From the NCBI GenBank assembly GCA_903908065.1, contig CAIVQO010000043.1, forward strand, positions 1 to 64,000: 64,000 nt of DNA, written 5' to 3'. Made by a program: the position numbers and the translations under genes. The number at the start of each line of letters is the position of its first letter. Positions within the stretch are counted from its first letter, which is position 1. This document shows, one piece after another, positions 1 to 64,000 of this stretch. This stretch comes from an uncultured beta proteobacterium (lineage in GTDB: Bacteria > Pseudomonadota > Gammaproteobacteria > Burkholderiales > Rhodocyclaceae). The notes beneath the pieces are model-generated. The model was not told the origin of the DNA. It searched no databases and saw nothing but the letters and a program-made list of their open reading frames with translations.

Positions 1-51
1 CACTTGTGCCTTGAATGTCGGCGAGTGGTTCCGCCTCTTCCTTCTTGCCAT
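1..51 (-). CDS. IS3-family transposase OrfA, 5' end only (partial)
   Basis: The first 17 codons read MARRKRRNHSPTFKAQV. This is the characteristic start of IS3-family OrfA proteins, where a basic stretch and the HSPxFKA motif lead into the helix-turn-helix that binds the element's ends. The ATG is at 49-51 and the gene runs off the left edge, so nothing can be said about its integrity. A short purine-rich stretch lies just upstream of the ATG. In intact elements OrfA is followed by OrfB, the DDE transposase, made by frameshifting. That part is not visible here. Confidence 0.65.
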   Translation of the reverse strand, partial: MARRKRRNHSPTFKAQV

Positions 52-144
52 GCTCTTGCTCCAAGTTAGGGCCGCAATGCGACCGTTTCGGGGCAAGGCT
101 ATCACTCATCTCACTGTCCGATTTTGCGGGGCCGGCTCTAAGCA
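1..144 (-). mobile_element. Left end of an IS3-family insertion sequence
   Basis: The minus strand carries the beginning of an IS3-type orfA (see next entry). It is preceded by about 90 non-coding bases that end in a terminal-repeat-like segment: on the minus strand TGCTTAGAGCCGGCCCCG, followed by an ATCGGACAG motif. IS3-family ends usually start with TG and often contain a similar GGCCCC / CGGACA pattern. The outer edge is placed at about 144, but no target duplication can be checked because the other end lies outside the window. The 56 bases after it (145-200) are very AT-rich and appear non-coding. Subgroup assignment is from memory of IS3 ends and is tentative. Confidence 0.6.
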
Positions 145-200
145 TGGCTATGGCCTTTCAGGCATTCGACTTATAAAATTAAAAAAATAAAATGGAAATC

Positions 201-512
201 TTAATTTAATCCAACTCTTCTTGCGTAGACGTTGATCATCATGCCTAAGTGAAATTGATCAATTACCTTTAGCGCCAAGTCTGAAAAAAATTTAAGTAAC
301 GGCAAAATTGGTTGCGCAAAATGCGGTAGCAGATCAACGTCCCATGTTACTGCCTGCTTGAAACCCGGATCGACTGCACCACGAAGGCTGAAGTCGCTGC
401 AGTAAAGCGCGGTAACCTTCAAAGACGGATCACGGCAAAGATAGGCGTACAACGGCGCAAAATATTGGATGGGATGCGAGTTAACGACTGCCAGGTGGAA
501 AACTCTACTCAT
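201..512 (-). pseudogene. Truncated glycosyltransferase (N-terminal fragment)
   Basis: A 103-codon frame. Residues 1 to about 62 look like the N-terminus of a GT4-type glycosyltransferase of polysaccharide loci: an AVVNSHPIQYFAPLY segment, then a YCSD motif, then a DPGF...WDVDLL motif. Such enzymes are normally about 380-420 residues. The last 40 residues do not continue the pattern and are encoded by distinctly more AT-rich DNA, and the frame then stops next to the AT-rich strip and IS end. I infer a gene cut after about 60 codons and joined to unrelated sequence. The ATG overlaps the stop of the upstream orphan frame (ATGA). It is unlikely to be functional. Confidence 0.55.
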
Positions 513-616
513 CGGGTCTCCGCCAGCAATTGCCGGAAGTACGCGATGATCTGAACGAGGCGCTGTTCACGCTGGATGTCAGACTCCAGCCGGCGTACCC
601 ACGAGCAGACGCGCTT
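509..616 (-). pseudogene. Orphan 35-codon frame, probable 3' remnant of a lost EPS gene
   Basis: Directly after the TAG of the nucleotide-sugar dehydrogenase, and in the same frame, lie 35 open codons without a usable start. They end in TGA overlapping the ATG of the truncated glycosyltransferase. The translation ends in LVQIIAYFRQLLAETR, which looks like an ordinary amphipathic protein C-terminus and not random sequence. The ATGA overlap is the usual junction between neighbouring genes in this cluster. The simplest reading is that this is the tail of a gene whose body was deleted. I do not recognise the family. Stop-codon readthrough extending the dehydrogenase is a less likely alternative. 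Confidence 0.35.
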
Positions 617-1893
<1,277 letters not shown>

Positions 1894-1897
<4 letters not shown>

Positions 1898-2238
1898 GCC
1901 TTGGTTCCTTTCGAAATCAGCGATTCGCGCTCGAGGGCTTCGATCTCGGTGCGCAGGTTCTCGTATTCGTTGCGCTTGCGGGCCAGGTAACCCTGGGTCA
2001 GGCGCAGGCGCTCGGCAATGCCCGTGGGTGTAAGCAGATAGGCGATCTTTTTCAGCTTGGTGTCCGAGCGGCGAAAGTTTTCCATCTTGATTGCGCCCTT
2101 TTCGAGCAGCGCATTGATGAGAAAGTTGGCTTTTCCCAGGCTCAGGCCCAGCCGTTCGGCCAGTTCGCGCTGGGTGATGTCCGGGTTGTCCTCGATCGCC
2201 TTGAGGACGCGGAAATGGGCTTCTTCTTCGGGGGTCAA
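1894..2238 (-). CDS. MarR-family EPS-associated transcriptional regulator
   Basis: A 114-residue winged-helix protein. The helix-turn-helix is clear at about residues 18-45 ([19 protein letters not shown]), followed by the wing and a charged C-terminal coiled coil (about 75-108). This matches the small MarR-like regulators found inside EPS clusters of beta- and gammaproteobacteria. The start is TTG at 2238: the only upstream ATG in frame meets a TAG first. The gene overlaps the dehydrogenase behind it by four bases. Two dyads just upstream are good candidates for an autoregulatory operator. Repressor or activator activity cannot be decided from the sequence. Confidence 0.8.
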
Positions 2239-2252
2239 GGTCGCCTAGCGTC

Positions 2253-2282
2253 GTTCAAACATGAACACGTTCTCGAATGAAC
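2253..2282. promoter_or_regulatory. Tandem dyad, candidate operator upstream of the MarR gene
   Basis: Two 14-bp copies of the pattern GTTC-N4-ATGAAC lie at 2253-2266 and 2269-2282. Each is itself an inverted repeat (GTTC...GAAC), and they are 16 bp apart. A larger inverted repeat, CGTCGTTCA / TGAACGACG, encloses both (2249-2257 and 2278-2286). They sit 15-45 bp upstream of the regulator's TTG start, where an autoregulatory operator is expected. The protein-site pairing is inferred from position. Confidence 0.5.
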
Positions 2283-2327
2283 GACGAGTCTAGGGAGAAC
2301 CTCCCTGAATTGCAACTGTGTTTCTAA

Positions 2328-3437
2328 CTACCCAGCCCGGATGATGTCTATTACGCGCTGATGGTCATCCACGGCGAGGTCCGGGTATATCGGCAGGCAA
2401 AGGATGCGTTCCGCCGACGAGCGCGCCAAGGGAAGGCGCTCGGGGGCCGCGGACGGCAGGCCCCGGTACATGGGCATGTCGCTGATCAGCGGATAGAAGT
2501 AGCGCCGAACCAGGATGTTCTCGTCGCGGAAACGTTGGTACAGTTGGTCGCGGGTCAAGCGGTAATCAGGCTCGACAAGGATGGGGAAGTAGGCCGCATT
2601 GTGCTCGGTATCGGGCGGCGGGCTCGGCAGGGTAATACCGGGTAAGCCATTCAGGGCCTCGCGATAGGCGGCGTCGATCTCGCGCCGGCGCGCGATGGCC
2701 GCATCCACCCTTTGTAGCTGCAACAGGCCCAGCGCAGCCTGGAACTCGTTCATCTTGCCGTTGATGCCGGGCGCCATTACGGTCACCTCATCGGCAAAAC
2801 CAAAATTTTTCAGGAAGTCGATGCGCTGCTTGGTCTTGGCATCGGGGCAGACAATGGCGCCGCCCTCGAAGGTGTTGAACACCTTGGTGGCGTGGAAGCT
2901 GAGTATTGATAGATCCCCGTGGCGCAACAGACTTTCGCCCCGATAGCGGACGCCAAATGCATGAGCCGCGTCGTAAATCACTTTCAGGCCGTAGGTGTCG
3001 GCAATACGCTCTATCCGCTCGACATCGCAGGGGTAGCCATAACAATGCACCGGCATGATGGCCGTGGTGCGCGGCGTGATTGCCGCCTCGATCCTGGCCG
3101 GGTCGAGGCTCATCCGTTCTGGGTCGATGTCGACAAACACCGGGGTGATGGTGTTCCACAGTAGCGAATGGCTGGTCGCGACAAACGAGTACGGGGTGGT
3201 GATGACCTCGCCTGATATCCGCAAGGCCTGGAGCGCGGTAATCAGCGCGATGGTGCCATTGGCAAACAAAGCCAGATGCTCCACGCCGAAATGCTCACAC
3301 AGGGCCTGCTCCAACTGCCGATGAAACGGGCCATTGTTGGTGAGGGTTTTGCTCGCCCAGATCTGTTCCAGATAGGGGATGAATTCCTCCAGCGGTGGCA
3401 GGTAGGGTTGGGTAACGGTGATCGGCTTGCGGCTCAT
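2328..3437 (-). CDS. DegT/DnrJ/EryC1/StrS-family sugar aminotransferase
   Basis: A PLP-dependent aminotransferase of 369 residues acting on a nucleotide-linked keto-sugar, the normal size for the family. The Schiff-base lysine lies in SFHATKVFNTFEGGA near residue 183. The upstream motifs TPYSFVATSH and YDAAHAFG are typical of the fold. The N-terminal TQPYLPPLEEF stretch resembles enzymes that make 4-amino- or 3-amino-dideoxyhexoses (VioA/FdtB type). The exact sugar cannot be assigned. It starts divergently from the FecR gene, leaving about 130 bp for two promoters, and probably supplies an amino sugar to the EPS with the downstream dehydrogenase. Confidence 0.8.
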   Translation of the reverse strand: MSRKPITVTQPYLPPLEEFIPYLEQIWASKTLTNNGPFHRQLEQALCEHFGVEHLALFANGTIALITALQALRISGEVITTPYSFVATSHSLLWNTITPVFVDIDPERMSLDPARIEAAITPRTTAIMPVHCYGYPCDVERIERIADTYGLKVIYDAAHAFGVRYRGESLLRHGDLSILSFHATKVFNTFEGGAIVCPDAKTKQRIDFLKNFGFADEVTVMAPGINGKMNEFQAALGLLQLQRVDAAIARRREIDAAYREALNGLPGITLPSPPPDTEHNAAYFPILVEPDYRLTRDQLYQRFRDENILVRRYFYPLISDMPMYRGLPSAAPERLPLARSSAERILCLPIYPDLAVDDHQRVIDIIRAG

Positions 3438-3529
3438 GACTTCGCATCCTAAGTGAAGCTGTTGCTTTTAGGCCAAGAATTGACTGCGTATTTTCCGCAA
3501 GTTGTTCCTTTTCTTTGTAGTCGAGTAGG

Positions 3530-3535
3530 TATAAT
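3530..3535 (+). promoter_or_regulatory. -10 box of a promoter for the FecR-domain gene
   Basis: A perfect TATAAT lies 35 bp before the FecR gene's ATG, in the short gap shared with the divergent aminotransferase. No convincing -35 hexamer sits 16-18 bp upstream, where the sequence is only T-rich. The promoter may be activator-dependent or weak. Confidence 0.5.
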
Positions 3536-3569
3536 GCGACAACATTGTTCCATCAACGGAGCCTTCACC

Positions 3570-4754
3570 ATGATCAGGAAAATAACCGCATTGCTACTGA
3601 CGCTGGCGTCCAGCTTGGCACTTGCGGTGCCCGCCGCGTATGTCCATGAAATGAGCGGCTCAGGCAGCGCCACTACCAAAGGGCAATCGCGTGCGCTGGC
3701 TGTGGGCGGTCTGCTCGAATCCGGCGATGTGATCTCGGTGGCCAAGGGCACCATGACGGTGAAATTCGAGGACGGCCAGATTGTTGTCCTGCAGGAGAAC
3801 TCCCGTTTCGCCATCGAAAAGTACGATTACAACAAGCAGAAGGTTGCTGAAAGCAGCGTGGCAATGTCACTGCTTTCTGGCGGCATGCGCTTCATCACCG
3901 GCGTCATCGGCGGCACGCGCAAAGACGCCATCGCCATGAAGGCCGGTACCGCCACTATCGGTATCCGAGGCACTGACTTGGCGATCAATATTGCCGGGGT
4001 TAACTATGTGGTTACGGTGCAGGACGGCGGAATCGTGCTCAGCCTGCCGGGGCAACCGGCGGCCAGTCTGAACCCGGGACAGGGTGCTGCCGGGTCAACG
4101 ACTCAACCAGTGCAGCCGCGACCTGTTATTCAACTATCTGCTGCCCAAATCGCCGCCGTAGCCCCGACCGTCGCCAAGGCGGTTCCCGCGACCAACCCCG
4201 TCGGCGTGACGCAACAGGCAACGCTGGTTGCAACGGTTCAACGTGCTACCGATCTCGCTAAGGCCGCTCAGGATGCCCCGCCGGCACAGAAAGCAGCCGC
4301 AGAAGCCGCTGCTGCTGCTGCCGCTCAGCAGGTACAGCAGGCTATCGTGGCATCGCTGCAAGCAACGCAGGCAGCCATTCAGACCGCTCTGACCGCCGGC
4401 GCACCGCAGACGACAGCGACTGGTACTGCCCCGAAGGCCGCCACACAACCGGGTGTGACACCGCCGCGCGCAACCCAGACTGAAGTCCAGCAGATCGTCA
4501 CCACGGTGAATGCTGCCCTGCCGCCGACCCAGCAGTTGAATCCGCAGCAGATCAACCAGATCCAGCAGCAGATCGCGCCGACGCTTTCGACTCAGCCGAC
4601 CACCACGACGACGCCGACTACTACACCGACAACGACGCAACCATTGACAACGGAGCAGCAGCAGATCCTGCAGCAGCAGGACACAACGATTCAGCAGATT
4701 TTGACGCCTCCGCCAATCACGCAGCCCCCAGCGTGCGGGACCAGTTGCGCTTAA
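3570..4754 (+). CDS. FecR-domain secreted protein with Ala/Gln/Thr-rich tail
   Basis: The start is the ATG at 3570, which has CGGAG nine bases upstream and opens a clear signal peptide (MIRKITALLLTLASSLALA). An in-frame longer start lacks a ribosome site. Residues about 40-140 form a FecR-like domain (LLESGDVISVAKG, FEDGQIVVLQENSRF, TATIGIRGTDLAI). From about residue 165 the chain is low complexity: alanine/glutamine-rich with helical character, then a threonine/proline/glutamine run, ending in two cysteines. The total is 394 residues. FecR-domain proteins of this sort occur beside EPS and surface loci and are presumed periplasmic. The partner is unknown. A strong terminator follows. Confidence 0.75.
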   Translation: MIRKITALLLTLASSLALAVPAAYVHEMSGSGSATTKGQSRALAVGGLLESGDVISVAKGTMTVKFEDGQIVVLQENSRFAIEKYDYNKQKVAESSVAMSLLSGGMRFITGVIGGTRKDAIAMKAGTATIGIRGTDLAINIAGVNYVVTVQDGGIVLSLPGQPAASLNPGQGAAGSTTQPVQPRPVIQLSAAQIAAVAPTVAKAVPATNPVGVTQQATLVATVQRATDLAKAAQDAPPAQKAAAEAAAAAAAQQVQQAIVASLQATQAAIQTALTAGAPQTTATGTAPKAATQPGVTPPRATQTEVQQIVTTVNAALPPTQQLNPQQINQIQQQIAPTLSTQPTTTTTPTTTPTTTQPLTTEQQQILQQQDTTIQQILTPPPITQPPACGTSCA

Positions 4755-4778
4755 GCTGGATCGGTATAGTAAGTAAAG

Positions 4779-4804
4779 AATCGGGGCTTCGGCCCCGATT
4801 TTTG
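4779..4804 (+). terminator. Rho-independent terminator after the FecR-domain gene
   Basis: A perfect 9-bp stem, AATCGGGGC / GCCCCGATT, with a TTCG tetraloop and a following T-run. It lies 25 bp after the FecR stop, so the membrane protein downstream probably has its own transcript or depends on readthrough. Confidence 0.9.
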
Positions 4805-4841
4805 TTTCCCGCATTCAACTAACTAGATCACCGTCTCCGAG

Positions 4842-6266
4842 ATGACCGGGCTGTTTTATTCCCTGCTTGTTCTGTTGGTATGGGTGCCGCTGCCGTTTGC
4901 CAGTAACCGGCAGTGGGCCTGGGCGCTGATGGTGCTGTTCGCCTGCCTGCTTGGAACGGCATGGCTTATCGGCTATCTCCTTGGGCGTTTCCAGGTTACG
5001 GAGTGTTTTCGACGGGCTCGTTGGGCAATTGGCCTGGGGGTTGTTGCGTGGCTGTATGTTGGATTGCAAGCCCTGCCCCTGCCCGCCGCCTGGGTACAGA
5101 CTACCTCTCCCCATGCCTTCGAGATCTACCAATCTGCCGCCGCTGCCACCGGCAACCCGGAACCGCTGGAAATGACCTTGAGCGTGGATGCGCACGCCAC
5201 GGTCAGTTTCTTCCTCAAGATGCTGGCCTATGGCATTGTCTTTTGCCTCACGCTATTGCTCGTCGACACGTCCAAGAGGCTGGAGACCCTGATCAAAGTT
5301 CTTGTTTTCTCGGGCACACTGCAGGCCGTTTATGGGAGCCTTATGGTGTTGTCCGGACTTGAGTACGGATTCTTTATCAAGAAATTTGTCGGCCAAGGAT
5401 GGGCAACGGGAACATTCATCAACCGCAATCATCTTGCCGGCTATCTCAACATTTGCATCGCCGTCGGCATCGGACTAATGATTGCCAAGCTTGGTGGCGA
5501 GGCAAGCCATACCTGGCGCCAACGACTTCGCTCCTTAGCACGGCTTCTGCTCGGCGAAAAGGCTCGCCTGCGGATCTATCTGATCATCATGGTAATCGCG
5601 CTGGTGCTGACGCGGTCACGTATGGGAAATACCGCGTTTTTCGCCAGTACGCTGGTTGTGGGCACGGTGGGGCTGCTGCTGATGCGCAATGCGCCACGAT
5701 CAACCATGGTGTTCCTTGCCAGCGTAATTGCGCTGGACCTCTTGATTGTCGGCACCTGGTTTGGCGTCGACCAGGTGGCGCAACGAATCCAGCAGACCGA
5801 AATTACCACTAATGCCGAAAACGTACTCCCGACCGAAGACCGCGACGAGATTGCCCAGCGCTCCTTTGCCCTGGCCAAGGATTACTTCCCGGTCGGCGCT
5901 GGAGCAGGCAGCTTCTATACGGTATTCGACGGTTATGCCAATGACAAAATGATCGGGTTTGTCGAGTACGCCCACAATGACTATTTGCAGATCTTGGCAG
6001 AAATGGGGATTGTCGGCGCGACATGCGGCGGACTTATCGTGCTTTTGGCTGCCTATCAGGCACTCTCAGCATTGCGGCGCAGGAATCATCCGATGATGCG
6101 AGGTACGGCCTTCGGCGTCTGTCTCGCTATTTGCTGGTTGCTCATTCACAGCACGGTGGATTTCAACATGCAGATCCCCGCCAATGCGATGACCATGAGT
6201 GCTGTTCTCGCCCTGGCCTGGATTGCGTCAGGACTTCGGAGCCGGCACGCTCACCACAAGCACTAG
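4842..6266 (+). CDS. O-antigen ligase / Wzy-type polymerase membrane protein
   Basis: A 474-residue polytopic inner-membrane protein with roughly ten to twelve hydrophobic segments. The signature of the O-antigen ligase/polymerase superfamily is visible: GTFINRNHLAGYL near residue 192 at the start of the Wzy_C region. A large periplasmic loop follows with GAGSFYTVF and the EYAHNDYLQILAEMG motif near residues 370-390. It either polymerises lipid-linked EPS repeat units or ligates them; the sequence does not separate these roles. Its 3' end overlaps the convergent TPR-protein gene by four bases. Confidence 0.8.
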   Translation: MTGLFYSLLVLLVWVPLPFASNRQWAWALMVLFACLLGTAWLIGYLLGRFQVTECFRRARWAIGLGVVAWLYVGLQALPLPAAWVQTTSPHAFEIYQSAAAATGNPEPLEMTLSVDAHATVSFFLKMLAYGIVFCLTLLLVDTSKRLETLIKVLVFSGTLQAVYGSLMVLSGLEYGFFIKKFVGQGWATGTFINRNHLAGYLNICIAVGIGLMIAKLGGEASHTWRQRLRSLARLLLGEKARLRIYLIIMVIALVLTRSRMGNTAFFASTLVVGTVGLLLMRNAPRSTMVFLASVIALDLLIVGTWFGVDQVAQRIQQTEITTNAENVLPTEDRDEIAQRSFALAKDYFPVGAGAGSFYTVFDGYANDKMIGFVEYAHNDYLQILAEMGIVGATCGGLIVLLAAYQALSALRRRNHPMMRGTAFGVCLAICWLLIHSTVDFNMQIPANAMTMSAVLALAWIASGLRSRHAHHKH

Positions 6267-6949
6267 GCTGGCGGACAGGCCTTGGGACCAGCCACCTCAA
6301 GCAAGCATGCCAATTCGGGGCGATTGAATGCCTTGATCAGCAACTCAAGGCGAGCCTTCTGTGGCGCCAATTTCCAGTGTGCCTGATTGTAGATGGCGCG
6401 CCTTAGCTGGTCCTGCAACTCGGGTGTCAAAATCTGCCAGCTTGCAAAGCCAATGTGTATCGCCGTCATTTGAATTTCGGAGTCCCACGGACCACGAAGC
6501 AAGGCCAGTTTGAGCGCCGAGCCGAACTGATCATCGACCTCTCCGAGCAAGAAGCGCAGATAGGCTACCCCCGCCCAGGCCCGTTGCGAAGTCGGCCTTA
6601 GGGCCGCTGCTTGGGTAAAGTAGGTTCTTGCCTCAACCCGCGCTGCGCGGCTTGTCGAGTCTGCCAGGCTGCCTTGTTCCGATCGCCAGGCGTGAAAGCG
6701 AGCAAGATCCTCATGCAGTTTTGGGTTGGTGGGGTCCAGAGCGATAGCCGATTTCAACTCTGCCTGCAACTCGTCCAGTCTGGTTGGCGAAAGCTGCAAT
6801 TTGCCGGCACGCCAGCGATCAACGTAGTAGCGTGCTTGCTGGTTGTAAATGTCGGCAAGCATGCGGTGGCCGGCAAACCAGAACGCCATCATCAGAACGC
6901 ACAGCAACGTCAGGCCGATTGCGATGCGGCCCAGACCCGACTTGCTCAC
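6263..6949 (-). CDS. TPR-like inner-membrane protein of the EPS operon
   Basis: A 228-residue protein starting at GTG 6949, which overlaps the TGA of the phosphatase gene (GTGA). A longer in-frame start at 7000 would need a 55-bp overlap and lacks support. One N-terminal transmembrane helix (about residues 8-28) is followed by a soluble helical region with tetratricopeptide-like spacing: AELKSAIALDPTNPKLHEDL, then a YFTQAAALRPTSQRAW repeat. The ending has two cysteines. It is the last gene of the Wza-Wzc-phosphatase run and may be a periplasmic scaffold for the assembly complex. No enzymatic motif is seen. Confidence 0.6.
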   Translation of the reverse strand: MSKSGLGRIAIGLTLLCVLMMAFWFAGHRMLADIYNQQARYYVDRWRAGKLQLSPTRLDELQAELKSAIALDPTNPKLHEDLARFHAWRSEQGSLADSTSRAARVEARTYFTQAAALRPTSQRAWAGVAYLRFLLGEVDDQFGSALKLALLRGPWDSEIQMTAIHIGFASWQILTPELQDQLRRAIYNQAHWKLAPQKARLELLIKAFNRPELACLLEVAGPKACPPA

Positions 6950-7671
6950 GCCAACTCCACACCGGCTATCACGGCGGGACGGTGGCGTACCAGATTCCAC
7001 GACTCCGCCTCACCAACCACCCTTGCTGCCGCCATCCGTCCGGGCTCAAGTTCAGGCGGGCGAGCATCCATGTTGTGTGCATCAGACGCCAACAAGGTCA
7101 CCCAGCCTCGCGCAAGCAGGTCAATCGCCCGCGCCCGAGCAGGCTCACCAAAATTTCCCGCTACGGCTCCGGCTGTCACTTGCAATAAACACCCCAAACG
7201 GATGAACGGCAGCAATTTGTCAGCGCTGCGCATGATTTCCTTGTTTCGCTCCGGATGCGCGATCATCGGTCGAACTCCCTGCTTCAACAACCACTCGACC
7301 AGCTTGTCGGCACCCACCGGTACATGGCTGTGGGGCAACTCGAGAAGCATGACATGCTCGCCCTGCCATTTACCGAGAAAGGGCACCTGCCCGTCCGCTA
7401 CCCAAGCCAACACATCGTGGTCCAGTCTTACTTCCGCAGCGGCCTGTATTCGCAGCGCAATGCCACGTTGGTCCAGTTCCGCCTGGAAGCGTTCCGCCAG
7501 TTGGCGTATCCCCTGGGCACGATTTTCATAGCGCCCGGCATGCATATGAGGGGTCACGGTTGCGGCGCGGATTCCGGCCGCAACGGCGTGTTGCGCTAAC
7601 TGAAGTGCGGTCGAAAGATCCTCGGGGCCGTCATCGATCCCGGGCAGGAGATGACAATGAAGGTCGATCAC
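6946..7671 (-). CDS. PHP-type tyrosine-protein phosphatase (CpsB/YwqE family)
   Basis: A 241-residue metal-dependent phosphatase that should dephosphorylate the tyrosine autokinase encoded just upstream. The PHP metal ligands are visible: HCHLLPGIDDG at residues 5-15, TPHMHAG near 41-47, IAHPERN near 137 and SDAHN near 197. The start is GTG at 7671, overlapping the kinase stop by four bases, and the TPR gene follows with another GTGA overlap. The family is best known from Gram-positive capsule loci. Here it occupies the place usually held by a low-molecular-weight phosphatase (Wzb) next to a Wzc-type kinase. Confidence 0.85.
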   Translation of the reverse strand: MIDLHCHLLPGIDDGPEDLSTALQLAQHAVAAGIRAATVTPHMHAGRYENRAQGIRQLAERFQAELDQRGIALRIQAAAEVRLDHDVLAWVADGQVPFLGKWQGEHVMLLELPHSHVPVGADKLVEWLLKQGVRPMIAHPERNKEIMRSADKLLPFIRLGCLLQVTAGAVAGNFGEPARARAIDLLARGWVTLLASDAHNMDARPPELEPGRMAAARVVGEAESWNLVRHRPAVIAGVELA

Positions 7672-9944
7672 GTCGACCTGGATGAATACCCGCTACCGTA
7701 GCCGCCGTACTTCTTGCCATAGCCATAGGCGCTGTATTTGCCATAGCCGTAGTAACGATCGGCCTTCTCGCGGTCCATCTGGTTGACTACCACGCCCAAT
7801 ACGTGCGCTTTTGCCTCACGCAGGCGTTCCAATCCACCCAAGGCCACCTGATAAGGTGTGGTGTCGGCCTTGACGACATAGATAACTGAATTGGCATACT
7901 GCGACAGAATCAGGGGATCGCTGACGAGCTGCAGCGGCGGACTGTCGATCACCACGACATCGAAACTTTCTTCCAGCCATTTCATTGCCTCGGCAAAGCG
8001 AATGGATGACAGCAACTCGAGTGGATTGGGTGGTACTACACCGCTGGGGATGATGTGAATGCCCAGTTCCTTGTTGAAATGCAGGCACTCGGCGGTAGGA
8101 TCGGAACCCGAAACAAGATTCGACAAGCCCTTGCTGGTGGTATTTACCCCAAGTACCTTGGCGACCGTCGGACGTCGCATGTCGGCATCGATCAGGCAAA
8201 CTTTGCGTACCTGCCCCAATGCCAGCGCAATATTTGTCGCTACAGAGGTCTTGCCCTCGCCAGGAATCGATGACGTCACGAGCAGTACCTTGTGCGGCGA
8301 ATCGATGGAGGAAAGCATGACGCCGGTGCGGATGGAACGAATCTCCTCCGAAAAACCTGGGTCTTTGTCCTTGACGAATGCAATCTGCAAGTCTCCGGCC
8401 TCGAGCTTGCCCTTGATACGTGGAAGCTGCCCAAGCATGGACTGACGCAGTTTGGTGTCGACATCCTCGGCATTCTTGATGGTGTTGTCGAGGTATTCGA
8501 GGAGCAGCGCCAACATGACGCCGAGTATCAGGCCCACTACGGCGGCAATACCGATTATCCGGAGCTTTTTGGGGCTATACGGGGTGGCATTTACCACCGC
8601 AGGGTCGACCACGCGCGCAATTGGGGACTGCAAATCGCCTGCAGCGTTGGTCTCCTTCATGCGCGAGGTGAACATGTCATAGAGGCTTTTGTTCGACGCC
8701 ACTTCACGCTCCAGTACGCCCAACTCGTACTCCTTGCGATTCATGCCCAAGATATCGCCCTTGCTTTGTGCCAAAGCGCGCTCGACTGCCCCCTCCTGCG
8801 CGCGTGCAAGCTCGTATTCCTTTGTGATGCTGGTGGTAATCGTGTCGATCTGGCGTCGCGTGTTATCCCGGGTGGCCCTGACTTCAGCTTCGGCTGTCTG
8901 GCGCTTGGGGTGCTCCGGTCCATATTTCTTGGCTGCATCGGCCAGGCGCCCCTCGGCGGCAGACTCGGCGGCCTTCAATTGGATGTAAATTGGATTCTTC
9001 TGCACTGCAGGAATCGACTCGACATCGATTTTGGACTTCTGGGCTGCCTGAACCTGCTGATAGGCTGCCTCGGCCTCTGCACGCTTTTGCCGTGCTGAAA
9101 CCAGACCTTCCGATAGTTGCTCGAGCTGCTTGGATGCTCCGCTTTGCGCTACACCTTTGGCATCGACAATTCGCTCACGCTCGCGGAACTGCTGTAGAGC
9201 CCGCTCAGATTCTTCAAGCTTTTTACGCAACCCCGAGAGACGTTCCGTCAGCCAGGCCCCTGCTTTTTGCGTCATCGCCAGGCGCGCGTCCATGTCTGCC
9301 TCGATAAAGCCTTCCGCCACCCAGTTGGCGGCGTTGGCGGCAAACTCCTTATCCCGACTCTCGTAGCTGATTTTGATGAGTTGGCTGTTACGTACCAATT
9401 CGATCGTCAGTTCCTTCTTGAAACGGCCAATTACGGCTGCCTGCAATTTCTCTGGCGTAAACTTGTCACTTTCATCGTCGCCCAGCCAAGCCGCAGGGAT
9501 CAGCTTTTTCAGAGAAAAACCTGACTCCTGTTGCTTGCGCGGGTCCATCACCGGATGATCGACCAACTTCATTTTGGTGACAATGCGGCGCGCCAACTCC
9601 TCGGATTTCAAAATTTCAGCCTGGGTCTGGTAGTACTCGCGATTGCTGCTCATCGCGCTATACACTTCTTCGATGCCGACGACCTTGCTCTTGTTGGATT
9701 CGAGCATCAAGGTCGCTGTCGACCGATAGGTCGGCTGTTTGACAAAGACAATAAGCGTCGTCAGCAGCGATATCGCCAACGCGAGCGCGAGTGCGCTCCA
9801 CTTATGCTTGGAAATACTGCGGCGCCAGAATCGAAGCTGCTCCGCAAGGCGGTCTGCATCGCGTTCCGGCCGTTCGATCGGCATATAGACCGGTTGCACG
9901 GGCATTGGCGCTGCAGGCATGACTGGTGGTGCAGGATGATTCAT
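7668..9944 (-). CDS. Wzc-type polysaccharide co-polymerase / tyrosine autokinase
   Basis: A 758-residue inner-membrane protein. There are transmembrane helices at about 50-68 and 461-482, with a Wzz-type periplasmic domain and long coiled coil (about 230-400) between them. The cytoplasmic BY-kinase follows: Walker A SSIPGEGKTS (558-567), Walker A' CLIDADMRRP (583-592) and Walker B VVVIDSPP (663-670). The tail carries nine tyrosines between 731 and 753, the autophosphorylation cluster that controls oligomerisation and chain length. It lies two bases after the exporter gene and overlaps the phosphatase gene, so the three should be made together. The family also includes EpsF/EpsG-like EPS proteins. 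Confidence 0.9.
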   Translation of the reverse strand: MNHPAPPVMPAAPMPVQPVYMPIERPERDADRLAEQLRFWRRSISKHKWSALALALAISLLTTLIVFVKQPTYRSTATLMLESNKSKVVGIEEVYSAMSSNREYYQTQAEILKSEELARRIVTKMKLVDHPVMDPRKQQESGFSLKKLIPAAWLGDDESDKFTPEKLQAAVIGRFKKELTIELVRNSQLIKISYESRDKEFAANAANWVAEGFIEADMDARLAMTQKAGAWLTERLSGLRKKLEESERALQQFRERERIVDAKGVAQSGASKQLEQLSEGLVSARQKRAEAEAAYQQVQAAQKSKIDVESIPAVQKNPIYIQLKAAESAAEGRLADAAKKYGPEHPKRQTAEAEVRATRDNTRRQIDTITTSITKEYELARAQEGAVERALAQSKGDILGMNRKEYELGVLEREVASNKSLYDMFTSRMKETNAAGDLQSPIARVVDPAVVNATPYSPKKLRIIGIAAVVGLILGVMLALLLEYLDNTIKNAEDVDTKLRQSMLGQLPRIKGKLEAGDLQIAFVKDKDPGFSEEIRSIRTGVMLSSIDSPHKVLLVTSSIPGEGKTSVATNIALALGQVRKVCLIDADMRRPTVAKVLGVNTTSKGLSNLVSGSDPTAECLHFNKELGIHIIPSGVVPPNPLELLSSIRFAEAMKWLEESFDVVVIDSPPLQLVSDPLILSQYANSVIYVVKADTTPYQVALGGLERLREAKAHVLGVVVNQMDREKADRYYGYGKYSAYGYGKKYGGYGSGYSSRST

Positions 9945-9946
9945 GT

Positions 9947-10504
9947 TCAGAAGAAGCTTTCTTCGACGGTAATGATATCGCCCGGGAACACGAGCGCCGA
10001 CTGATCGACTTTCACTGGGGTCTGGGATTTATCGTCTTCGCGGATGACAAAGATCTTTTCCTTCGAGGCACGCTCCTTGAATCCCCCTGCCAAAGATACC
10101 GCCTTGCGGATCGTCAGCCCCGGCTGGAATGGATAGGCACCGGATTTCTCAACCTGTCCATTGACGAAAATCGGTCGATATTCCTCGATGGTTACCGATA
10201 CGACAGGATTCAGCAGGTATTTGCCGCGCAGGCCATCGGCTATCAGTGTTTCAAGTTCGACGACGCGTTTCCCCAGTACCCGAATTTCACCGATGATCGG
10301 AAAGGAAATCGTACCTGCATCGCTAAGGCGTATTTTTTCACGCTTGAGGTCGTCCTCACCCAGCACACGAATGCTGACGACATCGCCCGAGCCCAGCTTG
10401 TAAGTCGATAACAACCGATCGACATCACCGCGCTGCTGGGCGAACGCAAAAAGTGAAAACACCCAAAGGCTCGCGAAGAGCAGGAACTTGATGAGTCCGC
10501 TCAT
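9947..10504 (-). CDS. Polysaccharide export protein (Wza/EpsE family)
   Basis: The start is the ATG at 10504, with AGAGG ten bases upstream and a signal peptide immediately after (MSGLIKFLLFASLWVFSLFAFA). A longer in-frame start adds 31 residues before the signal sequence and would cross the terminator. The 185-residue protein has a polysaccharide-export domain (YKLGSGDVVSIRVLGEDDL, about 35-53; SDAGTISFPIIGEIRVLG) and one SLBB-like segment. It lacks a lipobox cysteine and the C-terminal helix of E. coli Wza, so it is a short EpsE-type exporter that presumably works with a separate outer-membrane barrel. The 411-residue barrel encoded upstream is the natural candidate. Confidence 0.85.
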   Translation of the reverse strand: MSGLIKFLLFASLWVFSLFAFAQQRGDVDRLLSTYKLGSGDVVSIRVLGEDDLKREKIRLSDAGTISFPIIGEIRVLGKRVVELETLIADGLRGKYLLNPVVSVTIEEYRPIFVNGQVEKSGAYPFQPGLTIRKAVSLAGGFKERASKEKIFVIREDDKSQTPVKVDQSALVFPGDIITVEESFF

Positions 10505-10533
10505 GAAAAAATTGCCTCTCTTGGAAACTGCAC

Positions 10534-10561
10534 AAAAAAATGGAGGGGGAAAACCCCTCCA
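10534..10561 (-). terminator. Rho-independent terminator after the outer-membrane barrel gene
   Basis: Read on the minus strand there is an 8-bp stem TGGAGGGG / CCCCTCCA with a 5-base loop, followed by seven T residues. It lies 33 bp past the barrel gene's stop and just before the exporter gene's ribosome site. The exporter-kinase-phosphatase run therefore needs partial readthrough or its own promoter, which I could not identify. Confidence 0.85.
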
Positions 10562-10593
10562 GATTCTACCAAATGCTCTGGAAACGAACCGCG

Positions 10594-11829
10594 TCAAATC
10601 GCGGCGTTCAGGAAAATGCTCCAGATGTCGCGCTTGTAGGCCGACGTTGCATTGGTCGAGGTCTTGTCGGTGCGATCATAACCCACGCCGACCTTGACAG
10701 TGCGCATCCACTGATAGTTCAGCTTCATGTTGTAGGCGTTGATCTTGTCTTTCTGACCGCCACCTGCATTGGTCTGGTACTCGGTATCGGTGTAGTTGTA
10801 GCCCACCACCGAGCTCAAGCGGCTGTTCCAAGCATGATTCCAGTTCACACCATAGCGCTTATCAAGAGATGCGTTGCCAATGGTCGATTCACCGGGTGAC
10901 TTGCCTGTGGTGAAATCGAAACTGGAATAAGTAAGCGGACTCCACTTGACTTGCCCTTCCCATCCTGCTCCTGAGAAGTCACGCAGACTCGCGTCAGTAA
11001 AATCTTTCTTGGTATGGCCCACCTTGAATATGCCCGTCGTCTTGGCGGCCGCCTCCCAAGTCACACCGAAGTTGTACTTACGTTCAGTACTATCCAGGGT
11101 AGTCCAGCCTGCGAAAGACGATGGCTTGTAGTCGTACTTAGTTTGTACAGCCTGGAACAACAACTGAGTCTTTGGCATGACACGCCAGTAGAACGTAGCT
11201 CCGAGCTTCGTGTCATCCCGATCGCGTTTGGTGTTGTCTGGATCACCCGCCGCAGTTGTCTTAAAATTATCGTAACGCTTATTGATCAGGCCTGCCTCAA
11301 CCTCGATGCGGCCTTGAGCGCCCTCGGCACCGTATCCGGCAAGCGCATTGAAGGATGTCTGATGATACTTGTCCGGATTGGCATGGGTAGCAGCACCGGG
11401 CACCGCACCTTGATCGTCATGACCGAGCATGTATTCGGCACCGAGTTTCAGGCCCGAACGGCCAGAAAACACCCAACTCGCGTTGGCGCCCAGTTTCTGA
11501 TCCGTGTAGTTGGCTGAAGACACACCGCTGTAGGAACCGTGCTCAACACCATAGGTGGCGTCGTAGGTGTGCGGGCCGTCTTTTGCCTCGATTTTCAGTT
11601 TCGGCGCAATAACCGTGATATTCGCACTCTTGCGCGTACCAGTGGCAGGCTGAGAATAGATATTGTCGTTGGACTTCAGGGTCACGTCGATCTCGGGGTA
11701 GGCAACCACAGGCCCCCAAGGCACTCCGGAGGGCTTTCCTTCCTGGGCAGTGGCGGGAACAGCCGCCCAACACAGCCCTGCAACGGCTGCACTGATGATG
11801 CGCACTTGGAAAATTTGCTTGTTATTCAT
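10594..11829 (-). CDS. Outer-membrane beta-barrel protein of the EPS locus (EpsL-like)
   Basis: A 411-residue exported protein. The signal peptide is about residues 1-28 (cleavage near PATAQ). Alternating-hydrophobicity strands continue to the end, rich in Y/W/N with turns such as LGANASWVFSGRSGLKLGAEY. This is the pattern of a 14-18-strand barrel, although the final residue is Ile and not Phe. The size and position fit the EpsL-type barrels of betaproteobacterial EPS clusters, thought to let polymer cross the outer membrane with a short Wza-like partner. The function is inferred from architecture and neighbours. The 185-bp upstream gap is AT-rich close to the start and probably contains the promoter. 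Confidence 0.65.
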   Translation of the reverse strand: MNNKQIFQVRIISAAVAGLCWAAVPATAQEGKPSGVPWGPVVAYPEIDVTLKSNDNIYSQPATGTRKSANITVIAPKLKIEAKDGPHTYDATYGVEHGSYSGVSSANYTDQKLGANASWVFSGRSGLKLGAEYMLGHDDQGAVPGAATHANPDKYHQTSFNALAGYGAEGAQGRIEVEAGLINKRYDNFKTTAAGDPDNTKRDRDDTKLGATFYWRVMPKTQLLFQAVQTKYDYKPSSFAGWTTLDSTERKYNFGVTWEAAAKTTGIFKVGHTKKDFTDASLRDFSGAGWEGQVKWSPLTYSSFDFTTGKSPGESTIGNASLDKRYGVNWNHAWNSRLSSVVGYNYTDTEYQTNAGGGQKDKINAYNMKLNYQWMRTVKVGVGYDRTDKTSTNATSAYKRDIWSIFLNAAI

Positions 11830-12014
11830 TGTTTTACCACCCCGAGATCTAGGCGAAAAGATATATATTTAACAGCTATTTACCGAATTAACTTGAGAGA
11901 TCAAATAAAGATTGCCGACCTGCGACCGAGAGTCTCCGAATTGATGCCTGACGTCAATAAGATCGCTGCAAAAAACGCTCGCAATTCCAATTGTGTCGCA
12001 AGAAACCTACAACC

Positions 12015-13190
12015 CTATTGCCAAAATCCCTTTAAACCTAGAGAGGAAGTCTTGAGGGTACTGCCCAATAAGGACTCAACAACTTCCATTGCACGCTCAT
12101 GCTTGCCATCGGCGGCGCGTCCATACCATTTCAAGGCTTCGAAAGTGTCTTTTTCGCCACCAACGCCAGCATGCTGCATTTCAGCAAAATTATACATAGC
12201 ATCGGTATTGCCTTTCTCTGCAGCCTGCAAAAAAAGCTCTCGCGCACGTATCGCCTGTTGCAAGCCCTCGACAGGCTCACGCAATAGTTCGCCAAGCCGA
12301 TTCGCTGCCGCGATGTGACCGGCACTCCATGCGTTCTCCAGCCACACCGCCGCCTTGCGCTTGTCCTCCTTGATTTTGGAATCGGCGAGCATTTTTCCCA
12401 CAAGATATTGTGCCTCCCGATGCCCCGCTTCCGCAGCAACCAAGAGATGCTTACGGGCCGCTTCGCCACTGGCTTCGCCTCTCGCGAGATAACTCCGCCC
12501 GATCAAGAAATTCGCTACTGGATTCCCCGAGCGTGCGGCACGCGCCAACCAGTCGACGCCCTGTGCGATATCACTCTTGACGACCTTACCTTCCAATAAC
12601 TGCTGGCCAACGACAATCTGCGCACCTACGTGTCCTTGCCGGGCTGACTTGAGCATCCATTCATGAGATTCAGCCCAGAGCCTTTCTTCACCGCGACCTG
12701 CCAGTTCCAGGCCCAGAGCATACTGCGCGTCAGCATCCCCTGCCGATGCCGATTGACGGAGAAGAGTCTTAGCTTGTGGATCGGAGCGAGGCAGAAGGCG
12801 CGCCAGCGCGGCCATCGACGCGGGATCTCCCTTTTCAGCGGCTTTGCGATACCAATCAAGTGCCTTTTCGTGATTCTTATCGACACCACGCCCTTCTTCG
12901 TGAAGAACGCCAAGTTGGCTCATCGCCAGAACGTTGCCGGCTGCGGCTGCGGAGGAAAGCAATGGCAGGGCAACTCCAGCCTCGCCAAGCCGTAAATAGG
13001 TCGCCGCAGCCACCCATTGCGCGTCTGCATCGCCTTGCCTCGCCTTGCGCAACAGCAAAATGAATTGCGCCCGGTCCTGAGACTGCTCATAGCTAAGGGA
13101 TGACGCCTGAGTCTCACCCGCGCGCACCACCAGACTGGAAAGCACAATCAATAGGCCGCTTGCCAACGCAAGAGTGGTGCGCCGCTTCAT
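12015..13190 (-). CDS. Sel1-like repeat protein, exported
   Basis: A 391-residue protein with an N-terminal signal sequence (MKRRTTLALASGLLIVLSSLVVRAG). About eight Sel1-like repeats follow from residue 55 on, recognisable by GDADAQ / LGVLHEEGRGVDKNHEKAL / WYRKAAEKGDP spacing of about 36 residues. Such repeats are protein-interaction modules and often work in envelope assembly. Its ATG overlaps the stop of the lytic transglycosylase gene (ATGA), which suggests that the two proteins act together in the periplasm. No catalytic motif is seen. Confidence 0.75.
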   Translation of the reverse strand: MKRRTTLALASGLLIVLSSLVVRAGETQASSLSYEQSQDRAQFILLLRKARQGDADAQWVAAATYLRLGEAGVALPLLSSAAAAGNVLAMSQLGVLHEEGRGVDKNHEKALDWYRKAAEKGDPASMAALARLLPRSDPQAKTLLRQSASAGDADAQYALGLELAGRGEERLWAESHEWMLKSARQGHVGAQIVVGQQLLEGKVVKSDIAQGVDWLARAARSGNPVANFLIGRSYLARGEASGEAARKHLLVAAEAGHREAQYLVGKMLADSKIKEDKRKAAVWLENAWSAGHIAAANRLGELLREPVEGLQQAIRARELFLQAAEKGNTDAMYNFAEMQHAGVGGEKDTFEALKWYGRAADGKHERAMEVVESLLGSTLKTSSLGLKGFWQ

Positions 13191-14299
13191 AGGGCCATTC
13201 CAGCGGTTTGCCTTAATCCGATGACTGCCTTGGGTAGAGCAGGACGCTTGCCAACTGCCTTGACTTTGACCGGCAACACGGACAGCCGGGTCGAGAACTC
13301 GGCGACACGATCCGAAGGTAGCAGGACAGCCGGCTTGCCGCGCCCGGAGATATTTTGCGACTTGTGCGATGGATTCAGCGCCAGAACCTCCGCGACGGAT
13401 AGTCCGGCCATACGAGCCACAGACTGGGCATCTAGTTCATGAGCGACCTCGACCCGGGAAAAGTAAGGCGCATTGTCAATATCGGCCAATACAATCCCGT
13501 GATGATCAGGATCAGCCACGATGTTCCGAATCGCCATCAATTTAGGCACGTATAGTCGGGTTTCCTCCGGCATGATCAGGCTTTCGTAGTCCGTCGGCAG
13601 TCCGCGTGCCTGATTGCGCTGGATTGCCCGCTGCACGGCTTCCTCACCCCAGTTGTAAGCGGCGAACGCCAGATGCCAGTCCTGGAAGAGACCGTACAGG
13701 AACTCGAGGTAATTCAGGGCCGCCTCAGTCGAAGCGACGATATCGCGACGCGCATCGTAATGCTCGTTGAGTGGAAGTCGATAACGCTGGGCAGTTCCCG
13801 GGATGAATTGCCACAAACCTGCCGCCTGTGCACTGGACAGTGCCAGCGGCTCGAATCCGCTCTCGACAAACGGCAGAAGCGCAATTTCCGTCGGCAATCC
13901 ACGGGCCTCGACGGCTTCGACAATATGATGCAAATAGCGCCGTGCCTTCTGGCTGATGGCGAGAACGAGGTCTTTGCGCTGCCGATACCACTGCTCACGC
14001 TCGGCAACAAGGCTCGTCTTCAGTGGCGCGAGCGCAAATCCATTGCGAACGCGATCCCACGCATCGCGAACCGGCTTTTCCGTACGCCCGAGGATTTCCG
14101 CTTCCGAAATGTCAAGCAAATAAGCCCGGCTACTATCCAGAGACGGCGCAATGCTGACGATCGGCGCCACGTTGGGTCCCATGTCGCCAACGAGCGATGT
14201 CGGGTACGCGAACTGACGCGTGCGTAGAACCTGCTCCTGGTCAGCCGATGCCGGGAGCGAACAAAAGAACGCAATCAGGGCAAGAATCCGTCGGGCCAT
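13187..14299 (-). CDS. Lytic murein transglycosylase (MltD-like) with degenerate LysM
   Basis: A 370-residue exported enzyme (signal peptide about 1-19). The SLT family 1 domain is at about residues 125-240. The catalytic glutamate lies in LLPFVESGFEP, followed by the GLWQFIPGTAQRY and AFAAYNWGEEAV motifs of the lysozyme-like fold. A C-terminal segment (MAGLSVAEVLALNPSHKSQ) looks like a degenerate LysM. It should cleave peptidoglycan glycan strands to 1,6-anhydro products. In this position it may open the wall for the EPS export apparatus. It is coupled by a four-base overlap to the following Sel1 gene. Confidence 0.85.
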   Translation of the reverse strand: MARRILALIAFFCSLPASADQEQVLRTRQFAYPTSLVGDMGPNVAPIVSIAPSLDSSRAYLLDISEAEILGRTEKPVRDAWDRVRNGFALAPLKTSLVAEREQWYRQRKDLVLAISQKARRYLHHIVEAVEARGLPTEIALLPFVESGFEPLALSSAQAAGLWQFIPGTAQRYRLPLNEHYDARRDIVASTEAALNYLEFLYGLFQDWHLAFAAYNWGEEAVQRAIQRNQARGLPTDYESLIMPEETRLYVPKLMAIRNIVADPDHHGIVLADIDNAPYFSRVEVAHELDAQSVARMAGLSVAEVLALNPSHKSQNISGRGKPAVLLPSDRVAEFSTRLSVLPVKVKAVGKRPALPKAVIGLRQTAGMAL

Positions 14300-14344
14300 G
14301 CTCGGGAAATCCCTATCGCGGGACAGATGACGATTTTACAGCGT

Positions 14345-15553
14345 TTACCTTGAATTCGAACCGTCAGTAACGGAGGCTTTGCTATCCGGGTTTGCTGTAC
14401 GAATCGGTTGATTGTCGAGCCAGTCCAATACCTGTCGCGCCTGCACAATTCCCTTTGCTTCCGCCTGAACCAACCACGCCCGAGCGCGGGCAGGATCGGC
14501 TTTTTCGCCTACCCCGATGGCCCACAATCGGCCGGCGTTGAACTGGGCGGTACCAAGCCCACGCTCTGCCGCACGTTCATACCATTGGATCGCTTCCGGG
14601 AGGCTCTTCTCGACACCACGCCCGGTTTCGAAAATTTCACCGAGATTGTTTTGCGCATCCGCATCCCCCTGATCCGCTGCAAGCCTGTAAAGGCGCAGCG
14701 CCCGAGCGGTGTCAATCGCGCCTCCCTGTCCGCTGTTGAATAAGTACGCCAGCAATGTCTGTGACTTGGGGCGACCCTGGCTTGCAGAGCGCCCTAGCCA
14801 ATCCCGTGCGCATGGATAGTCTTTTGTCCCTGCACCAAACTCCCCCAAACAACGGCGCCCCAGCCATTCCTGGGCAATCGCATGCCCCATGCCTCCAGCA
14901 TGCTCAATCTGCCGCCATGCGGCAGTGGGGTCAACGGCGATTTGACATTGCGCCCAACTCCATGCGGCGGCGGCGTGGGAGCTTGCGGCCACCCTGTACT
15001 CAGCGCAGGACTTCTCAGGATTACGTGGAACCAGAAAACCTTTGGCGTAAAAATACCCGAGCGCCTGCTTGGCTTCCGTCTCTCCGCCAGCAGCCATCCG
15101 CTGAACTCCCGGGCCAATATCCGTCAATTCCTTTCTGAGCAGGCGCTCGAGGCGTTCCGTCTTGGTCAGATTGCCCACCGATTCTGACGCGAGAAGTATC
15201 GTTACGGTGGCGATTGCAGCCCTGGCTAATCTATCTTTGGCCTCCCGATTTTTCGGATCTCTTCCCAATAGGATGCGGGCAGCCGCAATTTCCCTTTGCA
15301 CGTCCGATTCGGATAGCAGTCTGTTACGCCCACCGTCCGAGGTTTTCAACGATGTCGTGTCACTCGTTTTCTTGGACTTACCCGCTCGTGCTTTCAAACT
15401 TGCGGAAGATTTTGATCGCGAAACTACGCCCTTCTTCGGCACCACCTTTTTTGCAGTGGATTTCGTCCTGGCTACCGCATCTGCTGCCGCTGAGTCCTCG
15501 ATCGGCATGCATAGCGCGAGGCAAGACAACAGAATGCCCAGCGGCTGTTTCAT
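14345..15553 (-). CDS. Sel1-like repeat protein with Lys/Ser-rich linker
   Basis: A 402-residue protein. A signal sequence (about 1-24) is followed by a basic, serine/lysine-rich disordered linker (about 30-75), a helical region, and four or five Sel1 repeats from about residue 160 (GETEAKQALGYFYAKG; GDADAQNNLGEIFETGRGVE; LGTAQFNAGRLWAIGVG). The linker could bind peptidoglycan or an anionic polymer, but that is a guess from charge. Its ATG overlaps the WecA-type gene stop (ATGA) and the transglycosylase gene follows after 45 bp. The four genes therefore form one block. Confidence 0.7.
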   Translation of the reverse strand: MKQPLGILLSCLALCMPIEDSAAADAVARTKSTAKKVVPKKGVVSRSKSSASLKARAGKSKKTSDTTSLKTSDGGRNRLLSESDVQREIAAARILLGRDPKNREAKDRLARAAIATVTILLASESVGNLTKTERLERLLRKELTDIGPGVQRMAAGGETEAKQALGYFYAKGFLVPRNPEKSCAEYRVAASSHAAAAWSWAQCQIAVDPTAAWRQIEHAGGMGHAIAQEWLGRRCLGEFGAGTKDYPCARDWLGRSASQGRPKSQTLLAYLFNSGQGGAIDTARALRLYRLAADQGDADAQNNLGEIFETGRGVEKSLPEAIQWYERAAERGLGTAQFNAGRLWAIGVGEKADPARARAWLVQAEAKGIVQARQVLDWLDNQPIRTANPDSKASVTDGSNSR

Positions 15554-16653
15554 GTCTTGGGCAAATGTGTCGAATCAGCGGCAGGGCAAACCAAACGGTG
15601 AATTATCGAGTGCAACGTCGCAGGGCTTTTCAGTGCCCATACATACCCTGCCCACAAGAACAGGAAGGCAACGAACATTGCCGACTGCGGAACGCCACTG
15701 CGTTCACCAATGACGCCAAGCACGCCAAACCCGATCGAAAAAACGCCCATGATCGCGACAACCTGATTTACCGAATAACCCGCATGCAACAGGACATGGT
15801 GCATATGCTGCTGATCTGCATGAAAGGGGCTTTTCCTTTGTGATATCCGAAGCAACATGACGCCCCCCATGTCAAGCAAGGGCATTGCCAGAACCCAAAC
15901 CGCAGTCATTGGCTGGATGGTCGAACTGGAAGATCCTCCGAGCTTGATTGAGTACCAGGCCATCAGCATTCCCAGAATCATGCCACCTGTATCTCCCATG
16001 AACAGCAGAGCCCGTGGGCGCCCCGGCAGTCTGAGATTCAGAGCCAGAAACCCGAGAATGGCCCCCGCCAGCAACGAAAGCTCAAATGCCTCGCCTGCGT
16101 GTCCTGCACCGAATGCGAGCCAAGCCAAGACTACTACCGGTCCCATGCAGATGCTCCCGGCAAGGCCATCCAGGCCGTCGATCATGTTGATCGCATTCAT
16201 GACGCCCACAATAGATATGACCGTCACCAGAATCGCCCACTTGCCTAGGGCAATATCACCCAGACCAAACAGGTCTCCAAGACCGAGAACCCAGACAGAA
16301 GTACCCGAAACAATCACGCCGGCACCGATAACCTGTGCCACAAACTTTGCGCGATGGCTGAGTTCGTGCGCATCGTCAGCAACGCCGATGCCGGTAACGA
16401 TCAAAACTGCCGTGATCAGGCTCCAACTTTCAAACGGCACACGTCCAGCAACGATCTGCAACCCAAGTAAGGTCACCAGCATGGCCAAGCCGCCGACCAG
16501 CGGAGTGGGTTCCCGATGAACCTTTCGATGACCCGGATGATCGATCAACCCCCATTTGGGCGCCTGTATCATCAGCAATCGCGCTACGCCCGCCGAGCAG
16601 AAGGGAGCAAGGACCAAGACCAGAATCTGCAGTTCCGAGAACTTGTCAGTCAT
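15550..16653 (-). CDS. Undecaprenyl-phosphate sugar-1-phosphate transferase (WecA-like)
   Basis: A polytopic membrane enzyme of 367 residues, GT family 4 (MraY/WecA). It should move a HexNAc-1-phosphate onto undecaprenyl phosphate and so start the lipid-linked repeat unit. Key motifs are the HREPTPLVGG loop (about residue 40), VADDAHEL with the aspartate pair, NAINMIDGLDGLAGS (about residue 150) and the C-terminal cytoplasmic HHVLLHAG segment. The start is the ATG at 16653 (MTDKFSEL), with the first membrane helix right after it. A longer frame adds 34 non-membrane residues and has no support. It is the first gene of the minus-strand EPS block, after the tRNA. Confidence 0.85.
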   Translation of the reverse strand: MTDKFSELQILVLVLAPFCSAGVARLLMIQAPKWGLIDHPGHRKVHREPTPLVGGLAMLVTLLGLQIVAGRVPFESWSLITAVLIVTGIGVADDAHELSHRAKFVAQVIGAGVIVSGTSVWVLGLGDLFGLGDIALGKWAILVTVISIVGVMNAINMIDGLDGLAGSICMGPVVVLAWLAFGAGHAGEAFELSLLAGAILGFLALNLRLPGRPRALLFMGDTGGMILGMLMAWYSIKLGGSSSSTIQPMTAVWVLAMPLLDMGGVMLLRISQRKSPFHADQQHMHHVLLHAGYSVNQVVAIMGVFSIGFGVLGVIGERSGVPQSAMFVAFLFLWAGYVWALKSPATLHSIIHRLVCPAADSTHLPKT

Positions 16654-16805
16654 TAAGGACGCCCCGTCACGGCGAAAAGTGCCGGGAGCGTCAGGGATTG
16701 CAAGAGGCAACAAACACCTGCTGCTGAGAACAGCGGCATGACACCCCTCCCGCAATAAGCGCTACGAACAACGGTATCGGCGACCGTAGGCTTGCATGTT
16801 GTAAT

Positions 16806-16882
16806 TGGTCGGGGTGGAGGGATTCGAACTCTCGACATCTTGCTCCCAAAGCAAGCGCGCTACCGGGCTGCGCCACACCCCG
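16806..16882 (-). tRNA. proM: tRNA-Pro (anticodon UGG)
   Basis: A 77-nt cloverleaf on the minus strand. The acceptor stem CGGGGTG pairs with CACCCCG, and the D-arm is GGCGCAGCCCGGTAGCGC. The anticodon arm is CTTGC-TTTGGGA-GCAAG with anticodon TGG. The T-arm contains GTTCGAATC, and the 3' CCA is encoded. A good sigma70 promoter lies just upstream. The 3' end faces the EPS locus, the orientation in which tRNA genes serve as integration sites. No second copy of the tRNA end is visible in the window. Confidence 0.95.
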
Positions 16883-16891
16883 AACAGCGCG

Positions 16892-16921
16892 ATTTTACCC
16901 AAGGCGGAGGAGCCCGGTCAA
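16892..16921 (-). promoter_or_regulatory. Sigma70 promoter of tRNA-Pro
   Basis: On the minus strand TTGACC (-35), an 18-bp spacer and TAAAAT (-10) end ten bases before the first tRNA base. This places transcription initiation within a few bases of the mature 5' end. The match to consensus is five of six in each box. Confidence 0.7.
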
Positions 16922-17031
16922 ACACGACGTCACTTTTAGTGACGGGGCATCGGCAGGTGCTCCTCAACAATCTTGCGAATCACCCCCGTTTCGTTTATAA
17001 AGCCGTTTCTCTGCGATACGGGCAATCTGCA

Positions 17032-17460
17032 ATGGCCGAAGATCTGCTGCATAAGAAACAGTTTCCTCCCTATCACGCCAAGAAGGGCGAGGAATACATG
17101 AACCCGAAGCAACTCGCTCATTTCCGTGACATCCTGATGTCGCTGAAGGATGAGCTGAGCGAGGATATCGAACGCACCGTGCACACCATGCAGGATGAGG
17201 CAACGGTGTTTGCCGACCCCAACGACCGCGCCAGCCAGGAATCAGACATTGCGCTCGAACTGCGTAACCGCGACCGGGAACGTAAACTGATCAAGAAGAT
17301 TGACGAGTCGATTGCCCGCATCGATAGCGGTGAATACGGTTACTGCAACTCTTGTGGTGTCGAGATCGGGCTCAAGCGCCTCGAGGCACGTCCCACGGCG
17401 ACCCTATGCATCGACTGCAAGACCCTGGAGGAACACCGGGAGAAGCAGGTCGGCAAGTAA
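17032..17460 (+). CDS. dksA: RNA polymerase-binding transcription factor DksA
   Basis: A 142-residue DksA from the ATG at 17032. The preceding in-frame codons run into the tRNA gene and are not coding. It inserts a coiled coil into the RNA polymerase secondary channel and works with ppGpp. The coiled-coil tip has the acidic DPNDRASQESD segment (about residues 60-75). The zinc finger is complete, with cysteines in CNSC and, 17 residues on, CIDC (about residues 103-127). The N-terminal HKKQFPPYHAKKGEEYM stretch is the usual lead-in. It is monocistronic and ends at a strong bidirectional terminator shared with pnp. Confidence 0.95.
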   Translation: MAEDLLHKKQFPPYHAKKGEEYMNPKQLAHFRDILMSLKDELSEDIERTVHTMQDEATVFADPNDRASQESDIALELRNRDRERKLIKKIDESIARIDSGEYGYCNSCGVEIGLKRLEARPTATLCIDCKTLEEHREKQVGK

Positions 17461-17481
17461 ACTTTCCTGATTCTGCATTCC

Positions 17482-17515
17482 AACAAAAAAGGACGCCGAG
17501 GCGTCCTTTTTTGTT
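17482..17515. terminator. Bidirectional terminator between dksA and pnp
   Basis: A near-perfect 16-bp inverted repeat (AACAAAAAAGGACGCC / GGCGTCCTTTTTTGTT, 2-bp loop) gives a GC stem with a T-run on both strands. It lies 21 bp after dksA and 15 bp before the pnp stop on the opposite strand, so it can end both convergent transcripts. Confidence 0.92.
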
Positions 17516-17530
17516 GGGCTGCAATGTCGC

Positions 17531-19636
17531 TTACTGGGGCGCGGCCGCCTCTGCAGCAATCGCTTTCATCGACAAGCGTACGCGGCCTTTGTCGTCGGTT
17601 TCGATAACCTTGACTTTGACGACCTGACCTTCCTTGAGATAGTCGGCCACGGCATTGACGCGCTCTGTAGCAATCTGAGAAATGTGCAGCAGGCCATCCT
17701 TGCCGGGTAGCAAGCTCACAATGGCGCCGAAATCCAGCAAGCGCAAGACGGTGCCCTCGTAGATCTTGCCGACTTCGACCTCAGCCGTGATGTCCTCGAT
17801 GCGCTTCTTGGCAACCTGCGCCGCATCGGCGTTGACCGAAGAAATGGTGATCGAACCATCGTCTTCGATATCGATGACACAGCCAGTTTCTTCGGTCAGC
17901 GCACGGATAACGGCACCGCCCTTGCCAATGACATCGCGAATCTTTTCCGGATTGATCTTCATGTGGATCATGCGCGGCGCGAAGTTGGACACTTCCTGTC
18001 GCGGACCGGACATCGAGGAGTTCATCTTCTCGAGAATGTGCAGGCGGGCCTCCTTGGCCTGTGCCAACGCCACCTGCATGATCTCCTTGGTGATGCCCTG
18101 GATCTTGATATCCATCTGCAGCGCCGTGATGCCATCCTCGGTGCCGGCCACTTTGAAATCCATGTCGCCGAGATGATCTTCGTCACCAAGGATGTCCGTC
18201 AGCACCGCAAAACGGCCACCGTCCTTGATCAGGCCCATGGCGATACCGGCAACCGGTGCCTTGAGCGGAACACCGGCATCCATCAATGCGAGCGAGCCGC
18301 CACAGACGGAGGCCATCGATGACGAGCCGTTGGACTCGGTGATTTCCGAGACCACACGCATCGAATACCCGAACTCCTCCGGCGACGGCAGGACTGCCAG
18401 TAACGCGCGCTTGGCCAAACGACCGTGTCCGATCTCACGGCGCTTCGGCGTTCCGACGCGACCGCACTCACCGGTGGCGTAGGGAGGCATGTTGTAGTGA
18501 AGCATGAAGCGGTCGCGATATTCGCCCTGCAGGGCGTCAATGATCTGCTCGTCGCGGCCCGTGCCCAAGGTAGCAATCACCAAGGCCTGGGTTTCGCCAC
18601 GGGTAAACAATGCTGAACCGTGGGTACGGGGCAGCACGCCATTACGCACCGTAATCGGACGCACGGTGCGCGTGTCACGACCATCAATGCGCGGCTCACC
18701 GTTAAGGATCTGGCTGCGCACGATCTTGGCTTCGAGTTCGAACACCGTGTTGCCAACCAGATTGGCATCCGGCGGGTTATCCACGCCCTCGGTCAGCGCG
18801 GCGATGGTCTTCGCCGTGATTTCGCGGGTCTTCTGGGTACGGGCTTGCTTGCTAGTGATGCGATAGGCTTCACGCAATTCGGCCTCGGCGATTTCTGCGA
18901 CGCGGGCAATCAGGGCTTCGTTCTTGGGTGGAGCCTGCCAATCCCACTCGGGCTTGCCGGCGGCTTCGACCAGTTCGTTGATCGCCTTGATCGCGGCCTG
19001 CATCTGGTCATGCCCGAAAACCACGGCGCCGAGCATGACTTCTTCCGATAGACGCTGAGCTTCAGACTCGACCATCAGCACGGCGGATTCGGTGCCGGCA
19101 ACGACCAAATCAAGCTGAGTGCTCTGCAACTGGGTTTTGGTCGGGCAGAGCACGTACTGACCGTTGATGTAGCCAACACGCGCAGCACCAATCGGGCCGC
19201 TAAACGGAATGCCGGAAATGGCCATCGCGGCGGAGGCGCCGAGCATGGCGGGAATATCGGGATCGATTTCCGGATTGCAGGACATGACGGTGCAGACAAC
19301 CTGCACTTCATTGTAAAAAGCATCGGGAAACAGGGGGCGCAGGGGACGGTCGATCAGACGCGAAGTAAGAATTTCCTTCTCCGAGGGACGGCCTTCACGC
19401 TTGAAGAAGCCGCCGGGAATACGCCCCGCCGCGTACGTGCGCTCCTGATAGTCGACTGTCAGGGGGAAAAAGTCCTGGCCCGGCTTCGGGTTCTTGGCAC
19501 CGACGACGGTAGCGAGCACCACGGTATCTTCCATGGTCACCATGACCGCGCCACCCGCCTGGCGGGCAATTTCGGCGGTTTCGAGAGTTACGGTATGGGC
19601 ACCGTAGGCAAAGCTCTTCTTTATCGGATTCAGCAC
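17531..19636 (-). CDS. pnp: Polyribonucleotide nucleotidyltransferase (PNPase)
   Basis: A 701-residue 3'-5' phosphorolytic exoribonuclease that forms a trimeric ring and is part of the degradosome. It starts at GTG 19636, six bases after an AAAGGA ribosome site; the frame can be opened six codons earlier, but that would consume the ribosome site. There are two RNase PH domains (about 1-210 and 310-545, with [20 protein letters not shown] and [12 protein letters not shown]). A KH domain follows near 550-610 ([14 protein letters not shown]), then an S1 domain near 620-690 ([20 protein letters not shown]). It lies downstream of rpsO, the standard arrangement, with a structured leader between. 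Confidence 0.97.
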
Positions 19637-19652
19637 AACAATTCCTTTCGGC

Positions 19653-19694
19653 AAAAAATAAAAGCCGGCACAGCCATTACGGCCGTACCGGCTT
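19653..19694 (-). terminator. Hairpin with U-run between rpsO and pnp
   Basis: On the minus strand AAGCCGGTACGGCC and GGCTGTGCCGGCTT form a long imperfect stem (19661-19694), followed by TTTATTTTTT. It acts or looks like a rho-independent terminator/attenuator after rpsO. In other proteobacteria the rpsO-pnp gap carries the RNase III-processed stem through which PNPase represses its own synthesis. Whether this hairpin plays that part here is inferred. Confidence 0.75.
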
Positions 19695-19773
19695 GTTCAG
19701 CAAGCCCGCGCTGTAGCTGGCGCTGAGCGCATCGCGCGATGGGATAACCCGTTCCGGCGCTATTCTGGAAGTA

Positions 19774-20043
19774 TTACTTGCGCAGACCGAGGCGCTCGAT
19801 CAGCGAACGATAGCTGTCAGCGTTTTTGCGCTTCAGGTAGTCCAGCATCTTGCGACGCTGGCTAACCATCTTGAGCAGACCACGACGGGAATGATGATCC
19901 TTGGTGTGGGCCTTGAAATGATCGGTGAGGTCGTTGATGCGTGCCGTCAGTAGCGCAACCTGAACTTCGGGGGACCCGGTGTCACCCTGCGCGCGCTGAT
20001 AACTGGCAACGATGCCGGCCTTGTCGTTAGTGGAAATAGCCAT
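19774..20043 (-). CDS. rpsO: 30S ribosomal protein S15
   Basis: An 89-residue protein, exactly the usual S15 length. It starts at the ATG at 20043, with AAGGAAA eight bases upstream. The conserved segments [31 protein letters not shown] and [12 protein letters not shown] are all present. It binds the central domain of 16S rRNA early in 30S assembly. A longer frame at its 5' end runs through the promoter and is not used. Its own promoter lies about 50 bp upstream, and pnp follows. Confidence 0.97.
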
Positions 20044-20091
20044 GTGGTTTCCTTGCTGATCCTGTTGTATTAGTCTCTTGGAGAACTGGGA

Positions 20092-20121
20092 ATTATAGTC
20101 GCGTGGATAGCGTTTGATCAA
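20092..20121 (-). promoter_or_regulatory. Promoter of rpsO
   Basis: On the minus strand TTGATC, an 18-bp spacer and a perfect TATAAT. This gives a leader of about 45 nt before the rpsO ATG. It would let rpsO-pnp be transcribed separately from the truB operon upstream. Confidence 0.65.
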
Positions 20122-20184
20122 GTGGGTGGCGCGGTAGGCCCTCTGGTTTTTGAATACCGCCGTACCCCGATCCTCCGCACCTGA

Positions 20185-21114
20185 TCATGACTCGGCGACC
20201 AGACGCAATGGCCGAAGCTGGCCATCGCTGCTGCACTGGCACACGCCGATAAACCGGCTGTCGGGACCATAGGCGCGTACCCGTAAACCGACCGAGCCTG
20301 GCCAAGCTATGGGCTGACCGTGCCTGAGCTGGCTGGACGCCACTGAATCCAATCTGACGTCGCCAATACCCGCAAGCAAAAAGTCCGGCGGAAGCAACAA
20401 CTCGTCACGGGTATCTGGATCCTTGGCCTCAATCTCTCTCAGGGTATGGGCCTGGTCCAGGGTAAGGCCTCCAATCGCCGTGCGGCGAAGTGCCGTCAGG
20501 TGCGCCCCACACCCCAACCGCTCGCCAATGTCAGCGGCCAGGGTACGCACATAGGTCCCCTTGCTGCATCGCACCTCGAACACGAAGACGTTGCCCACGA
20601 CTGCATCGGGTGGATCGCTCCGATACAGTGCATGGATCACCACTCGCCGCGCCTTGCGTTCGATTTCAATCCCGGCCCGGGCGTACTCGTAGAGCGGCTT
20701 GCCATCCCGCTTCAAGGCAGAATACATCGGCGGCACTTGCTCAATCTCGCCGACAAATTCAGCCAACACTCCCCGGATGTCCTCCGACGACACATCGACC
20801 GGACGCGTTTCCAGAATGCGACCTTCGGCGTCGGCCGTATCGGTGGTGATGCCCAATTGCACCGTGGCCAGGTATTGTTTGTCGGCATCGAGCAACTCGC
20901 CGGCAAACTTGGTGGCCTCGCCAAAGCATAGCGGCAGCAAGCCCGACGCAAGGGGATCCAGCGTTCCCGTATGCCCCGCCTTTTCTGCGCGGTACAGGCG
21001 GCGTGCGGCCTGCAAGGCATGGTTGGATGAAATGCCCACGTCTTTGTCCAGCAACAGGACGCCGTCCAGCCGACGACGCGGGACGCGGATCGGTACGTTG
21101 GCGCTGCGATTCAC
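20185..21114 (-). CDS. truB: tRNA pseudouridine(55) synthase TruB
   Basis: A 309-residue enzyme that isomerises U55 in the T-loop of tRNAs. The catalytic aspartate lies in HTGTLDPLASGLLP (about residues 50-63). The N-terminal LDGVLLLDKDVGISSNHAL and the RCSKGTYVRTLAADIGE motif are family hallmarks. A short C-terminal PUA-like part is visible (LRVRAYGPDSRFIGV). The start is GTG at 21114, overlapping the rbfA stop (GTGA). It is the last gene of the rimP-nusA-infB-rbfA-truB operon. Confidence 0.95.
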   Translation of the reverse strand: MNRSANVPIRVPRRRLDGVLLLDKDVGISSNHALQAARRLYRAEKAGHTGTLDPLASGLLPLCFGEATKFAGELLDADKQYLATVQLGITTDTADAEGRILETRPVDVSSEDIRGVLAEFVGEIEQVPPMYSALKRDGKPLYEYARAGIEIERKARRVVIHALYRSDPPDAVVGNVFVFEVRCSKGTYVRTLAADIGERLGCGAHLTALRRTAIGGLTLDQAHTLREIEAKDPDTRDELLLPPDFLLAGIGDVRLDSVASSQLRHGQPIAWPGSVGLRVRAYGPDSRFIGVCQCSSDGQLRPLRLVAES

Positions 21115-21512
21115 TCGTCGCCGTGGCCCGGATCGGACTCGACGGCTTCGTCGATCAGCTTCGACAATCGCGCGCCTTCCTGCACCGAGGAATCGAACAC
21201 GAAGTGCAATTCGGGTATGTGATGAATCCGGACCCGTTTCGCCAGTTCTCGGCGCAAATAGCTGGCCGATCGTGCCAAGCCTTCCGCAATAGCGTCATTG
21301 GCGGAAGGATCGGCCAGCGACGTGTAGAACACCTTGGCGTGGGCGTAATCAGGCGTTACTTCGACGCCAGAAACGGTAACCAGGGTCATGCGTGCCGCGA
21401 TACGCTGATCCTTCAGATGAAAGCGCAGCAGATCCGCCAGCTCGCGGCGAATCTGCTCTGACACGCGATCGGAACGCGAGAACCCGTGAGCCGATCCGCG
21501 TTTGGCCGCCAT
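21111..21512 (-). CDS. rbfA: 30S ribosome-binding factor RbfA
   Basis: A 133-residue KH-fold protein needed for late 16S rRNA 5'-end maturation and cold growth. The RVSEQIRRELADLL start, VTVSGVEVTPDYAHAKVFY and RIHHIPELHFVFDSSV segments are typical. The acidic tail (about 125-133) is common in betaproteobacteria. It sits eight bases after infB and overlaps truB by four. Confidence 0.95.
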   Translation of the reverse strand: MAAKRGSAHGFSRSDRVSEQIRRELADLLRFHLKDQRIAARMTLVTVSGVEVTPDYAHAKVFYTSLADPSANDAIAEGLARSASYLRRELAKRVRIHHIPELHFVFDSSVQEGARLSKLIDEAVESDPGHGDE

Positions 21513-21520
21513 ACCGGAAA

Positions 21521-24232
21521 TCAGCTCAAGGTCCGGGCGATTTCCTGGATCTCGAAGACTTCGAGCTGGTCGCCTTCATTGATGTCGTTGAAGTTCTTCA
21601 GGCTGAGGCCGCACTCGAAGCCTTCCTTGACTTCACGGACATCATCCTTGAAGCGCTTCAAGGACTCCAGTTCGCCCGTGTGAATCACCGTGTTGGCGCG
21701 CAAGACCCGAACGGCAGCGTTGCGGCGCACGATGCCGGAGAGCACCATACACCCGGCCACCGCACCCACCTTGGAAATACGGAATACCTGACGGATATCG
21801 ACCATGCCGATGATGACTTCGCGCTTTTCCGGGGCCAGCATGCCGGACAGGGCAGCCTTCACTTCATCAACCACGGCGTAGATGATGTTGTAGTAACGGA
21901 TATCGACGCCGAGGCTTTCTGCCGCCTTGCGTGCGCCCTGGTCGGCACGGGTATTGAAGCCGATGACCACAGCTTTCGAGGCGGCGGCGAGGTTGATGTC
22001 GGATTCGCTGATGCCACCGACACCCGCATGCACCACATTGACCTTGACCTCGGCCGTGGATAGCTTGTTGAGCGACTGTACCAAGGCTTCTTGCGAGCCT
22101 TGCACGTCGGCCTTGATGACCAATGCCAGCGTACGGACTTCGCCTTCGGCCATTTGCTCGAACATGTTTTCCAGCTTGGCCGCCTGCTGCTTGGCCAGCT
22201 TGACGTCGCGGAACTTGCCTTGGCGGAACAGGGCGATTTCGCGTGCCTTGCGTTCGTCAAGAATCACCATCGCTTCGTCGCCTGCCGCCGGAACGTCGGT
22301 AAGACCCTGAATCTCGACCGGGATGGAGGGTCCGGCCGATTCGATCGGATCACCGTTCTCGTCGATCATGGCGCGTACCCGGCCATAGACCGCGCCCGCC
22401 AGCAAGACGTCGCCACGCCGCATGGTGCCCGAAAGCACCAGAATGGTTGCCACCGGTCCGCGCCCCTTGTCGAGGCGGGCTTCGATCACTAGGCCCTTGG
22501 CCGGGGCATCCACCGGCGCAGTAAGTTCGAGTACTTCGGCCTGAAGCAGGACATGCTCGAGCAGATCGTCGATGCCCTGGCCGGTTTTGGCCGAAACGCC
22601 CACGAAGGGGGAATCGCCGCCGTACTCTTCCGGCACTACACCTTCGGCAACGAGTTCCTGTTTCACCCGCTCCATGTTGGCTTCGGGCTTGTCGATTTTG
22701 GTCACGGCCACCACCAGTGGAACCTCGGCGGCCTTCGCGTGATGGATTGCCTCGCGCGTCTGCGGCATGACGCCGTCGTCAGCCGCCACCACCAGAATCA
22801 CGATGTCGGTGGCCTTCGCGCCACGGGCACGCATGGCGGTAAACGCTTCGTGACCCGGGGTATCGAGGAAGGTAATCATGCCGCGCGGCGTTTCGACGTG
22901 GTAGGCACCGATATGCTGCGTGATGCCGCCCGCTTCACCGTGCGCCACACGACTCTTGCGGATGTAATCGAGCAGTGAGGTCTTGCCGTGGTCGACGTGG
23001 CCCATCACGGTCACCACCGGAGCGCGCGGCATTTGCTCGACGTCCTTATGCACCACTTCATCGGCCAGGAAGGCATCCGGATCGTCGAGCTTGGCGGCGA
23101 AGGCCTTGTGCCCCATTTCTTCGACCACGATCATCGCCGTTTCCTGATCCAGCACCTGATTGATGGTCACCATGGAACCCATCTTCATCAAGGTCTTGAT
23201 CACTTCCGTCGCCTTGACGGTCATCTTGTGGGCAAGATCCGCCACCGAAATGGTTTCCGGCACGTGGACTTCGCGAATAATGACCTCGGTCGGCTGCGGC
23301 GCCGGAGCCTCATCGGCATGTCCATGACGACCATGGCGCCCGCCCCCCTTGGAACCACGCCAGCCGGACGTGCCGGCGTCACCACGGGTCTTGATCGCGC
23401 GCTTCTTGGCGGCATCTTCCTTCCAAGCATCCTTCTTCGCCGTCTTGGCCTTGCCTTCTTCAGCCTTGCCGGCCGGCTTGTGGATGGTTCCTGACACGCC
23501 CGCTGCGGCGGCCTGCTCACTGGCCTTCTTGGCTTCGGCAGCCGCCAACGCCGCCTGCTGTTCGGCAAGCCGGGCTTCGGCTTCGGCCCGCGCCCGAGCC
23601 TCACGTTCGGACTTTTCCTTGAACTCTGCCGCCTGGATGGCCGACAGCTTGCCCTGACGCCGGGCTTCTGCTTCGCGCAAAGCCACCTGGGCGGGGTCGA
23701 GAATCGAAGGACGGGCCACCGGAGGCGCCTCGGCGACGACCGGCTCTTGCACAGCGGGCACTTCAACCACCGGCGCTACCGGCTCGACCTTGACCTCAAC
23801 AACGGGCTCGGGCACCGAGGCAGGTGCTGGCGCCGACACGACCTCAGGTTCGGCAACAGACGGAGGGGCTTCAGCTTCAGCGGCAGCAGCAGCGCCCGCT
23901 TGCTCGGCAGCCGCCTCTGCGGCCAATTCGGCGGCATCGCGCTTGACGAAGACGCGCTTCTTGCGCACTTCGACCTGAATCGTCCGCGCCTTGCCGGTGG
24001 AATCCGACGCGCGAATTTCGCTGGTCTGCTTTCGCGTCAGCGTGATCTTGGCCTTGGGTGCGGTCTCGCCGTGGGCCTTGCGCAGATAGTCCAGCAAGCG
24101 CGTCTTGTCCTGTTCGGACAAGGTGTCGTTCGATGCCTGCTTGCTGACGCCGGCTTTCGCGAGCTGTTCAAGCAGGGCCGGCGCCGGCATTTTCAGCTCG
24201 GTGGCGAATTGGGAAACTGTCATCAGTGCCAT
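21521..24232 (-). CDS. infB: Translation initiation factor IF-2
   Basis: A 903-residue GTPase that places fMet-tRNA on the 30S subunit. It starts at the ATG at 24232 ([10 protein letters not shown]), preceded by GAGAGG; earlier in-frame codons overlap nusA. The N-terminal IF2_N helix bundle is followed by a long Ala/Glu/Pro/Lys-rich linker (about 95-300) that is poorly conserved even among relatives. A second IF2_N module follows, then the G domain with [14 protein letters not shown] (near residue 410), DTPGHEAF and TKIDKPEAN. Domains II-IV end in the usual fMet-binding region. It is ten bases after nusA. Confidence 0.97.
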
Positions 24233-24242
24233 GCCGAACCTC

Positions 24243-25721
24243 TCATTCTTCAGCAAACCAGTGCGCGCGGGCAACGGTGATCAGGGCCGTCGCACGCTCG
24301 GTATCGATACCGGTCATTTCGACAAGTTCATCGGTCGCCAGATCGGCCAACGAGTCGCGATCCGTGATCCCGTTCTTCGCCAGCTTGGCGGCCAGCGGCT
24401 TGTCCATGCCGTCCAGTGACAGAAGATCGTCGGAGACCTTTTCCATCTGTTCTTCATCGACGATGGCCTCGGTCAGCAGCACATTGCGCGCACGTTCCCG
24501 CAGCTCATTCACGGTCGCCTCGTCGAACGCCTCGATCTCGAGCATCTCCGCCAGCGGAACATAGGCGACCTCTTCGAGGGTCGAGAAGCCTTCTTCGATC
24601 AGGATATTGGCTACCTCCTCATCGACGTCCAGCTTTTCCATGAACAGGCTGCGGATGGTGCTGTGCTCAGACTCGGAACGCTTTTGCGATTCCTCGATCG
24701 TCATCAGATTGATGGTCCAGCCTGTCAGTTCGGACGCCAGACGCACGTTCTGACCACCGCGACCAATTGCAATGGCCAGGTTGTCTTCATCGACCACCAC
24801 GTCCATTGCGTGCTTCTCTTCATCGACCACCAGGCTCTGCACTTCTGCAGGCGCCAAGGCGCCAATGACGAACTGGGCCGGGTCCGCCGACCAGAGAATG
24901 ATGTCGACCCGCTCGCCGGAAAGTTCGTTGGTCACCGCCGTGACTCGCGAACCACGCATGCCAACGCAGGTGCCAATCGGATCGACACGTGGGTCGTTCG
25001 ACTTCACGGCGATCTTCGCACGCATGCCGGAATCGCGTGCCGCTGCCTTTATCTCCAACAGTCCGTCCTCAATTTCCGGAACTTCGAGTTCGAACAGCTT
25101 CATGATGAACTCGGGGGCGGTACGCGACAGGATGAGCTGCGGACCACGCGCCTGGCGATCGATCTTCATCAGCCAGGCACGCACGCGATCGCCGGGGCGA
25201 AGATTTTCCTTGGGGATCATCTGATCGCGCGGCAGCAGGGCTTCGATGCGGCCGGCTTCGATAATGGCACTGCCGCGTTCCATGCGCTTGACGGTGCCGC
25301 TGACGAGAAACTCTTTGCGGTCCAGAAAATCATTAAGCAACTGCTCGCGCTCGGCATCGCGAATCTTTTGCAGGATGACCTGCTTGGCGGCCTGGGCACC
25401 GATGCGCCCAAAATCGACCGGCTCGATGCCTTCCTCGATGAAATCGTCGAGGGCGATGTCGGCAATCTGCTGCTGGGCCGCTGTAATGCCGATCTGTTGT
25501 TCGGGGTTCTCCACCTGGTCGTCAGGGACCACCAGCCAGCGCCGGAAGGATTCGTATTCGCCGGTGTCGCGATCGATATCGACGCGAATGTCAGCCTCCT
25601 CGTTGGTACGCTTCTTCGTCGCCGACGCCAGGGCCATTTCCAGGGCGCCAAACACGATGTCCCGGGGCACGTTCTTCTCGCGGGCCAGCGCATCAACCAG
25701 TAACAACAAATCACGGCTCAT
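24243..25721 (-). CDS. nusA: Transcription termination/antitermination protein NusA
   Basis: A 492-residue RNA polymerase-associated factor for pausing, termination and antitermination. It starts at the ATG at 25721 ([18 protein letters not shown]), with GGAG eight bases upstream; the longer frame adds 28 unsupported residues. Domains in order are an N-terminal RNAP-binding domain (1-125), S1 (about 135-200), two KH domains (about 230-345, [27 protein letters not shown]) and two C-terminal acidic repeats (about 365-490) found in proteobacterial NusA. It lies in the rimP-nusA-infB operon. Confidence 0.96.
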
Positions 25722-25740
25722 TTGAGATCTCCAGCAGAAA

Positions 25741-26202
25741 TCAGAACTTCGGCACCAGGCGCGCCCGATCGACATTGTCGAGAGCAAACTGGTGCAGGGT
25801 TTCATTTACTCGCAGGCAAACACGCTCAACGCCATCCACCAGTTCCAGGCCCTCTAGAACGCCGCTGAAATTGCGCTGGTTGCCCAAGGGCACACGCAAT
25901 TTCAATTGCACTTCCTGCCCGGCGAAGCGCCGGTAGTCGGCGGCTTTCACCAAGGGCCGATCAAGTCCCGGAGAAGACACTTCGAGGCGATCGAAATCAA
26001 TGTTTTCAACGGTGAAAACACGTGTCAATTGATTGCTCACAGCGGCACAATCGTCGACTCCGATGCTGCTCTTCTGCGTCGGTTCCGCCGCCGGCTTGTC
26101 GATGAAGACGCGCAACAACCGGGCGCGCGGACTGGTTTCGAATTCGACCAGTTCGTAGCCCAGACCTGCCACAGTCGTCTCAATCAATTCAATCAGTTGC
26201 AT
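25741..26202 (-). CDS. rimP: Ribosome maturation factor RimP
   Basis: A 153-residue protein with the two RimP subdomains: the alpha/beta N-terminal part ([10 protein letters not shown]) and the Sm-like C-terminal part. Between them is the conserved [10 protein letters not shown] motif at about residues 76-85. It assists early assembly of the 30S 3' domain. It is the first gene of the nusA-infB operon, 20 bases ahead of nusA, and a hairpin upstream separates it from rluB. Confidence 0.95.
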
Positions 26203-26228
26203 TCAGATTCAGAATCTCATCGCACAAA

Positions 26229-26253
26229 TAGAAAATGGGCTGAAAAGCCCATT
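26229..26253 (-). terminator. Probable terminator after rluB
   Basis: On the minus strand a 7-bp stem AATGGGC / GCCCATT with a 6-base loop is followed by TTTCTATTT. It lies about 55 bp after the rluB stop and 25-50 bp before the rimP start. The U-run is imperfect, so efficiency may be partial. Confidence 0.55.
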
Positions 26254-26308
26254 CCTTGTCTCTTCCGAGGACGGCACCCACTAAAGCCAGAAGATTATAC
26301 CAGAGGCA

Positions 26309-27403
26309 CTATTCCTCTGGCGAATCAAATCGATCGGCGTCTTCCCCCAACTCGGGACCGGCGGTTTCCGAGCCGCTTGGCTCGGGCGTAGTCACCTTCT
26401 GCTCCGGTGGCAAAAGCTTCAGCAAGGCCTGGACTTCCGAGGGGTCAAGGTCTGCGCATTGGCCACGCTTGATGCGTGGCGAGAGATGCACGGGGCCGTA
26501 GCGCACGCGCATCAACCGGCTCACCGTCAATCCGACCGCCTCGAACATGCGGCGAACTTCGCGATTGCGCCCTTCGGACAAGGCCACCCGATACCAGCGG
26601 TTGGCCCCTTCGCCCCCCCCCTCGCTGAGGTGACTGAAGCTGGCCAGCCCATCTTCGAGCTCGACTCCGCGTCGCAGCCGCTCCATCAATTCGGGAGTCA
26701 ATTCACCCAGGATGCGGACCGCGTACTCCCGCTCGATCTCGTAACGCGGATGCATCATGCGATTGGCGAGACTGCCGTCATTGGTGAACAGCAGCAAGCC
26801 ACAGGAATTGAAATCAAGGCGACCGATCGAGATCCAGCGCCCATTCTTGAGGCGCGGCAGCTTGCCGAATACGCTGGGGCGTCCGGCCGGATCATCGCGC
26901 GACACGATTTCGCCTTCCGGCTTGTGATACACCAGCACGCGCGGCAGGCGCTGCTGGAACTTGAGCTGGACCAGCTTGCCGTTTACGCGAATTCGGTCTT
27001 CGGGCCCCACGCGTTGCCCAACATGCGCCGGCTCGCCGTTCACGCTGACGCGGCCGGCGAGTATCCACTCCTCCAATTCGCGGCGCGAGCCAAATCCGGC
27101 GTCGGCCAAGGCCTTGTGCAACTTGGGCGGATCGATAAAGACCGGCCCGGGACGTCGCCCTGACGGCGTGCTCTTGCCACCGCGCCGACCTTCCTCGGCG
27201 GCGCGCAACGCCGCCTGCGACGGCCGGAACGGACTAGCCTTGCGACCCGAGCGGCTCGCTTCCTTGCGCCTGGGCGGTGACGAGGTCGAGTTGTCCGTCG
27301 TCGGCGACCGGCTGGGGCGTGTTGTCCGTGCCTGCTCCGGGTTCGGCGGGGTCGACGACCGGCGGCCGGACCGGGGGGGTTTCGGCGAGTGCGGTTTGTC
27401 CAA
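26309..27403 (-). CDS. rluB: 23S rRNA pseudouridine(2605) synthase RluB
   Basis: The catalytic core is clear: an S4 RNA-binding domain ([17 protein letters not shown], about residues 93-109) and the RsuA/RluB-type synthase domain. The catalytic aspartate is in [17 protein letters not shown] and [14 protein letters not shown] is near the C-terminus. The start is uncertain. The frame opens at TTG 27403, giving 364 residues and a 170-bp overlap with scpB. The first 90 residues are a basic, disordered Ser/Pro/Arg tail with no methionine, so a shorter protein from a TTG/GTG after the scpB stop is possible. It is the last gene of the trpS-scpA-scpB run. Confidence 0.85.
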
Positions 27404-27941
27404 GGTCGATCACCCTTTCTATTTCGGTCAGTGGCGGCAATTCGGCGAGGCTGCGCAGGCCGAGATCGTCGAGGAATCTGCGTGTGGTTGCGTACAGCGC
27501 GGGACGGCCCGGCGCATCGCGATGCCCGACGGCATCGATCCAGCCCCGCCCTTCCAGCGTCTTGAGGATGTTCGGGGATACCGCGACACCCCGAATTTCC
27601 TCGATGTCGCCGCGCGTCACGGGCTGGCGGTAGGCAATGATGGCCAGCGTTTCCATCACCGCACGCGAATACTTCGGCGGTCGTTCGTTCTTCAGGCGAT
27701 CGATGTAGGACTGGTACTCCGGCCGACTCTGAAAGCGCCAGCCGGACGACAATTGCACCAGCTCGACACCGCGATCGGTCCAGTCGCGACGCAGGTCGTC
27801 GAGCAGGCTGCGCCAGGTATCGTCATCGAACTCCTGATCGAACAGCTTCTTCAGTTCGGCCAGCGGCAGCGGCTCACTGGCCACCAGCAGCGCGGTTTCC
27901 AATACGCGCTTGTAGTCATCGGGCTTATACAGCGGAAGCAT
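27234..27941 (-). CDS. scpB: Segregation and condensation protein B
   Basis: A 235-residue kleisin-associated protein with two winged-helix domains (about 1-85 and 90-170). [18 protein letters not shown] and [16 protein letters not shown] are the diagnostic segments. It binds ScpA and the SMC ATPase in the chromosome-compacting complex. The C-terminal 60 residues are Pro/Gly-rich and variable. Their DNA is shared, in another frame, with the RluB N-terminal extension. Its ATG overlaps the scpA end by 17 bp. Confidence 0.93.
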
Positions 27942-28797
27942 GGGGCAACCTAGCGTAAATGGGGGCCATGGCCTCGTTTTGGGTCAACTCGATCATCGAT
28001 TCACGGGCCAACTCGAGCAAGGCCAGAAAACTGACCACCAGGCCCTGGGCGCCCAGCGAAAGATCAAAGAGCTGCTCGAACACGATATAGCCGCCTCCCT
28101 GCAAACGGCGCAGGATGATGCTCATGTGTTCGCGCACGGACAGTTCTTCGCGATGGATCTTGTGATGCTGATGCACTTTCGCCTGCTTCATCAATGCCAG
28201 CCAGGCGAGTTGCAAGTCGTGCAGCGTAACCTCGGGTTGGCGCTCGACGACCTTGTCCGCAATCCAGACCGTGATCCACTCGTAGTCGCGCCCGACCTGC
28301 GGCATCTGGTCAAGGCGCGCCGCCGATGCTTTCATGCGCTCGTATTCGATCAGGCGACGCACCAGTTCGGCGCGCGGATCTTCCGGTTCGCCATTCTCGG
28401 CCTTTGGCGGCCGTGGCAACAGCATGCGCGATTTGATTTCGATCAGCATCGCGGCCATCAACAGGTACTCGGCGGCCAGTTCCAGGTTGCCCTTGCGCAT
28501 CGCCTCGACGTACTCGAGGTATTGCGCCGTCAGCGGCGCCATCGGAATGTCGAGCACATTGATGTTGGCGCGACGAATCAGGTAGAGCAGCAGGTCGAGC
28601 GGGCCCTCGAAGGAGTCAAGGATGATTTCCAGCGCATCCGGCGGGATGTAAAGGTCGCGCGGCATTTCCGCCAGCACCTCGCCGTAGATCCTTGGCAGAT
28701 GCGCGCCCGCCTCCGGCTCAGGAGTCGGCGCTGGCGGTACGGCGATGCCGGCACCCGGCATAGCCGCCAGATCAGCGATGGCTTGCGTTTCGCTCAT
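27925..28797 (-). CDS. scpA: Segregation and condensation protein A (kleisin)
   Basis: A 290-residue kleisin bridging the SMC heads. The N-terminal winged region starts with [21 protein letters not shown] after about 60 variable residues. [20 protein letters not shown] is the helical SMC-neck-binding segment, and a C-terminal winged helix (about 215-285) binds the other SMC head. The order trpS, scpA, scpB, rluB with overlaps is common in betaproteobacteria. The ATG overlaps the trpS stop by four bases. Confidence 0.93.
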
Positions 28798-29996
28798 GGG
28801 TAGTCGATACCGATCGCCTCGCGCACATCACGCATGGTCTCCTGAGCGAGCTTGCGCGCCTTTTCACAGCCGTCTGCAATGATGTTGCGCACCAGTTGCG
28901 GATCCTCGAGGTACATGGCGGCCCGCTCGCGCATCGGTTCCTGCTCACGCAGGACACCTTCGATCACCGGCTGTTTGCATTCGATGCAGCCAATGCCGGC
29001 ACTGCGGCAGCCCGCCTGCACCCAGGCCTTGACCTCCTCGTTCGAGTAGATCTGGTGAAATTGCCAGACCGGGCACTTTTCCGGATCACCGGCATCGGTG
29101 CGCCGCACGCGTGCCGGATCGGTTTGCATGGTACGAATTTTCTTGGTGACAGACTCCGCATCCTCACGCAGGGTGATCGTATTGCCGTAGGACTTGGACA
29201 TCTTCTGCCCGTCAAGGCCCGGCATCCGCGACGCTTCGGTGAGCAGCGCGTCCGGTTCGACCAGAATCATTTTGCGGGTGCCTTCGAGCCAGCCGAACAG
29301 GCGCTCGCGATCGCCCAAGGACAGGCTTTGCGCCTCGTTGAGCAGGGCATGGGCCTGATCCAGCGCCTCGGTTTCGCCCTTCTCCTGGTAACGGTTGCGC
29401 AACTCGTCGTAAAGCTTGGCCCGCTTGCTGCCGAGCTTCTTGACCGCTTCGCGCGCCTTGTCCTCAAACCCCGGCTCGCGGCCATAGAGGTGGTTGAAAC
29501 GTCGTGCAATCTCGCGGGTGAATTCAACGTGAGGCACCTGGTCCTCCCCCACCGGCACCTGGTTGGCGCGATAGATCAGGATATCTGCCGCCTGCAACAG
29601 CGGATAGCCGAGGAAGCCGTAGGTCGTGAGGTCCTTGTGCGTCAGTTTTTCCTGCTGGTCCTTGTAGGTCGGCACCCGTTCCAGCCAACCCAGCGGGGTC
29701 ATCATCGACAGCAAGAGATGCAGTTCGGCGTGCTCGGGCACCTTGGACTGGATGAAGATGGTTGCCTGCGAGGGATCGACACCCGCCGCGAGCCAATCGA
29801 CCACCATTTCCATGGCATTTTCGGTGATCGTGCCCGGCTCATCGTAGGCAGTGGTCAGCGCATGCCAGTCGGCGACAAAAAACAGGCAGGGAAATTCGTG
29901 CTGGAGCTTGACCCAGTTGGCCAGGACGCCGTGGTAGTGGCCAAGGTGGAGGCGCCCGGTGGGACGCATGCCGGAAAGTACTTTTTCAGCGTACAT
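28794..29996 (-). CDS. trpS: Tryptophanyl-tRNA synthetase
   Basis: A class I aminoacyl-tRNA synthetase of 400 residues. The HIGH-type motif is in PTGRLHLGHYHG (about 12-23). Tryptophan-binding segments (DWHALTTAYD, GFLGYPLLQAADIL, GEDQVPHVEFTREIA) follow, and KMSKS appears intact in GQKMSKSYGNT near residue 260. About 65 residues after KMSKS form the extended C-terminal part of the longer betaproteobacterial form, with CIECKQ cysteines. The start ATG is one base after the M50 protease gene's stop. Confidence 0.96.
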   Translation of the reverse strand: MYAEKVLSGMRPTGRLHLGHYHGVLANWVKLQHEFPCLFFVADWHALTTAYDEPGTITENAMEMVVDWLAAGVDPSQATIFIQSKVPEHAELHLLLSMMTPLGWLERVPTYKDQQEKLTHKDLTTYGFLGYPLLQAADILIYRANQVPVGEDQVPHVEFTREIARRFNHLYGREPGFEDKAREAVKKLGSKRAKLYDELRNRYQEKGETEALDQAHALLNEAQSLSLGDRERLFGWLEGTRKMILVEPDALLTEASRMPGLDGQKMSKSYGNTITLREDAESVTKKIRTMQTDPARVRRTDAGDPEKCPVWQFHQIYSNEEVKAWVQAGCRSAGIGCIECKQPVIEGVLREQEPMRERAAMYLEDPQLVRNIIADGCEKARKLAQETMRDVREAIGIDYP

Positions 29997-29997
29997 A

Positions 29998-30642
29998 TCA
30001 GAAACCGAAGAGAACCCGAATCAGGGAATTGAACAAGCGCAGAAAGGGGCGCAGGATGGTATCCAGCAGCCCCAGAAACAATAAGGCCAGCAGGATAGGA
30101 AAGCCCCAGCGCTCAAGCTGGGCAAATTTCCATGCTGCCGCTGATGGTAGCAGGCTCACCACGATACGGCCACCATCCAGCGGCGGGAGCGGCAGCAGAT
30201 TCAGGACCATCAACACGCCATTGATGCCGATACCTACCCGCGCCATCTCCTTGAGTGCTTCCGAATAGGCATGCTCCGGACTGCCGGCAACAACTTTCAG
30301 CAAGAGCGCCCAGCCGAGGGCCATCACGAGATTGGCGCCCGGTCCGGCCGCTGCAACCCACAGCATGTCCTGTTTGGGCCGTCGCAGGTTGGAGAAATTC
30401 ACCGGCACCGGCTTGGCCCAGCCGAACAATAAACCGCCTGCCGAGAGCAGGAGAATCAGGCCGGGGACGAGCAAGGTCCCCACCAAGTCTATGTGGCGAA
30501 GCGGATTCAGACTGATGCGCCCCATTTGCCACGCGGTTGGATCGCCAAAATGCCGCGCGGCGTAGCCATGAGCAGCCTCATGCAGGGTGATCGCAAAAAT
30601 GATCGGCAAGGCGGAAATCGCCAGCGTCTGGATGAGGTTCAT
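29998..30642 (-). CDS. Site-2-type zinc metalloprotease (M50, YwhC-like)
   Basis: A 214-residue integral membrane peptidase starting at the ATG at 30642; a longer frame upstream overlaps the YciO-like gene and is not supported. The zinc site is HEAAHG (residues 21-26) in the first helix, and a NLLPLPPLDGG motif with the third ligand lies in the C-terminal third. Five or six transmembrane helices are visible. Family members cleave substrates within the membrane. The small YwhC branch lacks a PDZ domain and its substrates are unknown. It precedes trpS by one base. Confidence 0.85.
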   Translation of the reverse strand: MNLIQTLAISALPIIFAITLHEAAHGYAARHFGDPTAWQMGRISLNPLRHIDLVGTLLVPGLILLLSAGGLLFGWAKPVPVNFSNLRRPKQDMLWVAAAGPGANLVMALGWALLLKVVAGSPEHAYSEALKEMARVGIGINGVLMVLNLLPLPPLDGGRIVVSLLPSAAAWKFAQLERWGFPILLALLFLGLLDTILRPFLRLFNSLIRVLFGF

Positions 30643-30656
30643 GGGGTGTCTGGATT

Positions 30657-31286
30657 CTACGCCTCGAGTCCGAAGGGCTCCAACGGCCCCTGCCCCGCCC
30701 GCACCAACTCCGGCGCCGCTCCGGTCAGGTTGATCACGGTCGTCATGTCGATGCCACAACGGCCGGCATCGATGACCAGATCCACCAGCTTTTCCAGGCG
30801 CCCTCGTATCTCGTCGGCCTCGGCCAGGGGAGCCTCATCGCCCGGCAGGATCAGTGTCGAGGTCAGCAAGGGCTCATTCAGTTCGTCGAGCAGGGCCAGG
30901 GCCAGGGGCGACTTGGGCACGCGCAGGCCGATCGTCTTGCGCTTGGGATGCAGCAGACGACGCGGCAGTTCGCGGGTGCCCTCCAGGATGAAAGTATAGG
31001 CGCCCGGCGTTACCGCCTTGAGCAGACGATACTGGCTGTTATCGACGCGGGCATAGGTCGCGATTTCCGACAGGTCCCGGCACATCAGGGTGAAGTGATG
31101 ACGCTCATCGACCCCTCGAATCCGGCGAATCCGGTCCAGCAAGGGGGCGTATCCGGAGACCCCGGCCAGCGAATAGGCGGCATCGGTCGGCAAGGCAATC
31201 AATCCTCCGCTGCGAGCGATTTCTGCCGCCTGCTTGATCAGGCGCGGCTGCGGATGCTCGGGATGGATCTGGAAGAGCTGGGCCAT
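30657..31286 (-). CDS. yciO: L-threonylcarbamoyladenylate synthase-like protein (YciO/Sua5)
   Basis: A 209-residue YrdC-fold protein. The nucleotide pocket appears in GGLIALPTDAAYSLAG (about 29-44), HHFTLMCRDLSEIATYA, and the GLRVPKSPLALALL segment. The ending (VINLTGAAPELVRAGQG) fits the YciO subfamily. Sua5/TsaC make threonylcarbamoyl-AMP for the t6A base of tRNA. YciO paralogs have the same fold but often cannot replace TsaC, so its in vivo role is unclear. It is followed closely by the M50 protease gene, as often seen in this clade. Confidence 0.85.
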   Translation of the reverse strand: MAQLFQIHPEHPQPRLIKQAAEIARSGGLIALPTDAAYSLAGVSGYAPLLDRIRRIRGVDERHHFTLMCRDLSEIATYARVDNSQYRLLKAVTPGAYTFILEGTRELPRRLLHPKRKTIGLRVPKSPLALALLDELNEPLLTSTLILPGDEAPLAEADEIRGRLEKLVDLVIDAGRCGIDMTTVINLTGAAPELVRAGQGPLEPFGLEA

Positions 31287-31375
31287 GCGGTAACTAAGGC
31301 TGAACGGGATAAAAGCGAGATTTTACCGGCCGCAGGGGACCACGGCACGGCAAACCGGAGGGTCAGCGAGCTGAC

Positions 31376-32215
31376 TTACAGCCGGGACCAGACGGGCGTC
31401 AGGTCGTCCGGCAATTCCGGCAGGCGGCCCAGATCGATCCAGCTTTCCCCCGGGCCATGGAAATCCGAGGCGCGCGAGGCGAGGAAGCCGAATTTTCGGG
31501 CAACCGAGGCAAATTCAGCGATTTCGTCGTCCTTGTGCGCACCGGAGATCACTTCAATGCCCTGCCCGCCGAGGTCGCGGAAAGCGCCGAACATTTCCAG
31601 TCGTTCGGCTTTGGACAAACGATAACGACCCGGGTGGGCAATCACCGCAATACCTCCTGCGTCGTGGATCCAGCGCAAACCATCTTCCAGGGTGGCCCAT
31701 GCATGATCCACATAGCCCGGCTTGCCCTTGGCCAGCCAGTGATCGAAAACCGACTTGACGTCCTTGGCGTGGCCTAGCTCGACGATATAGCGGGCAAAGT
31801 GGGCGCGGCTGATCAATGCCGGATTGCCGACATGGCGCAAGGCCCCCTCGTACGCCCCATGAATCCCGACCTTGTCGAGTTCGGCCGCCATGCGCGCTGC
31901 GCGGGAGTCGCGACCACTGCGTATATGGTGCAGCCCTTCCGCCAACGGCCCATTGTCAGGATCAACACCGAGGCCAACGACATGGACCGTCTGGTCGTCG
32001 CCCCAGGAAATCGACACCTCGACTCCATTGACAAAATTCAGACCCAGATTGGCCGCCATTGCCGATGCCTCCGCCAGGCCGCCGATTTCGTCGTGGTCGG
32101 TCAACGCGAGCAATTCGACACCGTTTTCGCTGGCACGACGCACGACGTCGGCGGGCGCCAGAAGACCATCGGACACGGTGGAATGGCAATGCAGGTCGGC
32201 GTTGAGCGCTTTCAT
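31376..32215 (-). CDS. PHP-domain phosphoesterase (RNase AM / YciV-like)
   Basis: A 279-residue PHP-fold phosphoesterase. Metal ligands are visible in DLHCHSTVSDG (residues 7-17), ALTDHDEIGG (near 36-45), NGVEVSISWG, HPGRYRLSKAE near 195 and SDFHGPGESW near 256. Relatives hydrolyse 3',5'-nucleoside bisphosphates or trim RNA 5' ends (RNase AM). Which of these applies here is not shown by sequence. It overlaps the following alpha/beta-hydrolase gene by four bases and precedes the YciO-like gene by 89 bp, the usual genomic companion. Confidence 0.8.
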   Translation of the reverse strand: MKALNADLHCHSTVSDGLLAPADVVRRASENGVELLALTDHDEIGGLAEASAMAANLGLNFVNGVEVSISWGDDQTVHVVGLGVDPDNGPLAEGLHHIRSGRDSRAARMAAELDKVGIHGAYEGALRHVGNPALISRAHFARYIVELGHAKDVKSVFDHWLAKGKPGYVDHAWATLEDGLRWIHDAGGIAVIAHPGRYRLSKAERLEMFGAFRDLGGQGIEVISGAHKDDEIAEFASVARKFGFLASRASDFHGPGESWIDLGRLPELPDDLTPVWSRL

Positions 32216-33081
32216 TCGACAAAAAACTCCTCAATCAGACGTGCCACTTTCGCCGGCTGATCATGATGCAGGTTATGGCCTGAATCCTGTACTTCGACTT
32301 CGCGAATATCCTTGAAGCAGGCAATGCGCGCACGATACTCCTCGGAATCGACGGCGAACAATTGCCTGAAGACGAAGGAGTCGGGAGCCGTCACCCACAG
32401 TACCGGGGCGGAAATTCGTCGCCACAACGCCATCGCTTCCTCGACCCGGTAGATGATGGGATTCACCCAGCGATGATACGGATCAGCGGCCAGATGGATG
32501 CCACCAGCGCCATCGTCCTCGCCCATGTGTTCGGCCAGGTAGGCTGCCTTTTCGTTCGACAGCCGTGGATTTTCCTTTTGCAGCCGAGCAGCAAAGGCCG
32601 CCCGATCCACATAGGAACGAAAGCTCGGCGTGTCGCGCAGTTGGTCCAGCCAGTTGGCGTAACGCTCGGGCGCCTCTTCAGGCTGATAGCGGCGCAAACC
32701 CAGGCCCTCCAGGTTGACCAGACGAGCGATGCGTTCCGGGCGGATTCCGGCGTAAATGCAGGCCGCATTGCCGCCCAGGCTATGCCCGACCAAACGCACC
32801 GGCTCCTGGGGCGAGTAATGCAGCAGCAAGGCATCCAGGTCGGCTATGTAGTCCGGAAACCAGTAGACGTCGTTGTTCCACTGCGAGAGGCCAAATCCGC
32901 GCCAGTCCGGTGCCACGACATTCCACTCGCGGGCCAGGGCGTCGATCATGAACTGCCAGGACGCCGACACATCGCACCAGCCATGCAGAAGGAACAGAAG
33001 TGGCGCGCCGTCGTCGCCCCAGAGGCGGATATGCAGGCGGCGACCACGGATGTCGAGGAACTCGGATCGGGAAGCTTTCAT
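32212..33081 (-). CDS. Alpha/beta-fold hydrolase
   Basis: A 289-residue hydrolase. The oxyanion segment LLFLLHGWCDVSASW is at residues 28-42. The nucleophile elbow is VGHSLGGNAAC (serine near residue 100), an acid lies in the AVDSEEY region, and the histidine is in VQDSGHNLHHDQ near the end. A helical cap domain fills about 130-215. It resembles serum hydrolase-like or epoxide/lipase-type esterases. The substrate is unknown. Translational coupling to the PHP gene (ATGA) is seen, but no functional link is obvious. Confidence 0.8.
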   Translation of the reverse strand: MKASRSEFLDIRGRRLHIRLWGDDGAPLLFLLHGWCDVSASWQFMIDALAREWNVVAPDWRGFGLSQWNNDVYWFPDYIADLDALLLHYSPQEPVRLVGHSLGGNAACIYAGIRPERIARLVNLEGLGLRRYQPEEAPERYANWLDQLRDTPSFRSYVDRAAFAARLQKENPRLSNEKAAYLAEHMGEDDGAGGIHLAADPYHRWVNPIIYRVEEAMALWRRISAPVLWVTAPDSFVFRQLFAVDSEEYRARIACFKDIREVEVQDSGHNLHHDQPAKVARLIEEFFVE

Positions 33082-33158
33082 CCGCCTATTTTAGCGGCCG
33101 CAAACCGCAGGTCGCACCTCGAATTGGCGCGATCTACTGAACAGCGGCCCTCTTCCGA

Positions 33159-33602
33159 TCAATCAGGAATCACCGCCGTGGCCTCGATCTCGACGCGTGC
33201 CGCATCCTCCATCAGGCCAGCAACCTGTACCGCCGTCATGGCCGGGAAATTGCGCCCGATCACTTCGCGATACACGGTGCCAAGCTGACGATACGCGGCA
33301 AGGTACTCGCGCTTGTCGAGCACGTACCAGGTCATCCGGATCAGGTGCTCGGGACGACCGCCAGCCTCGGCGAGAACGGCGACGATGTTCTCCAGGGCCT
33401 GGCGGGCCTGGGCAACAAAATCGCTGCTGTGGAAGCGGCACTGGCTATCCCAGCCTATCTGTCCTCCGATGGCAATCACGCGCCCACGCGCCTCGATTCC
33501 ATTCGAGTAGCCCTTGGGCGGTGCCCAGCCCGGCGGCTGCAATACGCGATTGCGTGCGGCCGACTCCTCCTCAACCGCCAGACTTACGGTCGCGGCGCCC
33601 AT
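33159..33602 (-). CDS. RidA-family protein (Rid/YjgF)
   Basis: A 147-residue Rid-family protein. The conserved IAIGGQIGWD segment, ARQALENIVAVLAEAGG and the C-terminal VEIEATAVIP with the active-site arginine just before it are present. Rid proteins hydrolyse reactive enamines/imines to ketones and ammonia. The ATG touches the TGA of the aryl-CoA monooxygenase gene, so the two are made together. That suggests it clears an imine produced from the oxygenated aminoaryl-CoA intermediate. This role is inferred from the neighbour. Confidence 0.85.
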   Translation of the reverse strand: MGAATVSLAVEEESAARNRVLQPPGWAPPKGYSNGIEARGRVIAIGGQIGWDSQCRFHSSDFVAQARQALENIVAVLAEAGGRPEHLIRMTWYVLDKREYLAAYRQLGTVYREVIGRNFPAMTAVQVAGLMEDAARVEIEATAVIPD

Positions 33603-35905
33603 CAGGCGACCAGCGCGAGTTGCGCCGCGCGCTCCAGATTTCGTTCCAGTTGAACCTTGCCCCCCTGGTAAGGCCGAGGCCAGACAATGTCCTTGACACC
33701 TTGCTCGGCAGCGGCATGCAGCGTCCAGGACGGATCAGCCAGATGCGGACGGGCCAGGGCGCACAGGTCGGCGCGGCCGGCGGCGATGATGGTATTGACG
33801 TGGTCGGCCTCGAAAATGTTGCCTACCGCGATGGTCGGCACGTGGAGTTCATTGCGTACCTGATCCGAGAAGGGCACCTGGAACATGCGCCCGTAGATCG
33901 GTGCCTCGTCCTTGCTCACTTGCCCCGACGAGACATGGATGATGTCGGCGCCCGCGTCACGAAACAGGCGCGAGATTTCCACCGCATCATCCGGCGTGAC
34001 ACCCCCGGGAACCCAGTCGTGGGCAGAAATGCGCACCGACATTGGACGCTCGGCCGGCCACTCGGCGCGCATCGCCTCGAACACTTCGAGCGGGAAGCGA
34101 CAGCGGTTTTCCAGGCTGCCGCCGTAGTCGTCGGTCCGCTGGTTGGTCAGCGGCGAAATGAAGGATGACATCAGGTAACCGTGGGCGGCATGGAATTCGA
34201 CCAGATCAAAGTCGGCGCTGGCGGCACGGCGCGTGGCAGCGACGAAGTCCGCCTTTACCTGATCCATGTCGGCCCGTGTCATTTCCTTCGGCGTTTGTGA
34301 CACGCCGGCGATATACGGGAGCGGCGAAGGCGCAATCAAGGGCCAGTTGCCCGAGTCGAGCGGCAGATCAATGCCGTCCCAGGCCAGTTTGGTCGAGCCT
34401 TTGCGCCCCGCATGGCCGATCTGCATGCCCATTTTGGCCCGGCTATTAGCGTGCACAAAACCGGTGATGCGTCGCCAGGCCGCTGCCTGTGCGTCGGTCC
34501 AGATGCCGGCGCAGCCTGGGGTGATGCGCGCATCCGCCGATACGCAGGTCATTTCCGTCATTACCAGTGCCGCGCCGCCGAGGCCGCGCGCTGTGTAATG
34601 CTGGAAGTGGAAGTCGCCGGGCATGCCGTCGGTGGCCGAGTAGGTGCACATCGGCGAAACTACGACCCGGTTGGTAAGCGTCATGCCGCGCAGATTGAAC
34701 GGCGTAAACATCGGCGGTACGGCCTTGGCTCCCGGGGGGGTGACGACCCCGCACTTTGCAGCAAACCAGCGATCGAAATCGTCCGTATAGCCCTGATCGC
34801 GCAGCTTCTGGTTGGCGTGACCCACGCGCTGGCTGCCGGTGAGCACGGCGAACGCAAACTGGTCGGGCTCCATATGCACATAGCGATCGACATGCTCGAA
34901 CCAGGTCATGCGGTTGCGCGCGGCGCTTTGTAGTTTGAGCGCCTCGATCTCGCGTTCGGCCTGGTAGCGCGCCAGCCGCTGCGGTACTTCGCCATCGCTG
35001 CTGTTGAGCACCTTGACCAGGGCGCGCGCGTCTTCCATTGCCAGCTTGGTGCCGGAGCCGATGGTGAAGTGCGCGGTATGAGCGGCATCGCCCAGCAGCA
35101 CGATGTTGTCCTTGAACCAGCGCTCGCAGAGTACCCGATTGAACTTGATCCACACGGCCGAGCCGCGCAAATGCCGAGCATTGGAAATCAGTCGCGCACC
35201 TTTCAGCATGTCGGCAAAAAGCTGCTCGCAGAAGGCGATGGATTGGTCCGGCTCCATTTTGTCGAGCCCAGCGCGCAGCCAGGTCTCTTCGGGGGTCTCG
35301 ACGATGAAGGTCGCCCACTCCTCATTGAACTGGTAGGCATGCAGGTTGAACCAGCCCCACTCGGTTTCCTTGAACGCAAACGTGAAGGCGTTCAGCTTCA
35401 TCTTGGTGCCAAGCCAGATGAAGCGGCATTTGCGCACGTCGATGCGGGGATTGAAATGCTCGGCGTACTTGGCGCGCGTCATGGAATTGACGCCGTCGGA
35501 GCCGATCACCAGATCGTAGTCGCGGGCATAGTCGTCGGGGTCCTTGAACTCGGTCTCGAATTTGAGGCTGACGCCCAGTTCGCGCGCGCGCGCCTGGAAT
35601 ATCTGCAACAGTTTGAGCCGACCGATGCCGCAAAAGCCATGGCCGCCGGAGATGATGCGGCGTTCCTTGAAAAAGACGTCGACATTGTCCCAGTGATGGA
35701 AATTTCGCTCGATTTCGGCTACGACCTGGGGGTCATCCTCGCGGAAGCCATCCATGGTCTTGTCCGAGAACACAATTCCCCACCCGAAGGTACTGTCGGC
35801 CTGATTGCGTTCGAGTACCGTGATCTCGCAGGCCGGGTTGGCCTGCTTCATCAGAATTGCGAAATACAGCCCGGCCGGACCACCCCCTAGACATACGATG
35901 CGCAT
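33602..35905 (-). CDS. Bifunctional aryl-CoA monooxygenase / OYE-type reductase
   Basis: A 767-residue natural fusion. Residues 1 to about 370 form an FAD-dependent aromatic hydroxylase ([14 protein letters not shown] at 7-20; [16 protein letters not shown] near 278). Residues about 395-767 form an FMN old-yellow-enzyme domain ([43 protein letters not shown]). This architecture is that of 2-aminobenzoyl-CoA monooxygenase/reductase and salicylyl-CoA 5-hydroxylase, which attack CoA-activated aromatics. The RidA partner slightly favours an aminoaryl-CoA, but the substrate is not settled. A consensus promoter with an overlapping palindrome lies 42 bp upstream. No CoA ligase is nearby. Confidence 0.85.
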
Positions 35906-35947
35906 CGCCTGCTCCTCCCCGTTCGGCCAATTAGGACCGTTTGTTAT

Positions 35948-35975
35948 ATTTTAGATCTAAACTATTATTTGTCAA
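35948..35975 (-). promoter_or_regulatory. Strong promoter with overlapping palindromic operator
   Basis: On the minus strand a perfect TTGACA (35970-35975), a 16-bp spacer and TAAAAT (35948-35953) lie 43-70 bp before the monooxygenase ATG. A perfect 12-bp palindrome, TTTAGATCTAAA (35950-35961), covers most of the -10 box, the position expected for a repressor. The TTAGATCTAA core is reminiscent of MarR/TetR-type sites. No regulator gene is adjacent. Confidence 0.7.
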
Positions 35976-36100
35976 GCCCTACCGTTGATTTGGGATGCCG
36001 CATGGCCAAAACCGCTCACTCCGATCGGCCCGGACCCGCAAAGTCGATCGAATAGAATACCCGCAACTGCAACCGAAGATCCCCAGTTCCCAGAATCCCT

Positions 36101-37168
36101 ATGAATACCCTGTTCGTCACCGGTGGCGCCGGCTTCATTGGTTCGGCCCTGGTGCGTCAATTGATCCAGGAAACCGACTGGCGCGTGGTCAATGTCGACA
36201 AACTGACCTATGCCGGCAATCTCGAATCGCTGGCGGACCTCATTGACCATCCGCGCCACTTCTTCCGCCGCATCGACGTTTGCGACCGAGCGGCGATTGA
36301 TGCCCTGTTCGCCGAATTTGCGCCGGCTGGCATCATCCATCTGGCGGCCGAGTCCCATGTCGATCGCTCGATCCACGGCCCGGGCGATTTCATCACGACC
36401 AATATCCACGGCACCTATACCCTGCTCGAAGCCGCCCGCGCCCACTGGTCTCGCCTTCCTGCCGGCGACAAAGCCACCTTCCGTTTCCACCATGTCTCCA
36501 CCGACGAGGTGTTCGGCTCCCTGGGCGACAGCGGGCTCTTTCTGGAAACCAGCCCCTATCAACCGAATTCGCCCTACTCAGCCTCGAAAGCCGCCTCCGA
36601 CCATCTGGTGCGGGCCTGGCATCACACCTACGGCCTGCCGACCCTGATGACCAACTGCTCAAATAACTACGGCCCCTGCCAGTTCCCGGAAAAACTGATC
36701 CCATTGATGATCCACAACGCCATATCGGGCAAATCCCTTCCCATCTACGGCAAGGGCGACAACGTGCGCGACTGGCTTTACGTCGATGACCATGCCCGTG
36801 CCCTGCGCCTGGTCTTCGAGCGAGGCATCCCCGGGGAAACCTACAACATCGGGGGCCACAACGAGAAAACCAATCTCGAAGTGGTCGATCGCCTGTGTGC
36901 CCTTATTGACGAATTGAAGCCTCGCGCCGACGGCAAGAGCTATCGCGAGCAGAAAATCTCGGTGGCGGATCGCCCCGGCCACGACAAACGCTATGCCATC
37001 GACGCCGGGAAAATCCAGCGCGAACTGGGCTGGACACCCGCCGAGAGCTTCGATTCCGGCATGCGCAAGACCGTCGCCTGGTATCTGGACAACCCGGACT
37101 GGGTCGCGCATGTCGTATCGGGCGAATACCGGCAATGGATGGATCGCAACTACGGAGACCGCACATGA
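36101..37168 (+). CDS. rfbB: dTDP-glucose 4,6-dehydratase
   Basis: A 355-residue extended SDR enzyme making dTDP-4-keto-6-deoxyglucose. The NAD motif [12 protein letters not shown] is at residues 5-16. The catalytic STDEVFG loop (Asp-Glu pair) is near 131-137 and YSASKAASD near 161. It is the first gene of a compact plus-strand rfbBACD operon, overlapping rfbA by four bases (ATGA). The 195-bp gap upstream is shared with the divergent monooxygenase. I did not identify a clear plus-strand promoter in it. Confidence 0.96.
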
Positions 37169-38052
37169 ACACACGCGGCATCATCCTCGCCGGCGGTTCC
37201 GGCACCCGCCTGCATCCGGTCACGATTGCCGTATCCAAGCAGTTGCTGCCGATCTACGACAAGCCAATGATTTATTACCCGCTAACCACGCTGATGCTGG
37301 CGGGAATCCGGGAAATTTTGCTGATATCGACACCCCAGGACACACCGCGTTTTACCCAGTTGCTGGGCGACGGTTCGCAATGGGGCCTGTCAATCACATA
37401 CGCCGTACAGCCCAGCCCGGACGGACTCGCCCAGGCCTTCATCATCGGCCGTGACTTCATCGATGGCCATCGCTCGGCCCTGGTCCTGGGCGACAACCTG
37501 TTCTACGGCCAAAGCCTGGTTGAGCAAATGCGACGTGCAACGAACAAAGCCACCCCCGGCGCGACGGTATTCGCCTACGCGGTGAACGACCCGGAGCGGT
37601 ATGGGGTAGTCGAATTCGATGGCGCAGGCGCCGCTGTGAGTATAGAAGAGAAGCCCAGGGCGCCGAAGTCACGTTACGCGGTGACAGGCCTGTACTTCTA
37701 CGACGAACAGGTATGCGATCTGGCCGCGAAACTCAAACCCTCCGCACGTGGCGAATTGGAGATCACCGACCTCAACCGCATCTACCTTGAGCGGCATCAG
37801 CTACACGTTGAAACCATGGGTCGCGGCATGGCCTGGCTGGATACGGGAACCCACGATTCGCTGCTCGAGGCCAGCCAGTTCATCGAGGTCATCGAGAAGC
37901 GCCAGAGCCTCAAGGTCGCCTGTCCCGAAGAAGTCGCCTGGCGCATGAAGTGGATCGACAATACACAGCTCGCCGCGCTCGCCGAACCGCTGGCCAAGAG
38001 CCGCTACGGACAGTACCTGCAAAACCTGCTGAAGTACGAAACGCGTGCATGA
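37165..38052 (+). CDS. rfbA: Glucose-1-phosphate thymidylyltransferase
   Basis: A 295-residue nucleotidyltransferase forming dTDP-glucose from dTTP and glucose-1-phosphate. It starts at the ATG at 37165 inside the rfbB stop. The signature [17 protein letters not shown] at residues 9-25, the FYGQSL loop and [16 protein letters not shown] are present. The order B-A-C-D differs from the enteric B-D-A-C. Confidence 0.96.
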
Positions 38053-38591
38053 AGCGAATCGCCACCGACATTCCCGAAGTCATCCTGATCGAGCCGCGCG
38101 TCTTTGGCGATGAACGCGGCTTTTTTTACGAGAGCTGGAACAAGCGCAGTCTTGCGGAGATCGGCATTGATGCCGATTTTGTTCAGGACAACCATTCACG
38201 ATCCCAGCGCAATGTCTTGCGCGGCCTGCATTACCAGGTCGAACGCCCCCAGGGCAAGCTGGTGCGCGTGACCGAAGGTGAGGTTTACGATATCGCCGTC
38301 GATCTGCGTCGTTCCTCTCCAACCTTCGGCCGATGGGTAGGCTTCACGCTCTCGGCGACGGACAAGCGCATGGCCTGGATCCCGCCCGGGTTCGCCCATG
38401 GCTTTTGCGTCACCTCCGACTGGGCGGAATTTCTCTACAAGACCACCGACTACTGGAGCCCGGCACACGAGCGTACTCTGCTTTGGAATGACCCAAAACT
38501 GGGAATTCCCTGGCCCCTCAACGGCGAGCCTGTTCTAGCGGCCAAGGATAGGGCAGGAACTCCGTTCGCCGACTCCGAGACGTACCCATGA
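38049..38591 (+). CDS. rfbC: dTDP-4-dehydrorhamnose 3,5-epimerase
   Basis: A 180-residue cupin-fold epimerase, the usual length. The catalytic histidine lies in RGLHYQ (about residue 61), with the tyrosine near KTTDYWSP at about 135-142. It starts at the ATG at 38049, overlapping the rfbA stop, and overlaps rfbD at its end. A longer in-frame opening inside rfbA is not needed. Confidence 0.96.
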
Positions 38592-39454
38592 AGATCCTGC
38601 TGACCGGAGCGGCGGGCCAACTCGGACGGGAACTCAAGCGCTCGCTGGCATGCCTCGGCGAGGTGATCGCCTGTGATCATGGTCAGCTTGACCTGACAAA
38701 TCCCACCGCCTTGCGGGAGACCGTCCGTCAGCAAGCTCCATCAATCATCGTCAATGCAGCGGCCTACACGGCGGTTGACCGGGCGGAATCCGAACCGATG
38801 CTGGCACAGGCCGTCAATGCCGAGGCACCTGGTGTGCTGGCCGAGGAAGCCAAGCGCCTTGGCGCCCTGCTGATTCACTTTTCCACTGACTACGTCTTCG
38901 ATGGCTGCAAGCCGTCGCCTTACACCGAGACCGACGCAACGGCCCCACTGTCCGCCTACGGCAAGAGCAAACGGGATGGCGAACGCGCCATTGTCAGCTC
39001 CGGCGCTCGCCACCTGATACTGCGCACCAGTTGGGTGTACGGTCTGCATGGTGCCAATTTCATGAAGACCATGCTGCGGCTGGCCCGCGAGCGCGACGAA
39101 CTGCGCGTCATCGACGACCAGTTTGGCGCCCCGACCTGGACCCGGCACCTGGCCGACGTCAGCGCCCAAATCCTTATTAGGCAGGAATACCGGGAGGGCA
39201 TCTATCATCTGACGGCTGGCGGAGTGACCAGTTGGCACGGCTATGCCGAAGCAATTTTTGAAGCAGGCGTGCAACAAGGCCTGCTGACGAAGAAGCCAAC
39301 GGTTCACCGTATTACCAGCGCCGACTATCCACTTCCGGCACGACGCCCGCAAAACTCGCGTCTCGATTGTTCCCGTTTCACCACCGATTTCGCTTTGACC
39401 TTACCCGATTGGCGTGTTGGCCTGGCCGATTGCCTCGCGGACGCCCATTTCTGA
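38588..39454 (+). CDS. rfbD: dTDP-4-dehydrorhamnose reductase
   Basis: A 288-residue SDR reductase completing dTDP-L-rhamnose. TGAAGQLGREL at residues 6-16, the STDYVFDG loop and YGKSKRDGE with the Tyr-Lys pair are all present. Overlap with rfbC is four bases. parE follows after 15 bp, so transcription of the rhamnose genes may run on into the topoisomerase genes. Confidence 0.95.
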   Translation: MKILLTGAAGQLGRELKRSLACLGEVIACDHGQLDLTNPTALRETVRQQAPSIIVNAAAYTAVDRAESEPMLAQAVNAEAPGVLAEEAKRLGALLIHFSTDYVFDGCKPSPYTETDATAPLSAYGKSKRDGERAIVSSGARHLILRTSWVYGLHGANFMKTMLRLARERDELRVIDDQFGAPTWTRHLADVSAQILIRQEYREGIYHLTAGGVTSWHGYAEAIFEAGVQQGLLTKKPTVHRITSADYPLPARRPQNSRLDCSRFTTDFALTLPDWRVGLADCLADAHF

Positions 39455-41446
<1,992 letters not shown>

Positions 41447-41469
41447 GTATCCTGCCAGGCATTCAAGCC

Positions 41470-42723
41470 ATGTGGAAACGTCCCGAACAAGCCATCCCGA
41501 TCCATCCGTCGCAATTGACGGTGGGTTTGTTCGTCGACATCGATCTTCCCTGGAACAAGCACCCCTTCCTTTACGGCAAGTTTCGCATCACCAGCGCGTC
41601 GCAAATTACGGAGATCCAGGCGCTTGGGCTGAGGCAGGTCAAGTATTTTCCGGATAAAAGTACCGTCGCCCCTACACCGGCTCCACTGGCCGCCGTTCAG
41701 GAGACCAGCCCTCCCCGCCCCGCTCCGCAAACCGATTTCGAAGCTGAAAAGCGCGCCAAACTGCAAGCGCAGAAAGACAACACCCGCCGCGCCGAAAGGG
41801 GTTGGGAAAATGCCGCCAAACAGACGCGGGAAGCACTGATCGGCCTGGGTCGCAGCCCCAAGCAGGCCGGCCAGTTGCTGTCGAAGCTTTCACTTGAAAC
41901 CGCAGAAAGGGTTTCTGCCGGCGGCGAAATCCTCTTGCATCTTCTTGGCGACAAAAAAAGCGAAGGCCCCCATTTCCATGCCCTGAACGTGATGACCCTG
42001 TCGATGATCCTGGGCAAATCACTGAAACTCGGCGAAAGCGAGCTCGCCGATCTTGCTTTGGGAGCCTTGGCCCACGACCTCGGCAAAGCCAGGGTGCCGC
42101 CGCACTTATTGAAAGCCGCCACCCGCGCAAAGCATGAAGAGGACTATTACCGGGCTCACGTCCATTACGGCCTTGAGCTTGCACGCGAATCCGGTGTCTT
42201 TTCCGATGGAGCCCTGGCCATCGTTTCCGACCACCATGAATTCCTCGACCGATCCGGATTCCCGCGCGGCATTGCGAATCCCGGGGTGCTGGCCGGCATT
42301 GTCGGGCTGGTGAATCGCTACGACCGGCTGTGCGGTCCGGAATCACCGGAAAGAGCCGCGTTGATGCCGGCTGAAGCCTTGTCGGTATTGTTCGCCCGCG
42401 AGTCGGGAAAGTTTGACCAGAAACTGCTGGGGCTGCTGGTCAAAACGCTCGGCATCTACCCCCCCGGCACCATCGTCATGCTCAATGATGGCTCGCTTGG
42501 ATTGGTGGTGTCGCCGGGGCGGGAAAGCCTTCGCCCGGAAATCCTGATCTACGACCCGGAAGTCGCCAAGGAAAATGCCATTGTAATCAACCTTCAGGGG
42601 GCTTCCGAGTTGAAGATCGACGAATCGATCCGCCCCTCGGCCCTGCCTGCGGACGTGCTGTTCTGGCTGAATCCGCGACAGCGGCTTTCCTACTTTTTCT
42701 CTACCGATGCAGGAAGCGATTGA
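41470..42723 (+). CDS. HD-GYP-type phosphodiesterase domain protein
   Basis: A 417-residue cytoplasmic protein. Residues 10-60 form a DUF3391-like module. A charged coiled coil spans about 90-150. The HD-GYP-like domain spans about 155-330. HD metal motifs are present: HD at 202-203 in GALAHDLGKARVP, H232 in the next helix, and the HHEFLDRSGFPRG loop at 255-267. The canonical GYP is replaced by GFP. Classical members hydrolyse cyclic di-GMP. The altered loop makes activity plausible but not certain. It stands 23 bp after parE and 39 bp before parC, so it is probably co-transcribed with them. Confidence 0.8.
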   Translation: MWKRPEQAIPIHPSQLTVGLFVDIDLPWNKHPFLYGKFRITSASQITEIQALGLRQVKYFPDKSTVAPTPAPLAAVQETSPPRPAPQTDFEAEKRAKLQAQKDNTRRAERGWENAAKQTREALIGLGRSPKQAGQLLSKLSLETAERVSAGGEILLHLLGDKKSEGPHFHALNVMTLSMILGKSLKLGESELADLALGALAHDLGKARVPPHLLKAATRAKHEEDYYRAHVHYGLELARESGVFSDGALAIVSDHHEFLDRSGFPRGIANPGVLAGIVGLVNRYDRLCGPESPERAALMPAEALSVLFARESGKFDQKLLGLLVKTLGIYPPGTIVMLNDGSLGLVVSPGRESLRPEILIYDPEVAKENAIVINLQGASELKIDESIRPSALPADVLFWLNPRQRLSYFFSTDAGSD

Positions 42724-42762
42724 GCGACATCGCGTTTCGCGCATCGACTGTTTGACCAAAAG

Positions 42763-45171
42763 ATGATGAGTACCGACACCCCCGATCTATTCGACCAAGC
42801 GATTGCGAACGAATCTGCGCCACCGCCTGCCTCCGCAAGCGGCGGATCAGGCGCCCCCCCCGGCGGTAGCCCGCGCAGCTCGACACTCGACGAAATGGGC
42901 GATGGCAATTCCCTGCCCTTGGCCGCCTACGCAGAACGAGCCTACCTGTCTTACGCCATGAGCGTGGTGCGCGCCCGCGCCCTGCCCCAGGTTGAGGACG
43001 GCCTCAAGCCAGTACAGCGGCGCATCCTGCATGCCATGAACCAGATGCGGCTCGCGGCGGGCGCAAAGCACGTCAAGAGCGCCCGCGTGGTTGGCGACGT
43101 GATCGGCAAATACCATCCCCACGGCGACACCAGCGTGTATGACGCCATGGTGCGGGTTGCGCAGGACTTCACCCTGCGCTACCCGCTGGTCGACGGCCAG
43201 GGCAATTTCGGTTCACGTGACGGTGATGGTGCCGCCGCCATGCGCTATACCGAGTGCCGCCTGACGCCCTTTGCCGAATTGCTGCTGGGTGAGATCGATC
43301 GCGGCACGGTCGATTTCATCGAAAACTACGATGGTTCGATGACCGAGCCGAAATTGCTGCCGGCACGCCTGCCGGTGGTCCTGCTTAATGGCGCATCCGG
43401 CATTGCCGTCGGCATGGCAACCGAGATACCGCCGCACAACCTCCGCGAAGTGGCAGAGGCGGCCCGCTTGCTGATCAGGAAGCCGGAGGCCGTGCTGGAG
43501 GAAGTGCTGGCGGTCCTGCCCGGCCCGGATTTCCCCGGCGGCGGCCAATTGATCTCCACTCCTGCCGACATTCGTGACGCCTATGCCAGCGGTCGCGGCA
43601 GCCTGCGCATGCGCGCGCGCTGGCGTGTCGAGGAGTTGGCGCGCGGACAGTGGCGTGTCATCGTCCATGAATTGCCGCACGGAGTTTCGGTAGCCCAGGT
43701 GCTGTCCGAAATCGAAGGGCTCACCAACCCGCAGCCACGTGCCGGCAAGAAAGACGTCAGCCAGGAACAAAAGAACCTGAAGAACCTGGTCCTCGGGGTG
43801 CTCGACAGCGTACGCGACGAATCCAGCGACCAGCAGCCGGTGCGCATCATGCTCGAGCCCAAGAGTTCACGCATTGCGCAGGAAGAGTTCATGGCGGTGC
43901 TCCTGGCGCATACCAGCCTGGAATCAAGCGTGTCGGTCAACCTCACCATGGTGGGCCGCGACGGACGTCCGCAGCAGAAGAACCTGTTGAACGTCCTGCA
44001 CGAATGGATCGCCTTCCGTTTCGCCACCGTCGAACGCCGCAGCCGCCATCGCCTGGGCGAAGTCGAACGGCGCATCCACATCCTTGAAGGACGCATGACC
44101 GTATTCCTGCGCATCGACGAGGTGATCCGCTGCATTCGCGAATCCGACGAGCCCAAGCCGGAATTGATGGCCCGTTTCAGCCTGACCGAGATCCAGGCCG
44201 AGGACATCCTGGAAATACGCCTGCGCCAGTTGGCGCGCCTGGAAGGCATTCGCATCGAAAAGGAACTGGGCGACCTGCGCACCGAGCATGGTCAGTTGCG
44301 CAACCTGCTGGAGTCGCGCAATGAGATGACCAAGCTGATCCTCAAGGAAATCAGCGAGGACGCCAAGCGCTTTGGCGATGCCCGGCGCACCCTGATGGAA
44401 GCCGTGGCGCCGATCTCCCAGGGCGAGATCTCGGTGCCCGATGAACCCGTCACGGTAATCGTTTCAAAGAACGGCTGGGTACGCGCGCGTCAGGGTCACG
44501 GCATCGACCCGGCCGGAATCACCTACAAGGCCGGCGATTACCCATGGCTGGTCGCGGAATCACGCACCGTATGGCCCCTGATCGTGATCGACTCGCATGG
44601 CCGCAGCTACAGCGTCCGGGTTTCCGATCTCCCCGGCGGGCGCGGTGACGGAGCCCCATTGAATACCATGATCGACTTCCAGGACGGGGGCAAGCTGGCG
44701 CAGGCCCTGACGGCGGCACCGGAGACACGTTTCCTCGTTGCCGGGTCTGGGGGCTACGGATTCATTGCCAGCATCGCAGACATGGTCGCGCGCAACAAGG
44801 CAGGCAAGTCCTTCCTGACACTGGAAAAAGGTGAACATCCCTTACCTCCGGCACCGGTATCGGGAGATACCGTTGCCGTCCTGACCCAGGCCGGCCGACT
44901 GCTGCTCTTCCCGCTGGGCGAACTTCGCGAAATGGCCAAGGGAAAGGGGCTCATGCTGATCGATCTGGTCAAGAACGACACGGTCACCGGCGTCGCTGCA
45001 ATCGGCAGTCAACCGCTGAAGATCCTCGGCAGCGGACGCGGCGGCAAGGCCAGCACCCAGGTGCTGGACGTCAAATCGCAGGCAGAGTTTCGTGGTGCGC
45101 GTGCCCGGCGCGGACAGGATATTCCCTTCCGCCTGAAACCCTCGGGCTTCGACTTGACAAGCAATACTTGA
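42763..45171 (+). CDS. parC: DNA topoisomerase IV subunit A
   Basis: An 802-residue DNA-cleaving subunit. The catalytic tyrosine is Y162 in [10 protein letters not shown]. The winged-helix region before it has [12 protein letters not shown] (118-129), where Thr123 and Asp127 occupy the positions of E. coli ParC Ser80 and Glu84, the quinolone contact sites. The first 45 residues are a Ser/Pro/Gly-rich extension not found in E. coli. The C-terminal domain is a degenerate beta-pinwheel. Two adjacent ATG codons are possible starts. The last few codons overlap a promoter for the small gene downstream. Confidence 0.93.
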
Positions 45172-45180
45172 TGCTAGAAT
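45154..45180 (+). promoter_or_regulatory. Candidate promoter for the 45-residue membrane protein
   Basis: TTGACA (45154-45159, perfect), a short 15-bp spacer and TAGAAT (45175-45180) straddle the parC stop. A transcript would begin about 55 bp before the small gene's ATG. The spacer is shorter than optimal. Confidence 0.45.
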
Positions 45181-45243
45181 CTTTCGCAACCAAGCCCGCC
45201 GGCATCCAACAGACAAGTGGTTGCCGCCTACGGAGAACAAAAA

Positions 45244-45381
45244 ATGCTTTTCATCCTCTATTACATCGTCGCCATCGTCGTACTGGTGCTGCACTTCACC
45301 GGAGTGCTGGCCCGTTACAACATGGAATGGCTGATTCTTGTGCTGGCCGTGACGGTGTTCCCGGCGGTCATTTACCTATAG
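45244..45381 (+). CDS. Small hypothetical membrane protein (45 residues)
   Basis: An ATG at 45244 has GGAG ten bases upstream and opens a 45-residue frame, starting MLFILYYIVAIVVLVLHF, with no obvious shadow gene on either strand. The composition is almost entirely hydrophobic. One transmembrane helix (about 2-20), a short polar loop (ARYNMEW) and a second helix (about 29-44) suggest a hairpin in the inner membrane. It has its own promoter-like sequence. I recognise no family. It could be a regulatory miniprotein. Coding status is inferred from the ribosome site, hydrophobic pattern and position. Confidence 0.6.
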   Translation: MLFILYYIVAIVVLVLHFTGVLARYNMEWLILVLAVTVFPAVIYL

Positions 45382-45399
45382 CGACGCATCGCCTTACCA

Positions 45400-45424
45400 C
45401 CGGCGCCGACTTTCGGGGCGCCGG
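45400..45424. terminator. GC-rich hairpin between the small gene and thrC
   Basis: A perfect 8-bp inverted repeat CCGGCGCC / GGCGCCGG with a 9-base loop lies between two convergent genes. There is no U-run on either strand, so it is at best a weak or factor-assisted terminator. Confidence 0.35.
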
Positions 45425-45439
45425 CAGCCAAACAGCCTG

Positions 45440-46867
45440 TCAGCAATTCCGGGTGATGATGGCTTTCACTTGATCCACTGACGCATCGACCACATCGACG
45501 CGTTGTGGCAGCGTTTCGATCCCGTCGAAATCCTTCGGCCGCACCGGATCCCGACCGAGTGCCTCCTGTATGGTTTCGGCAAACTTCACCGCCTGAGCCG
45601 TCTCCAGCACCACCATCGGCATCGCCGGATCCAGATGCTCCCTGGCGACCTTGACACCGTCTGCCGTGTGGGTATCGATCATGATCTGATGGCGATTCCA
45701 GACATCTCGAATGGTGGCCAGGCGATCCGCGTGCGAACTGCGCCCGGATACAAATCCATAGCCCGAAAGTGCCTCCAGGTAGGGCGTGCCACGCAAGTCG
45801 AAAGCGCCTCCAGCATCTACCTGGGCCCAAAGCGATCGCACCTTTGCGGCGTCGCGACCTACCAGATCGAAAATGAAGCGCTCGAAGTTCGACGCCTTCG
45901 AAATGTCCATCGACGGACTGGACGTGACATGCGTTTCCGCCGTCGCGCGGGGGCGGTACAGGCCGGTACGGAAGAACTCGTCCAGGACGTCATTCTCGTT
46001 GGTCGCCAAGACCAGGCGACCGATCGGCAAACCCATCATGCGCGCGATGTGGCCGGCGCAAATGTTGCCGAAATTGCCGGACGGCACACAGAACGCGACG
46101 CGCTGGTCGTTACTGCTTGTTGCCGCAAAATAGCCCTTGAAGTAATACACCACCTGGGCCATGACCCGTGCCCAGTTGATCGAGTTGACGGCGCCGATGC
46201 GATATTTCGCCTTGAACTCGGCGTCGTTGGACACCGCCTTGACGATGTCCTGCGCGTCATCGAACATGCCACGCACGGCAATGTTGAAGATGTTCGCATC
46301 CTGCAGCGAATACATTTGCGCGCGCTGGAAGGCACTCATCTTGCCCTCCGGCGAAAGCATGAATACCTTGACCTTGTGCTTGCCGCGCATCGCGTATTCG
46401 GCGGCCGAACCGGTATCGCCCGAGGTCGCACCGAGTATGTTGATCGACTCGCCGCGCTTTTCCAGCACGTACTCGAACAGGTGGCCCAGGAGCTGCATGG
46501 CCATGTCCTTGAAGGCCAGGGTCGGCCCGTTGGACAGTTCCAGCAAGTGGAAGCCTGGCTCGAGTGTGGTCAATGGGGTGATATCACCCGCGTCGCGCCC
46601 GGGGCGACAATGACGATAGACGTTTGCCGAGTAGGTGCGGTCCGCCAGCATCTTCAAATCGCAGGCAGGAATGTCATCGACAAACTTGAGCAGGATCTTC
46701 AGGGCCAGCGCGTGATAGGGCAAGTCGCGCCATTCGGCCAGTTCGGCAGCGCTTACCTGCGGATAGGTCTCGGGAAGGTAGAGTCCACCATCCGGAGCAA
46801 GCCCGCCCAGCAGGATGTCGCAGAAGGACTGCGCGGGGGAATTACCCCGAGTCGAGATGTATTTCAT
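45440..46867 (-). CDS. thrC: Threonine synthase
   Basis: A 475-residue PLP enzyme of the long (E. coli/yeast-like) class, converting O-phosphohomoserine to threonine. The start YISTRGNSPAQSFCDILLGG is diagnostic. The PLP lysine lies in NGPTLAFKDMAMQ (near residue 115), and GATSGDTGSAAEYAM binds phosphate. It is the last gene of alaA-GNAT-hom-thrC, five bases after hom. Confidence 0.95.
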   Translation of the reverse strand: MKYISTRGNSPAQSFCDILLGGLAPDGGLYLPETYPQVSAAELAEWRDLPYHALALKILLKFVDDIPACDLKMLADRTYSANVYRHCRPGRDAGDITPLTTLEPGFHLLELSNGPTLAFKDMAMQLLGHLFEYVLEKRGESINILGATSGDTGSAAEYAMRGKHKVKVFMLSPEGKMSAFQRAQMYSLQDANIFNIAVRGMFDDAQDIVKAVSNDAEFKAKYRIGAVNSINWARVMAQVVYYFKGYFAATSSNDQRVAFCVPSGNFGNICAGHIARMMGLPIGRLVLATNENDVLDEFFRTGLYRPRATAETHVTSSPSMDISKASNFERFIFDLVGRDAAKVRSLWAQVDAGGAFDLRGTPYLEALSGYGFVSGRSSHADRLATIRDVWNRHQIMIDTHTADGVKVAREHLDPAMPMVVLETAQAVKFAETIQEALGRDPVRPKDFDGIETLPQRVDVVDASVDQVKAIITRNC

Positions 46868-46872
46868 GTCGG

Positions 46873-48183
46873 CTAACCCAGTTCTTCCATCCGCAGACGG
46901 ATCACCTTCTTCTTCACCACCGGTAGCGCTTCCACTTTCGCGATGGCCGCATCGACGTTCTTTTCGCGTGTGATGTGGGTCAGCATGATGATGTCGGTTT
47001 GTGACTCGCCTTCATTCGGTTCGCGCTGGATCATGGCGTCGATCGAGATCTGCTGGTCGGCAAGGATACGCGTAATGTCGGCCAGCACGCCGGGTTTGTC
47101 CTCGACCCGCAGGCGCAGGTAATAGCCCGACTCCACCTCAGCCAGCGGCAGGATCGGCGTGTCTTCGACCGCGCCAGGCTGGAAAGCAAGATGCGGCACC
47201 CGGTGCTCCGGGTCGGCGGTATGCATGCGGGTCACATCGACCAGGTCGGCAATCACGGCCGACGCCGTCGGCTCGGCGCCTGCACCCTTGCCGTAATAAA
47301 GCGTGGCGCCGACGGCATCGCCTTGCACCAGCACGGCATTCATCGCACCTTCGACATTGGCGATCAGCCGCTTGGCAGGAATCAGGGTTGGATGCACGCG
47401 CAGTTCCACGCCATCGGCGCGACGTCGCGTGATGCCGAGCAGCTTGATGCGATAGCCGAGCTGTTCGGCGTAGCGGATGTCATCGGCGTCGAGCTTGCTG
47501 ATGCCCTCGATGTGCGCCTTGTCGAACTGCATCGGAATACCGAAGGCCAGGGCCGAAAGAATGGTGATCTTGTGCGCGGCATCAACGCCCTCGATGTCGA
47601 AGGTCGGGTCGGCCTCGGCATAGCCCAGGCGCTGCGCTTCCTTGAGCACCACGTCGAAGGGCAGGCCCTTGTCACGCATTTCGGAAAGGATGAAATTGGT
47701 GGTGCCGTTGATGATGCCCGCGATCCACTGGATGCGATTCGCCGTGAGGCCTTCGCGCAGCGCCTTGATGATCGGAATGCCACCTGCCACAGCCGCCTCG
47801 AAAGCCACCATCACGCCCTTCTGGCTGGCAGCCGCGAATATTTCGTTGCCGTGCACGGCCAAGAGCGCCTTGTTCGCGGTGACCACATGCTTGCCGTTGG
47901 CGATCGCCTTCAACACCAGTTCCTTGGCGATGCCATAACCGCCGATAAGTTCGATGACGATGTCGATCTCGGGATCGGACACCACGGCAAAGGCGTCGTC
48001 GGTGACTTCGGCACGTCCGGCGGTAACCTTGCGCGCCAGTTCCAGGTTCTTGTCCGCGACCTTGGTAATACGGATCGGGCGCCCGGCACGACGGGTGATT
48101 TCGGCCTCGTTGCGCGAAAGTACGGTAAAGGTGCCACCACCTACGGTGCCGATGCCAAGCAGTCCAACATTGATGGGTTTCAT
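46873..48183 (-). CDS. hom: Homoserine dehydrogenase
   Basis: A 436-residue monofunctional enzyme (no aspartokinase part) reducing aspartate semialdehyde to homoserine. The N-terminal NAD(P) motif GLLGIGTVGGGT is at residues 7-18. The catalytic region has GINGTTNFILSEM near 155-167 and DPTFDIEGVDAAHK. A C-terminal ACT domain (about 350-430, PGVLADITRILADQQISI) is the likely site of threonine feedback control. It overlaps the GNAT gene by four bases. Confidence 0.95.
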   Translation of the reverse strand: MKPINVGLLGIGTVGGGTFTVLSRNEAEITRRAGRPIRITKVADKNLELARKVTAGRAEVTDDAFAVVSDPEIDIVIELIGGYGIAKELVLKAIANGKHVVTANKALLAVHGNEIFAAASQKGVMVAFEAAVAGGIPIIKALREGLTANRIQWIAGIINGTTNFILSEMRDKGLPFDVVLKEAQRLGYAEADPTFDIEGVDAAHKITILSALAFGIPMQFDKAHIEGISKLDADDIRYAEQLGYRIKLLGITRRRADGVELRVHPTLIPAKRLIANVEGAMNAVLVQGDAVGATLYYGKGAGAEPTASAVIADLVDVTRMHTADPEHRVPHLAFQPGAVEDTPILPLAEVESGYYLRLRVEDKPGVLADITRILADQQISIDAMIQREPNEGESQTDIIMLTHITREKNVDAAIAKVEALPVVKKKVIRLRMEELG

Positions 48184-48632
48184 GGGAGGGATTTCCTGAA
48201 GCAGAAACTGGGAATGACAAAACCCTCGCGAAAATAGAAGCGATGGGCTGACGTACGCTGGGTGCCGGAATCGAGCGCGATGACATCGCAGCCCAGACTT
48301 CTGGCGCGGGCTTCCAACCCGCCCAGCAGGAAGCGGCCGATACCGTGAGAACGGTGGGCCGCATCGGTAACCAGGTCATCGACGTAAAGTCGGCAACCTT
48401 CATAGGTATTCTGGATTAAGCGCCAGACGGCGACCCCGCGCACGGCGTCGCCCTGCGTGGCCAGCATCATGCGCGCGCCGCCGGCGAACACCTCGGCCAG
48501 GCGTCGTGAATAATCCGCTGGCAAGCGATCGCGCAACTGGCGATGTACGCTTTCGGCGCGCGCCAGCCAGTCCGGCGCGAGGATCTCGCCACTGGCCCCG
48601 GTGACGTCCACCAAGGCCAGATCAGCCGGCAT
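48180..48632 (-). CDS. GNAT-family N-acetyltransferase
   Basis: A 150-residue GNAT-fold protein. The acetyl-CoA pyrophosphate loop is in VTDAAHRSHGIGRFLL (near residues 88-103), with the preceding YVDDL strand and the GTQRTSAHRFYFREGF end. The start is placed at the ATG at 48632, which overlaps alaA by 11 bp; an earlier in-frame ATG would overlap by over 50. The substrate is unknown. Its insertion between alaA and hom with overlaps at both ends suggests an amino-acid-related role or simple operon hitchhiking. Confidence 0.75.
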   Translation of the reverse strand: MPADLALVDVTGASGEILAPDWLARAESVHRQLRDRLPADYSRRLAEVFAGGARMMLATQGDAVRGVAVWRLIQNTYEGCRLYVDDLVTDAAHRSHGIGRFLLGGLEARARSLGCDVIALDSGTQRTSAHRFYFREGFVIPSFCFRKSLP

Positions 48633-49848
48633 AGCGTTTGCGGTAGTTGTCGAGGAAACGTGCGATGCGACCAATGGCTTCCCGCAGATCGTCTTCGTGC
48701 GGCAGGAAAACCAGACGGAAATGGTCCGGATGCGGCCAGTTGAACCCCGTGCCCTGCACCAGCAGAACCTTTTCCGACACCAGCAGTTCGGAGATGAACT
48801 CCTGGTCGTCGGTGATCGGATACAGCTTCGGATCGAGTCTCGGGAACATGTAGAGCGTCGCCTTGGGCTTGACGCAGGTGACGCCCGGAATCGCCGTGAT
48901 TAGTTCGTGGGCCACATCACGCTGGCGGCACATGCGTCCGCCCGGCGCCACCAGGTCATCGATGCTCTGGTAGCCGCCCAGCGCGGTCTGGATACCCCAC
49001 TGTCCCGGCACATTGGCACAAAGACGCATCGAGGCCAGCATGTCGAGGCCTTCGATGTAGTCGCGTGCATGTTTTTTCTCGCCGGAGACCACCATCCAGC
49101 CGGCGCGATAGCCGCAGGAGCGGTAGTTCTTCGACAGGCCATTGAAGCTGATGGTCAGCACGTCGTCCGACAGGGCAGCTACCGACGTATGCTTGACGCC
49201 GTCATAGAGTACCTTGTCGTAGACCTCGTCGGCATAGATGATCAGGTCGTTCTGCCGGGCGATCTCGATGATCTCCTTGAGCACCTCGTCGGGATACACG
49301 GCACCGGTCGGATTGTTCGGATTGATGATGACGATGGCGCGGGTTTGCGGCGTGATCTTGGCGCGGATGTCTGCCAGATCTGGCATCCAGCCGGCGCTTT
49401 CGTCGCACAGGTAGTGCCTCGGCGTGCCCCCAGACAGGCTCACGGCGGCAGTCCAAAGCGGGTAGTCGGGGGCTGGCACCAGTACTTCATCGCCGTTGTC
49501 CAGCAGCGCGTTCATGGCCATCACGATCAGTTCGGAGACGCCATTGCCGATGTAGATGTCTTCGATGCCGACACCTTTGATCTGCTTTTGCTGAGTGTAG
49601 TGCATCACGGCCTTGCGCGCCGAGAAGATCCCCTTGGAATCAACATAGCCGGCGGCATTCGGCAGGTTGCGGATCATGTCCTGCTGGATTTCCTCGGGTG
49701 AGTCGAAGCCGAAAGCCGCCAGGTTGCCAATGTTCAGCTTGATGATCTTGTGGCCTTCCTCCTCCATTTGCCGGGCGCGCGCGAGCACGGGGCCTCGGAT
49801 GTCGTAACAGACATTGGCGAGTTTCGCGGATTTACTTACGGGCTGCAT
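48622..49848 (-). CDS. alaA: Glutamate-pyruvate aminotransferase (AlaA type)
   Basis: A 408-residue class I PLP aminotransferase closely resembling E. coli AlaA along its whole length as I recall it: NVCYDIRGPVL, VPAPDYPLWTAAVSLSGG and NPNNPTGAVYPDE. The lysine is in FNGLSKNYRSCGYRAGW, and VQGTGFNWPHPDHFR is near the end. It starts at the ATG at 49848 after AAAGGAC; a seven-codon longer opening exists. It makes alanine from pyruvate and glutamate. In betaproteobacteria this gene commonly heads the hom-thrC operon. Confidence 0.92.
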   Translation of the reverse strand: MQPVSKSAKLANVCYDIRGPVLARARQMEEEGHKIIKLNIGNLAAFGFDSPEEIQQDMIRNLPNAAGYVDSKGIFSARKAVMHYTQQKQIKGVGIEDIYIGNGVSELIVMAMNALLDNGDEVLVPAPDYPLWTAAVSLSGGTPRHYLCDESAGWMPDLADIRAKITPQTRAIVIINPNNPTGAVYPDEVLKEIIEIARQNDLIIYADEVYDKVLYDGVKHTSVAALSDDVLTISFNGLSKNYRSCGYRAGWMVVSGEKKHARDYIEGLDMLASMRLCANVPGQWGIQTALGGYQSIDDLVAPGGRMCRQRDVAHELITAIPGVTCVKPKATLYMFPRLDPKLYPITDDQEFISELLVSEKVLLVQGTGFNWPHPDHFRLVFLPHEDDLREAIGRIARFLDNYRKRYAG

Positions 49849-50013
49849 GGGCAACCGTCCTTTCGGCAACGAGGCGCACCCGGATGGCGCGGCATATCAA
49901 CAGGGAATTCTGGCCGTCCGCATGGCGTTGCGAACCCCAAACCGGAACCGGAGACATCGGTTGCGGAACAGGCCGGCACCAGACTTGCAGGGCGTCGGGC
50001 TGGAACTAAAAGG

Positions 50014-50019
50014 TATAAT
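50014..50019 (+). promoter_or_regulatory. -10 box ahead of the arn operon
   Basis: A perfect TATAAT lies 94 bp before the first plus-strand gene in the 264-bp gap between alaA and the arn operon. No good -35 is found at 16-18 bp. I see no PmrA-like direct repeat in the gap. The rest of the gap shows no ORF or hairpin I can support. Confidence 0.4.
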
Positions 50020-50112
50020 GTTACCGAAGCCGATGCTGCACCGCAAATCCAGACTTGATGCGGCTTTGCGCCCTTCCTGCCCTGTCCGCCGACCACCTGC
50101 CCCGACGCCCGA

Positions 50113-50484
50113 ATGAAGCTGCACGCCTCCGTCACCGCCGGCCTGATGACGATCACTGCCTACGATGCCGGATATGTCGCCGTAAATGGCCGCAAGCTGA
50201 CGCGAAGCTTCCTGCTGACACCGCGAAGCCTGAACGAGGAGTGGCCGGCAAGCAGCATCGAAACCTTGGGACCCGAACACATTGCCGCCATCGCCGCACT
50301 GGAAAGTCCGATCGTGCTACTGGGCACCGGAGCACGCCAGCGGTTTCCGTCTGCCGCAGTGTTGCGTCCGCTGATCGAACGCCGTGTCGGCGTCGAGATC
50401 ATGGATACCCATGCCGCCTGCCGCACCTACAACATCCTGATGGCGGAAGGGCGTGACGTGGCAGCCGCACTGATCATCGAATGA
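50113..50484 (+). CDS. Mth938-like domain protein
   Basis: A 123-residue protein of the Mth938/NDUFAF3 family (DUF498). The core runs YDAGYVAVNGRKLTRSFLL, IVLLGTGARQRFP and the GVEIMDTHAACRTYNILMAE motif. It is a single alpha/beta domain without catalytic residues I can name. The eukaryotic relative assists complex I assembly, but the bacterial role is unknown. It heads the arn operon and overlaps the ArnT gene by four bases. Such a protein is often beside peroxiredoxin or Arn genes in this clade, to my recollection. Confidence 0.8.
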   Translation: MKLHASVTAGLMTITAYDAGYVAVNGRKLTRSFLLTPRSLNEEWPASSIETLGPEHIAAIAALESPIVLLGTGARQRFPSAAVLRPLIERRVGVEIMDTHAACRTYNILMAEGRDVAAALIIE

Positions 50485-52121
50485 GCCCGTCCGGCACGCC
50501 TACGCGCACGAGCGTGCTGTGGCTGATCGCGGTCTTTGCACTGCTGTGGTTCGGCACGCTGGAACACCGCCGGCTGATCAATCCGGACGAAGGGCGCTAC
50601 TCCGAGATTCCGCGCGAAATGGTTGCCAGCGGCGATTGGACCACGCCACGCCTCAACGACATCAAATACTTCTACAAGCCCCCGCTGCAATACTGGGCCA
50701 CGGCTGCCGCGTTCACGGTGTTCGGCGAGCATCACTGGACGGCCCGCCTCTGGCCCGCCCTGACCGGTTTTCTGGGTGTCCTCTTCACCGGCTTTGCGAC
50801 GGCACGACTATTTTCGCCACTGGCGGGCCTGATTGCCGGCGCCGTGCTGGGAAGCAGCGTGCTGTGGAACGTGATCGGGCATGCCAACACGCTGGACATG
50901 GGTGTCAGCGCGCTTTTGGCAGCGGCCATTCTGGCACTCTGCCTGGCGCAGCGCGATGACAGCACGGAAAGTCGGCGCTGGATGGACGGCGCCTGGGCCC
51001 TGCTGGCGCTGGCCACGCTCTCCAAGGGCCTGATCGGGCTGGTGCTGCCGGCGGCCACGGTAGTGGCTTACATACTCTGGCAACGCGACTGGGGGCTCCT
51101 GGCCCGATTGCGGCTGGTACGCGGCACGGCCATCCTCTTGGCGATCACGGCCCCGTGGTTCATCGCGGTCTCCGTCGCCAACCCGGAGTTTCCGCACTAC
51201 TTTTTCATCCACGAACACTTCGAACGCTTCCTGACCAAAACCCATGGTCGCTACCAGCCGGCCTGGTATTTCATCCCGATACTGCTGCTCGGCATGATCC
51301 CCTGGCTGGGCAGCCTGCTCCAGTCGTTCTGGCCAGCGAAGGGATCAACCGGCTCATTCTCCGCGCCGCGCTTCCTACTGGCCTGGACCGTCGTGGTTTT
51401 CAGCTTTTTCTCGGTATCGAGTTCCAAGCTCGCGTCCTACATCCTGCCGATCTTTCCCTCGATTGCAGCCCTGATCGGGGCCTATCTGGCGCAACAACAG
51501 CACCGTTCCAGTCTCGCCTGGCAGGCCGTGCCCGCCATCCTGCTGGCGTGTGCCGCAGGGGTGCTGGCCTACAAGGCACCCGAGTTCGCAACCCCACAAG
51601 TGGGTGTCGCCGCGTATCAGGCCTATCAGCCCTGGCTGTACGCGGCGGCATTGGCTCTGCTTGCCGGGAGCGGATTCGCCTTTATGTTTGGCCGACAGGG
51701 GCGCAGCCTGGCGTTTGCCTTGGCGCTGGCAATCGGCGGCCATGTGTTCGGCCAGTTGTTCCTGCTCGGACACAACGAAATCGGCCGCGTGAACTCAGCT
51801 CATGACGCCGCACTTGCGATCAAAGACAAGCTGCCGCCCGGCGTACCCTTCTTCTCCGCCGACACCTACGACCAGAGCCTTCAGTTCTATCTGAAGCGCA
51901 CCACCACGATGGTGGCCTACCGCGACGAGCTCAGCTTCGGCATCGAACAGGAGCCCAACAAGTTCATCCCGACCATGGCCGAATTCGAGAAGCGATGGCA
52001 TGAACTGCCCGCCGCCTGGGCACTGATGTCGCCCAAGACCTGGGAAGAAATGAACGCCAAGGGACTCCCCATGACCGAACAATTCCGCGACGGCCGTCGC
52101 GTCATCGTGAGCAAGCCATGA
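50481..52121 (+). CDS. arnT: GT39 glycosyltransferase, ArnT-like aminoarabinose transferase
   Basis: A 546-residue polytopic inner-membrane transferase with about 11-13 helices. The first periplasmic loop has the catalytic NPDEGRYSEIPREM motif (near residues 34-47) and KYFYKPPLQYW. FIHEHFERFLTKTHGR lies near 237-252. It should move 4-amino-4-deoxy-L-arabinose from undecaprenyl phosphate to lipid A phosphates. Assignment to ArnT and not a general GT39 enzyme rests on the complete arn gene set behind it. Confidence 0.85.
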   Translation: MSPSGTPTRTSVLWLIAVFALLWFGTLEHRRLINPDEGRYSEIPREMVASGDWTTPRLNDIKYFYKPPLQYWATAAAFTVFGEHHWTARLWPALTGFLGVLFTGFATARLFSPLAGLIAGAVLGSSVLWNVIGHANTLDMGVSALLAAAILALCLAQRDDSTESRRWMDGAWALLALATLSKGLIGLVLPAATVVAYILWQRDWGLLARLRLVRGTAILLAITAPWFIAVSVANPEFPHYFFIHEHFERFLTKTHGRYQPAWYFIPILLLGMIPWLGSLLQSFWPAKGSTGSFSAPRFLLAWTVVVFSFFSVSSSKLASYILPIFPSIAALIGAYLAQQQHRSSLAWQAVPAILLACAAGVLAYKAPEFATPQVGVAAYQAYQPWLYAAALALLAGSGFAFMFGRQGRSLAFALALAIGGHVFGQLFLLGHNEIGRVNSAHDAALAIKDKLPPGVPFFSADTYDQSLQFYLKRTTTMVAYRDELSFGIEQEPNKFIPTMAEFEKRWHELPAAWALMSPKTWEEMNAKGLPMTEQFRDGRRVIVSKP

Positions 52122-52489
52122 GCGGCATCAGTTTTGCACTCATCCTGACCGGGGTATTGCTCAATGCCGCTGCCCAACTCCTGCTGAAGGCCGGCACGAA
52201 TGTCGTCGGGCATTTCGAGTTCCATGCCGAAAACATAATACCGATCGGCCTCAAGCTGGCGTTCCAGCCCTACATCATGGGCGGCATGGCCTGTTATGCC
52301 ATCAGCCTGGTGGTCTGGATCATGGCGTTGTCCAGGGTGCCGGTGTCGATTGCCTATCCCATGCTGTCGATCGGGTATGTGATCAATGCCTTCATCGCCT
52401 GGCAGTGGTTTGGCGAAGCGCTTGCCGCCCAAAAGCTGCTCGGCATCGGTTTCATCGTGGTGGGTGTGTTTCTGGTAGCACGTTCATGA
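52118..52489 (+). CDS. arnE: Small EamA/SMR-type flippase subunit, ArnE-like
   Basis: A 123-residue protein with four transmembrane helices. The second half is rich in small-multidrug-resistance-like motifs (ISLVVWIMALSRVPVSIAYP, then LSIGYVINAFIAW). In enterics ArnE and ArnF form the flippase for undecaprenyl-phosphate-aminoarabinose. Only one such gene is present here, so it may act as a homodimer. It overlaps both neighbours by four bases. Confidence 0.75.
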   Translation: MSGISFALILTGVLLNAAAQLLLKAGTNVVGHFEFHAENIIPIGLKLAFQPYIMGGMACYAISLVVWIMALSRVPVSIAYPMLSIGYVINAFIAWQWFGEALAAQKLLGIGFIVVGVFLVARS

Positions 52490-53616
52490 GCCTCGATTTC
52501 CTCCCCTTCACCCGTCCTTCAATCGATGAAGCGACGATCGCCGAGGTCGCCAATGTCCTGCGTTCGGGCTGGATCACCAGCGGTCCGAAAGTGCAAGCCT
52601 TCGAGGCTGCCCTGTCCGCGCATTGCGGCGGCCGGCCGGTGCGCGCCTTCAACTCCGGCACGGCAACACTCGAGGTCGCATTGCGCCTGGCAGGAGTCGG
52701 CGCTGGCGACACGGTGATTACCACGCCGCTCACGTGGGTCGCCACCGCCAACGTGATCCTGGAGGTCGGCGCCACGCCGATCCTGGTCGATGTCGATCCA
52801 CTTACTCGCAATATCGATCTTTCGAAAGTGGACGCCGCGATTCGGCCAGACACCAAGGCCATCATTCCGGTGGATCTGGCCGGGCTGCCAGTCGATCGCG
52901 ACCGACTTTACGCGATCGCTGACCGACGTGGCCTGCGGGTGATCGAGGATGCCGCGCAATCGCTGGGCGCCTCTTGGAACGGCACACCCATCGGCAGCGC
53001 GTTTGGCGCCGGTCGCGGTTTCGTTTCGTTCAGTTTCCATGCCAATAAAAACCTGACGACGTCCGAGGGCGGGGCGCTGGTGCTTCCCGCCGACATCGAC
53101 ACCGGTCTTTGTGAGCGTCTGCGGCTGCAAGGCGTACGGCGCTTCCCGGACGGCGGCATGGACGTTGACGTGCTGGGCGGCAAGTTCAATCTGACTGACA
53201 TTGCGGCCGCCATCGGATTGGGCCAGTTGCCCCATCTGGCTACCTTTACCGCCCGCCGGCGTGAACTGGCACGTACCTATCTCACCACCCTCCAAGCGGT
53301 TCCCGGCCTCGACCTGCCACCGGCCGATTTAAACCAAGGCAACTGGCACATGTTCCAGCCTTTGCTGCCGCCGGGCACAGATCGCGGCCAGTTCATCGCG
53401 GGCATGAAGGCGCGAGGTATCGGCGTCGGCGTGCACTATCCTGCGCTGCATTTGTTTTCGCTGTATCGCGCGCTGGGCTTCAAGGAAGGGGATTTTCCCC
53501 AAGCCGAGGATATCGGCCGCCGCACGATCACGCTGCCGCTTTTCCCCGCGATGCAGGATAGTGACATCGAGCGCGTTTGCTCTGCCCTCAGGGCCACATT
53601 GTCGGAGCTCACATGA
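52486..53616 (+). CDS. arnB: UDP-4-amino-4-deoxy-L-arabinose aminotransferase
   Basis: A 376-residue DegT/StrS aminotransferase from the ATG at 52486. FLPFTRPSIDEATI and SGWITSGPKVQAFE at the N-terminus are the ArnB signature. The PLP lysine is in FSFHANKNLTTSEGG near residue 187. It converts UDP-Ara4O to UDP-Ara4N with glutamate. Compared with the other DegT protein of this window (2328-3437), the active-site region is clearly of the Arn branch. Confidence 0.9.
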   Translation: MSLDFLPFTRPSIDEATIAEVANVLRSGWITSGPKVQAFEAALSAHCGGRPVRAFNSGTATLEVALRLAGVGAGDTVITTPLTWVATANVILEVGATPILVDVDPLTRNIDLSKVDAAIRPDTKAIIPVDLAGLPVDRDRLYAIADRRGLRVIEDAAQSLGASWNGTPIGSAFGAGRGFVSFSFHANKNLTTSEGGALVLPADIDTGLCERLRLQGVRRFPDGGMDVDVLGGKFNLTDIAAAIGLGQLPHLATFTARRRELARTYLTTLQAVPGLDLPPADLNQGNWHMFQPLLPPGTDRGQFIAGMKARGIGVGVHYPALHLFSLYRALGFKEGDFPQAEDIGRRTITLPLFPAMQDSDIERVCSALRATLSELT

Positions 53617-54563
53617 GTTCGCCCATGCTTTCCATTGTCATCCCGGTCTATAACGAGGAATCGGGACTTGCCACGCTTTTCGGAAGACTCTACCCCGCGC
53701 TCGACGCCCTCGGCGAAATTTACGAGATCGTTTTTGTTAACGACGGCAGCCGCGATCGCTCGGCGGCAATCTTGCGCGAGCAATTCGACAAGCGCCCCGA
53801 TGTCACGCGGGTGATCCTGTTTGCCGCGAATGCCGGGCAGCACATGGCGATCATGGCCGGATTCGAACACTGCCGGGGGGAAATCATCATCACCCTGGAT
53901 GCCGACCTGCAAAATCCGCCGGAGGAAATTCACAAGCTGATCGCGAAGATGCGAGAAGGCCACGACTACGTCGGCAGCATCCGCCGCAAGCGGCAGGACA
54001 GCCTGTTCCGGACCTGGGCGTCGAAGGCAATGAATCGCCTGCGGGAGAAGATCACCCGGATCAAGATCACCGACCAGGGCAATATGCTGCGGGCCTATTC
54101 GCGCAGCGTGGTGAACGCGATCAACAGTTGCAAGGAAGTTGCGACCTTCATTCCCGCTCTGGCCTACACCTTCGCCCGTAGCCCGGCCGAAGTGGTGGTG
54201 GAGCATGAAGAGCGTGCCGCCGGCGAATCGAAGTACTCCCTGTACAGCCTAATCCGGCTCAATTTCGACCTGATGACCGGCTTCTCGCTGGTGCCGCTGC
54301 AATGGTTCTCCATGCTCGGCATCCTGGTCTCGCTGGGATCTGCCGCACTCTTCGTGTTGCTGATCGTGCGCCGCCTGATCGTCGGTCCGGAAGCCGAGGG
54401 GCTGTTCACCCTCTTCGCCCTGATGTTTTTCCTGATTGGATTGGCGCTGTTCGGCATCGGACTGCTCGGCGAATACGTGGGACGGGTCTATCAGCAGGTG
54501 CGTCATCGGCCGCGCTATCTGGTCGACGCCATCCTCGAGCGCGACGAGACCCGGGCACCATGA
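53613..54563 (+). CDS. arnC: Undecaprenyl-phosphate 4-deoxy-4-formamido-L-arabinose transferase
   Basis: A 316-residue GT2 enzyme starting at the ATG at 53613, which overlaps the arnB stop. The GT2 fold shows SIVIPVYNEESGL (about residue 7), VFVNDGSRDRS and TLDADLQNPPEEI (DxD-like). The catalytic KITDQGNMLRAYSR region follows, and two C-terminal transmembrane helices lie at about 235-295. It loads the formylated aminoarabinose onto undecaprenyl phosphate. Confidence 0.9.
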   Translation: MSSPMLSIVIPVYNEESGLATLFGRLYPALDALGEIYEIVFVNDGSRDRSAAILREQFDKRPDVTRVILFAANAGQHMAIMAGFEHCRGEIIITLDADLQNPPEEIHKLIAKMREGHDYVGSIRRKRQDSLFRTWASKAMNRLREKITRIKITDQGNMLRAYSRSVVNAINSCKEVATFIPALAYTFARSPAEVVVEHEERAAGESKYSLYSLIRLNFDLMTGFSLVPLQWFSMLGILVSLGSAALFVLLIVRRLIVGPEAEGLFTLFALMFFLIGLALFGIGLLGEYVGRVYQQVRHRPRYLVDAILERDETRAP

Positions 54564-55495
54564 GCCGCGCCATCGTCTTCGCCTACCACAATGTAGGCGT
54601 GCGCTGCCTTTCCGTGCTACTGGCGCACGGCGTCGACGTTGCGATGGTGGTGACCCACCAGGACAACCCAAAAGAAACCATCTGGTTCGACAGCGTGGCG
54701 GAACTGGCTGCCCGACACGGCATTCCGGTAATTACCCCCGACGATCCGAACGACCCCGCCATTGTCTCCCTGCTGACGACGCTGCAACCTGATTTCCTGT
54801 TCTCCTTCTACTACCGCCTGATGCTCAAGGCGCCGCTGCTGGCCTTGCCGGCGCACGGCGCATGGAACATGCACGGCTCGCTGCTGCCGAAGTATCGCGG
54901 CCGCGTGCCGGTTAATTGGGCGATCATCCACGGCGAGCGCGAAACTGGCGCCACCTTGCACGGCATGGTGGAAAAGCCCGACGCCGGCGGCATCGTGGCG
55001 CAGCAGGCGGTGCCGATCCTGCCCGATGACACGGCCGGCGAGGTGTTCAACAAAGTCACGCTGGCAGCCGAAATCGCGCTTGACCGGGTCCTGCCCGACC
55101 TGCTCGACCAACGGGCCGTCCCGCAAGCCCAGGATCTCGCCGCCGGCAGCTATTTCGGGGGGCGCAAGGCCGAGGATGGACGGATTGACTGGACCCGCCC
55201 CGCCGCCGAAGTTCACAATCTGATCCGCGCGGTGGCGCCTCCCTACCCAGGTGCCTTCTGCGATACCGCCCGGGGCCGCCTCACCGTGCTTCGGTCGCTG
55301 CATCCGACGGGTGAAACCGGACCCCACGGCGGGCAACCAACACTATTTTCCCATGACGGAAAGCTGTATGCCGAATGCGGTGACGGCCGGCTTTTGCGGC
55401 TCCTCGCGGTAGAATTGTCAAGTTTGCCGACGTCGGCCATCACGACGAGCAACCAGTTCAACGCTATCTTCAGCTCTCCCCTCCCCCTGACATGA
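54560..55495 (+). CDS. arnA1: UDP-Ara4N formyltransferase (ArnA N-terminal half as separate gene)
   Basis: A 311-residue protein corresponding to the first half of enteric ArnA. It starts at the ATG at 54560 within the arnC stop. The folate-dependent formyltransferase loop NMHGSLLPKYRGRVPVNWAI is near residue 103, preceded by FSFYYRLMLKAPLL. The C-terminal subdomain spans about 205-300. It formylates UDP-Ara4N before transfer to the lipid carrier. The decarboxylase half is a separate gene overlapping by four bases. The gene symbol is descriptive only. Confidence 0.87.
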   Translation: MSRAIVFAYHNVGVRCLSVLLAHGVDVAMVVTHQDNPKETIWFDSVAELAARHGIPVITPDDPNDPAIVSLLTTLQPDFLFSFYYRLMLKAPLLALPAHGAWNMHGSLLPKYRGRVPVNWAIIHGERETGATLHGMVEKPDAGGIVAQQAVPILPDDTAGEVFNKVTLAAEIALDRVLPDLLDQRAVPQAQDLAAGSYFGGRKAEDGRIDWTRPAAEVHNLIRAVAPPYPGAFCDTARGRLTVLRSLHPTGETGPHGGQPTLFSHDGKLYAECGDGRLLRLLAVELSSLPTSAITTSNQFNAIFSSPLPLT

Positions 55496-56535
55496 AAAAA
55501 ATCCTCATCCTCGGCGTAAACGGCTTCATCGGCCATCACCTTTCCCAGCGCATCATGAGCACCACCGACTGGGAGGTTTATGGCATGGACATGAACTCCG
55601 AGCGGGTCGCCGACCTGATGGACAACCCACGTTTTCATTTTTTCGAAGGCGACATCACCATCAACAAGGAGTGGATCGAGTATCACGTCAAGAAATGCGA
55701 CGTTATCCTGCCCCTGGTGGCCATCGCCACGCCGGCCACCTACGTCAAGGAGCCGTTGCGTGTCTTTGAACTCGACTTCGAAGCCAACCTGCCCATCGTC
55801 CGTCAGGCGGTGAAATACAAGAAGCGCGTCATCTTCCCGTCGACCTCCGAGGTCTATGGCATGAGCCAGGATCCGGAGTTCGATCCGGACAATTCGCCCT
55901 TGATCTACGGCCCGATCAACAAGCCACGGTGGATTTATGCCTGCGCCAAGCAGATGATGGACCGTGTGATCCACGCCTACGGCCAGCAGGAAGGCTTGCA
56001 ATACACGCTGTTCCGCCCCTTCAACTGGATCGGGCCGGGCCTTGATTCGATCCATACGCCGAAGGAAGGCAGCTCGCGTGTCATCACCCAGTTTCTTGGT
56101 CACATCGTGCGCGGCGAACCGATCAAGCTGGTCGATGGTGGCGCACAGAAGCGCTCCTTCACCTATGTCACCGATGGCATCGACGCCCTGATGAAGATCA
56201 TCGAGAACAAGGACGACGTCGCCAACGGCAAGATCTACAACATCGGCAACCCGCGCAACAACTATTCGATCCGCGAACTCGCCACGTTGATGCTGGATCT
56301 GGCACGGCAGTACCCGGAGTACGCCGAGAGCGTGGCGAAGGTCAAGGTGCTCGAAACCACGTCAGCAGAGTATTACGGCAAGGGCTATCAGGACACCCAG
56401 CACCGCGTGCCCAAGATCGCCAACACCATGGCCGATCTGGCCTGGGAACCCAAGGTGAAGTTCGAGGATGCCCTGCGCGGTATCTTCGAAGCCTACCGGG
56501 GCGACGTTGCGGAAGCACGCAAGCTGATGGATTGA
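55492..56535 (+). CDS. arnA2: UDP-glucuronate oxidative decarboxylase (ArnA C-terminal half)
   Basis: A 347-residue extended SDR matching the second half of ArnA. GVNGFIGHHL is at residues 8-17. FPSTSEVYGMSQDPEF, the YACAKQMMDR Tyr-Lys pair and GGAQKRSFTYVTDGIDAL are characteristic of the UDP-GlcA C4-oxidising decarboxylase branch. It yields UDP-4-keto-L-arabinose for ArnB. Separate genes for the two ArnA activities remove the hexameric fusion of enterics. The symbol is descriptive. Confidence 0.88.
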   Translation: MKKILILGVNGFIGHHLSQRIMSTTDWEVYGMDMNSERVADLMDNPRFHFFEGDITINKEWIEYHVKKCDVILPLVAIATPATYVKEPLRVFELDFEANLPIVRQAVKYKKRVIFPSTSEVYGMSQDPEFDPDNSPLIYGPINKPRWIYACAKQMMDRVIHAYGQQEGLQYTLFRPFNWIGPGLDSIHTPKEGSSRVITQFLGHIVRGEPIKLVDGGAQKRSFTYVTDGIDALMKIIENKDDVANGKIYNIGNPRNNYSIRELATLMLDLARQYPEYAESVAKVKVLETTSAEYYGKGYQDTQHRVPKIANTMADLAWEPKVKFEDALRGIFEAYRGDVAEARKLMD

Positions 56536-56540
56536 GCTGC

Positions 56541-57467
56541 ATGCCGAAGCTGGCACTGAAAATCGATGTCGATACCTGGCGCGGCACCTTGCAAGGGGTG
56601 CCTCGTCTGGTGGAAATCCTGCGTCGCCATCACGCGGGCGCCAGTTTCCTGTTTTCGCTGGGGCCGGATCACACCGGGCGAGCCATCAAACGCGTGTTCC
56701 GCCCCGGTTTCATGAAAAAAGTACAGCGCACGTCGGTGGTCTCCCATTACGGACTGAAGACGCTGATGTACGGCACGTTGCTGCCCGGGCCGGATATCGG
56801 AAAACACGGCGCCGACATCATGCGCGCCACGGCGGAAGCCGGTTTCGAGACAGCCATCCATTGCTGGGACCACGTCAAATGGCAGGACGGTGTCGCCACG
56901 GCCGACATGGCGTGGACGGAACTGGAAATGCGTCGTGCCCACCAGCGCTATGTTGAAGTTTTTGGCGTTGAACCTCAGGGCCACGGCGCCGCCGGCTGGC
57001 AGATGAATGCCCACGCCCTGCGCATGACACAACGCCTTGCTTACCGATGGGCCTCGGACTGCCGTGGCCGCCACCCGTTTATTCCGCTATGGAACGCCGA
57101 GATCGTTGACTGCCCGCAATTGCCGACGACACTGCCAACCCTGGATGAACTGATCGGTATCGATGAGCTCACCGTCGACAATGTTCATCTGCATCTGCTG
57201 CGCCTGACGGCTGAGCTGTCGCAGGATCACGTCTTCACGATGCATGCCGAGCTGGAAGGTCTCAAATTCGGCGACACGCTTGAACGCCTGCTGACGGGCT
57301 GGCGTGAGCAAGGCTACGAGATGGTATCGCTCAGCACCTTGCGCGATACCCTCGATCCGACCCAGTTGCCGCGCCACGAGATCCTTTGGGGTGAGTTACC
57401 GGGTCGCTCCGGCCAGTTGATGGTGCAAGGCGAGGAATTTCTCTCTACCTGGAAGGAAGCTGCATGA
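56541..57467 (+). CDS. arnD: 4-deoxy-4-formamido-L-arabinose-phosphoundecaprenol deformylase
   Basis: A 308-residue NodB-type polysaccharide deacetylase-fold enzyme. It starts at the ATG at 56541 (MPKLALKIDVDTWRGT), six bases after the decarboxylase stop; a TTG three codons earlier overlaps that stop. Metal-binding DVDTW, the HCWDHVKWQD segment near residue 113 and HGAAGWQMN near 151 are seen. It removes the formyl group on the lipid carrier, making the sequence irreversible. Confidence 0.9.
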   Translation: MPKLALKIDVDTWRGTLQGVPRLVEILRRHHAGASFLFSLGPDHTGRAIKRVFRPGFMKKVQRTSVVSHYGLKTLMYGTLLPGPDIGKHGADIMRATAEAGFETAIHCWDHVKWQDGVATADMAWTELEMRRAHQRYVEVFGVEPQGHGAAGWQMNAHALRMTQRLAYRWASDCRGRHPFIPLWNAEIVDCPQLPTTLPTLDELIGIDELTVDNVHLHLLRLTAELSQDHVFTMHAELEGLKFGDTLERLLTGWREQGYEMVSLSTLRDTLDPTQLPRHEILWGELPGRSGQLMVQGEEFLSTWKEAA

Positions 57468-57955
57468 TTGAAACCTTCAAGTCCACCCCCTCCATACCCT
57501 CCGCCATCGGACTGCAGGTCCCCGATTTCACCGTGCCCGCCACGGGTGGAGACTTCACGCTGTCGGCCCATCTCGGCAAACCCGTAGTGCTCTATTTCTA
57601 TCCCAAGGACAACACCCCGGGTTGCACCACCCAGGCGCAGCAATTCCGCGACCTGCACCGTGAATTCGTCAAGGCAGGATGTGTCGTCATTGGCGTCTCG
57701 CGCGATTCGCTGAAGTCACATGAAGGCTTCAAGGCCAAACTGGGGCTGCCCTTCGACCTGATTTCCGACATCGAGGGCGTACTTTGCCGCATGTTTGACG
57801 TGGTCAAGAACAAGATGCTGTATGGCAAGAAGGTGCTCGGCATCGAGCGTTCGACCTTCCTGATCGACGCCCATGGCATCCTGCGCCAGGAGTGGCGCGC
57901 GACCAAGGCGGACGGCAACGCCGCCACCGTACTCGAGGCTGTGCGCAAGCTGTAA
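57464..57955 (+). CDS. bcp: Thioredoxin-dependent peroxiredoxin (Bcp/PrxQ)
   Basis: A 163-residue peroxiredoxin of the PrxQ group. The peroxidatic cysteine is in YPKDNTPGCTTQAQQFRD (about residue 47). The usual nearby resolving cysteine five residues later is absent (Gln), and another cysteine lies further on (GCVVIGVSRDS). It detoxifies hydroperoxides. The ATG overlaps the arnD stop, so it belongs to the arn transcript. It ends the operon; I see no clear terminator in the 96-bp gap to phoH. Confidence 0.9.
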   Translation: MIETFKSTPSIPSAIGLQVPDFTVPATGGDFTLSAHLGKPVVLYFYPKDNTPGCTTQAQQFRDLHREFVKAGCVVIGVSRDSLKSHEGFKAKLGLPFDLISDIEGVLCRMFDVVKNKMLYGKKVLGIERSTFLIDAHGILRQEWRATKADGNAATVLEAVRKL

Positions 57956-58051
57956 TCTGAAACAGGGGGCGCTTTCGGTCGCTTCCCTTCGCCTATCCCA
58001 ACGCCCCGGCTGGCTATCTTGAGTCAGCCGCCACACGACTCCGGGGGAGCA

Positions 58052-59497
58052 ATGAACGCCAAGCGCGCCAAGGCCCACAAGAGCACCACGACCAAGCTCT
58101 TCGTGCTCGACACCAATGTCCTGATGCACGATCCCCTGAGCCTCTTCCGCTTCGAGGAGCACGATATCTACGTGCCGATGATGACCCTGGAAGAGCTCGA
58201 CGCCAACAAGAAGGGCATGTCCGAAGTCGCCCGTAACGCGCGCCAAAGCAGCCGCCTGCTCGACGAAATTGTCTCCGGCGCGGAACACGACATGGCCCAT
58301 GGTATCTCCCTGAGCGGACCTTCGCGAGAACTGGCCACGGGCCGCCTGTTCTTCCAGACCGAAGCCATCAACGGCATCCTGCCCAGTTCCCTGCCGACCG
58401 CCAAGGCTGACAACCAGATCATCGGCGTTGTCATGCACCTCGGGCAGAAGTATCCCAAGCGCCCGGTCATCCTGGTATCGAAAGACATCAACATGCGCAT
58501 CAAGGCCCGCGCACTGGGCCTCGAAGCGCAGGACTATTTCAATGACAAGGTGCTGGAGGACACGGACCTCCTTTACACCGGAACGCGCGAACTTCCCGCC
58601 GACTTTTGGGACACCCACGGCAAGGGCCTGGAGTCCTGGAAAAAGGATAGCCGCACTTATTACCGGATCAAGGGGCCGTTGTGCCCCGAGATGCTGGTCA
58701 ATGAATTCGTCTGGCAGGATGGCCCGCAACCGCTGCAGGCCTGGGTCAAAGTCGGCGCTGGCAAGACGGCGGAACTGGAAACCCTGATCGACTACAGCCA
58801 TGCCAAGAACGCGGTTTGGGGCATCACCGCGCGCAATCGCGAGCAAAATTTTGCGCTCAATCTGCTGATGAATCCGGACATCGATTTCGTCACCCTGCTG
58901 GGGCAGGCTGGCACCGGCAAAACCTTGCTGACACTCGCCGCCGCACTGACGCAAACGCTGGAAACCAAGCTTTTCTCCGAAATCATCATCACCCGCGTCA
59001 CGGTTCCCGTGGGCGAGGACATTGGATTCCTGCCGGGTACGGAAGAGGAAAAAATGACGCCGTGGATGGGCGCACTGGAAGACAACCTCGACGTGCTGAA
59101 TAAGCCCGCCGAAGCGCCCTCCGGTGCCCACGCCGGTGGCAGTTATGGCGGCGACTGGGGGCGTGCGGCGACCATGGACCTGATCCGCAGCCGGATCAAG
59201 GTCAAGTCGCTCAATTTCATGCGCGGCCGCACCTTCCTCAACAAGTTCCTCATCATCGACGAGGCACAAAACCTGACGCCGAAGCAGATGAAGACCCTGA
59301 TCACCCGCGCCGGTCCCGGCACCAAGGTGGTCTGCCTGGGCAACATCGCCCAGATCGATACGCCCTATCTCACGGAAGGCAGTTCAGGCCTCACCTACGT
59401 GGTCGATCGTTTCAAGGGCTGGCCGCACTCCGGGCACGTCACGCTGCAGCGCGGCGAGCGCTCGCGCCTGGCCGAGCACGCCGCCGAAGTCCTTTAG
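58052..59497 (+). CDS. PhoH-family ATPase with N-terminal PIN domain (PhoH2)
   Basis: A 481-residue protein from the ATG at 58052, which follows a strong GGGGGAG ribosome site; an upstream in-frame start has none. The PIN nuclease domain spans about 10-150 (KLFVLDTNVLMHD; VSKDINMRIKARALG). The PhoH/RecD-like ATPase spans about 255-481, with Walker A GQAGTGKTLL near 283 and Walker B FLIIDEAQNLTP near 396. Proteins of this architecture are RNA helicase/RNase toxins or housekeeping RNA enzymes. An adjacent antitoxin (PhoAT) is not seen. It is convergent with dnaB. Confidence 0.88.
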   Translation: MNAKRAKAHKSTTTKLFVLDTNVLMHDPLSLFRFEEHDIYVPMMTLEELDANKKGMSEVARNARQSSRLLDEIVSGAEHDMAHGISLSGPSRELATGRLFFQTEAINGILPSSLPTAKADNQIIGVVMHLGQKYPKRPVILVSKDINMRIKARALGLEAQDYFNDKVLEDTDLLYTGTRELPADFWDTHGKGLESWKKDSRTYYRIKGPLCPEMLVNEFVWQDGPQPLQAWVKVGAGKTAELETLIDYSHAKNAVWGITARNREQNFALNLLMNPDIDFVTLLGQAGTGKTLLTLAAALTQTLETKLFSEIIITRVTVPVGEDIGFLPGTEEEKMTPWMGALEDNLDVLNKPAEAPSGAHAGGSYGGDWGRAATMDLIRSRIKVKSLNFMRGRTFLNKFLIIDEAQNLTPKQMKTLITRAGPGTKVVCLGNIAQIDTPYLTEGSSGLTYVVDRFKGWPHSGHVTLQRGERSRLAEHAAEVL

Positions 59498-59512
59498 CAA
59501 GAGGCGGCCGTC

Positions 59513-61960
59513 TCAGTAGCTTGAGCCGGATGCGTGATTCTCGAAGCGGGTGTACTCACCCAGGAAGGTAAGTCGCACGGTCCCGACCGGACCGTTACGG
59601 TGCTTGCCGATAATCGCCTCGGCGGTTCCCTTGTCCTGGGTATCGGGCTTGTAGTATTCCTCGCGGTACATCATCAGAATGATGTCAGCATCCTGCTCGA
59701 TGGCGCCGGATTCGCGCAAGTCACTCATCAGGGGCCGCTTGTCATTGCGTTCCTCAACCTTTCGCGAGAGCTGGGACAAGGCGATGATCGGGACCTGCAA
59801 CTCCTTGGCCAGAGATTTGATCGACCGCGAAATTTCGGAAATTTCAGTGGCCCGATTTTCCCCTTCGCGGCCGGAACTCATGAGCTGTATGTAATCGATA
59901 ACGATCAGGCCGAGCTTGCCAAACTGGCGATGCAGGCGACGCGCACGCGCACGCAAGTCGGTTGAATTGATCGCACCCGTCTCGTCGATATGGATCGGCG
60001 CCTCGTGCAGCTTGCCCAGCGCCACCGTCATGCGGTCCCATTCGTCATCGGTAAGACGTCCCGTGCGCAATTTGCCCTGATCAATGCGACCGACCGAGGA
60101 AAGGAAGCGCGTGGCGAGCTGGGGGCCGGACATTTCGAGGCTGAATATCGCCACCGGCAAGCGCTGGTCTACGCCGACATGTTCAGCAATGTTCAGAGCA
60201 AAGGCCGTGTTGTGGGTAACGACGTAGTTGTCCGTGAGATAGAGATGGGACGGATGACTGACCGCGATACATTGCGCCGGAGCTGTGGTAACCGGGGAAA
60301 TTGAGGATATTGTCAATCGCTTCTGGCGCTGCCATTTCTCCGGAGCTCGAAGCATTTTTTCCGACATCAGGAACAATGAACGCGGCTCCGGATGAGATAG
60401 ATGACAAACGTAAGCGGTTTTGCCCGCGAAATGCTCGCCCGAGGAAGAACGGAAGTGTGGCTGTTTGGTGGTAATCGAGCACCAACCACCCAGTGAGCGG
60501 ACCAGCGCTGCCACGTCATCGGCCAATTGACGACTGGCGGTGGAGAGGCGAACACTCCCCCATTTCTCGACCCAACCATCGGTATCCAGTAGCCCCCGCA
60601 AAAGATCCAGTCGGACGCTACGTGATGCATTCAGGTAGATCTCGGGAATGAACTTGTTTTCAGACCTACTATTCCAGAGACCGAGTCTGTTCAGGACGTC
60701 CTTCAGTGGATTCCGAACGGATCCACTTACGCTCGCGCGATGACCGCGATTATCCTGGACAATTCGGTAATCGTAACCACCAGCGTAGGCGACCTCCATT
60801 TCAGATCCCACTGCCTCGCGAACACGGGAAAGCATCTCAATTGAGGCGGTCGAAAAGCGCAGGCTGCTTCCCGTAAGGCTTCCATCGCCGAGTAATGCGC
60901 CTAATAGCCAGGCATCCATTGGAACCTCGGTGCTTTCGCCAAAGTCTCCGGTGGGGTAGTCAATCCAGATCCGGTTCTTGTATCGAGCCTTTTCCAGCAG
61001 GCCTATCAGGTCGCGCGTCGAAAGAACTCGCGGTTGCTCCCATCCACGGAATGAAACCTTCCACAAATGTTCAGCGCAACATTCCGCGCTGCGTCCGTCG
61101 GAAAAGGTGACACGATAGATCTGCTTTACTCCCTGCGGGAAGACTCCTGTAACCACGGATGGATGACCATCAATCGAGGCAAGCGTGTCCCCAACCGAAA
61201 TGTCACCCATGCGAACCCAGCCCGCGAGTGTTTTTATTTTCGCATTGAGGGGTTGGGCCTTCCCCATTGAGGGCCTGCCGGCAACGACAATCATGTCGCC
61301 GGGTTGCAAACCGGAGGTCATCTTGTCGAGATCGACAAATCCGGTGGCGACCCCCGTGATGTCCGACTGGCTATCGCGTGCGAGCAATTCCTCCATACGC
61401 TCGACCACCTCGCCCAAGAGTGGCTGGATGGCGACAAAACCGTTGCTGTTGCGATTTCCTGCTTCGGCAATCTGGAAGATGCGCTGTTCGGCATCGTCCA
61501 GCAGTTGCTTGACATCGCGCCCAGCCGGATTCAGCGCATTGCCGGCGATCTCGTCGCCTACCGTTACCAGTTGCCGCAGGATGGCGCGCTCACGAACAAT
61601 TTCCGCATAGCGTCGGATATTTGCGGCCGACGGCGTTGCATTGGCGATTTCGCCCAGGTAGGCGAGCCCACCGGTCTGATCTACCTCGTTTGACGCCTCG
61701 ATCGATTCATAGACGGTCACCACATCAGCGGGCCGGCCGTTCTGGATCAGCTTGCCGATGTGACGGAAGATGCGGCGGTGATCATCGCGGTAAAAATCAG
61801 TTTCGCGCACCACGTCACCGATCCGATCCCAGGCTGCGTTATCGATCAGCAGACCGCCGATCAGCGACTGTTCAGCCTCGATCGAATGCGGTGGCAGTTT
61901 AAGTGCAGCGACCTGTGAATCAGTGGCTTGCGGGGGATTGAACGCGCGGACTTGGGCCAT
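59513..61960 (-). CDS. dnaB: Replicative DNA helicase DnaB, intein-containing precursor
   Basis: An 815-residue precursor. After removal of residues 235-584 the extein is 465 residues, normal for DnaB. The N-terminal collar domain is about residues 1-170. The P-loop is split: GRPSMGK (228-234) resumes as TAFALNIAEHV from 585. Later helicase motifs are intact: Walker B LIVIDYIQLM (685-694), SQLSRKVEER, and the C-terminal KHRNGPVGTV. Unspliced protein cannot bind ATP properly, so splicing is needed for the main replicative helicase. It starts at the ATG at 61960 behind a promoter candidate and an iteron array, and is convergent with phoH. Confidence 0.95.
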   Translation of the reverse strand: MAQVRAFNPPQATDSQVAALKLPPHSIEAEQSLIGGLLIDNAAWDRIGDVVRETDFYRDDHRRIFRHIGKLIQNGRPADVVTVYESIEASNEVDQTGGLAYLGEIANATPSAANIRRYAEIVRERAILRQLVTVGDEIAGNALNPAGRDVKQLLDDAEQRIFQIAEAGNRNSNGFVAIQPLLGEVVERMEELLARDSQSDITGVATGFVDLDKMTSGLQPGDMIVVAGRPSMGKAQPLNAKIKTLAGWVRMGDISVGDTLASIDGHPSVVTGVFPQGVKQIYRVTFSDGRSAECCAEHLWKVSFRGWEQPRVLSTRDLIGLLEKARYKNRIWIDYPTGDFGESTEVPMDAWLLGALLGDGSLTGSSLRFSTASIEMLSRVREAVGSEMEVAYAGGYDYRIVQDNRGHRASVSGSVRNPLKDVLNRLGLWNSRSENKFIPEIYLNASRSVRLDLLRGLLDTDGWVEKWGSVRLSTASRQLADDVAALVRSLGGWCSITTKQPHFRSSSGEHFAGKTAYVCHLSHPEPRSLFLMSEKMLRAPEKWQRQKRLTISSISPVTTAPAQCIAVSHPSHLYLTDNYVVTHNTAFALNIAEHVGVDQRLPVAIFSLEMSGPQLATRFLSSVGRIDQGKLRTGRLTDDEWDRMTVALGKLHEAPIHIDETGAINSTDLRARARRLHRQFGKLGLIVIDYIQLMSSGREGENRATEISEISRSIKSLAKELQVPIIALSQLSRKVEERNDKRPLMSDLRESGAIEQDADIILMMYREEYYKPDTQDKGTAEAIIGKHRNGPVGTVRLTFLGEYTRFENHASGSSY
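60209..61258 (-). other. Class 3-type intein with LAGLIDADG endonuclease in DnaB
   Basis: A 350-residue intein (precursor residues Ala235-Asn584) interrupts the P-loop lysine/threonine junction. It begins with Ala, not Cys or Ser. Block B reads CAEHLW, with His298 and Trp300. Block F has Cys564 in PAQCIAV. The ending is VVTHN with Thr585 as +1 residue. This Trp / block-F Cys / +1 Thr set defines class 3 inteins, where the block F cysteine starts the acyl transfer. Two homing-endonuclease motifs are present: WLLGALLGDGSL (351-362) and LLRGLLDTDGW (453-463), both with the acidic residue. The DNA appears slightly richer in AT than the flanks. Confidence 0.9.
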
Positions 61961-61984
61961 CGACTTCTCCGAAGTGAAGCGAAC

Positions 61985-62013
61985 AGTCTAGTCCTCAGCC
62001 GGTTCCATGTTAA
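61985..62013 (-). promoter_or_regulatory. Candidate promoter of dnaB
   Basis: On the minus strand TTAACA (62008-62013), a 17-bp spacer and TAGACT (61985-61990) give a transcript with a leader of about 20 nt before the ATG. The match is five and four of six. The iteron array abuts the -35 box directly. Confidence 0.45.
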
Positions 62014-62057
62014 GTGCACAAGCTGTGCAAATGCTGTGCATAAGTCGTGCAAATCCG
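62014..62057. repeat. Four 11-bp iterons upstream of dnaB
   Basis: GTGCA occurs at 62014, 62025, 62036 and 62047, exactly 11 bp apart, within repeats GTGCACAAGCT, GTGCAAATGCT, GTGCATAAGTC and GTGCAAATCCG. On the minus strand the units read TNTGCAC, one as TTATGCACA, a single change from the DnaA box TTATCCACA. The near-helical spacing places every copy on roughly the same DNA face. The array ends at the -35 box of the dnaB promoter candidate, suggesting cooperative regulator binding. Confidence 0.65.
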
Positions 62058-62146
62058 GATCGGCAACTTGATTCCCAACACGGCAAATCCATTTGGGAAC
62101 ACCGCAATCTATTGCACGGCGAGACAATCTGGGAGAGGCTGGAAGC

Positions 62147-63967
62147 TCAGTGTGCGGCAGGCTGGTATTCCGGCACCCGCTGCCGTAGTCCATCCTTGAC
62201 ATCGGCTTCGTCACGCCACGGCATCTCGAGCCATGCCTCCAGGGACTTCAGCCATTCTGTGTCAGGTATCGCCGACGGTTTTGCAATACGTAACTTGGGA
62301 TGGGGTGTTGGGAGTGTCGATTCACCGTCTGCGAGCAACTCTTCGTAAAGTTTTTCACCTGGTCGCAACCCGGTGAACTCGATACGAATATCTTCTTCGT
62401 TGAATCCGGAAAGCCGAATCATGTCGCGGGCGAGGTCAACGATTCTTACCGGCTCCCCCATGTCGAGCACGAACACCCGACCGCCCTCGGCGTCACGAGC
62501 CGCCATCAGGCCCGCTTGCAGTACCAACTGCGCTGCCTCCGGAATCAACATAAAGTAGCGAATGATCTCCGGATGGGTAACGGTTACCGGTCCACCGCGC
62601 AGAATCTGCTCACGAAACAGAGGAATCACACTTCCCGAGGAACCGAGCACATTTCCGAATCGGACCATGACAAAGCGCGTCCCCTGCGTCTGAGCCTGCA
62701 TTGCCTGGCACACGACCTCTGCCAAGCGCTTGCTCGCCCCCATCACGTTAGTCGGGTTGACCGCCTTGTCGGTGGAAATCAGAACGAACTCACCGACGCC
62801 CGCGTCCTGGGCTGCACGCGCCACCGTCAAGGTCCCCTGCACATTGTTTTTTATCGCTTCCCAGGCATTTGCGCATTCCATAAGCGGTACATGCTTATAA
62901 GCGGCGGCATGAAACACAACGTCGGGCCGAAACCTGGCAAACACGGACTTCATGCGTTCGGCATCCTTGACATCACCAATCACGCAGGAAACGGAGCGAC
63001 CGGAAAACTCCTGTTCGATGCTGTAGAGCGCAAACTCGGACTGCTCGACAAAGACCATCATGCCCGGCTTGAAACGGTTGATCTGGCGACAAAGCTCTGA
63101 ACCGATCGACCCCCCGGCACCGGTGATCAATACCGTCTTGCCCTGCAACAATTCTGATAAACCAGCTTCGTCCAGTTCAACGCGATCACGGCCCAGCAAG
63201 TCCTCCAGTTCCACTTTGCGGATCGAGGAAATGGCGACCCGCCCAGTGAGCAGGTCGTCAAGCGAAGGCACGGTCATTGCGGCCAGGCCCGCCGAGGCAA
63301 TGGCTTCCGTTGTCCGACGCCGCTCCGCCACAGACGCCGCTGGCATAGCAATGATCGCCGAGCGGGCTTCCGATCGCTCGGCATGCGAGCGAATCTGATC
63401 GATCCCTCCCAGAATGGGAACCCCGCCCAATCGCCGGCCCGCTTGGGATGACACCGGTTCGATGATGCCCACTACGCGCCAAACCCGACTGGTTTCCAGC
63501 TCCTTGATCAGTCGCATCGCAGTTTCGTCAGTCCCGACGATCAATACCGGTGTGCCAACGCCAGTACGCCGGAGGAAAAAGTGACCATCTTTCCAGGCAC
63601 GGTAGGTGAAACGTACCCCCCCCATCAAAAGAACCAGCAGCAAGGGTCCCAGAATGAAAACCGATCTCGGCACCAACGTAAGCTGTTGCGTCATGACCAA
63701 AGCGGCCGGTGTCGCCAGGCCCGCAACGCCGCAGGCAATGAGAATTCGCTTCAGGTCAGAGACGCTGGCAAATCGCCATAATCCTCGATAAAGGCCAAAG
63801 GCGTAAAAAACGCCTCCCTGCACTGGCAGGACGACGATCAGCGCCGACCACATCGAGCGACTGAACTCTTGCGGAATGTCGAGATTGAACCGCAGCCAGA
63901 AGGCGCCTAACCACGCCAGAACCACCATGGCGAGATCGTGAAGGAATATCAACGCACTGCGTCTCAT
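62147..63967 (-). CDS. Nucleotide-sugar 4,6-dehydratase, membrane type (WbpM/PglF/CapD family)
   Basis: A 606-residue protein. Four N-terminal transmembrane helices (about 1-110) are followed by a first Rossmann-like region (LIVGTDETAM) and a C-terminal SDR domain with TGAGGSIGSELCRQ (near 282-295). The FVLISTDKAVNPTNVMG motif near 395 and ASKRLAEVVCQA carry the catalytic residues. It should convert UDP-GlcNAc to the 4-keto-6-deoxy sugar used for bacillosamine/QuiNAc/FucNAc. The tyrosine of the usual YxxxK is replaced by a methionine-type residue (NVMGASK), as in the WbpM group. It lies upstream of dnaB in the same direction; what precedes it is outside the window. Confidence 0.85.
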   Translation of the reverse strand: MRRSALIFLHDLAMVVLAWLGAFWLRFNLDIPQEFSRSMWSALIVVLPVQGGVFYAFGLYRGLWRFASVSDLKRILIACGVAGLATPAALVMTQQLTLVPRSVFILGPLLLVLLMGGVRFTYRAWKDGHFFLRRTGVGTPVLIVGTDETAMRLIKELETSRVWRVVGIIEPVSSQAGRRLGGVPILGGIDQIRSHAERSEARSAIIAMPAASVAERRRTTEAIASAGLAAMTVPSLDDLLTGRVAISSIRKVELEDLLGRDRVELDEAGLSELLQGKTVLITGAGGSIGSELCRQINRFKPGMMVFVEQSEFALYSIEQEFSGRSVSCVIGDVKDAERMKSVFARFRPDVVFHAAAYKHVPLMECANAWEAIKNNVQGTLTVARAAQDAGVGEFVLISTDKAVNPTNVMGASKRLAEVVCQAMQAQTQGTRFVMVRFGNVLGSSGSVIPLFREQILRGGPVTVTHPEIIRYFMLIPEAAQLVLQAGLMAARDAEGGRVFVLDMGEPVRIVDLARDMIRLSGFNEEDIRIEFTGLRPGEKLYEELLADGESTLPTPHPKLRIAKPSAIPDTEWLKSLEAWLEMPWRDEADVKDGLRQRVPEYQPAAH

Positions 63968-64000
63968 GCGGCCATGCCCGTTTCTGCCCAGCGTAGATCA

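Follow-up and report, generated by a model that had tools for sequence, protein, structure and literature searches.

A full-length class 3 intein, probably mobile, at the P-loop of DnaB in an uncultured betaproteobacterium

Replicative helicases bind ATP through a P-loop, and the DnaB gene examined here carries a long insert exactly within that loop, which raises the questions of what kind of element interrupts the helicase, how it came there and whether the cell depends on its removal. The gene lies in a window of 64,000 nucleotides (G000:C43:1-64000), the whole stretch of DNA that was analysed, which belongs to a 3.84-Mb assembly of 103 contigs. The evidence argues for a class 3 intein of full length that is mobile and occupies DnaB-b, the P-loop site of the helicase, a reading to which we assign a probability of about 0.92.

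The insert and its class 3 signature

The DnaB gene occupies positions 59513-61960 on the minus strand and reads as one open frame of 815 amino acids, in which an in-frame insert of 350 residues (DnaB residues 235-584, intein residues 1-350; 60209..61258, minus strand like all intein features below) separates GRPSMGK234 from T585. The N-extein (residues 1-234; 61259..61960) ends in GRPSMGK, while the C-extein (residues 585-815 plus the stop codon; 59513..60208) starts with TAFALN, whose first residue, Thr585 (60206..60208), is both the +1 residue of the intein and the P-loop Thr of DnaB. Pfam recognised DnaB, DnaB_C (in two stretches), LAGLIDADG_3 and Hom_end on this single frame; among the NCBIfam models, TIGR00665 (replicative DNA helicase) matched the whole frame with 566.6 bits, above its cut-off of 385.25, and the top-scoring model NF005424 reached 730.6 bits, below its own cut-off of 834. 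In 27 of the 30 other genomes of the genus the natural, uninterrupted dnaB is contiguous at residues 234/235 and 584/585, so that the intein boundaries are exact and no product of a chance reading, and the position, strand, length and insertion point that the sequence-only reading had described are confirmed. Insertion between the P-loop Lys and Thr/Ser of DnaB is the definition of the DnaB-b site.

The class 3 motif (WCT) consists, according to PMC3196547, of a Trp at B12, a Cys at F4 and a Thr at G5. In the window, intein residue 1 is Ala235 (61256..61258), which offers none of the Ser, Thr or Cys nucleophiles of class 1. Block B holds His298 (intein His64; 61067..61069), conserved in all 159 clusters of related inteins that were compared, and, two residues on at B12, Trp300 (intein Trp66; 61061..61063), the W of WCT, which is kept in 158/159. 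The same block contains Cys294-Cys295 (intein Cys60-Cys61; 61076..61081; C60 in 115/159 and C61 in 95/159 clusters), of which Cys61 occupies the Thr/Asp position of the TxxH/DxxH pattern. At F4, Cys564 (intein Cys330; 60269..60271), the C of WCT and the predicted first nucleophile, was aligned by phmmer with Cys118 of the Mycobacterium smegmatis (Msm) DnaBi1 intein, and the terminal THN was placed on the THN of Msm; it comprises Thr582 at G5 (intein Thr348; 60215..60217) and His583-Asn584 (60209..60214), the penultimate His and the cyclising Asn. In a search of solved-structure sequences with the insert, class 3 DnaB inteins ranked first (6rix, E 8.6e-11; 6riy, 2.4e-10; 6bs8, 7.4e-10).

Judged by this signature, the insert is a class 3 intein. 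All four features noted earlier (the starting Ala, the Trp that follows the block B His, the Cys of block F and the HN end) were correct, and the class assignment is borne out by the complete signature together with the nearest solved sequences. One detail has to be revised: the +1 Thr585 had been taken as the T of WCT, which is ruled out, since that Thr stands at block G position 5 (PMC3196547) and is Thr137 of the 139-residue chain of Msm DnaBi1, beside Trp67 and Cys118 (PMC6195587); Thr582, third from the intein end, holds this place in the window.

The sequence-only reading was thus right about the class, and it had left out the homing endonuclease. A LAGLIDADG endonuclease domain extends over about residues 108-312 of the intein (60323..60937), with a first motif LLGALLGDG (60881..60907) bearing the acidic Asp125 (D in 148/159 clusters) and a second motif LLRGLLDTDG (60575..60604) bearing Asp227 (D in 152/159); the two helices with acidic residues agree with the Pfam matches to LAGLIDADG_3 and Hom_end. 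The predicted fold of the insert likewise comprises a splicing domain and a LAGLIDADG endonuclease, with scores that tie with those of other inteins, and class 3 cannot be told apart from other splicing domains by its fold alone.

Probable arrival of the intein in the genus

Among 31 genomes of the genus, several of which are incomplete (70-100%), the intein was matched only in that of the window (G000; E 1e-20). Of the other 30, the 27 mentioned above have the N part of DnaB directly joined to the C part, one (G029) has DnaB fragments that do not cover the insertion site, and two (G016 and G020) gave no DnaB match. The sister genome G008 is uninterrupted, and its exteins are 98% and 99% identical to those of the window, with dnaB DNA identities of 86% and 88%. 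The composition of the intein is also distinctive: its GC content is 54.7% and its GC3 57.4%, the exteins have GC3 values of 67.9% and 72.4%, and 12 genes of the window average 75.4% (SD 5.0, range 65.4-81.3), the GC3 of the intein lying below that of every one of the 204 350-codon tiles cut from these genes. Owing to its presence in 1/31 genomes, the 27/30 uninterrupted sites and this GC3 value, the intein looks recently acquired in the lineage of the window, and parsimony favours a gain in this species over repeated loss among its congeners.

Old vertical inheritance in the genus followed by loss elsewhere would be compatible with the occurrence of relatives in other members of the order, where matches were obtained in 19/399 sampled genomes, the window's own included (E 1e-20). 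Nevertheless, the lack of a match in 30/31 genus genomes and the departure of the intein GC3 from that of its host speak against it, as does the identity of the window intein to those of some other phyla (51-56%), set against 49-61% to those of Burkholderia and Polynucleobacter, and such inheritance is considered very improbable.

A co-converted tract beside the insertion was dropped as a candidate, no clear step at the site having emerged from 100-base tiles compared with uninterrupted relatives. The codons flanking the site are GGG (Gly, within 61259-61264) and ACG (Thr, 60206-60208) in the window, where the compared uninterrupted genus genes have GGC and ACC (all except L014 for ACC), which is either chance or a trace of donor copying.

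Relatives and the sites that they occupy

When genome contigs were scanned with the intein alignment, 229 relatives came up, of which the best 80 were taken, and a second scan gave 585, of which 80 were taken; the scan patterns themselves contained TH(N), and the counts describe the nearest relatives and not all class 3 inteins. The 229 relatives rule out a rare or unique setting. Among the best 80 of them, both ends were readable in 77, all at DnaB-type P-loops, with RPSMGK upstream in 75, RPAMGK in 1 and a contig end after GK in 1, and with Thr as the following residue in 77/77. The records of these best 80 come from Burkholderia, Paraburkholderia, Trinickia, Polynucleobacter, Limnobacter, Dyella, Caulobacter, Rokubacteria, Electronema, Phycisphaerae and others, and the nearest intein, 61% identical, was found in Burkholderia guangdongensis (L077) and also in a partial Comamonadaceae record (L069); at such identity no direct donor is known. 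The window intein is a further instance of a known family, and such inteins are common in its host group. No literature on dnaB class 3 inteins of Burkholderia, Polynucleobacter or other betaproteobacteria was found in titles and the starts of abstracts, a search in which subscription journals were mostly uncovered, and this weakly suggests that the dnaB inteins of Burkholderia, Polynucleobacter and their kin are undescribed.

The DnaB of L069 carries a second insert after its P-loop intein, which begins with Cys and ends at an HN/S junction before SGAIEQ, and frames of about 1,230-1,280 amino acids in L081, L085, L090, L095, L097, L098 and L145 suggest a second insert there as well. At the other extreme, relatives of 131 residues at P-loop-like sites (L064 161-553; L067 602-994) leave no room for an endonuclease domain.

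In a quick tree of the 159 clusters alone (108 viral, 51 bacterial), where many deep forks are open, the window intein belongs to a starred clade whose 54 members are all of the DnaB group (SH-aLRT 97), with inteins of Brachymonas and Polaromonas MAGs as weakly supported neighbours (80). How similar a relative is to the window intein has little to do with how similar its C-extein is (r 0.11, 79 loci), which is what horizontal movement would produce, although the choice of these loci for intein similarity narrowed the range and lowered r by that alone. Inside the same clade, and branching with L003 (support 94), stands the viral contig L022, where DnaB is accompanied by a replication initiator of phage type and a repressor-like gene. 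Named phages contain relatives in 469/50,697 records, all below 60% identity, and plasmids in 28/72,556, including traD of pKAZ5; this host gene encodes the conjugative coupling protein of an IncC plasmid (L245 1501-2607, matches H43-H46). The intein would have reached this lineage recently from a source beyond the genus, plausibly via a phage-borne dnaB like that of L022.

Across the 159 clusters, Lys precedes the intein in 154, Gly-Lys in 147, and Thr/Ser follows in all. A script set the N boundary at a Lys no more than 12 residues from the start given by tblastn (by hand at five loci), most C boundaries were set by THN with the block F Cys and a +1 T/S/C, and three loci (L069, L071, L122) were dropped before clustering; accordingly, the counts of Lys at -1, C330, T348, H349, N350 and the +1 residue are partly conditioned by these rules. 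By tblastn ends alone, 162 of 205 loci start at intein residue 1, and Lys precedes in 159/162 (L181, L216 and L217 being the exceptions), while in 203 loci the match ends at residue 350, the next residue being Thr in 172 loci and Ser in the other 31. Among the clusters, Lys is lacking at -1 in L181, L207 (chaperonin), L216 (SNF2, another site), L217 and L223 (PhoH, another site).

The C-exteins of the relatives form 31 similarity groups. All 51 bacterial clusters, the window's included, and 27/108 viral ones share one group, that of DnaB, which was built by single linkage and may include more distant RecA-like helicases. Pfam assigned sampled hosts to AAA, SNF2, PhoH, AAA_23, terminases, RecA, AAA_24, AAA_5 and a UvsW-type helicase; a KaiC-like ATPase match stayed under the cut-off, no host domain appeared in L041, L046, L151, L202, L214, L181, L217, L169 and L176 (intein/endonuclease models or nothing), and three further match stretches gave intein models only. 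Two hosts are not P-loop NTPases, namely a chaperonin Cpn60 (L207 3725-6358) and a DNA polymerase A-like frame (L039 2465-5113), the latter interrupted between GK and T and stopping 19 residues on. Beside dnaB in the window lies a gene for PhoH with a PIN domain (58019-59497, plus strand) that has no intein; PhoH hosts relatives in L036 and L223.

On the tree, the host group changes at least 43 times, compared with a possible minimum of 30 and an average of 79.3 for shuffled labels, so hosts switch repeatedly yet remain strongly clustered; at least 5 changes for the SNF2 type and at least 2 for DnaB are required by starred branches. No DNA recognition sequence common to the host genes was found: in the 81 clusters whose C-extein lies outside the DnaB group, third codon positions up to 24 bases from the site carry at most 0.10 bits, barring the AAA/AAG choice of the Lys codon. 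It is tentatively suggested, with the odds somewhat against it, that this lineage targets the Gly-Lys-Thr/Ser motif and not a gene, with several moves among unrelated nucleotide-binding proteins (DnaB, SNF2 and other helicases, PhoH, RecA, AAA, SMC-like proteins, terminases) in which the Lys-Thr/Ser bond is nearly always rebuilt and almost no DNA is shared beyond those codons. According to PMC5050341, insertion between Lys and Thr is the classic P-loop insertion, a phage origin of class 3 inteins has been proposed, and phage class 3 inteins also occupy other terminase sites, so that some class 3 inteins fall outside the Gly-Lys rule.

Predicted splicing, its possible control and known inteins

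From the known class 3 mechanism, Cys564 would attack the Lys234-Ala235 bond, the acyl group would then pass to Thr585, and cyclisation of Asn584 would leave Lys234 joined to Thr585 with the P-loop rebuilt. The unspliced helicase would not be expected to bind ATP, and the cell would live on spliced DnaB. The whole DnaB, like the intein, is matched only once in the 99.59% complete assembly, whereas some other genomes of the genus (e.g. G002, G018, G024) have a second DnaB-like match. As the sole DnaB match has an interrupted P-loop, splicing is probably essential, which indirectly supports the earlier proposal that the helicase depends on it. The endonuclease, with both acidic residues kept, would cut an uninterrupted dnaB, whereupon the intein would be copied in.

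A decaying or inactive intein, class 3 in looks only, has a precedent in Arthrobacter, where a class 3-like intein proved to be a pseudogene, but that one lacked Cys F4 and His B10 (PMC3196547), whereas every signature residue is present in the window; the open frame and the sole DnaB match of a nearly complete genome also oppose decay, which is thus highly improbable. A second alternative sees the intein as domesticated into a switch through which oxidants or a metal, acting on the block F Cys, would keep DnaB unspliced and so pause replication, as proposed for Msm DnaBi1, in which a Cys118-Cys48 disulfide (PMC6195587) and zinc bound by Cys118, Val119 and Tyr128 (PMC7360933) are described. 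Cys330, Ile331 and Tyr340 of the window intein match the spacing of that zinc site, with Cys and Tyr kept, and block B has Cys60-Cys61, of which C61 recurs in 45/51 bacterial clusters. On the other hand, the second Cys of the Msm-type redox switch is absent, Ile47 standing in the phmmer alignment column of Cys48, and a mobile element accounts better than a retained regulator for the scattered occurrence in the genus. A redox or metal effect on splicing is possible, but regulation as the main role is not what the patchy distribution suggests; the sequence-only reading's idea of a switch on replication gained no support, and domestication as a switch is judged unlikely.

The preferred reading, a mobile class 3 intein, places a betaproteobacterial-type essential helicase very probably under dependence on class 3 splicing. 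The window intein is a further class 3 DnaB intein with an endonuclease, and its sister genome offers the naturally uninterrupted gene; a large set of class 3 inteins is indicated in bacterial dnaB and phage NTPases. Compared with known systems, PI-SceI (1vde), the class 1 intein of yeast VMA1, is 23% identical to the window intein over the aligned part. The endonuclease-bearing dnaB relatives of Burkholderia, Polynucleobacter, Trinickia and others (L070-L148) share gene, site and architecture with the window's, at about 61% identity to the nearest among the loci kept. The Burkholderia vietnamiensis IcmO intein, a betaproteobacterial class 3 mini-intein shown to splice (PMC5222942), resides in a plasmid gene for IcmO, in contrast with the DnaB host here. 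The DnaB-1 intein of M. chimaera (6rix, 6riy), the top sequence match among solved chains, is class 3 (PMC7664689) and also hosted by DnaB, but its 145-residue chain has no endonuclease domain. Finally, Msm DnaBi1 (6bs8) is, like the window intein, of class 3 and at the DnaB-b site, but it is a mini-intein of 139 amino acids without the endonuclease, and it has Ser at +1, DxxH in block B and Cys48, where the window intein has Thr, CxxH and Ile.
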